From positions 1 to 41,169 of IMG/VR virus record IMGVR_UViG_3300012931_000037: DNA of 41,169 bases; one strand, 5' to 3'. The notes under the pieces are model-generated. The model saw only the letters and a list, made by a program, of their open reading frames with translations, did no database searches and was not told where the DNA came from. Position 1 is the stretch's first letter; every line of letters starts with the position of its first letter. A program made the position numbers and the translations under genes. The stretch is from a virus. Of the stretch, positions 1 to 41,169 are shown piece by piece.

Positions 1-439
1 ATTACAAGAAGTATATAAGAATAGTTCCGACGAAGTAAGGGCTATCCTTAAAAATAAGTTCTCTGAAAAAGAACTGGGGCTAAGTAAAGAAGTTGATCAG
101 GAAGAATTTAATAAGTTCTTCCTTGGGTTGCTTGAAAAGTATTCTAAGAACGTTAGGTTTTTAGATCCAAATAATAGTGCAGTCACGCATCCAAGTCCTC
201 GTTTCGAGTTGCTAAATAATGAAGGTGAGTGGATGTTTGATATTTCTTACGAAGAAAAAAAGAAGCATTTTTGGTACTCATGGGACAGAATATTGCCGGT
301 TTTTGAATCGAAATATGTGGTTAATTGCTTAAAAATAAATAAGTTAATGCAATCTGTATTGGATGAGGCCTTAAATTTGAAGGGTGTTACACCTATAAGT
401 TCAAAACAATATATGCTTTTGAATTGGATGAGGCTTTAA
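1..439 (+). CDS. Unknown phage-type protein, 5'-truncated, ending in C-terminal cassette 1
   Basis: The reading frame is open from base 2, so the start lies outside the window; about 145 residues are visible. The visible part is charged and helical, then has an aromatic segment around HFWYSWDRILPVFESKY, then LDEALNLKGVTP and a 14-residue tail ending NWMRL. The last 12 conserved residues are encoded by the first of three 37-bp repeats, and the stop codon at 437-439 lies inside the second repeat, read in a different frame. I cannot name a function. Tryptophan and tyrosine richness near the C-terminus suggests a small folded domain rather than a random frame. Pairing with the downstream cassettes makes a variable C-terminus likely, which is inference. 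Confidence 0.7.
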   Translation, partial: LQEVYKNSSDEVRAILKNKFSEKELGLSKEVDQEEFNKFFLGLLEKYSKNVRFLDPNNSAVTHPSPRFELLNNEGEWMFDISYEEKKKHFWYSWDRILPVFESKYVVNCLKINKLMQSVLDEALNLKGVTPISSKQYMLLNWMRL

Positions 440-524
440 ATTTGAAGGGTGTTACACCTGATGCTCTAACAGTACTAGCCCCATCTCATTGGATGAGGCA
501 TTAAATTTGAAGGGTGTTACACCC
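358..524 (+). repeat. Three 37-bp direct repeats at exact 65-bp period
   Basis: Copies lie at 358-394, 423-459 and 488-524, separated by two unrelated 28-bp segments. Only two positions differ between copies: the base after GAGGC (C, T, A) and the final base (T, T, C). In the frame of the upstream gene both are third codon positions (Ala GCC/GCT/GCA and Pro CCT/CCT/CCC), so all copies encode the same LDEALNLKGVTP. The geometry also fits a small CRISPR array, and the core TTTGAAGGGT resembles type VI-B repeats as I remember them. The purely synonymous changes and the continuity with an upstream ORF make a coding origin more likely. Confidence 0.85.
424..504 (+). other. Orphan C-terminal cassette 2
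   Basis: In the frame matching cassette 1, the second repeat encodes LDEALNLKGVTP followed by a 14-residue tail, DALTVLAPSHWMRH, and a stop at 502-504. It has no start codon or ribosome binding site of its own and is out of frame with the upstream gene (65 is not a multiple of 3). It would therefore be silent unless recombination between repeats joined it to the gene body. The stop and last residues are supplied by the third repeat in a shifted frame, as for cassette 1. Confidence 0.55.
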
Positions 525-569
525 GGGGTAAATGTAGCCCACAAAGAGGTAGCTAATGTTAAATTTTAA
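489..569 (+). other. Orphan C-terminal cassette 3
   Basis: The third repeat encodes the same 12 residues and then GVNVAHKEVANVKF, again exactly 14 residues before a stop at 567-569. No intact fourth repeat follows, but the TTTAAA that carries the stop sits at the position expected for one (553 onward), so the tail length is kept. This looks like the terminal, possibly oldest, cassette. No independent start is visible, so silent storage is the simplest reading. Confidence 0.5.
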
Positions 570-588
570 AATACCAAAAAGACCATGA
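556..588 (+). CDS. 10-residue leader peptide coupled to next gene
   Basis: An ATG at 556, preceded by AGAGG at 544-548, opens a 10-codon frame (MLNFKIPKRP) whose stop overlaps the next start as ATGA at 585-588. This could be a translational coupling leader, or simply the ribosome landing site for the 585 gene. The region overlaps the end of cassette 3. Confidence 0.3.
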   Translation: MLNFKIPKRP

Positions 589-983
589 AAATAGAAATAA
601 ATAACATTATAAAAAGGGAACCAAAGTTTCCTGAAAATTTATATAGTTATATTACCAAAAGACGTATAAATAAAAATGAATTTACATGTGATGATAATAT
701 TCATTATGCAGTAAGAATTGCAGAACATACATTTGTATCTCAGAAGGTTGGTCCTTTATCCTATATAATGGGTTCGATTGTAACCGATATTGGGATAATT
801 GGTGTGTTTGAGGATGCTTGTGGGGATGAGGGGGAAGAAGGTTGTACTAAACTTGATTTTATAAAAGAAAACATCTATTACGAAATGGAGTTTCCTTGGC
901 AGTTATCAGAAAACGAACTTAGTGATGCAGCCGTATATTTTGTTACAAACTTACCACTATTATCCCAAAAACAGATATTATAG
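585..983 (+). CDS. Hypothetical protein, 132 aa
   Basis: I do not recognise this protein. It is soluble and acidic in its second half (a DEGEEG run near residue 82) with no signal peptide or membrane segment, and it may carry two mixed alpha/beta halves. Its start overlaps the stop of a 10-codon leader as ATGA. Its last 41 bases overlap the 3' end of the convergent gene at 943-1644, so the two transcription units meet head to head here. It is probably the last gene of a rightward unit that also includes the truncated gene at the window start. Confidence 0.6.
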   Translation: MKIEINNIIKREPKFPENLYSYITKRRINKNEFTCDDNIHYAVRIAEHTFVSQKVGPLSYIMGSIVTDIGIIGVFEDACGDEGEEGCTKLDFIKENIYYEMEFPWQLSENELSDAAVYFVTNLPLLSQKQIL

Positions 984-1644
984 TAGCAAGCCTCCAGTTC
1001 TTTTTACGTGTTGTCTCTTTTTTAAGTAGGTTGTCAGACATAGCGATGATCGAATCATTAGTATTATTTAGTTTAATGCAGTTATTTAGGCTTATCTCTT
1101 GGTTGTCGATTATACTATTTTGTATTACATAAACACGATCCCTTATTTTGAACTGTAATTGACAGTTATCTATCTGGGAATCCATCTCACAAATTATATT
1201 TTCATACCCTTGGGCTTTTAACCATGTTGCATGGATGCCTTTTATTTGCAGTTCGTTAAAAAGATATTTTAATGTCCCCGGATATTTATATGCTATTTCT
1301 TGAAGAAAGACATAAGAACTATCTGAACTTATATTATCCAGGTTGCTTATTGCCTCAGCGAGTTTTTTCTTTAATAACTCCGATAACTTATTGCTTTCGT
1401 CAAATAAGATAACCAAACTATCTATTTCTTGTTTTTGTCTGTTAATAGAATCTTGTTTTAACCTTATTATTGAATCATTTTTCGCTATTTGAAGCTCTAA
1501 GGTTGTTTTATGCGTTTTAAGCGCATCTATCTCTTTATTGGCATTGGAGGTTGTTTTGTAATTATAAATCAAAAATACCCCTACAAGAATAGCCAATATA
1601 ACCAAAAACCAAGTGTTATCCTTTATTTTCTGTATTAAACTCAT
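943..1644 (-). CDS. Membrane-anchored coiled-coil protein, possible spanin-like
   Basis: 233 residues. A membrane segment near residues 12-29 is followed by a long coiled coil (about 35-100) and a globular region with several cysteines, and the protein ends in a second hydrophobic segment (about 217-233). It is the last gene of the leftward operon and overlaps the upstream holin-like gene by 29 bases. A position next to the amidase and a single-span coiled-coil shape fit an i-spanin or another lysis accessory. The second C-terminal membrane segment is unusual for Rz, so that assignment is tentative. Confidence 0.6.
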   Translation of the reverse strand: MSLIQKIKDNTWFLVILAILVGVFLIYNYKTTSNANKEIDALKTHKTTLELQIAKNDSIIRLKQDSINRQKQEIDSLVILFDESNKLSELLKKKLAEAISNLDNISSDSSYVFLQEIAYKYPGTLKYLFNELQIKGIHATWLKAQGYENIICEMDSQIDNCQLQFKIRDRVYVIQNSIIDNQEISLNNCIKLNNTNDSIIAMSDNLLKKETTRKKNWRLATIISVFGIIVVSL

Positions 1645-1993
1645 TTGACTTAGATTTTGATGTAAGTTTATTCTTTAAGTTGGTGAATAAGATTTGAAGT
1701 AGTTCGTTCCCTTTGTCCTCAAGTATATTAAATACTACTTCATGCAAGGTAGTGCCTAAAGCATAAGAGAAAAGTATTACCTGCCACGGAGTACCGGTCA
1801 TAATAAAAGGCACTGCCAATATAGTCGCAATAATTAGGACTGTATATACGGGCTTCCAGACTAATTTAGTTACCTTACTTAACCACGTCCCGAAATACTT
1901 CTTTACAATGTAGGAAAGAAATATAAACGAAAGCATATAAATGATGCTTATATAGGGACTTATTAAATCTAATACCTGTTTTATCTTTTCCAT
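1616..1993 (-). CDS. Holin-like membrane protein
   Basis: 125 residues with three hydrophobic stretches (about 13-31, 49-65 and 71-87) and a charged, lysine-rich C-terminal tail, the usual holin shape. The start ATG overlaps the amidase stop as TGATG. Holins form the membrane lesions that let the endolysin reach peptidoglycan. The call rests on topology and on the gene sitting directly after the amidase, not on a recognised family motif. Confidence 0.55.
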   Translation of the reverse strand: MEKIKQVLDLISPYISIIYMLSFIFLSYIVKKYFGTWLSKVTKLVWKPVYTVLIIATILAVPFIMTGTPWQVILFSYALGTTLHEVVFNILEDKGNELLQILFTNLKNKLTSKSKSNEFNTENKG

Positions 1994-2583
1994 CAGTTTT
2001 CTTTTAAATAGTTAATTATCCCGTTAATATGTAATTTAGCAATTAGTTCCCGTCCTGAATTAGAAAGCATAAACCGACAATCCTTTTCATTGTCAAAGAA
2101 TAAGTTCTCAGATAATACAGCCGGACATGAAGTGTTTACAAGGATATAAAATTTACTTTCCTTATCTACATCCCCGTCCGAAATATCTTTTCTCATGTTC
2201 CATCCAGTAAGTGTTTTTTCTGCTGATTTAAAAATATAATTAGCAATAATATCACTCTTTGTCTGTCCGGGGCTTGTCCATATTTCCCATCCAGTACCTT
2301 CATTTGGGTGTTCCCCTGCATTACCATGAACCGATACAAGGAATGAATTTCTATCCTGAGAGTAAATCCTATTAGCCCTATCACAACGTACCTTTAAAGA
2401 TATGTCTAATGCTTCCGGTACTAATATTACTGAGTTAATATTTTGCCTTTGCAGGCCAGAATGAATAAGTTTAACAATATTTCTGTTAAATTCATATTCA
2501 AATAATTGTGAACCATCAGACCAAATAGGACTAGCCTTTCCATACGTATCGAACCCATGTCCATTATCGAGTATAACTGTCAT
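1993..2583 (-). CDS. N-acetylmuramoyl-L-alanine amidase (Amidase_3), endolysin
   Basis: 196 residues covering one Amidase_3 domain that cleaves the bond between MurNAc and L-alanine in peptidoglycan. Zinc ligands are visible as His9 in DNGHG, Glu29 in LFEYEF and His86 in VSVHGNAG. The catalytic glutamate is Glu159 in VLSENLFFDN. There is no signal peptide and no cell-wall-binding domain, so export would need a holin. The start overlaps the previous stop as ATGA. The length is about that of the bare catalytic domain. Confidence 0.92.
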   Translation of the reverse strand: MTVILDNGHGFDTYGKASPIWSDGSQLFEYEFNRNIVKLIHSGLQRQNINSVILVPEALDISLKVRCDRANRIYSQDRNSFLVSVHGNAGEHPNEGTGWEIWTSPGQTKSDIIANYIFKSAEKTLTGWNMRKDISDGDVDKESKFYILVNTSCPAVLSENLFFDNEKDCRFMLSNSGRELIAKLHINGIINYLKEN

Positions 2584-2864
2584 GGTTGTTTGAATATATA
2601 TTTTCTTATTTCCTTCAAATCTTCTTTTATCTCCCTGAGGTCTTCCTTAACATCATATTTAACCTCATTTAAAGCATCTCTTAGGGCAGAATCCTGGGCA
2701 TCAACATAAAGTTTATCTGCCTTCGATTCAATGGCTTTCTTTGTTTCTTTTTCTTTATCCCTACTACCTGTTATCCATTGTGTCAGGAATACTGTAAGTA
2801 TAGCGACTACGATAGTTAAAACATAATTAAGCCAGTTAGGGCTTATTACTTCTTGTAATGACAT
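2580..2864 (-). CDS. Single-span coiled-coil protein of the lysis cassette
   Basis: 94 residues. An N-terminal membrane helix (about 12-32) is followed by a highly charged helical region with EDLREIKEDLKEI heptads. This layout resembles haemolysin XhlA-type or spanin-type lysis accessories, but orientation and family are uncertain. It overlaps the upstream membrane gene by 29 bases and couples to the amidase by ATGA. Confidence 0.55.
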   Translation of the reverse strand: MSLQEVISPNWLNYVLTIVVAILTVFLTQWITGSRDKEKETKKAIESKADKLYVDAQDSALRDALNEVKYDVKEDLREIKEDLKEIRKYIFKQP

Positions 2865-3273
2865 AGCTTCGGTGAATTATTATTAAGCACAATATTAACG
2901 CAGCGATAGTAATATACACAAGCCCGTAACTCCATACACTCTCCCATATTTCAGGGGTCATTCCCTCGTGAGGCCAGTATTTTACTGGGATTCCTGTTTT
3001 ACAACTTATCTCATATATTATTTTAAGTGCGAAATAAGGTGCGAAAACAAAATAACAAGACAATCGGAAACTCTTTATAAACTGTTCTTTTATGTCCTTT
3101 AGCAAATAACCAATAAATAAAAATAGGGTAAGTGTGATGCCGTTGTTTAAAACAGTCCACACCATACCCCATTGTTCTCTCGATAACCAATAATAATTAC
3201 TCCCGCTATGGCATATATTGTACGCACAAAATAGTGGTAACATAAGTAATAATATGGCTATATACTTTCTCAT
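2836..3273 (-). CDS. Four-helix membrane protein of the lysis cassette
   Basis: 145 residues with about four hydrophobic segments (4-20, 40-60, 72-90, 115-135) and short polar links. The first could be a signal sequence. I do not recognise the family. It lies between a 30-codon proline-rich gene (ATGA overlap) and the coiled-coil lysis protein, so a role in membrane permeabilisation or its timing, for example as a second holin or antiholin, is plausible but inferred from position only. Confidence 0.55.
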   Translation of the reverse strand: MRKYIAILLLMLPLFCAYNICHSGSNYYWLSREQWGMVWTVLNNGITLTLFLFIGYLLKDIKEQFIKSFRLSCYFVFAPYFALKIIYEISCKTGIPVKYWPHEGMTPEIWESVWSYGLVYITIAALILCLIIIHRSYVITRSNKP

Positions 3274-3362
3274 CCTTCATCTTCTTTAGGTGGTGGCGGG
3301 GGTGGGGTTTCGTCAACCGGGTCGATATCACCTTCTTCCGGGCAAACATAATTTTTTCTCAT
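3270..3362 (-). CDS. 30-residue proline-rich peptide
   Basis: A short frame starts with ATG at 3362, five bases after the stop of the previous gene, and ends in ATGA overlapping the next start at 3273. The product begins MRKNYVCPEEGD and carries a six-proline run followed by an acidic tail. The tight spacing on both sides is typical of a real operon member. No function is recognisable. It may be cytoplasmic, since it has no hydrophobic stretch. Confidence 0.5.
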   Translation of the reverse strand: MRKNYVCPEEGDIDPVDETPPPPPPKEDEG

Positions 3363-3367
3363 AATAC

Positions 3368-3613
3368 TTACGTTTTAGCAGTTTTATTCTCTTTCAACTC
3401 CAAAATTAAAGTAAATATTCCAATAAACAGTTCAATTATACCTAAAATAACCGAACCGAAGGAATATTTAACAACAGAGAATACCCCAAGCACAATAAGT
3501 GCAAGTTGTGGGGTATAAGAATATTTCAATACAGCAGCAATAATAGTTAATATCTTTGCCACAATTGTTTTCCCTTTAAGGGAATCCCATTTTTCTTTAA
3601 TCTTTTTAAACAT
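3368..3613 (-). CDS. Small membrane protein, 81 aa
   Basis: A basic N-terminus (MFKKIKEKWDSLKGK) precedes two hydrophobic segments around residues 18-37 and 41-64, with a lysine-rich end. I chose the ATG at 3613 rather than an upstream GTG at 3643, because it lies five bases after the previous stop and behind a purine-rich stretch. The shape is that of a small holin-like or pinholin-like protein, but no family motif is visible. Confidence 0.6.
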   Translation of the reverse strand: MFKKIKEKWDSLKGKTIVAKILTIIAAVLKYSYTPQLALIVLGVFSVVKYSFGSVILGIIELFIGIFTLILELKENKTAKT

Positions 3614-3618
3614 CTTTT

Positions 3619-4029
3619 TTAACTTTCTAACATTTCGAAACACTGTCCAAGTATCAACGGGGCTTGAACCTTCCCTATGCCTTTTTTAATAACAGAAATT
3701 TCTTCGGCTGTTAATTCTACAATATCCTCATCATCTTTGAGGTCACGGAGTTTTTTAAATATCTCCCATTTCTCAAATTTTTTCTTTTCGTCATCCCCTT
3801 CTGTTGGGGTAAGTAAGGCGTTAACGCAAATATCCCTGAGCGTAATAACAATTTCACCCCTCAGATGTTTTAATATTGCCGTAACTTCATCAAAACTGAA
3901 AGTCAGCGGTTCGTTCTCCGGTACCTTCAATAATTTCTCATAAATGTTCTTTGGGAAATTTTCTTTCTTGTCTGAAAGAGGGGTAATCCCATCCAACCCT
4001 GTCAATGTTTGATTAATCTTAATTTTCAT
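3619..4029 (-). CDS. Hypothetical cytoplasmic protein, 136 aa
   Basis: This soluble, charged, mostly helical protein begins MKIKINQTLTGLDG and ends in GKVQAPLILGQCFEML. It has no membrane segment or catalytic motif that I recognise. It is the first gene after the long fibre gene and a hairpin-plus-T-run at 4055-4084, so it heads the lysis cassette. It may be a tail-fibre assembly factor or an early member of the lysis block; neither is supported beyond position. Confidence 0.55.
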   Translation of the reverse strand: MKIKINQTLTGLDGITPLSDKKENFPKNIYEKLLKVPENEPLTFSFDEVTAILKHLRGEIVITLRDICVNALLTPTEGDDEKKKFEKWEIFKKLRDLKDDEDIVELTAEEISVIKKGIGKVQAPLILGQCFEMLES

Positions 4030-4054
4030 CTTTTAAATTTATTAAACGGAGCGT

Positions 4055-4084
4055 AAAACCCATTAGTCACAAAGTGTCGATGGG
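4055..4084 (-). terminator. Candidate terminator after the long fibre gene
   Basis: Read leftward, CCCAT pairs with ATGGG around an inner CAC/GTG pair, followed by GTTTT. It lies in the 150-base gap between the fibre gene and the lysis cassette. The stem is short, so this may be a partial attenuator. A second inverted repeat, ATGTAAG...CTTACAT at 4085-4112, sits just upstream in the transcript. Confidence 0.35.
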
Positions 4085-4180
4085 ATGTAAGCGACTCCTT
4101 TAACACTTACATTTTGAATAATTTTGACTTTTGTCTGTTTTGTATAAATCGGTATAGTTTTTGTAGTTCGCTAATATTAG

Positions 4181-6853
4181 TTACATTAAATCAATCACTG
4201 TTAATATACGTTCGCTATCTGACGAGCCTTGCTGCGATGTTGACGTAGTTGCATTCCATCTGACCTTTACAGTAATTGCCGTGCCTGGCGTGACTGTAGC
4301 AATATGCTGAAGGCAAAGGTCTACTGTGTTATTGTAAGGTCTAATATATTTAGTCCTGACATTTGACCCTGCTATATTTATGTATACATACAAGGGCTGT
4401 ATGTTAGCGGAAAACAAGAACGGAGCCGAGAACATTACAAATATTTTTGATCCTTTAGGTGTTACAGATACACTCATCGACGACATATCAGCTTCCGATC
4501 CTGTTCCTGTTATGTCTGTCGTCCCTATTACGGAGGTGTGTGAAGTAGCGGCTCGCATTGTAACCCCTCCTAATGTCATAGTTGTTGCTGCCAGCGTTGC
4601 TATTGTAGCTGTTCCGCGCACGGATATATTATTAGTTGATGACGACGTGCCTACTTCATTCCAAATATTATTATCAGGCTGATAATACAATTCAACCGAT
4701 TCGCCGGGGTAAAGTGTAATAGAGTCATAGTTATTACTACCTATACGTATATTAGCCTTACTACTTGCTATAGTGAGCAGTATCCCACTTCCATCCACTG
4801 TTGTATTCATAAACCGGAATACAATCGATGCGTTATCTGTCTTTGCATAGCCAACCCCCGGATAATTAAGATCGGGCATCTGCGCAGCAGTTGGCAGTGT
4901 TAACGTGCATGATGTAGTTGTTTCAGGATTTGCTTCATATATATGATAAAATGGATGATCAATTATATTCATGCTCTCGGTTACGGCATAAGGCGCGTAA
5001 GCAATACCCGAATAAGTTACTATTGATGAGCTCTTCCCGTCAAATCGTTGTAAGAGATAACCCTTCCCGTCATAGATGTCGAAATTTCTATAATAATCAT
5101 TCCCTCCATTGTAGCCAATGCGGTTAACATATAAAGAAGAATCGTCGGCAGGGTGTGAGTTCTCCCACAGATCAGCATTTTTAATCGCGAGGTTAGATGT
5201 ATATTCACTGCCATATAACGCGGTTGCTGTGCCTAATTCAACGATTCCTATTGCTGTCAATGCACCTGACTGCGTTACCCTAAATGCCGCTGTTGTCCTA
5301 TAGGCATAAGTATCACCTGCCCATATCCTGATAGATGTAGCCGAAGAACCTTCATTTGTCATGCCTGCGCTCGGCAGTGCGATTGTTCCAGACAGGTAAA
5401 CATTATCCGACCATAAACCATAACCACTGAGCGCACCCAATACCGAATCGGTAATACCCGTTAAATTTCCTAACCTTACCTTTGTGCATCCAGAAAAACT
5501 ACTTGTAGTAACTCCTGCTAAAACATCTATGTATGGATTATTTGTATCAGCAGCGGTAATATAAATTAAATTCTGTCGAGCAGCAGTAGTGGTATTACCT
5601 ACCTGTACTAATTCCATTCCCCCCCATGCAGTACCCGATACTGTTGTACAAGTAATATAAGCAGAGCCGTAAGTTGCACTATGTGTAACACCTGTTACTA
5701 ACCCAATATAAGAGCCTATCCCTGAACCGGTATATTGTTGCGCCCTGACATAATCACCAACCGCAAACTGTATTTGTTTTGCAGTACCATCTTCGTCAAA
5801 GTAAATATTACTTCCCGATACAGATATACATGTTCCATTTGCAACTGATATAATTATTCCCCCATTTACCGAATTTATCTTATTTATATCAAGTTCATAA
5901 GCCGTTAAAGCCCCTCTTACTACAAGATTATCAACGGTAAGTGTATATATACTTGAACTATTGGTTATTTGCCAACCAGAACCGGCAAACCCGGATATAA
6001 ATGTTGTTGTGCCTACATTTGCATCTGCATATAAATTGCCTACATACCTACCAATACCATTTACGTCAAAAAAATAAGTAGGAGCAGTATTTATTCCCAT
6101 ATAACCATTAGAATTAACTGTAAATGTGATATATTTAGTAGTATTATATCCTAACCTAAATTGCTCAGTAGTCCCAATAATATGCAAATAAGCTGCCGGT
6201 GCTGTTTCTGCAACGCCAATACCTATTTTGCCAGATGTAAGCATCTTAAAACGGCTAACCGGCGCGGTGGTGGTATCGCCCAATGCCGGCATTGTACAGA
6301 ACTCTAATCCAAACGTAGATGTTGTTGCACCACATCTATTAACCAACGCCCACGGGTTTGCGCTTGCTGAATCTAAAAATGCGATTGCATTATTCCTTAC
6401 ACCATCAATCACTAAATTGGCACCAAAATTCCAATATCCCCATTCATTGCCCTTTTTTATATGAACGGCACCCAATGGAGTAGCAACATTTATTCCTATA
6501 TTTCCCGTTGTATATAAAATAGAACCATCAAAGGTAAGTGCTGCTAAACCTTTTATCGTATCAGCATCATTCCATATCGCTACTTGGTTTGCAACTGGCG
6601 TACCATAGGCCGTAACTAATGCAGCCTCTGTAAGTTCCTGTACAAAATCATAAGCCGTTTCGTCCAAATGATAATAATAAAGACTGTCACCTCCTTCTAA
6701 TCCGGATAAGTTATTATGAAGTACCCCTGTCCCTGAACCACCTGTTGCATTAGAAACACCACCCCCACCACTACCACCATAGGTAAATGATGTACCAACT
6801 TGCCCATCCCTTCTTTTTGGGAATAATTTATTTTCTTTAATAGTTATACTCAT
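4181..6853 (-). CDS. Long tail fibre / receptor-binding protein
   Basis: 890 residues of low-complexity, Gly/Thr/Ser/Asn-rich beta sequence typical of trimeric fibres. The N-terminus (about 1-60) has glycine-rich linkers suited to tail attachment. Repeated short blocks of the type GxIGIG..TP..LHI (about 115-275) resemble the shaft repeats of intramolecular-chaperone fibres, though I see no S74 chaperone domain at the C-terminus. The last 130 residues look like a beta-sandwich head. It starts by ATGA coupling to the baseplate gene and is the last structural gene, where adhesins usually lie. The receptor is unknown. Confidence 0.7.
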   Translation of the reverse strand: MSITIKENKLFPKRRDGQVGTSFTYGGSGGGGVSNATGGSGTGVLHNNLSGLEGGDSLYYYHLDETAYDFVQELTEAALVTAYGTPVANQVAIWNDADTIKGLAALTFDGSILYTTGNIGINVATPLGAVHIKKGNEWGYWNFGANLVIDGVRNNAIAFLDSASANPWALVNRCGATTSTFGLEFCTMPALGDTTTAPVSRFKMLTSGKIGIGVAETAPAAYLHIIGTTEQFRLGYNTTKYITFTVNSNGYMGINTAPTYFFDVNGIGRYVGNLYADANVGTTTFISGFAGSGWQITNSSSIYTLTVDNLVVRGALTAYELDINKINSVNGGIIISVANGTCISVSGSNIYFDEDGTAKQIQFAVGDYVRAQQYTGSGIGSYIGLVTGVTHSATYGSAYITCTTVSGTAWGGMELVQVGNTTTAARQNLIYITAADTNNPYIDVLAGVTTSSFSGCTKVRLGNLTGITDSVLGALSGYGLWSDNVYLSGTIALPSAGMTNEGSSATSIRIWAGDTYAYRTTAAFRVTQSGALTAIGIVELGTATALYGSEYTSNLAIKNADLWENSHPADDSSLYVNRIGYNGGNDYYRNFDIYDGKGYLLQRFDGKSSSIVTYSGIAYAPYAVTESMNIIDHPFYHIYEANPETTTSCTLTLPTAAQMPDLNYPGVGYAKTDNASIVFRFMNTTVDGSGILLTIASSKANIRIGSNNYDSITLYPGESVELYYQPDNNIWNEVGTSSSTNNISVRGTATIATLAATTMTLGGVTMRAATSHTSVIGTTDITGTGSEADMSSMSVSVTPKGSKIFVMFSAPFLFSANIQPLYVYINIAGSNVRTKYIRPYNNTVDLCLQHIATVTPGTAITVKVRWNATTSTSQQGSSDSERILTVIDLM

Positions 6854-8991
6854 GATATAGCTTCTAATGAATCAGTGATCTCTACCATTTCTACTTCAAG
6901 TTTTTCCTCTCTGTCGTTATAAGTCCCATTAACAATATAAAGATTAACATTAGTCAAATGAGAACTATCTTGGATTAAAATATAAAATATCTTTGAAAAT
7001 ATTATATTTTGAGCAATAAATTCCTTTAACCTCAACGTCCCAGTTAATTTACATCTTGGATTGGAATATTGGCTTAATAGGTTTTGAAGTAATAATTCAG
7101 AAGATTTATATACTGTACTGCTATTAACCCTCGTCAACCCTGTTATGTTTAATCCACTATCTGTAGGATAAACGGAAGAAAATGCCCCTTTAGAACATCC
7201 ATAAGTCCCAATACCACTTGTTAATGATAATTCTAAAGAAGATTCCTTCATATTAGAAGCGCTATCAATAGTCCCACTATATTCAATACTATCATTAGAT
7301 ATTTTGACCTTTTTTGTATTAACAACAGAAATATTGACATTTTTAATTAAAATATTAAGTACCGCATCAGGAAGAGGATCGGCTACTATTCCACCACCCA
7401 ACGTAATAGAAATAGAACCCTCTATTAATGCTGATGATAAATCATTTTCTTTTAAAGGGATGTATAAATATGAAGTAATCCACGAATCATTAATTAAACT
7501 TTCATCTGTTGGATAATAATAATGTGTTATATTATACCCAAGAAAAGAAAACCAAGAGCCATGCGTATAAGTCCTGTAAGGTGTTTTTGTTGCATCTATC
7601 TGTCTCACAAGGATACGGCAAGAACCTTCTGTATCACTCCAATATCCTGTAGCCGTGCTTTCCATAATATACCACTGGCTACCTACTTTTATTTTAATAT
7701 CAGTTAAATACATAGAAGATATATCGGTGCCGGTCTCTGCCGGATCAATAATATTACTCACATGTTTTGTATTAACATATACATCCATGCTTAATTCTAA
7801 CATAAGACTATCATCTTGTTTTATATTTGAAAAAGGGAACGCATAAGTAAAAGTTCCACTTCCCCCAACGGTCTGTTTGATATAAAAATCAATATCTTCT
7901 TCGTCTGGTGCTGTTTCTTCTATACCCTCAAAGGTAGCCCCACCAGACAATACCCAATCTGCCATTGTAACACCAATGTAAATATTATAAGTAATACCAT
8001 TATTAGTATATGACCCATAAGAGGTAAGGTTTCCGGCATTATCCTCCCCATTAAAATCGTACCCACTATCTATAAATGAATATGGGCTATAAGTTATTTT
8101 AATTTTATTGAATAACTGTGTAATATCTAATTCTTGCCCTGTTTCATACCAATCAATATCATCGTTAGATATGTCCAGTGTTTTCGTATAATTTGTGATA
8201 ACTGTAGGCAAATAAAAAAACGAAGGTGATATGCTATACCCGATACATTCAGTAGTACTAATATTTAAACCAACAGGGTCTATAATATATATAATATCCC
8301 CTTTAAAAGACATAACCAACCCTAATCCCCCATAAATAGATTCTAACACGTCACGGCAAGACATCGCCTCTCCATCTTCATCATAATAATTTTCATTATT
8401 AACCGCCAAATATTCTAATGGGTTTATTGATTCATCAGCACTATCTATATATCGTATATTGGTGTATGATATTATATCTGTAAATGTTATCTCTAATTTA
8501 GAAAAGATATCATCCATGACATCTTTTATTAAAGAAAATCCAGTATAATTACTACCTCCAACAGTTTGGGTATAGGGGATGTCTTCTAATACCGACATCC
8601 CATCATTACAATGGATTGTAACTATTGATCTTAATGATGAAGGGGTGCTATAACTCTCATTATAAATATCTGTATTAATAAACCCTTGCCAAATCATATA
8701 ACTAACATTCTCTACCCTATTGTATATCCTGACTATATATTTTTGAGCGTCTACCGTGAATAAATGCTGCATCGACAGTGGGGTTGCTACGATTTTTATA
8801 GTAGCCCCGCTTCCCAGTGTTGGTTTATATATATTATCTATATTGCCATCGTAATCTATAGTCAAAACATCATCCGCAGCTAACAATTGAGAAACAGACC
8901 CAGTATAACTTTTCTCAAGGATGTTTATATATGTCTCCCCTCCTGATTTTCTGTAATAAAATATCTGATGCCTAATCCCGTATGTAGCCAT
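6850..8991 (-). CDS. Baseplate / distal tail protein
   Basis: 713 residues, beta-rich, directly downstream of the tape measure gene with TAATG overlap, the place of the distal tail or hub protein in siphophages. The N-terminal 250 residues (GIRHQIFYYRKSGGETYINI, then FINTDIYNESY) look like a hub domain of the type common in Bacteroidota phages. The remainder is likely carbohydrate-binding or structural beta domains. I see no peptidase motif. The assignment rests on gene order and composition. Confidence 0.65.
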   Translation of the reverse strand: MATYGIRHQIFYYRKSGGETYINILEKSYTGSVSQLLAADDVLTIDYDGNIDNIYKPTLGSGATIKIVATPLSMQHLFTVDAQKYIVRIYNRVENVSYMIWQGFINTDIYNESYSTPSSLRSIVTIHCNDGMSVLEDIPYTQTVGGSNYTGFSLIKDVMDDIFSKLEITFTDIISYTNIRYIDSADESINPLEYLAVNNENYYDEDGEAMSCRDVLESIYGGLGLVMSFKGDIIYIIDPVGLNISTTECIGYSISPSFFYLPTVITNYTKTLDISNDDIDWYETGQELDITQLFNKIKITYSPYSFIDSGYDFNGEDNAGNLTSYGSYTNNGITYNIYIGVTMADWVLSGGATFEGIEETAPDEEDIDFYIKQTVGGSGTFTYAFPFSNIKQDDSLMLELSMDVYVNTKHVSNIIDPAETGTDISSMYLTDIKIKVGSQWYIMESTATGYWSDTEGSCRILVRQIDATKTPYRTYTHGSWFSFLGYNITHYYYPTDESLINDSWITSYLYIPLKENDLSSALIEGSISITLGGGIVADPLPDAVLNILIKNVNISVVNTKKVKISNDSIEYSGTIDSASNMKESSLELSLTSGIGTYGCSKGAFSSVYPTDSGLNITGLTRVNSSTVYKSSELLLQNLLSQYSNPRCKLTGTLRLKEFIAQNIIFSKIFYILIQDSSHLTNVNLYIVNGTYNDREEKLEVEMVEITDSLEAIS

Positions 8992-11900
8992 TATGAATAA
9001 CTTTTAACTTTTCTATTATAATTTTTAAATACACCAACTAAAGTATCTCCTTCTATATGAAACACTACATCTTTCAATCCAGTCATATCACTATTTTGAA
9101 ATCTATCCATTTTTTCTAAAGGTATTACTGCTTCCTGAGAAGAAAGGCGTGCATAAAATGAATCATTAGGATACCCATCAGGCACAATTCCACCATTTGC
9201 TAATGCTGCCATTCCTTGCGCAACAGGGATGCTTGCTAAAGATGTTAATACTGTTTCAACCCCTGATGCCATTGCAATTAAGTTATAAGGATATGGTAAT
9301 CTCGCCCCTGATGCTGTTGCCCCCGATATAGCATTACCTGCATTAGCAACACTTTCCGCTTGTGCGGCCGTAGTTGCCGTAATAGATTCCGCTTGTGCTG
9401 TAGCTAATGATGCAGCATTAGTGAGTTGAGTAGCAGTATTTGTTGTTGTTATTGCTGTTTCTGTTGCTTTCTCTGCTGAAAATAACTTTGTTAATGAAAT
9501 TATCTTTGGTAATAAATTAATAACATCCTCTAAATATCCGATCCATTCACTAAATGTACCACCAATATAAGAACCTACCGTAGACATAATGTCCATTATA
9601 TTATTCAGGGCTTCTTTTTTAGCGGATATCTTATCCAAGCTATTTGCCAATTTGTTATACTCAGACGTTATTGACTTTATTGCATCAACATAAGCATCAT
9701 ATTCAACATCTCCTGGTTCTACATTCCATTCTTTTAATAAGGCAAGTTTATCGGTTAATGTATCTATTGCATTTTCATAAACACTCATCTGTGTTTTTGC
9801 TTCATCAAAAGTATCACCAAGTAACGATTCTTTTAAGGCAGCAGCAGCAAGTTCCGAGTTCATTTTATTCAACGTAGTTGTAACGTCACCAATATCTGCT
9901 TTTGTATTTGTAGGGATTAATGTATCGGAAAACAATGCCTTCATATAATCTGCTTTAGGAATAGCCTTAACTTCTGTAACCACTTGTTTTACTGCCTTAG
10001 CTAATTCCTGCATCCTTGAATCTGTTATAGGTATTGTTGTCCCTGCCAGCTCTTTTAATGTCTTTTCAAAAAGTTCTGTATTCTCTTTAGCGTAATCAAA
10101 ATCATCTCCAAGCAAGGCAGCCATCCTATGATTAAGTTCCATTCCTTCATTTAACTTCGAGAAAATCTCTATGGCAGGGCCAATTGTTGTTTCATAATTC
10201 TTTATTGCATCCTGTAATATTTTAGCTTTTTTTGCAGCATCTTGCTCTGTATTATATTTACTTATAGCAGCAGCAAGGTCATCATATATCTTTTTTGCTT
10301 TAGTTACTTCGGCAGCCCTCGCATCAATAAACTTTTGGTTTGTATGTCCGGCTCCAAACAGGTTTTCCAGAAACGAATACCCCTCTTTGTTCTTTACCCC
10401 TTGGTTGTATTCTTTGTACGATTGGTCCCATGCCTTTCTTGCGGCTTCCTGTGCAGCGGTAAGTTGTTCTATTGACATAACACCATAGTCTACATCACTA
10501 AGGTCTTTCATCCTCTTTAATTCCCCATTAACATCTACTAATGAAGAATAGAATAAACTATGTTTTTTTGCAATTTCTTTTACATGGTTAGAATATTTAA
10601 CAAGCCCTACTGTTGCACCTCCAAGTATTGTAATTAAACTACCTATGCCAAGTCCCGAACCTGATAAAAACTTAAACACACTAAATAACCCTTTTGTTAT
10701 TGTTGGGCTAATTGTCATAGCAGTCTTTAACCCACCAAAAGAACCACTAAGCCCAAATATAATGCCTTTAAAAAAGGTAAATGTCTTCGTTAAAACATTA
10801 AACGTAGTAACTAATCCTCCCGACAAATAACCAATAACACTTATTATTAATGATAATGGGCCAAGTGCCGCAACAAGTAAAGCAGTAGATGTTATTAATT
10901 TTCTTGTAGATGAATCTAAGTCTGAATACCAATCAGCTAAATCACTTATCTTGCCAACAACTGATTCGATAATAGGTAATATAGTAGTTTTAAATGTTTC
11001 CCCTATCTTAATTGTAGATGCATTTAATGAAGCCATTGCTACATTTGTCCTTTGTTTTATCGTATCGGCAATAGAAACATGTGCTTTGTTTAAAGAACCT
11101 GTTGCATCTGTAACCCTTTGCATTAACTCCGTATTATATTGGAAATTTTTACCTGCTATTGACATATATCCGGTTAATGCCCGTATATTAGGTAAAACAT
11201 CCTTAATAGCCTCATCCCCATATTTTAATTGAACATCCCTGAGTTTCTGCATTAAAGCAATAAGCCCTTGGTTTTTTAAAATATAACGTAATTCATCATA
11301 AGACGTATTTGCCCTACTTAAAGCAATAGCCCCTTGTTCTGATGCGGTAATTAAAGAGTTAAAAACCCCTTTTAAATAAACAGAGGCACTTGAAGCAGAT
11401 GAACCAGTAAGTGTTATTGCCGACATACCTCCAACCACTTGATCTAACGATACTCCTAAATTAGAGGCAAGTGGTATCAATTGACCTACATTAGAAGCAA
11501 AACCAGCTGCTTCTGCCTTGCCTTCCCTTACACCAGCGGCAAGCACATCGGTGGCATAAGAAGCTTTTAATCCTGTCCCGGCATAAGCATTTAATGAAGA
11601 TGTTAAATAATCAGCAACAGACTGCGTTTCTCCTAATCCAGAAGCAGCGGCCTTAGCCGATAATATTAATGCATTCATTGCCTCTGAACCTTTTATCCCG
11701 GAAGAAGAAATATAATATAACCCCTCTGCTAATTCTTGTGGTGTTTTCCCAAGTGCAGGGGCGAGTTCTAATATCTTTTCTTTAAATTTGTCTACCGATT
11801 CTTGCGCAGTGCCAGTAAGTCCGACAATTTTTTGCATCGAATACTCAAAATCGCTTGCAGCAGTAAATGAAGCTTTTCCAAAAGCAAGTATAGGAACGGT

Positions 11901-12371
11901 AAGTGTAGCCGTGGCTAAATACCCAAACGTCCTAAACTTCTGAGAAACATTATTAATATTAGAAACAACAGATTTCATAGAAGCCTCTGTTGTCTTATTT
12001 ACTTTTTGTATAGAATCAGAAACAGTTGCTATCTTAGCCCTGGCAATTGTTGATACATTCCCTACATTAGTTATTGATGCAGCAGCGGCAGCGTTCGCAT
12101 TAGTTATCTTAGCCGCAAATGAACCAGCAAACTCACCGGTAGTTACCGATGCTGTTTTTGATGCTATTGTTATTTTTTTAAAAGCATTAGAAGCAGTATT
12201 GCCCATCATAACCGATGCAGTACCTACCTTTGTCATTGAGGCAGCCATAGCAGATAAGTTACGGTTTATTTGAGTCACCGCAACTAACATCTGCTTCTGA
12301 AACTGGGACATCCCTATTGCAGCCTGATCACTATCAAGCCCTAATGTGGCTGTTAATGTTCCTATTGTCAC
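8991..12371 (-). CDS. Tail tape measure protein
   Basis: 1126 residues. The N-terminal 160 residues are Ala/Thr/Ser-rich and helical. A TP901-type core follows (about 165-450, with DFEYSMQKIVGLTGTAQESV), then hydrophobic segments (about 480-600), coiled coils, and a C-terminal GGIVPDGYPNDSFYARLSSQ stretch typical of tape measures. It sets tail length; the usual 1.5 angstrom per residue rule would give a tail near 170 nm. The start is GTG, overlapping the stop of the frameshifted chaperone as GTGA. The length and the lack of sheath genes point to a non-contractile tail. Confidence 0.92.
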   Translation of the reverse strand: MTIGTLTATLGLDSDQAAIGMSQFQKQMLVAVTQINRNLSAMAASMTKVGTASVMMGNTASNAFKKITIASKTASVTTGEFAGSFAAKITNANAAAAASITNVGNVSTIARAKIATVSDSIQKVNKTTEASMKSVVSNINNVSQKFRTFGYLATATLTVPILAFGKASFTAASDFEYSMQKIVGLTGTAQESVDKFKEKILELAPALGKTPQELAEGLYYISSSGIKGSEAMNALILSAKAAASGLGETQSVADYLTSSLNAYAGTGLKASYATDVLAAGVREGKAEAAGFASNVGQLIPLASNLGVSLDQVVGGMSAITLTGSSASSASVYLKGVFNSLITASEQGAIALSRANTSYDELRYILKNQGLIALMQKLRDVQLKYGDEAIKDVLPNIRALTGYMSIAGKNFQYNTELMQRVTDATGSLNKAHVSIADTIKQRTNVAMASLNASTIKIGETFKTTILPIIESVVGKISDLADWYSDLDSSTRKLITSTALLVAALGPLSLIISVIGYLSGGLVTTFNVLTKTFTFFKGIIFGLSGSFGGLKTAMTISPTITKGLFSVFKFLSGSGLGIGSLITILGGATVGLVKYSNHVKEIAKKHSLFYSSLVDVNGELKRMKDLSDVDYGVMSIEQLTAAQEAARKAWDQSYKEYNQGVKNKEGYSFLENLFGAGHTNQKFIDARAAEVTKAKKIYDDLAAAISKYNTEQDAAKKAKILQDAIKNYETTIGPAIEIFSKLNEGMELNHRMAALLGDDFDYAKENTELFEKTLKELAGTTIPITDSRMQELAKAVKQVVTEVKAIPKADYMKALFSDTLIPTNTKADIGDVTTTLNKMNSELAAAALKESLLGDTFDEAKTQMSVYENAIDTLTDKLALLKEWNVEPGDVEYDAYVDAIKSITSEYNKLANSLDKISAKKEALNNIMDIMSTVGSYIGGTFSEWIGYLEDVINLLPKIISLTKLFSAEKATETAITTTNTATQLTNAASLATAQAESITATTAAQAESVANAGNAISGATASGARLPYPYNLIAMASGVETVLTSLASIPVAQGMAALANGGIVPDGYPNDSFYARLSSQEAVIPLEKMDRFQNSDMTGLKDVVFHIEGDTLVGVFKNYNRKVKSYS

Positions 12372-12774
12372 TGCTTCTTGTTTTTTACTGGTTTCATTCC
12401 CTTATTTTGTAAATTCTTCCTGCTTTTCACAACAGGGAATTTTCTATTAGCCAATGATAATAAAACCTGTTTCATCTCTTCCATACTCTGAGCCTTCCTT
12501 CCAAACCCTTTATCCCAATCAAGTATGAAATCTTTTACTTCTGTTAACTTAGCCCCTCTCCTTCCGTGTGTCCTTATAAATAAATTCGTAATCAACGAAG
12601 CAATATAAGACATCCTGAAATCATCCCTCCAACTACCTATCGGGTCTATCCTGTCCATCGCCTCCCATTCGCTTAACTGCTCAGAGGTTAACTCATCCAA
12701 CAGGTAATCCGGGTGGGCATATCCTAATTCTCTACAGAGCCGGAACTGGAACTGGCGGCTTGGCCGCCTTCTGA
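12368..12774 (-). CDS. Tail assembly chaperone, -1 frame extension (GT-like)
   Basis: This frame has no good start. It continues upstream without a stop to the slippery site at 12775-12781 and reads LCRELGYAHPDYLLDELTSEQLSEWEAMD..., the familiar second half of the fused siphophage chaperone. It would be made only as a fusion with the first chaperone, about 260 residues in total, which loads the tape measure during tail assembly. A TTG at 12700 could act as an independent start but has no convincing ribosome site. Confidence 0.75.
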
Positions 12775-13149
12775 GTTTTTTACTAACTCATCCTTATCTT
12801 TTTCCGACATCTTATTAAGTTCCGAAGCCTTGTCTGCTATCCTTGCAAGGTTTACAGCACCCATACTTTCGCCAAGTTTATCTGCATCGGTCGGCAATAA
12901 AAGAAGGTTCCCTTCCTCGTCACATACTGTTGCTACAGCTAATTTTGCACGGAAATTTTCAAGTGAAGTTTCGTAATCAGTAGGCTTGCCTTCGTTTTTT
13001 ACCTTCTTCATCATTGCTTTCTCAAAATTATCCCTTGCCTTGCCGGTCATCTGGCATACAAATACATAATCGCCATTTTCTAATTCAACTTTTTCCCTTT
13101 TAAGGTCTTCTTTTTGTAAAAGATCGGTTTTGTTTAATAACTTTCCCAT
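12724..13149 (-). CDS. Tail assembly chaperone (G-like)
   Basis: 141 residues, charged and helical, starting MGKLLNKTDLLQKEDLKR and ending in a Ser-rich tail. It lies between the tail tube gene and the tape measure, where lambda G and its relatives lie. About 125 codons in, the mRNA has A AAA AAC in the correct phase, allowing some ribosomes to enter the -1 frame and make the GT-like fusion. A hairpin with a T6 run lies between it and the tail tube gene, which would lower its level relative to the tube protein. Confidence 0.8.
   Translation of the reverse strand: MGKLLNKTDLLQKEDLKREKVELENGDYVFVCQMTGKARDNFEKAMMKKVKNEGKPTDYETSLENFRAKLAVATVCDEEGNLLLLPTDADKLGESMGAVNLARIADKASELNKMSEKDKDELVKNSEGGQAASSSSGSVEN
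12775..12781 (-). promoter_or_regulatory. Programmed -1 frameshift site A AAA AAC
   Basis: Read leftward, the heptamer A AAA AAC lies in phase (gtA AAA AAC) near codons 124-125 of the first tail chaperone. A shift of -1 there joins it to the downstream frame that encodes the conserved LTSEQLSEWEA block. The GC-rich stretch that follows could form a stimulatory structure, but I did not fold it. Confidence 0.75.
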
Positions 13150-13175
13150 GATTAAAAATATTTATGATTAATAAT

Positions 13176-13194
13176 AAAAAATCCTTGATTAGGA
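13176..13194 (-). terminator. Partial terminator after the tail tube gene
   Basis: Read leftward, TCCT pairs with AGGA around AATCA and is followed by six T. It sits in the 54-base gap between the tail tube and tail chaperone genes. A weak hairpin here would let the abundant tube protein be made in excess over downstream genes. Confidence 0.4.
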
Positions 13195-13203
13195 CAATCC
13201 TGG

Positions 13204-13641
13204 TTAAACCACACTTCCGGCTGAACCTGAATTGACTGTCACCTGTCCCGATATCTGAATAGTTACATCAGCGGTAATCTTGTCATCAGCCGCAATTGTT
13301 AACGGCAATTCTGTGACAAACCCTTCGAACTCTAATGTAGTTTCTTCCGAATCAGGCAGTATAATTTCGTAATTAACGACGTCATCGTCCTCAAAATCAG
13401 CTTTCATAAGATCATAAGTATCCCTTGTGAAATTCATTGAGAGAACAACCGTCCCTGCATCACGAAAACCTCCAATAAGTTCTTTATACCCTCCCGCACT
13501 GTCAAGTGAAGTAACTTCAATCGTACTTCTTGACATACCTGGGCCGGTAATAGAACTAATTTCAGAAATGTCTTCCCATGCTTGCGCAGTAACATCCCAT
13601 CTCCGAAATTTAGTACCAACACCTGCTACGGCATTACTCAT
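13204..13641 (-). CDS. Major tail (tube) protein
   Basis: 145 residues, beta-rich, with GTKFRRWDVTAQAWEDISEI at the N-terminus and EVTSLDSAGGYKELIGGFRD, features of lambda V/TP901-type tube subunits. It self-assembles into the tail tube around the tape measure. A strong AGGAGG lies about nine bases before the ATG, fitting high expression. It is flanked by the tail terminator gene upstream and a hairpin plus chaperone genes downstream. Confidence 0.85.
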   Translation of the reverse strand: MSNAVAGVGTKFRRWDVTAQAWEDISEISSITGPGMSRSTIEVTSLDSAGGYKELIGGFRDAGTVVLSMNFTRDTYDLMKADFEDDDVVNYEIILPDSEETTLEFEGFVTELPLTIAADDKITADVTIQISGQVTVNSGSAGSVV

Positions 13642-13646
13642 CTTTT

Positions 13647-14039
13647 TTACCTCCTGTTAATGTTAAAGTTTAACACTATTCTACAATTACCATTGTCATC
13701 CCAGTCTAATAGGTATGGCCCATTTGAACAGTAGATGACACTATATAAAGTTCCGTTCCGTGTCTCTTGCGCCCGGCCATGAAGCGAATCTTTAATATCA
13801 TTAGCTAAATTCCACGTATCAATATAATTAATCCCCCTCACTCTTATGTTAACCGAAGGATATTCATATCCTTGTGTAGTCAACCCTAACGAAGGCGATA
13901 ACCCCCCGGTGTCGAAAATGGTAACACATTCAATAGGTGAACCGGGTTCTTTATTTGTAAACAGGTTATTAGCAAAGATAAGCCCTAAGCTACTTTCTGC
14001 CTCTAACATGTCTTTTATATCCTCTGCTGGTGACTGCAT
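13647..14039 (-). CDS. Tail terminator / tail completion protein
   Basis: 130 residues, alpha/beta, with PSVNIRVRGINYIDTWNLAND in the middle, like the 'minor capsid' or tail-terminator family that caps the tail tube at the neck. I chose the ATG at 14039, which overlaps the previous stop as TGATG, over a GTG one codon upstream. The position between the HK97 gp10-like and tube genes is the usual one. Confidence 0.72.
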   Translation of the reverse strand: MQSPAEDIKDMLEAESSLGLIFANNLFTNKEPGSPIECVTIFDTGGLSPSLGLTTQGYEYPSVNIRVRGINYIDTWNLANDIKDSLHGRAQETRNGTLYSVIYCSNGPYLLDWDDNGNCRIVLNFNINRR

Positions 14040-14572
14040 CACTTCTTAATTGTTGCGTTTTCTTTTATAATATCAACTATTCTACTTTTGTTGTTATAGA
14101 TATTCTTTTGTAACCATTGCGATTCCGCTGTCCTCCCATTTTTCTGTTGAAAATGCGCCCCTACCATCTCGTGTACAAAACCAGAATATTTCATCGTATA
14201 ACCAAACATTATATGTTTCCTATTTTCTGTATCCATTGCTGTCAATTCCCCTTGTGCATCAGTTATCCCCTGTGTGTGGTCTGACAAATAAATATCTGCC
14301 TTGTTACCTTTAAACTGTTTTGCGCCATATCCAACAAATACTTTATCTTTTGAAGTACTAAACCACGATCTTTTTAAATTACCCAAATCATAAGGTGTCA
14401 TCGGGTTCCCCTGTTTTTCCGTTTCTTCCCTTATAAAGGCAACGGCCTTAACTAATCCGGTAACACTATTACTTTTTATTACTTTAACCTCTGTACGTAA
14501 GTTTTGCATTACCTTATCAAAACCTGTTAAGTAATTCTTTCCCCCACTTGTCCCCGGATGTTTCTTTCCCAT
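14039..14572 (-). CDS. HK97 gp10-like head-tail protein
   Basis: 177 residues. GNPMTPYDLGNLKRSWFS and the later KYSGFVHEMVGAHFQQ are typical of the HK97 gp10 family of head-tail joining proteins. I chose the ATG at 14572 because GGAGGG lies at good spacing before it and the upstream ATG at 14587 would overlap the preceding gene. It is basic at both ends. Confidence 0.8.
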   Translation of the reverse strand: MGKKHPGTSGGKNYLTGFDKVMQNLRTEVKVIKSNSVTGLVKAVAFIREETEKQGNPMTPYDLGNLKRSWFSTSKDKVFVGYGAKQFKGNKADIYLSDHTQGITDAQGELTAMDTENRKHIMFGYTMKYSGFVHEMVGAHFQQKNGRTAESQWLQKNIYNNKSRIVDIIKENATIKK

Positions 14573-14573
14573 A

Positions 14574-14981
14574 TTAGAACCCTCCATAAGATAATGATGG
14601 TGTCAAATATGCTTTCCTTAAAAATACACTGTCAGAACCAAGCGCAGGTATCTTGTCAAATTTCTTAATAACAAACGCCCCTTTTATCTTTCTTGGGTCA
14701 TCTATCGCATTGGAACTACTTTCATATTCATCATAAATATCATCAAGTGTCCCATTGTAAAGCATTCCCTCTTCTTCTACATCAATAGTAAGATAAACAG
14801 TAGCCCTTGATGTTATCGTGTTTCCCTTACTATCAGTAACAAGTTGTTTCATCTCCTCCCACTTGCAAGCAAGTTCTACCGGTTCATCAAAAGTATATCC
14901 TCCCCTACCATCATTTTTAGGGTTCCCCCAATAAACACATAGTTGAGAACAATTCCTTTCTATGATAGCCCCTATACTCAT
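14574..14981 (-). CDS. Head closure protein
   Basis: 135 residues, beta-rich, starting MSIGAIIERNCSQLCVYWG, with YTFDEPVELACKWEEMKQ and a C-terminal LTPSLSYGGF. The position (after the connector, before gp10) and barrel-like composition fit the head-closure or stopper protein of siphophage necks. The start overlaps the previous stop (TGA inside AATGAG). Confidence 0.65.
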   Translation of the reverse strand: MSIGAIIERNCSQLCVYWGNPKNDGRGGYTFDEPVELACKWEEMKQLVTDSKGNTITSRATVYLTIDVEEEGMLYNGTLDDIYDEYESSSNAIDDPRKIKGAFVIKKFDKIPALGSDSVFLRKAYLTPSLSYGGF

Positions 14982-15358
14982 TCGTCAAAACTTGGTATTG
15001 CGTACATTGTTGCTGATCTTTTACCTAAATTAGCCATCTTCCCTGTTATATCTAATGTTAAAACCATTTGTCCATACGAGGTAGAATCTAATCCTGTGGT
15101 AAACTTACCGGCATACTTAACCGAAGCATCCCCTAATTTTTCATCTGTTGTCGCCCTGAAATAAGGGGTACACGAAATCATGTGTGCCGTCAACCACCGT
15201 TCAACCTCTTTTAATAATGTATCACCAAGGACAGTGTCCCCGCTGAATACCTTATCAACAACCTCTGTAGCGGCAGTTATAAACACCGTTACGATAGCAT
15301 CTGACGTGGTACAACCACTCATTATCTCTTTAACTTCTGTTGCCGTTACCCTTGCCAT
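14978..15358 (-). CDS. Head-tail connector (adaptor) protein
   Basis: 126 residues, mostly helical: MARVTATEVKEIMSGC..DAIVTVFITAATEVVDKVF, then LKEVERWLTAHMIS. This helical pattern with an ERWLTAH motif is typical of gp6/gp15-type adaptor proteins that bind under the portal. It is the first neck gene after the glycan island, so the island splits capsid genes from neck genes. Confidence 0.75.
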   Translation of the reverse strand: MARVTATEVKEIMSGCTTSDAIVTVFITAATEVVDKVFSGDTVLGDTLLKEVERWLTAHMISCTPYFRATTDEKLGDASVKYAGKFTTGLDSTSYGQMVLTLDITGKMANLGKRSATMYAIPSFDE

Positions 15359-15524
15359 AATTTTCTTTTATAATAATGAAAAATATTTTAATTTTTTGTA
15401 ATAAAATCCAATATCTATTTATTTTTAAAGTTACCCATAGACTACCCGTATTGTCACTTATCATAATCCCTTCGTTCAGTTTAGGATTTTCTATCACTTT
15501 AATATACCAAGGATATTTTCCCAT
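15330..15524 (-). CDS. Small hypothetical protein, 64 aa
   Basis: It starts two bases after the sulfotransferase stop and begins MGKYPWYIKVIENPKLNEG. The first 40 residues look like a folded domain with Trp/Tyr, while the last third is AT-driven (KIKIFFIIIKENYGK) and overlaps the connector start by 29 bases. It may be a true small gene or the leader of the connector gene. No function is recognised. Confidence 0.4.
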   Translation of the reverse strand: MGKYPWYIKVIENPKLNEGIMISDNTGSLWVTLKINRYWILLQKIKIFFIIIKENYGKGNGNRS

Positions 15525-15526
15525 AA

Positions 15527-16156
15527 TTATTGTTTTTTTCTACTTTTCCAAAGTAGAGGTTCTATATATCTTTTAATCTTATTCTCATCATACTCAATCC
15601 CTATCCATTCACATAGGTCTTTTAACTGTCCATAGTCACTGTTAACCATCCTCTCCGGCCAAATGACTTTATAATTAACCCTCTCGATCATATCTTTAAA
15701 CCGTTCTTCATATTCATGAACCCAGTTAATCCATCCTGCTTCATCTTGGTGTGCGTTCATATAAGAGGTTTTTAAACACGACTGTACAATATCCCCAGTC
15801 CTCCTTCTTACAATAACCCATTTGGCCTTCGGGAAAGCATAATCCCATATAGGCCATATAAGACATGACTTAGAATCTTTATACATCCAGTTATCATTAC
15901 ACCCTTCTTTTTTAAGTATATCCAACACGTTATCTTTCCAGTAGTTAGGTATCAAAATATTATTAGTGTCCGGCAATGTTTTTTGACCTCTCGCATCAAT
16001 ACCAATACAGTTAAAATATGAATTAACCATCGTGCGGATGTTATAGTTTTCATTCATCTTATTCACACCACCTGAGAATATACCACATTCTTTTATTGCC
16101 CCTGCAATAATAGAAGCCCCGCTTCGTGGTACTCCTGTAACAAGTATTTCGCTCAT
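15527..16156 (-). CDS. Sulfotransferase-like protein
   Basis: 209 residues. The P-loop TGVPRSGASIIAGAI (residues 6-20) matches the 5'-phosphosulfate loop of PAPS-dependent sulfotransferases, and WVIVRRRTGDIVQSCLKT matches the 3'-phosphate-binding motif. The family transfers sulfate from PAPS to hydroxyls of sugars or other acceptors; PAPS would come from the host. The gene is the last of the glycan island and is coupled to a two-domain glycosyltransferase by ATGA, so a glycan acceptor is the natural guess. The length is short but near that of bacterial members. Confidence 0.8.
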   Translation of the reverse strand: MSEILVTGVPRSGASIIAGAIKECGIFSGGVNKMNENYNIRTMVNSYFNCIGIDARGQKTLPDTNNILIPNYWKDNVLDILKKEGCNDNWMYKDSKSCLIWPIWDYAFPKAKWVIVRRRTGDIVQSCLKTSYMNAHQDEAGWINWVHEYEERFKDMIERVNYKVIWPERMVNSDYGQLKDLCEWIGIEYDENKIKRYIEPLLWKSRKKQ

Positions 16157-17433
16157 CTGTATTTGTTTTTTACCAATTCTCTTTCATTATCTTTATCTTT
16201 TTTGCTTACTGTCCTTATTTTTTGTTGTGGGTGCCGACGGTAATAAGCAAGGAACGAGTTTGAATATCCAATCTTAAACCCTGCTTTTAAACACCTCATA
16301 TTAAATTCAAATTCTTCTGCTGTATTTAAAGTCTCGTCAAAACCACCTATCTTTTCAAATATATCCCTCCGGTACATTAACGTCGCACTATGTATTGTGT
16401 TTTTTATTAACATCGTTTCAATAGTCGGTGAAGCATTACTACAAATCCAATTCATTTTCTTCCCTGTTGCTTCTGTTATTTCTATTGCGTTACCATGAAT
16501 AAAATCCGCATCATTAATGGCCTTTATAGAATCCTCTATACAGTTAACCGTAAGCATGTCATCTTCATGCAGGTATTTAATATACTTACCGGTAGCCTGT
16601 GGTAATGCTTTATTAAAGTTCTCCGGCCAGTTCCCTTCTCCTTGGGATACTAATAATTGAACCTCAGAAGGCACGCTATTAATAGCATCTTTTAGCCATC
16701 CCCTGTCAACTTTATAAGGTATTATAACTGTAACGTCACTTATATTTAATTTCCTTAATGGGTATTCTTTTACATATCTCTTTACCCAATCAATAGAAAT
16801 AGAACCTTCTGCTATCTGGTATATCCTTGGTTTGCCATGAAAACAAACCAAATCAGTATTAACCGGGAGTACAGCAAGTAAATTCCTTTCACGTGGTTTA
16901 AAGTCTTTAATAGTGTCGGTAAGTTGTTGCCAGTAAACATCAGGCTTTACAACCTTCCTTAAAAACTCATCCATCCTAAACCTTGTATCATTTATCTGGT
17001 TTCTTGCTTCCCACACATCAGATATCTTTTTTGAATTAGCCGGAAACCAAACCAACCCAGTAGCCAATCTATCTTTCTGCCAAAAATCCTCAAGCGTTAT
17101 AAACTGGTCTTTATTCCTTATCAGGTCAAACATTCTCTCCACAGACGTGATTATAGCCGTATCAAGGTCTATATAAAGGAATGGACGATATTTCTCCATC
17201 TCAGGACTATATAACTCTATCCTTGACCAAGTACCTTTAAAATCGTTATTTAACGGCTTAATTTCGATATTACCTAAATCATATTCTGTAGTGGCCTTAT
17301 CCCATAAACATATTATCCTCGGTAATTCAACACTTCCCCATTTCCCCGTGATATGCCTGGAAATAAGTTCAACATCCCTAAACGAGAAGTCGCCACCTGA
17401 TCGTAATACCAAAACTATTGTCTGTTTATTCAT
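16153..17433 (-). CDS. Two-domain glycosyltransferase (GT-A + GT2)
   Basis: 426 residues in two parts. Residues 1-225 form a GT-A-like domain with a DxD motif in LYIDLDTAI. Residues about 230-420 form a GT2 domain opening DVTVIIPYKVDRGWLKDAI, with EDD in YLHEDDMLTVN as the metal site and RRDIFEKIGGFDETLNTAEE in the acceptor region. The protein could add two sugars in sequence. It couples by ATGA to the genes on both sides. Donor sugars cannot be read from the sequence. Confidence 0.8.
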   Translation of the reverse strand: MNKQTIVLVLRSGGDFSFRDVELISRHITGKWGSVELPRIICLWDKATTEYDLGNIEIKPLNNDFKGTWSRIELYSPEMEKYRPFLYIDLDTAIITSVERMFDLIRNKDQFITLEDFWQKDRLATGLVWFPANSKKISDVWEARNQINDTRFRMDEFLRKVVKPDVYWQQLTDTIKDFKPRERNLLAVLPVNTDLVCFHGKPRIYQIAEGSISIDWVKRYVKEYPLRKLNISDVTVIIPYKVDRGWLKDAINSVPSEVQLLVSQGEGNWPENFNKALPQATGKYIKYLHEDDMLTVNCIEDSIKAINDADFIHGNAIEITEATGKKMNWICSNASPTIETMLIKNTIHSATLMYRRDIFEKIGGFDETLNTAEEFEFNMRCLKAGFKIGYSNSFLAYYRRHPQQKIRTVSKKDKDNERELVKNKYR

Positions 17434-17993
17434 TCTTTCATTTTTAATATTTCTTCACTTAATTCTTTGTTAGTAAGCAATGTAGTATCTGGTATCCCCC
17501 CAAAATTTAAAACATTATTAAATGAGGAAAAATCATAATGGTACGCATCGTTATTGCCGTAATGTTCTGTATCGTGTACAATAATATAATCTGCCTTAAT
17601 TTTCATTAAAAATGGTTGTCTTAATTCAGCCGGCGCACCGTCTACAAAAGCAATCGCAAACTTATCTTCAAATACAGGGTCTATCAAGTCCTTGTTTATA
17701 ATCCTTAGTTCATGGCCGGGGCTTCTATAACTAATAAACTTTGCCAACCACGCCCCCTCTGTCTCTAAACTTAATAACTTTCTCCCTTGTAACCCACAAA
17801 TCATGTGCATTATATGGGTACTATGGTACCCAACACCAAATTCCAATACAGACCCGTTCTTTATAGTATTTAACATGTGCATTAACATCGGCTGATGCGA
17901 ACTATAAGCTAACATCGGCTTGCCTGATTTATACCTTAAATAAGACTCTTTCTGTTTGTCTTTTATCAGTTCTATATACTTATCGTTTACCAT
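17430..17993 (-). CDS. Class I SAM-dependent methyltransferase-like protein
   Basis: 187 residues. Motif I is GSVLEFGVGYHSTHIM (about residues 48-63), and the acidic end of beta 2 is LSLETEGAW. FAIAFVDGAPAELRQPFL fits the beta-4 region, and IIVHDTEHYG could hold a catalytic acid or metal site. O-methylation of a sugar is likely from its place in the island. It overlaps the previous gene by 14 bases. Confidence 0.68.
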   Translation of the reverse strand: MVNDKYIELIKDKQKESYLRYKSGKPMLAYSSHQPMLMHMLNTIKNGSVLEFGVGYHSTHIMHMICGLQGRKLLSLETEGAWLAKFISYRSPGHELRIINKDLIDPVFEDKFAIAFVDGAPAELRQPFLMKIKADYIIVHDTEHYGNNDAYHYDFSSFNNVLNFGGIPDTTLLTNKELSEEILKMKE

Positions 17994-18750
17994 ATATTTT
18001 GTTTTTCCAATAGTTAAATGTTAACAAATCATAATTCCAACTAATGCCTTTTATCCTTTGATATTCTTTTATTAAAAATTCTTCTGTAACCTGTTCCCAA
18101 TCTTCTACAAATAATATCGGTAATTCTTTATAGAACTGATTGTTTATGTTCCTTTTTTCAATAGGGATAGAACCCATATATAAAGCCTCCCATGTCCTTA
18201 CCGTGTCAATACCATTCCCTTCGGGGCAAATAATAAACTTGTGGTTATAAACGTTATCAATATACGAATCAAAATTGTTACCATTACTCCCTTTCTCTAT
18301 TGTTAACCAACAATTACATTTTTTTGCGAACAGTTCGTATATGCCATTTCGCTTTAAGTAATTAGTATCTACATTATGGTTTATATAAAGCAAGTTTTTA
18401 AACTTCTTTTCTTCACTTAGTTTATACCGCATCTTGCCTATTTTATCAACCCTTCTCAACCATTTATTATTTTCAAGCCCTAATGGTATTGACTCAACAC
18501 GTTCATTTACTACATTGACGTTCTGGCTAAACCAATGTATTAAATTGTCAGGCATTAAATTAACATTGGCCGAATCATTTCTTGTCATAACAGGCTCAAC
18601 ACATCCATCACTATTATGGCTAATTAATATAAACGGCTCTTTTGTTGGCATTCTTTTAAAGAACGTGTTAACCATGTGTGTTGGAGTGTAAAATATTTTT
18701 ACATTATCTGCTAAAGCAGCAAACTTATCCCCTTGTATAAAATCATTCAT
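17980..18750 (-). CDS. Exostosin-like glycosyltransferase
   Basis: About 256 residues from the ATG at 18750, chosen because it overlaps the previous stop as ATGA (an ATG at 18765 is also open). The C-terminal half has FIICPEGNGIDTVRTWEALY followed by MGSIPI, the nucleotide-sugar site seen in exostosin/GT47-like and related GT-B proteins. No membrane anchor is present, so it acts in the cytoplasm. The donor and acceptor are unknown. Confidence 0.68.
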   Translation of the reverse strand: MNDFIQGDKFAALADNVKIFYTPTHMVNTFFKRMPTKEPFILISHNSDGCVEPVMTRNDSANVNLMPDNLIHWFSQNVNVVNERVESIPLGLENNKWLRRVDKIGKMRYKLSEEKKFKNLLYINHNVDTNYLKRNGIYELFAKKCNCWLTIEKGSNGNNFDSYIDNVYNHKFIICPEGNGIDTVRTWEALYMGSIPIEKRNINNQFYKELPILFVEDWEQVTEEFLIKEYQRIKGISWNYDLLTFNYWKNKIYGKR

Positions 18751-19316
18751 ATCTTTACTGCACAAACTAATCCAACACTATCTTCCCCTTCTTTATACGT
18801 GATACCATCAAGTTCAAACACTATCTTCCAGTTTTCACTATGATGTAAATATTCTTTTACTAATACTGATTTAACAGATATGGCATTATCATATTTTCTC
18901 TTTTTAGTTTCCCAGTCGTGCATACAAAACACGGTACCGCTACTAAGATGTTTTTCTAACGTCAGGAAGTCGTCAATAGATACCTTTTCGTCCTCTGGCC
19001 CATCGAAGAATATAAAATCAGGTACCCATTTGATATTTAAAATATAATCAATAAGTTCAGATGAAACTATTGGAAAATATTTCACAATATCTTTATACCT
19101 ATTAAAAAACGCATCAGAAGGATGCCTTTGAGGGTCGCATGTATATATCTTACCACTTCCTATTTCTATTAATGCCTCTGCCATAACAGAAGTAGAACCA
19201 CCTATCCCGGTTCCTACTTCCAGTATCTTTCCCGGACGGTACCTCAAAACAGTATTGTATAATACATTCCGTTCATGTAAAGTTAATTCACCTTGTATCT
19301 TGCTTAAATCAATCAT
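18747..19316 (-). CDS. Class I SAM-dependent methyltransferase
   Basis: 189 residues. Motif I is ILEVGTGIGGSTSVMAEAL (about 32-50), followed by IYTCDPQ, the acidic ribose-binding turn. PDFIFFDGPEDEKVSIDDF and VFCMHDW fit the Methyltransf_24 / sugar O-methyltransferase group. The start overlaps the previous stop. Together with the gene at 17430 this gives the island two methyltransferases. Confidence 0.8.
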   Translation of the reverse strand: MIDLSKIQGELTLHERNVLYNTVLRYRPGKILEVGTGIGGSTSVMAEALIEIGSGKIYTCDPQRHPSDAFFNRYKDIVKYFPIVSSELIDYILNIKWVPDFIFFDGPEDEKVSIDDFLTLEKHLSSGTVFCMHDWETKKRKYDNAISVKSVLVKEYLHHSENWKIVFELDGITYKEGEDSVGLVCAVKI

Positions 19317-20181
19317 TGCTCATGTATAAATGAAGGTTCTTACTATGTATGTGTAAATTATTTATCCTTACTTCTTTATCGTTATATTTAAAATATGGCT
19401 GTTTCCGGCCAAAATTATCTTTTCTCCATGTTACCGTAAATTCCGGGTTATTTTCAAGCATAACGCCTATATAATGGTCTTTAGGTTTTGCCCCCGGAAT
19501 GCCGTTAGTGGTACCTCCTACAAACTGACCCCATGAAGCCGGGTCGAATATTGAATTAAAACCAGAAACATTATATTCTATACCAAATGGCATAGTAGGT
19601 AATGACCCCATCCCTTTCTCATCAAAGTATATTCTCATTAAGGTCATCTCATTAACCATTTCCAATTTATACTTATCTCTTATCTCCCTAATACTATTCT
19701 GTTTTAATAACATTATGAAGAAATCAGTCATCGCCTCAAGTGCTTTATAATCCTTAATAAACATAAATCCGGTCATGCACTTATCTACTCCCCCAACTGT
19801 GATAGCCAATCCTTTATAGTTATTTAAAAACACTTCATGTAATTCCGATAGGTCGTAATAAAGTAACACGTCATTCTCAAAGCAATAAACATCTTTAAAA
19901 TTATTATCCCTGATAAAGTTTTTAATATAAATCAACCTTGTAGCGGTTATTGTCCAAAAGCCGGGTTTATTATACAAAACCTCAAATTCACCAACCTCTT
20001 TTGACCAGTATAAATCTTTATTAGCTTTGGTTATGTTGTATTTGTCGAATATGTCATTGTTTAAATTCTCTTTATCGGTAATAAAATAAACAACCAGGTT
20101 AGGGTTAAATATCCTAATCTGCCTGAAAGCATATTCCAGATATAATGGTAATTTCCCGCTATGGAACAATACTAAATCCAT
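19309..20181 (-). CDS. GT-A-like glycosyltransferase
   Basis: 290 residues. It begins MDLVLFHSGKLPLYLEYAFR; the middle has VYCFENDVLLYYDL, where END stands where a DxD would be, and ITVGGVDKCMTGFMFIKDY follows. The C-terminus holds NNLHIHSKNL, a His-rich end often seen in these enzymes. I place it in the GT-A group with moderate confidence. It overlaps the DUF6492-like gene by 10 bases. Confidence 0.65.
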   Translation of the reverse strand: MDLVLFHSGKLPLYLEYAFRQIRIFNPNLVVYFITDKENLNNDIFDKYNITKANKDLYWSKEVGEFEVLYNKPGFWTITATRLIYIKNFIRDNNFKDVYCFENDVLLYYDLSELHEVFLNNYKGLAITVGGVDKCMTGFMFIKDYKALEAMTDFFIMLLKQNSIREIRDKYKLEMVNEMTLMRIYFDEKGMGSLPTMPFGIEYNVSGFNSIFDPASWGQFVGGTTNGIPGAKPKDHYIGVMLENNPEFTVTWRKDNFGRKQPYFKYNDKEVRINNLHIHSKNLHLYMSND

Positions 20182-20906
20182 GAGTGCATACTTATTATAT
20201 TAACACGTGAATACTTATTCGATTCTATGGCCTTGGCCATTTCTTCATCAGTCCACAACCTTTGCTTTGCAATTTTTTTCACTTTTAAATAAACATAATC
20301 ATAAAGTCCCGGGTAATATTTAGTTACATAATTGCCATATAGTTCATATTCAGAGAAACCAGACTGGTTGTTCATCCTGTTTATTTCTTTCACGCACAAA
20401 TCAAATACCCCGTCTTTTGTAAGCCCCGTCCGGGATACCATATCCACTATAATATCCCTTTTGAAAAACATCATCTCATTGATAAAAGAATACGGATAAC
20501 ATTTATCTAATTCAAAAATATTCTTCATTAAGTTAAAATATGGCTTATGACATTGATCTTCCCCAAACCAGAAAGAGGGTTTTTCTACATCAACTGTTAA
20601 TGGGCTATTAATATAAGCATCAGAATCTATTACCAAATAATTATCAAGTGTTATGTCTTGAAATAACTTAATGAACTGTTGTTTATACCAACCAATGCGA
20701 TTAACAATATTTATCTTTGAGAAGTTAAAATCAATAATATCATCGGTAAAATACAAAACCCCATCAACCTTAAACTCTTTTGGGATAGTTTTATCCGATA
20801 CTATGTATATCTTATTAAACCCTTCTACGTTTAACGCAATAGATTTTACAACAAACCTCAGTTTATTAAAATCTTTCTCTGCTATGGTTATTAAAACATC
20901 AAACAT
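20172..20906 (-). CDS. DUF6492-like glycosyltransferase
   Basis: 244 residues. MFDVLITIAEKDFNKLRFVV and NYLVIDSDAYINSPL with a DSD metal site show a GT-A fold, and GFSEYELYGNYVTKYYPG matches the conserved acidic block of DUF6492 proteins. It follows the fucosyltransferase with an 8-base overlap. Likely a cytoplasmic sugar transferase in the same pathway. Confidence 0.72.
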   Translation of the reverse strand: MFDVLITIAEKDFNKLRFVVKSIALNVEGFNKIYIVSDKTIPKEFKVDGVLYFTDDIIDFNFSKINIVNRIGWYKQQFIKLFQDITLDNYLVIDSDAYINSPLTVDVEKPSFWFGEDQCHKPYFNLMKNIFELDKCYPYSFINEMMFFKRDIIVDMVSRTGLTKDGVFDLCVKEINRMNNQSGFSEYELYGNYVTKYYPGLYDYVYLKVKKIAKQRLWTDEEMAKAIESNKYSRVNIISMHSWI

Positions 20907-21651
20907 TTAACTTAATCCAATTGTTTGGTAGTAATTGTCTTTCTTCAACCCAATAATCTTGGAAATACCTATACCATATCTTTGGGCAAATAACAATATC
21001 GCTGTTAAGGAATGAAGCCCACCAGCTAAATGTACTATTAGGTATTATTTTATGCTTACAGGTCTTTAATAACTCAAAATCAAGGCATGGTGATAAATGG
21101 ACAAAATTAACACCTTTGAAATTCTCTTTACACCATTCCATGTCATCACTAAAAACGTAAAATACAGGATTATCGACTAATGAATACATTATTTCTATTC
21201 CAGCAAGATAATAAGAAAGCGGCATCACAATATGGGCATTACTCTGAAGAAAATCCCCTCTCCTTACATGGATACCTACAGAATTGCATTCTGATATGTC
21301 TTTCTTTAAACTTTCGAAATCATTTGTGTATAATTCTTTCTTTACCGTAAATTCTTGCTTTAATAAAGGCATTATGTCTTTGAAATATAAAGGTGACTGC
21401 CAATACCCCACAAAATTATATCCTTTTATATCCAATATGTCTAAATTAAACTCATCATCCCGCTTAACACGTTTTTTAAACATATTGCATATCTCAATAT
21501 TAAGGTTGAAATTATTTAAAAGGAACGACCTATCTTTATTAGGTGTCTCATACCAACTAATATCATAACCGACATTAGTTGTCATAGCCTGCCCAAAAGC
21601 ATACTGAAAAAACTGGTTCCCAAGACCACCGCAAAGTTTAATTACATTCAT
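20899..21651 (-). CDS. GT11 alpha-1,2-fucosyltransferase-like protein
   Basis: 250 residues. The N-terminus VIKLCGGLGNQFFQYAFGQA and the motif GIHVRRGDFLQ are the GT11 hallmarks, with the Arg/Asp pair binding GDP-fucose. NSTFSWWASFLNSD is the third conserved block. Known family members add L-fucose in alpha-1,2 linkage to galactose. It needs GDP-fucose from the host. It overlaps the Maf-like gene by 14 bases. Slightly shorter than typical enzymes, but all motifs are present. Confidence 0.9.
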   Translation of the reverse strand: MNVIKLCGGLGNQFFQYAFGQAMTTNVGYDISWYETPNKDRSFLLNNFNLNIEICNMFKKRVKRDDEFNLDILDIKGYNFVGYWQSPLYFKDIMPLLKQEFTVKKELYTNDFESLKKDISECNSVGIHVRRGDFLQSNAHIVMPLSYYLAGIEIMYSLVDNPVFYVFSDDMEWCKENFKGVNFVHLSPCLDFELLKTCKHKIIPNSTFSWWASFLNSDIVICPKIWYRYFQDYWVEERQLLPNNWIKLNV

Positions 21652-22360
21652 TCATGATATCTTTTAACGTGGCTTTCTTAAAACACTGTATTGCACTATC
21701 TGGCGAAACATTAATTATCTCGACACCTCTTTTTTTTGCATCTTGGGCTATAAACGGAAATCCTGTCAAATGTCTGTCAAAAGGAATCGTATAAGGCCTC
21801 CCTCTTCTATTTTTACTTGTCCTTATCTTTTCAAGCCTCCCGTAAAGGTCATGCCAGTGTTGTTTCCTGCTTTCGTCTAACTTCATGTCGAACCCTAATA
21901 AAAAAATCCTTTTAGCACCGGTGTTAACAGCTAAACTTATTGCAGCAGCACCACTATTCCCATTCCAACTAACACACGAAGCCAGAGGGCTTATCCCTTT
22001 TCTGTGTTTCTTGTCTACTGGCAAATATTTAACCCATTTATGTTTATTAGTAATAGCGGCACAGCTAACCTTTAACCCTTTGAACTTGGCCAACTCAACC
22101 TGATGCGACAAAAAGAAACTTGGGTCTCCAAAAAATACCATATCAATCCAATCACCGATCAAATAAGATACGTTAATACCAATAACATGCTTGTCGTGTA
22201 AAAATGACATATATGGAGAATACACGCTTGGGGGGAGTTTCCCTGAAACAACGTTTTGCACCATCGTCTCCGGTATGCTAAATTGTTTTGTAACAGAAGG
22301 GCCACCCCCCAATATCCAAACGTCACCATCTTCCCATATCTTTGGCACATCCCAAATCAT
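21638..22360 (-). CDS. DUF115 / Maf-like glycosyltransferase
   Basis: 240 residues. WILGGGPSVTKQF near the N-terminus and GNSGAAAISLAVNTGAKRIFL followed by LGFDMK are typical of the DUF115/MptE-like group (PF01973), which includes the Maf proteins that glycosylate flagellin. It heads the island, coupled to the 106-residue gene by TAATG. In Maf systems the target is a self-assembling protein made at high level; a capsid target here would be analogous, but that is inference. Confidence 0.72.
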   Translation of the reverse strand: MIWDVPKIWEDGDVWILGGGPSVTKQFSIPETMVQNVVSGKLPPSVYSPYMSFLHDKHVIGINVSYLIGDWIDMVFFGDPSFFLSHQVELAKFKGLKVSCAAITNKHKWVKYLPVDKKHRKGISPLASCVSWNGNSGAAAISLAVNTGAKRIFLLGFDMKLDESRKQHWHDLYGRLEKIRTSKNRRGRPYTIPFDRHLTGFPFIAQDAKKRGVEIINVSPDSAIQCFKKATLKDIMNECN

Positions 22361-22680
22361 TAGTCGTTCATTTTTGTTAACAACTCATCAGCCTTAATTT
22401 CGGTTAAACCCTTTTCGTTAACCTTCTTTCCATCTTCATTGAGTATATCCCACCACTGGGTACCTTCTCTTTTGACCTTCTTAAAAAGCACTTTAGTCAC
22501 AACAACATCTTCTGCCGGTGTTTCTTTTATCTTACTAAGAGGTGTAATAATATTCCTCAATGTTTTTGATATCTCGGACGGTTTGGCTGTAAATGTTTGT
22601 CCGGGTTTAATTATCCTTCCATGAAAACGGAACGATCCCCTTCCTACCTTTTTAAACTGAACTTCTTCTTCTCTTTCCAT
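22360..22680 (-). CDS. Small protein after the major capsid gene, 106 aa
   Basis: A beta-rich, basic protein with GRGSFRFHGRIIKPGQTFTA near the N-terminus and a charged C-terminus. It lies between the major capsid gene and the glycan island. It may be a minor head protein or decoration, and it is a candidate acceptor for the glycan island because it is translationally coupled to the Maf-like gene. I do not recognise the family with certainty. Confidence 0.55.
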   Translation of the reverse strand: MEREEEVQFKKVGRGSFRFHGRIIKPGQTFTAKPSEISKTLRNIITPLSKIKETPAEDVVVTKVLFKKVKREGTQWWDILNEDGKKVNEKGLTEIKADELLTKMND

Positions 22681-22691
22681 AATATAATTTT

Positions 22692-22712
22692 AAAATAACA
22701 CTTGATTAGTGT
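22692..22712 (-). terminator. Partial terminator after the major capsid gene
   Basis: Read leftward, ACACT pairs with AGTGT around AATCA and is followed by TATTTT. It lies in the 44-base gap after the major capsid gene. It shares the core CTTGATTAG (+ strand) with the hairpin after the tail tube gene. Confidence 0.4.
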
Positions 22713-22724
22713 ATTAATATTTAT

Positions 22725-23804
22725 TTAGGCCAAATGCACAAGGCCGCATTTGCCATTCTGATCACTTCTGATCTGTGGTACACGTATGGTCATAACTTTG
22801 TATTTATGAACCATTCCACCTTCGGTTTCCCATTCAACGTTTTTCAAACCCATGCCATCAATAAGCCGTACTGTCTCTTGTTTCATCTCAACAAGTACAA
22901 CATTGTTAGCTGGAAGGGTATCATTAACCTTAACGGCTTTAATACCTTCAAGTTTCAATATACGTTCCTTTATTGTAAGGGTTGTACCTGCAACTGTAGT
23001 GGTATAGTCGTCTTCTACATAACTTTCGTATTCAGTAGGTATATAAAGTATCCAAGGGCCATAATGGTTTTGTGCTATAGAAGCAGCTTTCATTTCCATT
23101 ACGTCCTGAAGGATACCTGCTGGCCCTATTGAAGACTGATCCCAAGGAATACTAAGGTTTACAGAGTTACGGTCAGGAAAGTTAAGATAAGAATAAATAG
23201 TATTATTACCCCTATCGTCCTTTTCTCCATAATTGTAAGTAGTATCAGTGAAAAGCATGTTCTCTAACTTTTCCATAACCTTACGGACAGCCATCTCAAC
23301 ATCTGTAGTGTCAAGTGGGTTGCCTAACCTACGGCTTGCCTCTAATGCCCTCGCATTTATCTCATAATCAAAGTGTGTTATTGGAATAGGCAGGTAATTA
23401 GTCTGGTAGTTAGGACGGTCACCTTTCGACCGGGTAACACCATCCATCGTTACTTCTGCTTCTCCAAAATCACCCGAATCATGCCACTCAAGGACAGTAG
23501 TACCCATAGCATTACCAAGTGTATATACACACTGGTTATCAATAAGGTCTTGTATCCCCCCTAAACGATAACGGCTTGCGGTTAACAATGCTTCATCAAG
23601 GAATTTCCATTCATCCCTGCGAAGGGTTGCGTTCACATTAATTGGCCTTACAATAAAGCTCTTTTTGTCTTTTGGGTCTCCACCCATATAAATAGACACG
23701 TAAGAACGGCCATCTTTTCCTATCCACGGACGTTTCATCCCAAAGTCAAATCTCCCATTGACGATGCAGTTCTGAAACGATCCATTCACATTTGTATTAG
23801 GCAT
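22725..23804 (-). CDS. Major capsid protein (HK97 fold)
   Basis: 359 residues. The segment PITHFDYEINARALEASRRL, followed by TTDVEMAVRKVMEKLENMLF, resembles the E-loop and spine region of HK97-fold shells, with a flavour of the encapsulin/linocin group. The P-domain reading GPWILYIPTEYESYVEDDY is typical. There is no long N-terminal delta domain, so the scaffold is probably the nested protein at 24339-24755. A strong AAGGAGG precedes the ATG. It forms the icosahedral head. Confidence 0.85.
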   Translation of the reverse strand: MPNTNVNGSFQNCIVNGRFDFGMKRPWIGKDGRSYVSIYMGGDPKDKKSFIVRPINVNATLRRDEWKFLDEALLTASRYRLGGIQDLIDNQCVYTLGNAMGTTVLEWHDSGDFGEAEVTMDGVTRSKGDRPNYQTNYLPIPITHFDYEINARALEASRRLGNPLDTTDVEMAVRKVMEKLENMLFTDTTYNYGEKDDRGNNTIYSYLNFPDRNSVNLSIPWDQSSIGPAGILQDVMEMKAASIAQNHYGPWILYIPTEYESYVEDDYTTTVAGTTLTIKERILKLEGIKAVKVNDTLPANNVVLVEMKQETVRLIDGMGLKNVEWETEGGMVHKYKVMTIRVPQIRSDQNGKCGLVHLA

Positions 23805-23826
23805 ATTATTTCCTCCTTCTTTTTAA

Positions 23827-24324
23827 TTAAACAACCATAACCTTGATACGCTGTGAATTTTCAGCCAAGCTGGATTCTGATCCTTCAAGAGTAGACAAAT
23901 CCTGTGCTTCAAGTGCTATACCAACAATAGGTTTACTATATATGGTATTAGCGGCCTGTGCATCTGCTGATTCCCAACTCTCAGGAGCGTGCTTCTGCAA
24001 ATATCCAGCCCCGTTAGATTCAAGTTTATCACCAATTACAACTTTCTGCCCATCTTCCAACAGGCCATAAAACATATCACCGGGATAAGGTATCCAACAC
24101 TGGACACGGTCACCGGCAACATAAGCATCACTAATACCGTTACCCTGAAGTTCATCTTCTAAGGCAATCATCACAGGGGTAACGTTTCCACCAGAAACAG
24201 AGTGTGCCTGCACAGTCTCACTGGAGGTAAGTTCTATCAACATACCGGGTGTTATTGCAGCAGCAGCGGCAAACTCTTCGATATGATCAGAATACTTTTT
24301 AATTTTAATAGTATTATAAGCCAT
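23827..24324 (-). CDS. Head decoration / cement protein
   Basis: 165 residues, beta-rich, with AAAAITPGMLIELTSSETVQ and VAGDRVQCWIPYPGDMFYG, typical of small capsid cement proteins that sit just before the major capsid gene. AAAGGAGG precedes the ATG, consistent with high output. It probably stabilises the shell at trimer or pentamer positions. Confidence 0.68.
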   Translation of the reverse strand: MAYNTIKIKKYSDHIEEFAAAAAITPGMLIELTSSETVQAHSVSGGNVTPVMIALEDELQGNGISDAYVAGDRVQCWIPYPGDMFYGLLEDGQKVVIGDKLESNGAGYLQKHAPESWESADAQAANTIYSKPIVGIALEAQDLSTLEGSESSLAENSQRIKVMVV

Positions 24325-24338
24325 TTCGTCCTCCTTTC

Positions 24339-24755
24339 TTAGATCATTGGTTCTTCATCACAAGCAGAGTTGGAATTAAACCCTGAATTGAGAGAATAAT
24401 CAACTTCTTCTTTCTTTACCGACTTGAAAATCCTTTCAAGCTTATCATCACTCAGCGTGTTAAGTTCAGTGTCAGGCCATAACTCTTTGTTAGTGTTAGC
24501 TTGTATCCCCTGAATTAACGTGTTCCTTTTCTCCTGACGCATCTTTGCAACAAGGGCTAAGTCAGCCTGTTGGTCGGGTGTCAATTTATTCACTTCTACT
24601 GTCTTCTCAATCTCAACAGGCACAAGCCTATCAAGTACGGATTCCTCCTGAGTCAACAGCCATTCCCTATCTCCCTCTTTCCAGTTAGACTTCTCATTTG
24701 CAATCAAAGCATTGACTTTCTCAAGGCATTTAGGGCAATTACTTGCATTTGGCAT
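24339..24755 (-). CDS. Nested scaffold-like protein (internal start)
   Basis: Inside the protease gene, AAGGAGG at 24764-24770 lies eight bases before an in-frame ATG at 24755. The product would be 138 residues, starting MPNASNCPKCLEKVNALI, charged and helical, with a variable Ser/Asn tail. This is the arrangement of lambda C and Nu3, where the scaffold is the C-terminal part of the protease gene made from its own start. It is also possible that only the long form is made. Confidence 0.6.
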   Translation of the reverse strand: MPNASNCPKCLEKVNALIANEKSNWKEGDREWLLTQEESVLDRLVPVEIEKTVEVNKLTPDQQADLALVAKMRQEKRNTLIQGIQANTNKELWPDTELNTLSDDKLERIFKSVKKEEVDYSLNSGFNSNSACDEEPMI

Positions 24756-26087
24756 GTTTTTGTCCTCCTTATTTTTAGAATTATTAATAATTGATTCGTA
24801 TGTTACTTTTCTCTTTACCTCTACAGTGTTACCGATAAAGTTAAAGTCCTTATCATAACTCTGTTTCAGAAGTTTATTAGCATTTTTCGATCTCTCTGTA
24901 TAAATGAGATAACTTGGATAAACCTCTTCTATATAATGATACTTATCAGAAGTATCCATCCCATTCAATTTTTGCCTAAGAATATCCATTAACTCATTAA
25001 AACCAATATCTGAATAAACCCCAATCTCTGATACTGAAAAACCATTAGCATTTAAAGATTGCATCACACAGAATAATTCATTTGCATTAACATCTTCAAA
25101 ACCAGAAGTATCAATATCAAATTTCTTTGCTTTAGATATAATCTTTCTTTTTGCTTTTGCCTTTTCATCTGCACTCATCCCTTCTGTCTGGCTAAAACGT
25201 GCCATCGCATTACGGACATGGGCTTCATCAAATATTGGCAGTTTACTGTCGCTTGGCGGATCTCTTGGAACAGCATAAAATTCTGCAACAGTCATTCCAA
25301 GTTCTTTTCTTTTTTGTTCCATACCTGTCACAGTCTCATTATTTAACACATTCTTTCCTCCTTTCTCATTTACACGGATACCACAACCATCATCAAGACT
25401 ACAAGCACCTGTCCCGCCGGGCAAGATGGCCAAGTGATCTGGCCTGTGATTTCTGGCAATAGCATCGTAATTTTCACCATTATACTCCCCTTGTGTATCC
25501 TCGTTTTCCGTGAACACACCAACACTTACCTCAAGTTCATTATTATCTATTATAGACTGATAAGCATCAGGGGATTTCTTTTGTAATTTTTCATCGTCCA
25601 ACCAAATATTAGCTTTTAATTTACTTCCGGCTACGTGGGTATCGTAAACCCTACCGGTACATTCATTATCAATAATGTCTGGCGAATTAGCAGAACAAAA
25701 TTGATCATTCGTCTTAGGGTGGTTTATAACTACCGGTATCCCATTCCACGACTCCGGGAACTTGCCAAGGTCTTCGATAAGGTGCAATAAAGCACCCCCA
25801 CTACCTTCGTGTACCCCCTCTACCATCATAACTACTGGCACAATAAGGTGTTTCCTGTCTTGGTGTATCTTTTCCTGCACCGTATAAGACTCTTGTTTGC
25901 TCTTATAAACCGAATAGCTTTCCACGGCACCGTTAGCCTGTTTTATTGCCGATGGCGCACATGTCTCTTCCGAACCCCCCTTATCTATACATTTTTTAAG
26001 TACAGAATTAGCAATAGCTATCCATTGTTCTTTTTGCTTCTTAGTAAGCCCCTTCTTATGAGAGTCAACATCTGATATTTTCCACAT
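24339..26087 (-). CDS. Capsid maturation protease-scaffold fusion
   Basis: 582 residues in three parts. Residues about 1-45 are a helical KKQKEQWIAIANSVLKKC domain. Residues 70-245 match the DUF2213-type prohead protease (IPVVINHP, ELEVSVGVFTE, NHRPDHLAILPGG). A DUF6582-like stretch (AHVRNAMARFSQTEGMS, then KRKIISKAKKFDID) follows at about 285-330. The last 138 residues are charged and helical with CPKC, like a scaffold. Two internal in-frame starts with Shine-Dalgarno sites separate these parts. It carries AAGGAGG before its own ATG. Confidence 0.8.
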   Translation of the reverse strand: MWKISDVDSHKKGLTKKQKEQWIAIANSVLKKCIDKGGSEETCAPSAIKQANGAVESYSVYKSKQESYTVQEKIHQDRKHLIVPVVMMVEGVHEGSGGALLHLIEDLGKFPESWNGIPVVINHPKTNDQFCSANSPDIIDNECTGRVYDTHVAGSKLKANIWLDDEKLQKKSPDAYQSIIDNNELEVSVGVFTENEDTQGEYNGENYDAIARNHRPDHLAILPGGTGACSLDDGCGIRVNEKGGKNVLNNETVTGMEQKRKELGMTVAEFYAVPRDPPSDSKLPIFDEAHVRNAMARFSQTEGMSADEKAKAKRKIISKAKKFDIDTSGFEDVNANELFCVMQSLNANGFSVSEIGVYSDIGFNELMDILRQKLNGMDTSDKYHYIEEVYPSYLIYTERSKNANKLLKQSYDKDFNFIGNTVEVKRKVTYESIINNSKNKEDKNMPNASNCPKCLEKVNALIANEKSNWKEGDREWLLTQEESVLDRLVPVEIEKTVEVNKLTPDQQADLALVAKMRQEKRNTLIQGIQANTNKELWPDTELNTLSDDKLERIFKSVKKEEVDYSLNSGFNSNSACDEEPMI

Positions 26088-26096
26088 AATACCTCC

Positions 26097-26972
26097 TTAT
26101 TCTATACCCGTTAATACCCAAATACACCTACAATCATTATGTAATGGTAGTATCCCGCTTGCTTCTTCTATTGAATAAACCTTACCTTCCAATGAGGCGC
26201 AACGGTCACACACCTTATCATCCCCAGCAGTTAGGATTTCGGCCATAACGCCCACTTTTTTTATCCCCCAGTTCTTAAATTCTTGAAGTTGCGCTTCAAC
26301 AAATGCCCTCATTATACTTGACCTTGCAAATAACTCCCCTCTTTGTAACATCGGGACAAACTTTCCTATATTAATTAACTCCCTGTTATCCCCTGTTATC
26401 ATAGCAAGTATCTGTAATGCTAATCTTTTCGATCCTGTGCCACTTAATAATCCTTGAGACAAAAGTTGTGATGTTATACTGATAAGATTATTAGTTATTG
26501 CCTTCAAATCGTTATATGCCCTTAAATAAAGTATTTTCTCTTTCTCATTATGGAATGTACCAGGATCAAGTATGTTAGAAATATCGTCAGGCACTTTTAT
26601 ACCGTTTTTCTTTAAATCCCTTCTTGCCCTCTGGACACCCCTTATATATGCTTCTTTTATGTAAGCATCAATCCATGTTTCCTGAAATTGTTTTTCTTTA
26701 ATAATGCCATTGTCTATCTGTTGCAGTAACCATGCAAGAAACGCTTCAATCTTTTCGGTGCTTGTCATATTTGAGAAACGGTCAATATAAGCGGCTTCCA
26801 TCTGGTTAACACCTACCTTGTTTAACCCAAAACAGTCGTTTATATAGATAGATTCAAAAACAACAGACGAAAGCTCATTAAACCCTTTACTTACTTCTTT
26901 TGCAAAAGAGTTTCTTAACCCTGTCGTTTGCGAAGGGTCATATAACCTTTTGTATGTTAAAACTTCTCCCAT
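26097..26972 (-). CDS. Head morphogenesis protein (Mu F / SPP1 gp7-like)
   Basis: 291 residues. The C-terminal KVCDRCASLEGKVYSIEEAS and LPLHNDCRCIWVL form the cysteine/histidine signature of the Mu F-like minor head domain. The N-terminal 200 residues are helical. It follows the portal with TAATG overlap, as in SPP1 and Mu. It is likely a minor capsid component near the portal vertex. Confidence 0.88.
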   Translation of the reverse strand: MGEVLTYKRLYDPSQTTGLRNSFAKEVSKGFNELSSVVFESIYINDCFGLNKVGVNQMEAAYIDRFSNMTSTEKIEAFLAWLLQQIDNGIIKEKQFQETWIDAYIKEAYIRGVQRARRDLKKNGIKVPDDISNILDPGTFHNEKEKILYLRAYNDLKAITNNLISITSQLLSQGLLSGTGSKRLALQILAMITGDNRELINIGKFVPMLQRGELFARSSIMRAFVEAQLQEFKNWGIKKVGVMAEILTAGDDKVCDRCASLEGKVYSIEEASGILPLHNDCRCIWVLTGIE

Positions 26973-28360
26973 TAGTTTATCGGTGCTACCCCTAAATTAT
27001 CTTTACTTGTAATAGCTTTCATTATTGCATTTTCAGTAGTTTCGCCTTTCTCTACCATCTTGTTTATAAGTTCTATCTGTTGCGTGGTAAGCCCCAAAAA
27101 GAACTCCATAAATGCTTTAGGTGGTATTACCTCTGTGGCATTTAAAGCGGTTAAATATTCCCTTAATGCAGTTGCCCTTCCCTTTCCTATGTCAACACGT
27201 TCTTTTTCACTTATAGAGAATAAATCAGACCAGTCAATCATATAACCGTCTTCTGGTGTTGGTAAAATTTGAAGTTCAATCAACCTGTCAACAGTAGGCC
27301 GTATGATACGTGGTTCAATATGTTCTTCCCTTCGATATTGTACAAACGTGAGCCATTCCCCTTTATCTTCTGAGCTGGCCAACTGTCCCCGTTCACTTCC
27401 TGTTAAAACCCTCATCGGGATGCCTGTGACGGACGAAATACATTTCATCTGTACGTCAAAATGAGAAGATGGGTCTGATACTTGTGGGGCTAATGCAGCT
27501 AAATCAACACCTTCATTAACCAAAAACCTATTTATATTGTGTTCAAACTCATCAATTTGTTCCTTGAGGTCTTTTTTCGTTGCCTCTGTCATCTGAAAAT
27601 CTTTGTCTACCTTACCCTGGTATCCCGGCCTTGCACCTCTCCAAAACATCTCAGCATCACCTCCTACAAGTTTCTCAATATCCATCAACCGGTTATAAAC
27701 AACCTCCAACCGTGGTGTACCATATACATCTGACTCAAGGGGGTCGTCTATAACATGTATGACCCTTGTATAATGTACACTAATTGAAGTAGTAGTCCCA
27801 CCATCGGTAAGGCTTACTTGTAACGTATAAATCTTAGGAAGACCATATCTGTCACTTTTGGGGTTAATATCCCATTCTGTTATCTTTGCACCTTCTTCAC
27901 TAAATGGTTTAACATATACAAGTGTCCGTTTACCTGATTTTACCGGTAGTTTAAAATCCTCCGGGTTTTTTACATCGTCTAACCCCAATAAGAGGATACC
28001 ATATCTTCCTATCCCTGTTAGTTTATCAACCCTTGCAAGTACCGACTTTAATCCAAATTTTATGTTTAAGTCTTTCCATGCTTTCTCGAATTTTGTCTTA
28101 TCGGCATTCTCTGGCTCTATCAACTCCAAAGCACCCTGCCATGATGCTTTTACTGGCCTATCTATAATAGCCTTCGCAATATCGTGCCTTATGTACTTAC
28201 CGAAATAATCAGAGAATTTTAAAGTTATAGGATAGCCAAGGGCTTGGTATAAATCCCGGTCTGTTCCATACTGATAACCCATAGATGTAGCCATCATACT
28301 CCGCATCACCAAACTGCCAAGTATCTGCAAGCTTATTGAATTATCTTTCAACCTCTCCAT
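26972..28360 (-). CDS. Portal protein (DUF1073-type)
   Basis: 462 residues. The N-terminus has SDYFGKYIRHDIAKAIIDRP and VDKLTGIGRYGILLLGLDD; the middle has HYTRVIHVIDDPLESDVYGT and ERGQLASSEDKGEWLTFVQ, both typical of DUF1073 portals. It forms the dodecameric ring for DNA entry and tail attachment. Mini-frames and a 12-bp palindrome lie in the 103-base gap before it. Confidence 0.88.
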   Translation of the reverse strand: MERLKDNSISLQILGSLVMRSMMATSMGYQYGTDRDLYQALGYPITLKFSDYFGKYIRHDIAKAIIDRPVKASWQGALELIEPENADKTKFEKAWKDLNIKFGLKSVLARVDKLTGIGRYGILLLGLDDVKNPEDFKLPVKSGKRTLVYVKPFSEEGAKITEWDINPKSDRYGLPKIYTLQVSLTDGGTTTSISVHYTRVIHVIDDPLESDVYGTPRLEVVYNRLMDIEKLVGGDAEMFWRGARPGYQGKVDKDFQMTEATKKDLKEQIDEFEHNINRFLVNEGVDLAALAPQVSDPSSHFDVQMKCISSVTGIPMRVLTGSERGQLASSEDKGEWLTFVQYRREEHIEPRIIRPTVDRLIELQILPTPEDGYMIDWSDLFSISEKERVDIGKGRATALREYLTALNATEVIPPKAFMEFFLGLTTQQIELINKMVEKGETTENAIMKAITSKDNLGVAPIN

Positions 28361-28400
28361 ATCCTGTCTTTATTATTCCCTTTGTCTGATTGTAAATACT

Positions 28401-28412
28401 TTGTCATGACAA
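28401..28412. promoter_or_regulatory. 12-bp perfect palindrome upstream of the portal gene
   Basis: TTGTCATGACAA is its own reverse complement and lies in the gap between the sialidase-like gene and the portal gene. It could be an operator or part of a promoter for the morphogenesis genes. It also contains the ATGA junction of two mini-frames (28404-28442 and 28348-28407). Confidence 0.25.
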
Positions 28413-28463
28413 TATTGTTTTATCTTGTTTGAGTCTTTCCATTATTTTATATTTTAAAACCTA

Positions 28464-30035
28464 TTATTTGTTTTCAAATATTATCAAATCAGTGTAAGAA
28501 TTATATAAATCAGACATACTTCCAGTCACGTTTCCCATAACCATGATTCTTTCACTTCTCGTTATTGCATTTCTAGTTTGACTTCCGATTGTTATTTTTT
28601 GATTGTCCGTTTCTCCCGTCCTTAATAATTTTGTGGAAAGCAATGCCGTTGAACTATAATTATATAACTTAACATCATTGTTGTTTTTTAAATCTATGTT
28701 CAAGATGTCAAACGTATCTCCGTTTCTCATAAGTCGTAAAAACGTATCAGCCGCATATCCCTCTTGAATTATGCCATTAATGACACTGCTCAAGTCTATT
28801 AATTCGGTGAAGTTTTCATATAAGGTACAGGCCTGAAATGTTGTTTTTGAATAACCGGTTCCAGTGACCGTGCCTGCGGAAGTGGCCCCATACCCAACTA
28901 AAGAATACAATGTATCATTTTTCACAAACCCACCTAAGAAGACAGCAGTATAGTCATCTCCATGTGAATGATCACTTATTAAGCAATGCTCAATAGCTTC
29001 TGCCCTTGTTATTGATCCATCTGCAACAATATTCTTAGACCATGATCTGTCTGAATTATAATAAGTTATTCCGTCGTAACTTCTAAAATGAAAAACAACT
29101 GGCCATGGAAAATATGTACCGATAGTATCATTCCTTTCATTTATTACCAAGTTAATTTCATCTACACCACTCAATATAGTATGATAAGAACGAAAGTAAG
29201 AACCAGTCGTATATAATGTAACGTAGGGGTTTACAAGTTCAATCCAATTAGCACAATCATCAACAGACTTATAACAACTTATTTTATATTGACAATTGCT
29301 GATAGTTGAATCTCCTCTGACAAAAAGATAAAAAATGCCATTTATTATCTGCACCTTGGGATAGGCATAATTGTCTCCTATACTTGTAATATATGACCAA
29401 GTAGCTCCTCCATCTTCAGATTTTTTAACGTAAATAGTTGAATTATGACCTCCACTATTGGTTGCTGAAACACCCACTAGTTTTTCATGAAAACAATATA
29501 CAATTCCATCCTTTTCAATGTACGCCGCCTTTCCATGTGAATCAAATGTACCTGCCGTGGACACATCATACCCTACAAGATTAGGTGCAGAATACACTCC
29601 ATCTGTATTTCGAATAATATTAAAATTTTCTCGATTAAATGTAGTTCCGCCTCGGCTTAGACATCCTATTAAATCTGCACCATTCTCTAGCCGTAGTATC
29701 GACGGTTCGTAATTTATGTCAAGCAACATTCCATATTCTGAACCCCTATTTAATTCAATTGAATGTTCAATCTTTGTATAAGGTTGATTATCATCAATAT
29801 TCTTGCAATTTTGATTTATATTTTGAATAAAAGAATATACTCTTTGTCCTACATTTATATTTAACCTTGCCGGGATTGAAACATCTATATTTTTTACATA
29901 ATCGTAATTAGAATTAAACGTACTGATCAGTTCCTCAGAAAGCATTGAGAATGTAATTTTATCTTTAGAAGGAAAATTATTATTCAATGCTAAAATATAC
30001 TCCGTAGCAGTCATGCCCTCTACAATTAACGTCAT
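28464..30035 (-). CDS. BNR/sialidase-like repeat protein, probable glycan-binding virion protein
   Basis: 523 residues. An Asp-box is visible as KKSEDGGATWSYI at about residues 205-217, with further YKSVDDCANWIEL and similar beta-propeller spacing. DGIVYCFHEKLVG and INGIFYLFVRGDS look like propeller strands. The N-terminal 100 residues have no propeller features and may attach to the virion. I cannot confirm the Arg triad of true sialidases, so it may bind glycans rather than cleave them. It lies, unusually, between terminase and portal genes and couples to the upstream fibre-like gene by ATGA. Confidence 0.65.
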   Translation of the reverse strand: MTLIVEGMTATEYILALNNNFPSKDKITFSMLSEELISTFNSNYDYVKNIDVSIPARLNINVGQRVYSFIQNINQNCKNIDDNQPYTKIEHSIELNRGSEYGMLLDINYEPSILRLENGADLIGCLSRGGTTFNRENFNIIRNTDGVYSAPNLVGYDVSTAGTFDSHGKAAYIEKDGIVYCFHEKLVGVSATNSGGHNSTIYVKKSEDGGATWSYITSIGDNYAYPKVQIINGIFYLFVRGDSTISNCQYKISCYKSVDDCANWIELVNPYVTLYTTGSYFRSYHTILSGVDEINLVINERNDTIGTYFPWPVVFHFRSYDGITYYNSDRSWSKNIVADGSITRAEAIEHCLISDHSHGDDYTAVFLGGFVKNDTLYSLVGYGATSAGTVTGTGYSKTTFQACTLYENFTELIDLSSVINGIIQEGYAADTFLRLMRNGDTFDILNIDLKNNNDVKLYNYSSTALLSTKLLRTGETDNQKITIGSQTRNAITRSERIMVMGNVTGSMSDLYNSYTDLIIFENK

Positions 30036-31288
30036 AATTTAGCTCCTATATCGTTAAGATAACCACTGATCATTATATCGTATAATAATTCTACTTCTGT
30101 GCTGGTAAGTCCGCTACCCATAAAAGCAAATGCTATCTGTTTTTCTGAAAACAAGGCTGGGGTGCCATTATTTAATATAGCAAGTAAACCCATCTCTGTA
30201 GGTAATCCTGTTGCCGTAATAGATGCCGCAGTTCTTATTTTATTTTTATAAACAGCCTGAGTTGTACTCGACTCTCTTATAGCAGCAAAAAAACCCGAAC
30301 CATCTGTATTCACAACTTGTTGAATAGTATTTACATTGATATAACCATCAATCTTATCAGCAGTAGTTCTCGCCTTTATTGATGCTCTAACAGTATAAGC
30401 CCCCATCTCTATGCCAGCCCCCTGTCCTGATGTTCTCGAATAAAATCCAAATGATGCACTGTTTTTTATATAATTAAATCCGCCCAAGGAAGGATTAATC
30501 CCTGTTTTAAGATACATTGTAGCAGCATCTCCAGTAATCCCCTCGTCAATAGTAAAAATAGGTGCAATGCCATCTGCTAAATTATAATTATTTAACCAAT
30601 CTAATCTATACGATAAACTGCCATGTGCCGCAGGAGTCCATATTGCATCAAGTTTTGTGTCAAGATTATTTGCAATTAATGATAAGAATGCCTTTTGAAT
30701 TACAAGCCGACGTGACATATCAGGAGGCTCCCCTAATGCTATCATTTTAATAAATAGATCGTTAGCTTTCGGAATCCATATTGATTGCCCTGTTCCTCGA
30801 TTCCCTTTCAGGACACCATGAATACTAAGTACATTATTCCACCATACAGACAAATGAAAATCATCACGCATTTTATTTTCAATTAGCGTTATAACTGGTG
30901 ATGATAATATCATTATGCATTCAATCGAATAAGGAGATGTATCTTTATATTTTACAATTGTCCTTGTAAAATCATAACCGACCATCTCCACTTCAGTTAT
31001 AGTTCTCTGAACACCATCTGTTTTAAACCAAACATAATCAGTATCGGCAGCAATATATTGAGCAGTATTAGGGCATTGAAAAGTATAAGAACCAACAGCA
31101 CCACCAACCGTCAAGAAATCAGTAGAACCAACTTTTTGATTGTAAAGTTTCTCATTAGTTATTTTTGTTATTTCACCAAAAAACAGAACCTCTGATTGAG
31201 ACTTCCAATAACCCGCCCAGTTAAACGCACTGCCACCAAGCGAATTAACCACATTACTAACAACCGATCTTACAACAGGCCTTATCAT
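30032..31288 (-). CDS. Fibre- or lectin-like virion protein
   Basis: 418 residues from the ATG at 31288, which overlaps the previous stop as TAATG. The first half is beta-rich (FNWAGYWKSQSEVLFFGEIT). The second half is lectin-like and ends with FAFMGSGLTSTEVELLYD, a tail often seen at the end of LamG-type domains in phage adhesins. It is likely a receptor-binding or decoration protein working with the BNR protein next to it. Confidence 0.55.
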   Translation of the reverse strand: MIRPVVRSVVSNVVNSLGGSAFNWAGYWKSQSEVLFFGEITKITNEKLYNQKVGSTDFLTVGGAVGSYTFQCPNTAQYIAADTDYVWFKTDGVQRTITEVEMVGYDFTRTIVKYKDTSPYSIECIMILSSPVITLIENKMRDDFHLSVWWNNVLSIHGVLKGNRGTGQSIWIPKANDLFIKMIALGEPPDMSRRLVIQKAFLSLIANNLDTKLDAIWTPAAHGSLSYRLDWLNNYNLADGIAPIFTIDEGITGDAATMYLKTGINPSLGGFNYIKNSASFGFYSRTSGQGAGIEMGAYTVRASIKARTTADKIDGYINVNTIQQVVNTDGSGFFAAIRESSTTQAVYKNKIRTAASITATGLPTEMGLLAILNNGTPALFSEKQIAFAFMGSGLTSTEVELLYDIMISGYLNDIGAKL

Positions 31289-31656
31289 TACCAATCAAAT
31301 CCAAAAGTTACTGAACCACTTGTATAATCACCTTCTTTTACTCCGGCACGCCAAAACACATCAGCCCCGGTATCTTCAATCTGCTTCCTGTCACCGATAG
31401 CAATATCAGAACCATCGTTATAGTAATCCTGCCACCGTCCATCGCTGCTGCACTTAAATTGTAATGTAACGGTAATAACAGAAGTATCGACCGACTCACT
31501 ATCAGAAGCCTCCCTCACAGAGAAATATATTTTGTCAAGCTTATTGGTCTTGGCAAGCTTTCTTATACTTACCTCATCTGTGAAGTATCCATCAGCAGGG
31601 TCGGTATCTACTGTTGCATACCTTTTAAACTCCCCATTATCTTTACTGTTTGCCAT
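31288..31656 (-). CDS. Hypothetical beta-sandwich protein, 122 aa
   Basis: It begins MANSKDNGEFKRYATVDTDP and ends EGDYTSGSVTFGFDW. The composition suggests an Ig-like or jelly-roll fold found among small virion proteins. It heads the inserted adhesin block and couples to the fibre-like gene by TAATG. No enzymatic motif is visible. Confidence 0.55.
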   Translation of the reverse strand: MANSKDNGEFKRYATVDTDPADGYFTDEVSIRKLAKTNKLDKIYFSVREASDSESVDTSVITVTLQFKCSSDGRWQDYYNDGSDIAIGDRKQIEDTGADVFWRAGVKEGDYTSGSVTFGFDW

Positions 31657-31695
31657 ACTTATATATTTTTATCTCATTCAGTGGTGTCTTTGACA

Positions 31696-31809
31696 TTAGT
31701 TTAAACAAATAGGATATCTTTTTAAAATCTCCTGATTGACGAGTTTTAATTCAATCCGTTCCCATACGGTCTTTATAGATTCTATCTTTTTAAATAATTC
31801 TTTTGACAT
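31696..31809 (-). CDS. 37-residue helical peptide
   Basis: A short frame opens inside the end of the cold-shock gene (ATG at 31809, 20-base overlap) and ends TAA overlapping a further ATG. The product starts MSKELFKKIESIKTVWERIE and is predicted helical. A following 17-codon frame leads into the 122-residue gene. Operon coupling supports it weakly; function unknown. Confidence 0.35.
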   Translation of the reverse strand: MSKELFKKIESIKTVWERIELKLVNQEILKRYPICLN

Positions 31810-31981
31810 TTACACACTTAACCCCTTTTTCGCTTTCTTTAAGTTCAAATTCAACCATCTCATCTTTCTTTACCTGATCCAAACACCCGGTAAAATGGAA
31901 AAAATACTCTTTGTCCGATTCCTTGTCAATAATAAATCCAAATCCCTTTGATTCATTAAAAAATTTTACTTTCCCTGTCAT
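31790..31981 (-). CDS. csp: Cold-shock domain protein
   Basis: 63 residues forming one cold-shock domain. RNP1 is ESKGFGFI (about 10-17) and RNP2 is EYFFHF (about 25-30), the nucleic-acid-binding faces of CspA-type proteins. These proteins melt RNA structure or bind single-stranded DNA. Its place right after the large terminase in a late operon is unusual; it may aid expression of the long structured late mRNA. Confidence 0.9.
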   Translation of the reverse strand: MTGKVKFFNESKGFGFIIDKESDKEYFFHFTGCLDQVKKDEMVEFELKESEKGVKCVNVKRII

Positions 31982-32007
31982 AATATTTAGTTTAAATTAT
32001 TCTCTTT

Positions 32008-33516
32008 CTAAATTACCCTACACGCAATTCTTTTACTTACTAACTTTGAGAACGCCCCATCAGCAGCATCGGTCTGGTCTTTAAACCTTGAAAACGGGAA
32101 GAACCTTAGTTCGTCCAAAAAGGCTTTATTCCAATCCCCGTGAAGGAGCGACACGTTGCCATTATTTACCTGTACAGAGAAAGGATCGGCACGTGATGTT
32201 TTGTCCCCTGTTGGCCTCTCTGCATAACAGACATAACCTGCTAAATTCCTGATAGTTCCTTCAGCTGCGTCTTTCCCAGATGATCCCGGTTCTTGTTCTT
32301 CCCACACGATAGTGCTAACACCGTCTGTCTCTGCCGTGTTCCTTATTATCTTTTCCCTCATCTCGCTTCCCCAACGGCCTCTTTTAACGTCCTCAATAAT
32401 CCAACGTCCATTACTCAGGAGGCTCATCTTCACGCCAGCAGTATAAGCACCTCCCCCGGCAGTCCCGGCCTTATCCCAATATCTTACAGTCTTAACAATA
32501 TGCCCGATAGGTAGTTTAACCTCTATATTAATCATATCGACTTTAAACATACCACCTCCGGGGGGTACAGGGTTTTGTCCTATCTGGCCGGAATAACTAT
32601 ACTGTCCCATATCAGCCTCAAGGTCTTCAAGTACCTTCCATGATAACCGTACCGGGTCCATTAGATTGTCTTTATAAAAAGCAATCAACTCAGGTGGTTT
32701 CACCTGGTCTTTAAAATTAAGTATCTCACCGGGGATGCAAATATGTTTCAGGTTTGCTTTTTGTTTTTCAAGCATGTGGCCGGTAGGGTCGAATTGTGAT
32801 AATCTTTGCATTATCATTATTGTTGGCGCTACTGCCTTATCGGTTTTTCGTGTTGGTACGGTTTGTTCAATCCACCTGTTCGCAATTCCAAGTTCAATAT
32901 CAGAAGCGGCCTGTTTGGGGTTTAATGGGTCATCTATAATTATTATGTCCCCATGAAAACCAGTAAGTGTACCCCCAACGGACGTACTATATCTACCACC
33001 ACCATTTAATGTTTTGGAAATCTTATTAGTTACCTGTACTTTTTTTGTTATCTTGTAATTCGATTTTTTATCTTTATCTTCCTTTACCCCCAATTCCGGG
33101 TACATGGCTTGAAATTCTGGCGATTTTATTATATCCCTGCAATATTCTGCACTCTCAAGGGAAAGATCGGCAGCATAAGAGGCTGTAATAAAACGCATCC
33201 AATACCATTTAGTCCAACACCATATCGGGAAGAAAATACTAACACATGCCGTTTTTGTTGACCCAGGGGAAACATTTATGACCAAATCATACGGCTTAGG
33301 TTGGTTTAAAGAAACGCTATAAGCCAGTGTCTCCAGTTCTTTACAGAATAGTTCAATGTGCCAATTAGGGGTAAACTCCCTTGGAGTATATACTTTCCAG
33401 AAATATTGTATGAAATGATAGAGCGAACGGTTATTTAACTCCCTTGACACGGCCAACGGGTTACGGATAGCTTCTGTAATCACTGCTTCTTTATTCTGTT
33501 GCTCCATCACTTCCAT
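32008..33516 (-). CDS. terL: Terminase large subunit
   Basis: 502 residues. The ATPase domain has Walker A-like SPGSTKTACV (about 88-97) and Walker B DIIIIDDPLNPKQ. The C-terminal nuclease has RYWDKAGTAGGGAYT and VWEEQEPGSSGKDA, with the acidic DAADGAFSKL near the end. It packages DNA into the prohead and cuts it. It overlaps the small subunit gene by 26 bases; ATGs at 33516 and 33507 are both possible starts. Confidence 0.92.
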   Translation of the reverse strand: MEVMEQQNKEAVITEAIRNPLAVSRELNNRSLYHFIQYFWKVYTPREFTPNWHIELFCKELETLAYSVSLNQPKPYDLVINVSPGSTKTACVSIFFPIWCWTKWYWMRFITASYAADLSLESAEYCRDIIKSPEFQAMYPELGVKEDKDKKSNYKITKKVQVTNKISKTLNGGGRYSTSVGGTLTGFHGDIIIIDDPLNPKQAASDIELGIANRWIEQTVPTRKTDKAVAPTIMIMQRLSQFDPTGHMLEKQKANLKHICIPGEILNFKDQVKPPELIAFYKDNLMDPVRLSWKVLEDLEADMGQYSYSGQIGQNPVPPGGGMFKVDMINIEVKLPIGHIVKTVRYWDKAGTAGGGAYTAGVKMSLLSNGRWIIEDVKRGRWGSEMREKIIRNTAETDGVSTIVWEEQEPGSSGKDAAEGTIRNLAGYVCYAERPTGDKTSRADPFSVQVNNGNVSLLHGDWNKAFLDELRFFPFSRFKDQTDAADGAFSKLVSKRIACRVI

Positions 33517-34009
33517 TAGACAAGCTTTTTATCCCTATTTTTTCAGCGAGTGCCAACTCTTCAAAACTTAACCCCGTGAGGTCTATTTTTGTCAAATTGA
33601 AATTAACATTCTTCACATCAACCTTTGTTGTATCTTTCCATACATCGCTTTGTCGTGTAGAAAGCCATCTGTATGCTGCCCAAGCCTCTGGCCCTTTGTA
33701 TTTTTTTACCGTTATAGCTTGAGGCACGCCCTTATAACTTGAGACAGCTTCTTCCTCATATTCGTATCCTGTAGCACATTTATAAAGCGATTCGGCCACC
33801 TTAGCATCAGCTATTGTCTTGCCTTCGGATAATGCTTCAAGAAATTCAGGTTTATTTACTTTCCATGCAGAGAATGCAGACCTATCAACCCCTATAATAT
33901 CAGCCATCTGTTGGTCTGTTAACCCAAGCAAGGCCATCTGGTACACCATGCGGGGAATTTTATCATTCCATTTAGGGTCACGGTCTTGTTTAAATTCTAA
34001 CCTCTCCAT
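33491..34009 (-). CDS. terS: Terminase small subunit
   Basis: 172 residues. An N-terminal helix-turn-helix is visible as LTDQQMADIIGVDRSAFSAW (about 30-49), for recognition of the packaging site. A central helical oligomerisation region and a C-terminal tail that would contact TerL follow. It lies directly before terL. Two matching inverted repeats lie in its upstream gap. Confidence 0.82.
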   Translation of the reverse strand: MERLEFKQDRDPKWNDKIPRMVYQMALLGLTDQQMADIIGVDRSAFSAWKVNKPEFLEALSEGKTIADAKVAESLYKCATGYEYEEEAVSSYKGVPQAITVKKYKGPEAWAAYRWLSTRQSDVWKDTTKVDVKNVNFNLTKIDLTGLSFEELALAEKIGIKSLSNGSDGATE

Positions 34010-34064
34010 TGTTTTTTAAAAATTCCCTGAAAATTTATACTTTTTATTTTCCCAAACAATAAAA

Positions 34065-34151
34065 TATGTAAATTATTTTTACACACATATTCCCTATTTA
34101 CACCCACATCTTTAAAATACAGCAACTTACCTATGTAAATTATTTTTACAC
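34065..34151. promoter_or_regulatory. Paired 20-bp operator-like repeats upstream of terS
   Basis: The 20-bp sequence TATGTAAATTATTTTTACAC occurs identically at 34065-34084 and 34132-34151, 67 bp apart. Each contains TGTAAA-N5-TTTACA in one reading, a dyad suited to a dimeric regulator. A looser copy, TGTAAATATTGTTACA, lies at 37204-37219. The 220-base gap contains no other gene. This is a candidate late-gene operator or packaging-related site. Confidence 0.45.
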
Positions 34152-34230
34152 TTTTAAATTTTGTAATAAATATTTTTATAATTGTTGTAATAAAACATTT
34201 CCCATTTTTTACAGAATTTTTTCCATTTTT

Positions 34231-34578
34231 TTAAGACAGGTACCAATTAATTATTTCCATAAACCCCTCCAAGTCCCGGCATACAACATATTTATTCCCA
34301 TTAGCCTCACTTATCCCAGCCCACTCCTTTTGAAGTTCTGTCTGTTTTCCGTCCCCTATCTTGAACTCTATGCACAAAGAGTTAAAACCATGTCTCCCTA
34401 CAAGCAATATACAGTCAGACACCCCGGCAGTAACCCCCTCTGACTTCATTATCTTTGCCTCAACAACACTCCTACTACCACCATTAGGTACTGCAAAAAG
34501 TAATTTACCTATCTTCGGGTACTGATACCTAAACCATATCACACAAGATGCTTGCAACCTACTTTCATTATGTCTCAT
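34231..34578 (-). CDS. VRR-NUC domain nuclease
   Basis: 115 residues. PNGGSR, then VTAGVSDCILLV with the catalytic Asp, then LCIEFKIGDGKQTELQKEW with the E-x-K and Gln pair form the VRR-NUC signature of PD-(D/E)XK nucleases. Phage members act as junction or flap nucleases in replication and recombination. It is the first gene of the leftward run, next to the control region. Confidence 0.9.
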   Translation of the reverse strand: MRHNESRLQASCVIWFRYQYPKIGKLLFAVPNGGSRSVVEAKIMKSEGVTAGVSDCILLVGRHGFNSLCIEFKIGDGKQTELQKEWAGISEANGNKYVVCRDLEGFMEIINWYLS

Positions 34579-35610
34579 TTCTTTAAATTATTAATTAAAA
34601 CACCTATTCTACTTTAAAATATTAAAACCTCTCTCGAGCGGAGACAAACGACTGTTATAAAAATAACCGTTTTACTTATTGTTATTAAATAATCAAATAT
34701 CCCTTATTTTACCCATTATCCAAAGATTAATTACCACCATACCCCTAGAATACCCTATAAAAATCATTTTAAAGCCACTATAAACCATTTTAAACCCTAA
34801 ACCATATATCTACACCAATCCAACACAAACCCCTTTTAAATCGTTCTAAAACATACTTACCTGAATTTTTGCATTTTTTATAAAAAATTTTCCCTATCAC
34901 AGACAGGGTGTTGACCCTGATTTTGACTTTCAATCCGTCGAAAGGGTATGGGGGGCTATATAAATATATTCGGATATTAATATCTTTTATTCTTTTATTA
35001 TGTTAATATGTAGACATATTGCGAAACATCGGTGGGGTAGGGGAGGGGCTATGTTTACATGCCATTATGTCCTATTTTACATAATAATAATTATAGGCTA
35101 ATAGGGTTGTTGTTTAATAAGTCATTGTGTCGCTCAATATTTGAGGGCTTAGTTAAATATGATCGTGCGTGACACTATAATAATGTGATCATAATAACCT
35201 GGCATTAATCAGGGCTTAATTAATCTTTTGGCTGGAGGGGTTAAACATGTCACATAAGCACGTATAACCAGCCTTTCACGACATTTTAATCACTAATACA
35301 ATAATAAAAGACATTTTTATCCTTTATTATTTAAGAAAGTCTAATGTCTGTACAGCAAGATAGATGACAGTTAGCTTGCTTACATGTTAATTGTATCAAT
35401 CAATAATTAATCATTAAGATACTGTATTACATTAATTGTAATAATTGACGTAATTTAAGGATATTTGTTATTTAGAACCAATATATATAACGATTTACTT
35501 AATTATCAATTAGTTATGGATGAAAATAATTTAATAATGTTATTGTTATGTTGAGTATATGATATATCTTAGTATTGTTGATTATGAAATTAACCTTAAT
35601 ACTTACAACT
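34579..35610. other. Non-coding AT-rich control region
   Basis: About 1 kb without a convincing gene between diverging operons. It holds several inverted repeats: CAGGGT/ACCCTG at 34904-34919, ATTATGT/ACATAAT at 35064-35085, GGCTGG/CCAGCC at 35230-35273, AATAATAAA/TTTATTATT at 35300-35331 and ATTACA/TGTAAT at 35426-35442. A short GC-richer stretch lies near 34915-34955. The density of dyads suits promoters, operators or a replication origin. I see no tRNA and no iteron array. Confidence 0.6.
35445..35474 (+). promoter_or_regulatory. Candidate rightward promoter
   Basis: TTGACG at 35445-35450 and TATTTA at 35469-35474 are 18 bases apart, resembling a sigma-70-type promoter, with the dyad ATTACATTAATTGTAAT immediately upstream at 35426-35442. 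It faces the early genes. A Bacteroidota-type TAnnTTTG box is not evident, so this call is weak. Confidence 0.25.
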
Positions 35611-35760
35611 ATGAAAGCAACATCAACGATCGGAAAATTCGTTTTTTTAGGGTCTTCTATTATGACTACAGTTGTTACAATAGCAGCAGTCGTTTTCAAC
35701 CCGGCCTTAATGCTGGTGGCCGCTATGTTCCTTCTGGTTACAGTAAGCACACGTAAATAA
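35611..35760 (+). CDS. Small membrane peptide, 49 aa
   Basis: It starts MKATSTIGKFVFLGSSIM and continues with two hydrophobic stretches, ending in a short basic tail. An in-frame ATG at 35584 is also possible. No Shine-Dalgarno site precedes it; the leader is A/T-rich as for the other early genes. It is the first gene of the rightward run. Function unknown; small early membrane proteins of phages often affect entry of other phages. Confidence 0.5.
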   Translation: MKATSTIGKFVFLGSSIMTTVVTIAAVVFNPALMLVAAMFLLVTVSTRK

Positions 35761-35781
35761 AACAACTTAATAAATACCGCT

Positions 35782-35874
35782 ATGTTACACCCTTCTATTG
35801 TCCTTATCGCTTTCGCAATTGTATCGCTTTTTTTACTTGCTCAATCATTTGTAAAAGCTTTGCGTCAAAAGTAA
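35782..35874 (+). CDS. Small membrane peptide, 30 aa
   Basis: MLHPSIVLIAFAIVSLFLLA followed by QSFVKALRQK: one membrane helix with a basic tail. It lies 21 bases after the preceding membrane peptide gene and has the same SD-less leader style. The tandem pair may work together. Too short to assign. Confidence 0.45.
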   Translation: MLHPSIVLIAFAIVSLFLLAQSFVKALRQK

Positions 35875-35905
35875 TCTGCCGGTTCACAGCCCGCTAATTG
35901 TGATG

Positions 35906-35923
35906 ACTGCCGGGAACGGCAGT
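35906..35923. repeat. Perfect hairpin with GNRA-type loop
   Basis: ACTGCCG, loop GGAA, CGGCAGT: seven perfect pairs and a GNRA-type tetraloop, in the leader of the gene at 35958. No T-run follows, so it is unlikely to be a terminator. It may be an RNA processing or translation-control element. Confidence 0.5.
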
Positions 35924-35957
35924 AAACAAACCAGATTATCACCTAAATTTTACGAAT

Positions 35958-36182
35958 ATGAAAACATTTGATAGTATTTTAACCGAAATAGCTGAAAATA
36001 TAAATAATGGTTATGAAACCGCTGTTTTGGGAAAAAATAATATAGCTGTAAAATACGGCTTTCTTATCGAAAATGAAACCGATTTGCCAGATTTGCCTGA
36101 AAATTGCGAATTGGTTATCTGGAATAATGAAGAGATTGATAATATTTTAAATGAATTCATTTTAATACAAAAGGTTAACTGA
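35958..36182 (+). CDS. Hypothetical acidic protein, 74 aa
   Basis: MKTFDSILTEIAENINNGYE leads into an acidic, Asn/Glu-rich protein with a LPDLPENCELVIWNNEEID block. Small acidic early proteins of phages can be DNA mimics or inhibitors, but no such link is shown here. It follows a strong hairpin and is followed by another GC-rich inverted repeat (36202-36218). Confidence 0.55.
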   Translation: MKTFDSILTEIAENINNGYETAVLGKNNIAVKYGFLIENETDLPDLPENCELVIWNNEEIDNILNEFILIQKVN

Positions 36183-36201
36183 TGAGGTTTTACTAACCGA
36201 A

Positions 36202-36218
36202 ACGGGCTAATTACCCGT
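36202..36218. repeat. Inverted repeat after the 74-residue gene
   Basis: ACGGG, loop CTAATTA, CCCGT in the 100-base gap between two early genes. Similar GC-rich dyads occur in neighbouring gaps. No T-run follows. Confidence 0.35.
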
Positions 36219-36282
36219 ATTAACCAAAATTGAATTATTAACTAAAAACCACGTTCGGCACGTGCTAAAAAAGTCGGATGTT

Positions 36283-37131
36283 ATGAAAAATGATGTTAAA
36301 AAATTAAACAAGCTGTTTGATTACAAGGAAGAAAAAACAGCAGTCAGGCATTGCAACGGTGATGTAATTTTGATTAATGCAGTAAAAAAACATTACGCCC
36401 GGGCAAGACAGAATGAAAATATTGCCCCTTCGGTAAATGATTTTTGCAAAAAATTAATCGTTAACCGGCTAAATGCAATCGCAAAGAGCCTCCCGGACGA
36501 CGGTTTAAGCATGGGATCTGTTTATGATGTTAGGTTTTCGAAGATCAAAGGAACCGACGATCGAACAAAAGAATATAGTCATAGTTGCAAATATAGGGCT
36601 AATCACAACACTCATACGGTTAACTTAGACTTGCAAACATTGCTTAACATGCAAGTCATAGGGGGTGTCGCAACATTTATTTATCCCGGTCAAAAATCTA
36701 ATGTTAAAAAATGCTGGTGGTTTGAAGGCAAAGGGCAAAAGTCAATGTTTGAAATAATAAAAACAGAGGGCTTTATTTATGCCGGGTTTCATCATATAAT
36801 AAAATCCGAGGCACTGGCCGGTGGTAAACGAATTATTGAAAATAGAAAAATCTTTGAAAAATACGATATTGAAAAACAAAAAAAGGCAAAGCTTTTTGAA
36901 AAACACTACCGAAAAGCATTGAAACGTCAATATTGTTTTAACGACTCTCTTGCATCCGGAAATTGTGAAGCCGGGACCAGGGCGTTTATCTTACGCTGTC
37001 ATCTTAATTCTGAAAACAAATACAGGGGTTCCTTCCTTCTCAAAATAGCAAACGAAAAGAGTACCTCAAGCGTTCATTATGTCGAAAACATGATAAGACA
37101 CTTTGCAAATATTTCTTTTAATCAAAAATAA
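36283..37131 (+). CDS. Hypothetical early protein, 282 aa
   Basis: I do not recognise this protein. It is basic, with Lys-rich N- and C-terminal parts and a central CWWFEGKGQKSMFEI segment, suggesting nucleic-acid contact. I chose the ATG at 36283 because the upstream extension starts with GTG inside a palindrome-rich leader. It is among the largest early genes and could act in replication or host takeover. Two strong hairpins follow it. Confidence 0.6.
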   Translation: MKNDVKKLNKLFDYKEEKTAVRHCNGDVILINAVKKHYARARQNENIAPSVNDFCKKLIVNRLNAIAKSLPDDGLSMGSVYDVRFSKIKGTDDRTKEYSHSCKYRANHNTHTVNLDLQTLLNMQVIGGVATFIYPGQKSNVKKCWWFEGKGQKSMFEIIKTEGFIYAGFHHIIKSEALAGGKRIIENRKIFEKYDIEKQKKAKLFEKHYRKALKRQYCFNDSLASGNCEAGTRAFILRCHLNSENKYRGSFLLKIANEKSTSSVHYVENMIRHFANISFNQK

Positions 37132-37144
37132 AGGTGCAAGGCCA

Positions 37145-37187
37145 GTACGGCGAACGCCCGTACCCTCACAATTTAACCGTTGTGAGG
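37145..37187. repeat. Two consecutive hairpins after the 282-residue gene
   Basis: The first is GTACGGCG/CGCCCGTAC (one-base bulge, loop AA) at 37145-37163. The second is CCTCACAA/TTGTGAGG (perfect, 8-base loop) at 37164-37187. They are adjacent and GC-rich in AT-rich surroundings. No T-run follows, so a structured RNA element or a processing site fits better than a terminator. Confidence 0.5.
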
Positions 37188-37203
37188 CCGCTCAAACCTA
37201 AAA

Positions 37204-37219
37204 TGTAAATATTGTTACA
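37204..37219. promoter_or_regulatory. Third operator-like dyad
   Basis: TGTAAATATTGTTACA resembles the paired repeats upstream of terS (TGTAAA-N5-TTTACA). It lies about 100 bases before the gene at 37322, in a 190-base gap that also holds two copies of AAAATTGCTT near 37231-37255. Confidence 0.3.
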
Positions 37220-37321
37220 CTTTTTAAACTCAAAATTGCTTGCAAAATTGCTTAACAAAAATTATACCAAATAAACTAACTATTTAATTATAAACATATT
37301 ATTAACCAAAAAATAAAAGAC

Positions 37322-37615
37322 ATGTCAAAAATAACAAAATCAACAGTAAAGAGTTTTATCAATAAAAATTTTGATAACTTATTGATAAACCTTAAATCAT
37401 CATTCGACGGCATGTATGATTGTTGCATGCCCATTGGCAATGAATTTAAAAAAGCAACCAAAGCGGCTGAATATAAAGATCATAACTTAGGTATAAATGG
37501 CGCCTGGTTTGTTGGTCAAAGTAGAGATTATTTCACTCTGTATGAAACAGATCAATTAACAGGTATTGAAGTATCAAACGCTTGTGGGCATTTTATCATA
37601 GCAATTAAAAAATAA
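37322..37615 (+). CDS. Hypothetical early protein, 97 aa
   Basis: MSKITKSTVKSFINKNFDNL, then a Cys-containing middle (FDGMYDCCMPIGNEF) and GINGAWFVGQSRDYFTLYE. The overall look is a small alpha/beta protein of a type common in gut phage genomes, without assigned function. The leader is A-rich and lacks a Shine-Dalgarno site. The next gene starts four bases after its stop. Confidence 0.6.
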   Translation: MSKITKSTVKSFINKNFDNLLINLKSSFDGMYDCCMPIGNEFKKATKAAEYKDHNLGINGAWFVGQSRDYFTLYETDQLTGIEVSNACGHFIIAIKK

Positions 37616-37619
37616 AGAC

Positions 37620-37860
37620 ATGAAAGATTTATTAAGATTTAAACATGCTGCCGGGGGGGTATCTTTTCGGAATAACCGATAGTAAAGGCAACACCCGGTT
37701 AAGTGATGCAAAAAAAGAAGCAATAATAAATGCAATCGAAAGCTCCTGGACTTATTTAGTCGGTCAAACAGAAAAAGGGCTTATTATGAGAAAATTATTA
37801 AGCGGTAATACCGAATATTTAAAGCGTGATAAGGAATCAGGTAAGTACTATTTTGAATAA
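37620..37860 (+). pseudogene. Early gene split at a G7 tract
   Basis: An ATG at 37620, four bases after the previous stop, reads MKDLLRFKHAAGG and then runs into a stop at 37680-37682. Removing one G from the seven-G tract at 37653-37659 joins it to the open frame YLFGITDSKGNTRLSDAKKE..., giving a 79-residue protein. The downstream frame alone has an ATG at 37645 but no leader. This may be a sequencing error, a true frameshift, or a phase-variable tract. Confidence 0.6.
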
Positions 37861-37885
37861 ACCCTAAAAATAAATATTAACTTAC

Positions 37886-38062
37886 ATGGATAAATTAGAC
37901 AAAATACTCGATGCCTTCATTGAGCAAAAAGACTACAAAAAGGATTTAAACAGCCTTTCAAATAATGAATTATGCAAGTTTATAAACCAACTGCATGAAT
38001 TTAGCTTACCCTACAAGGTGATAAGTAAACACAAAGAGTTGATAATCATATATATAAAATGA
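37886..38062 (+). CDS. Small hypothetical protein, 58 aa
   Basis: MDKLDKILDAFIEQKDYKKD, helical and charged, with the end ELIIIYIK. It starts 25 bases after the previous stop and is followed closely by the helicase gene. No function is recognisable. Confidence 0.5.
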   Translation: MDKLDKILDAFIEQKDYKKDLNSLSNNELCKFINQLHEFSLPYKVISKHKELIIIYIK

Positions 38063-38129
38063 TTCCCTGATTTTGTGTTACCGAAATTTCAAAGAACAAA
38101 CAAATATACATTTTTTATCTGGAATAACA

Positions 38130-39644
38130 ATGGATAAACTGGCTTTTTTAGAGGGTAATAATATTAAAATTATAGCCCCAAATGAATTTCAAATTATTGA
38201 CAAAATACGGGAGTTGCCGGGACGGAAATATTTTGGCGAATATTGGATGACCCCGGCCTGTCCCGAAACGATTGACAGCCTTATACTATGGGGTTTTGAA
38301 ATAGATTTGAAGTTAGATTTATTCAAAAAGGATTTAGAGGCACAAAAAGATAACGTTATAAACTCGACAATAACCGGGAACCCATACCCCTTTCAAAAGG
38401 AAGGCGTTGCATTCATATCTTACAAAAACGGATCTGCCCTAATCGGGGACGATCCCGGGCTTGGTAAGACTATCCAAGCTATCATTTGGATGCAACAAAA
38501 CAATATACAAAATGTCCTTGTGGTTTGTCCGGCCTCTCTAAAATTGAATTGGCAAAATGAAATTAAAAAATGGACAAACAGGGATTCAGAAATACTCTCA
38601 GGGATTAACCCATACCAACCGACTGAAAATATATTGATCATAAATTATGATATACTTGAACCTTGGTTTAATTATCTTAACCCTGAATTAATCATAATTG
38701 ACGAGGCGCAATATATACGTTGTGATTCTAATAGGGCTAAAACTGTTATTAAGTTATGTAAGTCAATACCCTATAAAATAGCTCTTTCAGGAACCCCGGT
38801 TGAAGGCAAAAGGAATGATATTTATAACCTGTGGAAAATATTAAGCCCTGATAATTGCCCTACAAAAAATGTATTTAAAAGGCTTAATAATAATGAATTA
38901 CATAACAACATAAAAACCTTTATGATCAGGCGAATAAAGTCAGAGGTGTTAAAGGAACTGCCTGAAAAGACAAGGGTTTTCATCCCGGTGGAATTGACAA
39001 ACAGGGACGAGTATAACAGGGCTGAAAATAATTTTATATCATATATCAAAAAACAAAAAGGGCTTGAGGCTGCAAAGAGGGCTAAAAATGCTATATCGTT
39101 TACAAAGATAGAATCATTAAAGCAAATAACCGCAAAAGGCAAAATGGAACCGGTAAAGGAATGGATTAAAACATTCCTACAATCCGGCCAGAAATTAGTA
39201 GTGTTTTGCACCCATACCTTTGTTATTAATGAACTATTTGAAGCGTTCCCTGGCTCTTTAAAAATGGACGGTAGTACTTCTATGGCAGATAGGCAAAAAG
39301 CGGTGGAATCATTCCAGAATGACCCGAAAATAAACCTATTTATAGGGATGTTAGATATTGAAGGGCGACCGGCTGGCGTTGGCTGGACTTTAACAGCATC
39401 TTATTCTACTGCCACAATAGAATTGCAATGGAACCCTAAAATACACGATCAGGCAGAAGACCGGGTACATCGTATTAGACAAAAAAATGCAGTATTCTCT
39501 TACTATTTATTAGCAAAAAACACAATAGAAGAAAAGATTGCATCTTTACAGGACAAAAAGAGGTTAATGATTGATTCCGTGGTTGATAATACTATTACAG
39601 AATCTTTATTAAGCGAATTAATGAACGAATATTCAAAAACATGA
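38130..39644 (+). CDS. SNF2-family helicase-like ATPase
   Basis: 504 residues from the ATG at 38130 (a TTG at 38073 is open but less likely). An N-terminal HARP-like segment (ELPGRKYFGEYWMTP) precedes the helicase core: GDDPGLGKT (Walker A, about 106-114), DEAQ (about 191-194), ALSGTPVEGKRNDIYNLW, and DQAEDRVHRIRQ as motif VI. SNF2 proteins move along double-stranded DNA or remodel DNA-protein complexes; phage members are linked to replication and recombination. A hairpin terminator overlaps its stop. Confidence 0.92.
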   Translation: MDKLAFLEGNNIKIIAPNEFQIIDKIRELPGRKYFGEYWMTPACPETIDSLILWGFEIDLKLDLFKKDLEAQKDNVINSTITGNPYPFQKEGVAFISYKNGSALIGDDPGLGKTIQAIIWMQQNNIQNVLVVCPASLKLNWQNEIKKWTNRDSEILSGINPYQPTENILIINYDILEPWFNYLNPELIIIDEAQYIRCDSNRAKTVIKLCKSIPYKIALSGTPVEGKRNDIYNLWKILSPDNCPTKNVFKRLNNNELHNNIKTFMIRRIKSEVLKELPEKTRVFIPVELTNRDEYNRAENNFISYIKKQKGLEAAKRAKNAISFTKIESLKQITAKGKMEPVKEWIKTFLQSGQKLVVFCTHTFVINELFEAFPGSLKMDGSTSMADRQKAVESFQNDPKINLFIGMLDIEGRPAGVGWTLTASYSTATIELQWNPKIHDQAEDRVHRIRQKNAVFSYYLLAKNTIEEKIASLQDKKRLMIDSVVDNTITESLLSELMNEYSKT

Positions 39645-39660
39645 CATTTATCATGTTTTT
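39635..39660 (+). terminator. Rho-independent terminator overlapping the helicase stop
   Basis: AAAAACATGA pairs perfectly with TCATGTTTTT around a six-base loop; the T-run is part of the 3' arm. The stop codon TGA at 39642-39644 is inside the 5' arm. It may also work in the opposite direction because the arms are A-rich and T-rich. Confidence 0.65.
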
Positions 39661-39714
39661 AAATTGCCTTATAGTGTACTTTTACTTCATCAAACAAAAC
39701 TAAAACCGACTAAG

Positions 39715-39888
39715 ATGAAAACAAGTATTTTCGAATTAGCATTAAATCAAGCCGCCTTTAGACTTGCGAACAACGTTCTATGTATAAAGACTTTCTTGGA
39801 TGGTGGGACTACTGAATCTGATTATATAAAATCAATGCGTAGGCTCGCATTGCTAACTAACTATTGTTTAAAAAGGCTGGGGAGATAA
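39715..39888 (+). CDS. Small hypothetical protein, 57 aa
   Basis: MKTSIFELALNQAAFRLANN, helical and basic at the C-terminus (CLKRLGR). I chose the ATG at 39715 with leader GACTAAG; the upstream extension has no ATG. It follows the terminator, so it probably has its own promoter. Function unknown. Confidence 0.5.
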   Translation: MKTSIFELALNQAAFRLANNVLCIKTFLDGGTTESDYIKSMRRLALLTNYCLKRLGR

Positions 39889-39949
39889 TTCTTTACTCGG
39901 TTTGGGCAGCGATAACATCAAAGCCCTGACCGCTTAAAATAAAATTGAA

Positions 39950-40162
39950 ATGGCAGATAGAATAAGAATAAAAACACTTGAAAATAATAACGTGCATTTT
40001 AACACACACCGCAACAATTATACATTATGCGGTTTGGAAACTGGAGGAGACCCAGGGTTAGGTATCGAATATCCTGTAAAAACACAAGCACCAGTTGATT
40101 GCCCCGATTGTATTCAGATAGTGAAATTTTGCCACAAAATCAAGAAAAACGAGTTCGTGTAA
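39950..40162 (+). CDS. Small putative zinc-binding protein, 70 aa
   Basis: MADRIRIKTLENNNVHFNTH, then YTLCGLE and VDCPDC and a further Cys-His (KFCHKI). The C...C-x-x-C plus Cys/His pattern suggests a small metal-binding fold of a type common in phage genomes. No further function can be read. Confidence 0.55.
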   Translation: MADRIRIKTLENNNVHFNTHRNNYTLCGLETGGDPGLGIEYPVKTQAPVDCPDCIQIVKFCHKIKKNEFV

Positions 40163-40175
40163 TCACATTAGCAAC

Positions 40176-40379
40176 ATGATTCAACTTCTATTCCAAAATA
40201 AAGTCCGCAGCCTGTTCGCTGAGAATGCCTCTGAACGTGTGTTTTTAGACTTACAAATAAGGCATAATGCAGAAGTCAGACAAGAGTTAATGGAGTTACC
40301 GGCTACTGAGGAAGTGACTATATTAGACGATGCCGGGCGGATAATAGAAGTAACACAAAGAGACATTATATTTAATTAA
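40176..40379 (+). CDS. Small hypothetical protein, 67 aa
   Basis: MIQLLFQNKVRSLFAENASE, then a charged helix and a beta end (TILDDAGRIIEVTQRDIIF). It starts 13 bases after the previous stop and is followed by the repeat protein 16 bases later. Function unknown. Confidence 0.5.
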   Translation: MIQLLFQNKVRSLFAENASERVFLDLQIRHNAEVRQELMELPATEEVTILDDAGRIIEVTQRDIIFN

Positions 40380-40395
40380 CTAAAAACTTATAATC

Positions 40396-41169
40396 ATGTG
40401 TAAAACAGTATCATTCATTATGGACGTTAACGGCAAGATGTATTATTTCGACTTTGCTGAAAGAAAAACCCTTTGCAAAAAGAACCCTAAAAATTATTCC
40501 CCTGATTCACACACCTCTATCTGTGATCATTTCAACCTCAACGAGGATAAAATGGACAAGTATGAGGTTAATTTCAGAACCATGAAGGTCGTTGTTGATG
40601 TCGAAAATACAAAATACTCTGACGCAAACAGGAAGATATTGCAATCATTTATTGATAAGCAAGATTATGAATTTTGGATTGCTATGATACAAAATAGTCA
40701 TAAGATCAACCTGTCAGAGAATATTGCAGACTGGATGTTAACAGACGGCGGATTAGTATTGCCTAATGCTACTGAAGTGGATTGCTCCAACAACCAGTTG
40801 ACCGGCCTCAGCGTTCCTAGTGCTACTCATGTGGATTGCTCCAACAACCGGTTGACCAGCCTCAGTGTTCCTAATGCTATTCATGTGTGTTGCTCCAGCA
40901 ACCAGTTGACCAGCCTCAGTGTTCCTAATGCTATTCATGTGAATTGCTCCAACAACCGGTTGACCAGCCTCAGTGTTCCTAATGCTACTCGTGTGTATTG
41001 CTCCAACAACCGGTTGACCAGCCTCAGTGTTCCTAGTGCTGCTGAAGTGGATTGCTCCAACAACCAGTTGACCAGCCTCAGTGTTCCTAATGCTATTCAT
41101 GTGTGTTGCTCCAACAACCAGTTGACCAGCCTCAGTGTTCCTAATGCTACTCGTGTGGATTGCTCCAAC
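40396..41169 (+). CDS. LRR-like repeat protein, 3'-truncated by the window edge
   Basis: 258 codons are visible and no stop is reached. Residues 1-122 form a unique domain (MCKTVSFIMDVNGKMYYFDF, later HTSICDHFNLNEDKMDKYEV). From residue 123, 18-residue units of the form P-x-A-x-x-V-x-C-S-N-N-x-L-T-S-L-S-V repeat at least seven times. This matches a short bacterial leucine-rich repeat in which V-x-C is the inner beta strand. Such surfaces bind proteins or other ligands. There is no signal peptide, so it likely acts inside the cell. Confidence 0.75.
   Translation, partial: MCKTVSFIMDVNGKMYYFDFAERKTLCKKNPKNYSPDSHTSICDHFNLNEDKMDKYEVNFRTMKVVVDVENTKYSDANRKILQSFIDKQDYEFWIAMIQNSHKINLSENIADWMLTDGGLVLPNATEVDCSNNQLTGLSVPSATHVDCSNNRLTSLSVPNAIHVCCSSNQLTSLSVPNAIHVNCSNNRLTSLSVPNATRVYCSNNRLTSLSVPSAAEVDCSNNQLTSLSVPNAIHVCCSNNQLTSLSVPNATRVDCSN
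40762..41169 (+). repeat. 54-bp tandem repeats encoding LRR-like units
   Basis: Units start at 40762, 40816, 40870, 40924, 40978, 41032, 41086 and 41140 (the last cut by the edge). They are nearly identical in DNA. Differences from the consensus fall at encoded positions 2, 4, 5, 7, 10, 12 and 15, almost all changing the amino acid; I count one silent change (unit 1, AGC for AGT). The other strand is also open through the array, which is a by-product of the repeat. Confidence 0.9.

Follow-up and report, generated by a model that had tools for sequence, protein, structure and literature searches.

A swappable, glycan-modification island with a predicted sulfation branch between the capsid and neck genes of an uncultured tailed-phage lineage

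Introduction

Virion glycosylation has been proven in few phages, and the known kind comes from mycobacteriophages. There, phage-encoded glycosyltransferases (GTs) are reported to act on capsid and tail-tube proteins, with proven glycans in Che8, Corndog and Myrna; one or a few GTs are involved, and in the related phage Maravista they lie close to the genome's 3' end (Freeman, 2023, via PMC12363180, PMC11256854, PMC12619734). At least two glycoproteins were detected by proteomics in Xanthomonas phage XacN1, and the authors point to GT genes other than the run of Maf-like and phrog_1962 GT genes that this phage carries (PMC5852040). Further homologues are found in phages D3, PAJU2 and P1, whose phrog_4603 genes are labeled "alpha-2,3-sialyltransferase" (D3 and PAJU2 against the Maf profile: E 1e-22 to 1e-28). 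The D3 gene likewise sits between the capsid gene (plus one small ORF) and the head-tail connector, and that of P1 is near pmgQ, a homologue of the two-domain GT described below. However, D3, PAJU2 and P1 lack a cargo island, and a search among the named phages of the phage collection gave no sulfotransferase match. In its conserved ends, variable glycosyltransferase middle and horizontal exchange the present island resembles bacterial cps/O-antigen loci, but no polymerase, flippase or export genes were seen.

Here we examine a locus in a 41,169-nucleotide stretch of viral DNA (IMG/VR record IMGVR_UViG_3300012931_000037; hereafter the window). Like the mycobacteriophage systems it encodes dedicated GTs, but it holds up to 11 cargo genes at a single fixed site and combines a Maf-like enzyme with methyltransferases and a sulfotransferase/APS kinase pair; action on a head protein, proven there, is proposed here from the genes. 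We found no paper on this island in the open-access literature.

Layout of the Island

Nine minus-strand ORFs cover the island (22360 to 15527); each of the eight junctions between them is an overlap, of 4–19 bp, in line with the overlaps throughout that the initial annotation had described. The features, from capsid to neck, are as follows.

22725..23804, minus strand: major capsid protein, HK97-type (phrog_771, DUF6260); upstream border, with homologues in 72 aligned loci
22360..22680, minus strand: g106, a 106-aa protein; first ORF after the capsid gene in nearly all island-bearing loci
21638..22360, minus strand: Maf-like glycosyltransferase with GGGPS, N63, FGD, LGFD and HWH motifs; proposed initiating, protein-glycosylating enzyme
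20899..21651, minus strand: GT11 glycosyltransferase, alpha-1,2-fucosyltransferase-type (PF01531 E 1.8e-28; phrog_2644 E 1.6e-38)
20172..20906, minus strand: DUF6492-like GT-A glycosyltransferase, weakly Stealth-related (E 4e-4, below the Pfam threshold)
19309..20181, minus strand: putative GT-A glycosyltransferase without a profile match; its place beside the DUF6492 gene is conserved in 6 loci
18747..19316, minus strand: class I SAM methyltransferase (Methyltransf_24, E 8e-11)
17980..18765, minus strand: exostosin/RXYLT1-like glycosyltransferase, GT47-type, TTG start (E 3.6e-6 / 2.8e-4)
17430..17993, minus strand: putative class I methyltransferase, at motif level (VLEFGVG..., FVDGAP; phrog_6608 E 0.07)
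16153..17433, minus strand: two-domain glycosyltransferase; N-terminal half phrog_1962 GT (E 4e-22), homologous to P1 PmgQ; C-terminal half GT2 (E 1.6e-5)
15527..16156, minus strand: PAPS-dependent sulfotransferase with 5'-PSB loop TGVPRSGAS and 3'-phosphate motif RRRTGDIVQS
15330..15524, minus strand: 64-aa ORF, possibly no gene, without any match
14978..15358, minus strand: neck/head-tail connector protein (phrog_302); downstream border

The family assignments proposed initially hold to different degrees. Membership is firm for GT11 (100 bits against a PF01531 cut-off of 23.9), the other matches are graded, and two genes (17430–17993 and 19309–20181), which gave no match in the Pfam search, are putatively called second methyltransferase and GT-A by sequence character. 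The borders and order also need amendment: the exostosin gene sits between the two methyltransferases, g106 separates the Maf-like gene from the capsid gene and is part of the module, and the doubtful 64-aa ORF precedes the neck gene.

The small protein g106 follows capsid phylogeny (Spearman 0.34) and is absent from the three emptiest sites. It occupies the position of lambda FI, and structure comparison hinted, very weakly, at similarity to the C-terminal domain of gpFI; PHROG, PDB and fold comparisons gave no match of weight, and no relation to D3 orf6.5 or to the MaInes small ORF was detectable.

Variation Across Relatives

The comparison set comprises 72 distinct loci, the window included. 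Relatives were found via terminase, Maf and an alignment, as a single-sequence capsid search of viral contigs gave no close relatives; one viral collection holds more than 550 capsid relatives. Across the set the stretch from capsid to neck is a modular hot spot whose length varies from 83 bp up to 10.8 kb, with 68 loci filled and four nearly empty. Its ends are fixed: Maf comes first in 62/63 Maf-bearing islands, and the sulfotransferase closes the island in 51/52 cases, with at most an APS kinase or a very small ORF after it. Each of the two is missing in some islands, which speaks against the decoration of virion proteins proposed below. The middle is variable and is made up of glycosyltransferases, methyltransferases and nucleotide-sugar enzymes, with recognized cargo mostly being glycan chemistry. 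Exchange is well illustrated by loci L152 and L146, whose DNA is 76–77% identical and which differ in a block of cargo of ~4.2 kb from the Maf stop to the neck gene. The island is thus real, recurring with fixed ends in dozens of relatives far beyond chance.

Successive ORFs overlap or lie ≤20 bp apart in 96% of cases over the 72 loci, and promoters and terminators inside the island showed no excess over shuffles. A co-transcribed glycan-modification operon within the head-neck cassette is well supported by these overlaps, the fixed location, the Maf gene at its head, the fusion of Maf to GT and methyltransferase domains and, in relatives, the APS kinase adjacent to the sulfotransferase. Late expression, together with the head genes, is probable.

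A comparison of phages with and without the island had also been suggested. Gene order shows filled, minimal and near-empty sites, and the Ser plus Thr content of the capsid is alike in island-free phages, a point against virion decoration.

The Maf-Like Enzyme

The first enzyme matches phrog_4603 (E 3e-30), and its AlphaFold2 model (pLDDT 92.7) has the Maf/DUF115 catalytic fold, with the Magnetospirillum flagellin glycosyltransferase 5mu5 as best PDB match (Foldseek, prob 1.00, E 5e-4, TMq 0.51), followed by MptE-type HPPK and the sialyltransferase CstII. It shares with 5mu5 this fold, a GGGPS-type nucleotide-sugar motif and a proposed protein acceptor, but is a 240-aa core that lacks the rest of the 632-residue chain and is encoded in a phage head operon. 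We call it Maf-like rather than a family member because PF01973 (MptE-like/DUF115) matches weakly (E 0.0026; 18.0 bits against a cut-off of 34.6). Transfer of a nonulosonic acid to protein Ser/Thr is a putative activity; a CMP-sugar synthetase is present in 1/26 records searched, outside the island.

Maf sequence follows the GT11 cargo type (0/500 permutations), not the capsid (Spearman 0.04–0.06). A dedicated capsid-recognizing enzyme might be expected to co-vary with the capsid, and this observation speaks against decoration of that protein.

The PAJU2 homologue is annotated as a "structural protein" and that of P1 as having a "putative morphogenetic function", and the site tolerates total loss, so the protein could be a structural or assembly factor with a kept transferase fold, and the cargo passenger DNA that was picked up opportunistically at a hot spot of recombination. 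We consider this distinctly improbable: the catalytic-type motifs are invariant across 44 diverse Mafs, Maf covaries with cargo type and is fused to GT2 domains in L060 and to GT8 and Methyltransf_24 in L104, and the known cargo is largely glycan chemistry.

The Sulfotransferase and the Search for an Acceptor

The window protein reaches E 1e-4 with Sulfotransfer_3, although its PF13469 score of 22.9 bits lies under the cut-off of 27, and PF00685 was not found in the window's own record. Despite this sub-threshold score the assignment is upheld by the family profile and the motifs. Against solved structures the profile gives E 4e-7 with near full-length alignment, protein-tyrosine sulfotransferases ranking first, and the PAPS-binding motifs are shared with these enzymes: in the 5'-PSB loop and 3'-phosphate-binding motif R11, G13 and R118 are conserved in 36/36 sequences, S126 in 35/36 and S12 in 34/36. 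An APS kinase (PF01583, E 1e-15 to 1e-19) lies within the island of at least seven relatives, usually directly after the sulfotransferase. The initial annotation, which spoke of a "possibly sulfated" glycan, underrated this component, since the sulfotransferase marks one of the island's two constant ends; sulfation itself is predicted.

The enzyme could also act independently of the glycan and sulfate tyrosine in a head or neck protein. The ranking of the profile fits this, as do two loci (L026 and L120) with g106 and the sulfotransferase between capsid and neck but no Maf or GT there, and the sulfotransferase, in contrast to Maf, follows capsid phylogeny (Spearman 0.34). However, the nearest structure is weak evidence, because bacterial glycan sulfotransferases may be too scarcely represented among solved structures. 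Neck Tyr82, tried as a sulfation site, is Phe in 4/4 empty sites, but three phages with the sulfotransferase have Phe there as well and Tyr occurs in phages that lack the enzyme, and the site was rejected. Overall, we regard a separate tyrosine sulfotransferase as improbable.

Ser/Thr and Tyr columns of the capsid, decoration, neck, tail-tube and portal proteins were compared with island, Maf or sulfotransferase presence and gave no convincing acceptor column; the top associations mirror a deep lineage split, that is phylogeny, and were rejected as evidence. The lack of such a column speaks against virion decoration.

Host Surface or DNA as Targets

Flagellin is the classical target of Maf enzymes, and cell-surface glycans often carry sulfate and methyl groups. 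The island might therefore modify the host surface (capsule, LPS, S-layer, flagellin) during infection or a carrier state, excluding competitor phages or changing a receptor. An integrated form may exist in the distant Zixibacteria branch (L126), and phage GTs often modify the surface in lysogens (PMC12619734). Nonetheless, neither tyrosine integrase nor serine recombinase was found in 18 long lineage contigs, at least two TM segments were predicted in only 1/476 island proteins, compared with 29/914 control ORFs, indicating soluble cargo, and no O-antigen-type acyltransferase (Acyl_transf_3) was seen. On these searches no GtrAB-, flippase- or OafA-like parts were seen, and the membrane flippase/transferase genes and temperate lifestyle of a serotype-conversion (gtr/oac) cassette do not appear. 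Late head-gene timing would also be ill suited to remodeling the envelope of a dying cell. Host-surface modification, the alternative offered initially, is thus the less likely reading, and we would call it unlikely.

Virus-encoded GTs can also make DNA glycans (Pyle, 2024, via PMC12619734), and the enzymes might hypermodify phage DNA with glycosylated bases against host nucleases. This is highly improbable, with thymidylate-synthase-family enzymes in just 1/19 records: no such base-modifying enzyme occurs in the window, itself part of a genome, or in 17/18 long relatives. In addition, Maf, GT47-type and sulfotransferase are protein/glycan enzyme classes, and the locus belongs to the head operon rather than a replication region.

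Proposed Mechanism and Significance

Decoration of a virion protein is the best explanation of the island, though it is inferred. We consider it somewhat probable that the product is a glycan on a head-neck virion protein, started by Maf, then elongated, methylated and capped with sulfate. As an exchangeable, late-expressed cassette, the island would decorate that protein in the host cytoplasm during assembly. The Maf-like enzyme would attach the first sugar to the protein acceptor, with a nucleotide sugar from the host as donor, the GT11, DUF6492-like, GT-A, exostosin-like and two-domain enzymes would extend the chain, one or two methyltransferases would methylate it and the sulfotransferase with PAPS would cap the glycan, or a nearby tyrosine. 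In some relatives, PAPS may come from the phage's own APS kinase. Acceptor, sugars, reaction order and purpose are proposals in this scheme, whereas the genes and their order, their close packing, the constant ends, the changing middle, the losses, the fusions and the APS kinase link are observations. Fucosylation, part of the initial proposal, derives from GT11 family membership and applies solely to the GT11-bearing subset (13/72 loci), with the GDP-fucose donor and alpha-1,2 linkage predicted from the family.

The glycan would probably serve as a surface shield that diversifies, or change how the particle interacts with a receptor or matrix. An evasion or exploitation of mucosal glycans, also proposed, found no support: the genome bins that contain relatives are environmental and span many bacterial and archaeal phyla, and with this scatter a host assignment from them was not taken as proof.

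The apparent novelty lies in the cassette, which is anchored and swappable and has a predicted sulfation branch of its own. We tentatively suggest, at somewhat less than even confidence, that virions are sulfated, the cassette placing sulfate on a protein-linked glycan or a head/neck tyrosine and cargo exchange varying coat chemistry per phage much as a serotype locus would. If true, this would be a modification of phage virions of which we found no report. The islands also provide a toolkit of soluble, cytoplasmic enzymes with which proteins could be glycosylated and sulfated, and E. coli phage P1 and Pseudomonas phage D3, which carry homologues of the initiating enzyme, are tractable models. 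A large uncultured lineage of tailed phages keeps a dedicated genomic slot, of which natural empty, minimal and full versions exist, and so the purpose of phage glycans becomes testable by comparison.

Late gene layout and content of the island

The 41,169-base virus record reads as a siphovirus late region on the minus strand, in which glycan-modification genes form an island between the major capsid and neck genes.

Late genes of the window and features of the island (minus strand)
Gene order: terminase, portal, head morphogenesis, 582-aa head-maturation-protease-like protein, decoration, major capsid, island, neck, tail tube, chaperone, tape measure, tail genes
22360..22680, minus: g106, a 106-aa protein gene between capsid and Maf
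22360-15527, minus: island, nine ORFs, every junction overlapping (4-19 bp)
21638..22360, minus: Maf-like glycosyltransferase (Maf)

Profile assignments in the island comprise Maf-like, GT11, DUF6492-like, Methyltransf_24, exostosin/RXYLT1-like, two-domain glycosyltransferase (GT) and sulfotransferase; ORFs 17430-17993 and 19309-20181 had no match in the Pfam search. GC content is 31-36% in the cargo, the variable genes between Maf and sulfotransferase, and 39% in both Maf and the head genes. Comparison confirmed and extended the nine-gene island of the initial annotation, which had omitted g106. Most minus-strand gene starts in the window lack a Shine-Dalgarno and have A/T-rich leaders, the capsid gene being the one exception; such leaders, as in Bacteroidota, are a weak hint of host identity. 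The terminase-portal gap (28464-31656) is a second variable site, holding three ORFs (122, 420 and 523 aa) without Pfam match and ranging among relatives from ~13 bp (locus L004) to several kb.

A hot spot with fixed ends and variable cargo

Relatives were gathered via terminase, Maf and capsid searches; one viral collection yielded >550 capsid relatives. In 72 distinct loci the stretch from capsid to neck was readable. Its length has a median of 4.8 kb, with extremes of 83 bp and 10.8 kb, and exceeds 300 bp in 68. Placing the four nearly empty sites (L124, L117, L024, L121) on the capsid tree takes three or more separate changes, and the island is therefore dispensable. Maf, found in 63 loci, leads in 62, after g106 or a small ORF. 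A sulfotransferase was ORF-called in 52 loci (a looser search found it in 55); in 51 of the 52 it is terminal or has nothing but an APS kinase or a tiny ORF behind it. The number of cargo genes between Maf and sulfotransferase ranges from zero to eleven, and their classes (Pfam, 81 representatives) include methyltransferases, GT2 and other GTs, aminotransferase, epimerases, hexapeptide transferases and APS kinase. Part or all of the window's set (Maf, GT11, DUF6492, GT-A, methyltransferase, exostosin, two-domain GT, sulfotransferase) was seen in 12 other loci. The close pair L152 and L146 share 76-77% identity as far as the end of Maf, after which L146 has ~4.2 kb of cargo, and they align again from the neck gene. 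Extra g106 copies or tandem duplication occur in L176, L181, L208 and L210.

Within the main clade, capsid identity is tracked by g106 and sulfotransferase (Spearman 0.34), as by neck and portal (0.31-0.35), and not by Maf (0.04-0.06), the GT2 N-domain, exostosin or GT11. Maf does track GT11 cargo type (0/500 permutations). From these correlations, with modest numbers, we read g106 and sulfotransferase as probable residents of the island's edges, and Maf together with the cargo as a putative exchanged cassette.

Maf and the putative sulfation branch

For the model of the Maf family (44 sequences, pLDDT 92.7), the best match was the Maf glycosyltransferase 5mu5, followed by MptE-type HPPK and then the sialyltransferase CstII. 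All 44 sequences share G18-G20, S22, N63, F77-G78-D79, G156, D158 and N217, and 43 of them have H170. In some relatives Maf is fused to GT2, or to GT8 and methyltransferase domains, which ties the island enzymes into one pathway.

Maf fusion proteins (GT2/GT8, sometimes methyltransferase domains; up to ~1,100 aa)
L060:3585-6908
L104:1591-4518
L071, L111, L187, L201

Outside the island of L191, its phage record G041 encodes a CMP-sugar synthetase (49073-49669, PF02348, E 1e-44), which might provide the donor for Maf. L126, a distant relative that carries Maf and GT, lies in a Zixibacteria chromosome assembly (CP070742.1, 3148656-3169534); integrases ~60-70 kb off on both sides make it a possible prophage.

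The sulfotransferase family has PAPS loops, and its profile aligned with protein-tyrosine sulfotransferases along most of its length. At least seven relatives have APS kinase homologues in their islands.

Short APS kinases of phage head operons (most lie immediately after the sulfotransferase)
L062:12201-12662
L066:8671-9093
L070:17030-17491
L073:15353-15847
L166, L108, L109, L115

The window lacks an APS kinase, and its phage would draw on host PAPS.

Target of modification

Two or more transmembrane segments were predicted in 1/476 island proteins vs 29/914 control ORFs. Neither integrase nor serine recombinase was found in 18 long relatives, the search found no Acyl_transf_3, and thymidylate-synthase homologues were absent from all records searched but one. 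Capsid and tail-tube glycans are cited as proven in mycobacteriophages (Freeman 2023, as cited in PMC12363180, PMC11256854, PMC12619734), and XacN1 has glycoproteins (PMC5852040). These absences and precedents, together with the late-head-operon site and soluble cargo, favour virion decoration. The initial proposal of virion decoration is partly supported: the virion is the likeliest target by context, although a search of virion-protein columns (capsid, decoration, neck, tail-tube, portal) gave no acceptor residues.

Phage D3 carries a Maf homologue in the equivalent slot, with the capsid gene on one side and the connector on the other. In P1 a Maf homologue lies near pmgQ, a homologue of the window's two-domain GT, and XacN1 has a Maf-like/phrog_1962 run, phrog_1962 being the family matched by the N-terminal half of that two-domain GT. 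The Maf-like and phrog_1962 genes are near neighbours in unrelated named phages (P1 NC_005856 79592-82150; XacN1 261719-264341), in P1 among 'putative morphogenetic' genes.

The island operates as a cell-surface polysaccharide locus would if transplanted into a phage head operon. Most likely it acts on the virion, and it differs from known phage virion glycosylation by its fixed ends, swappable cargo and sulfation branch.
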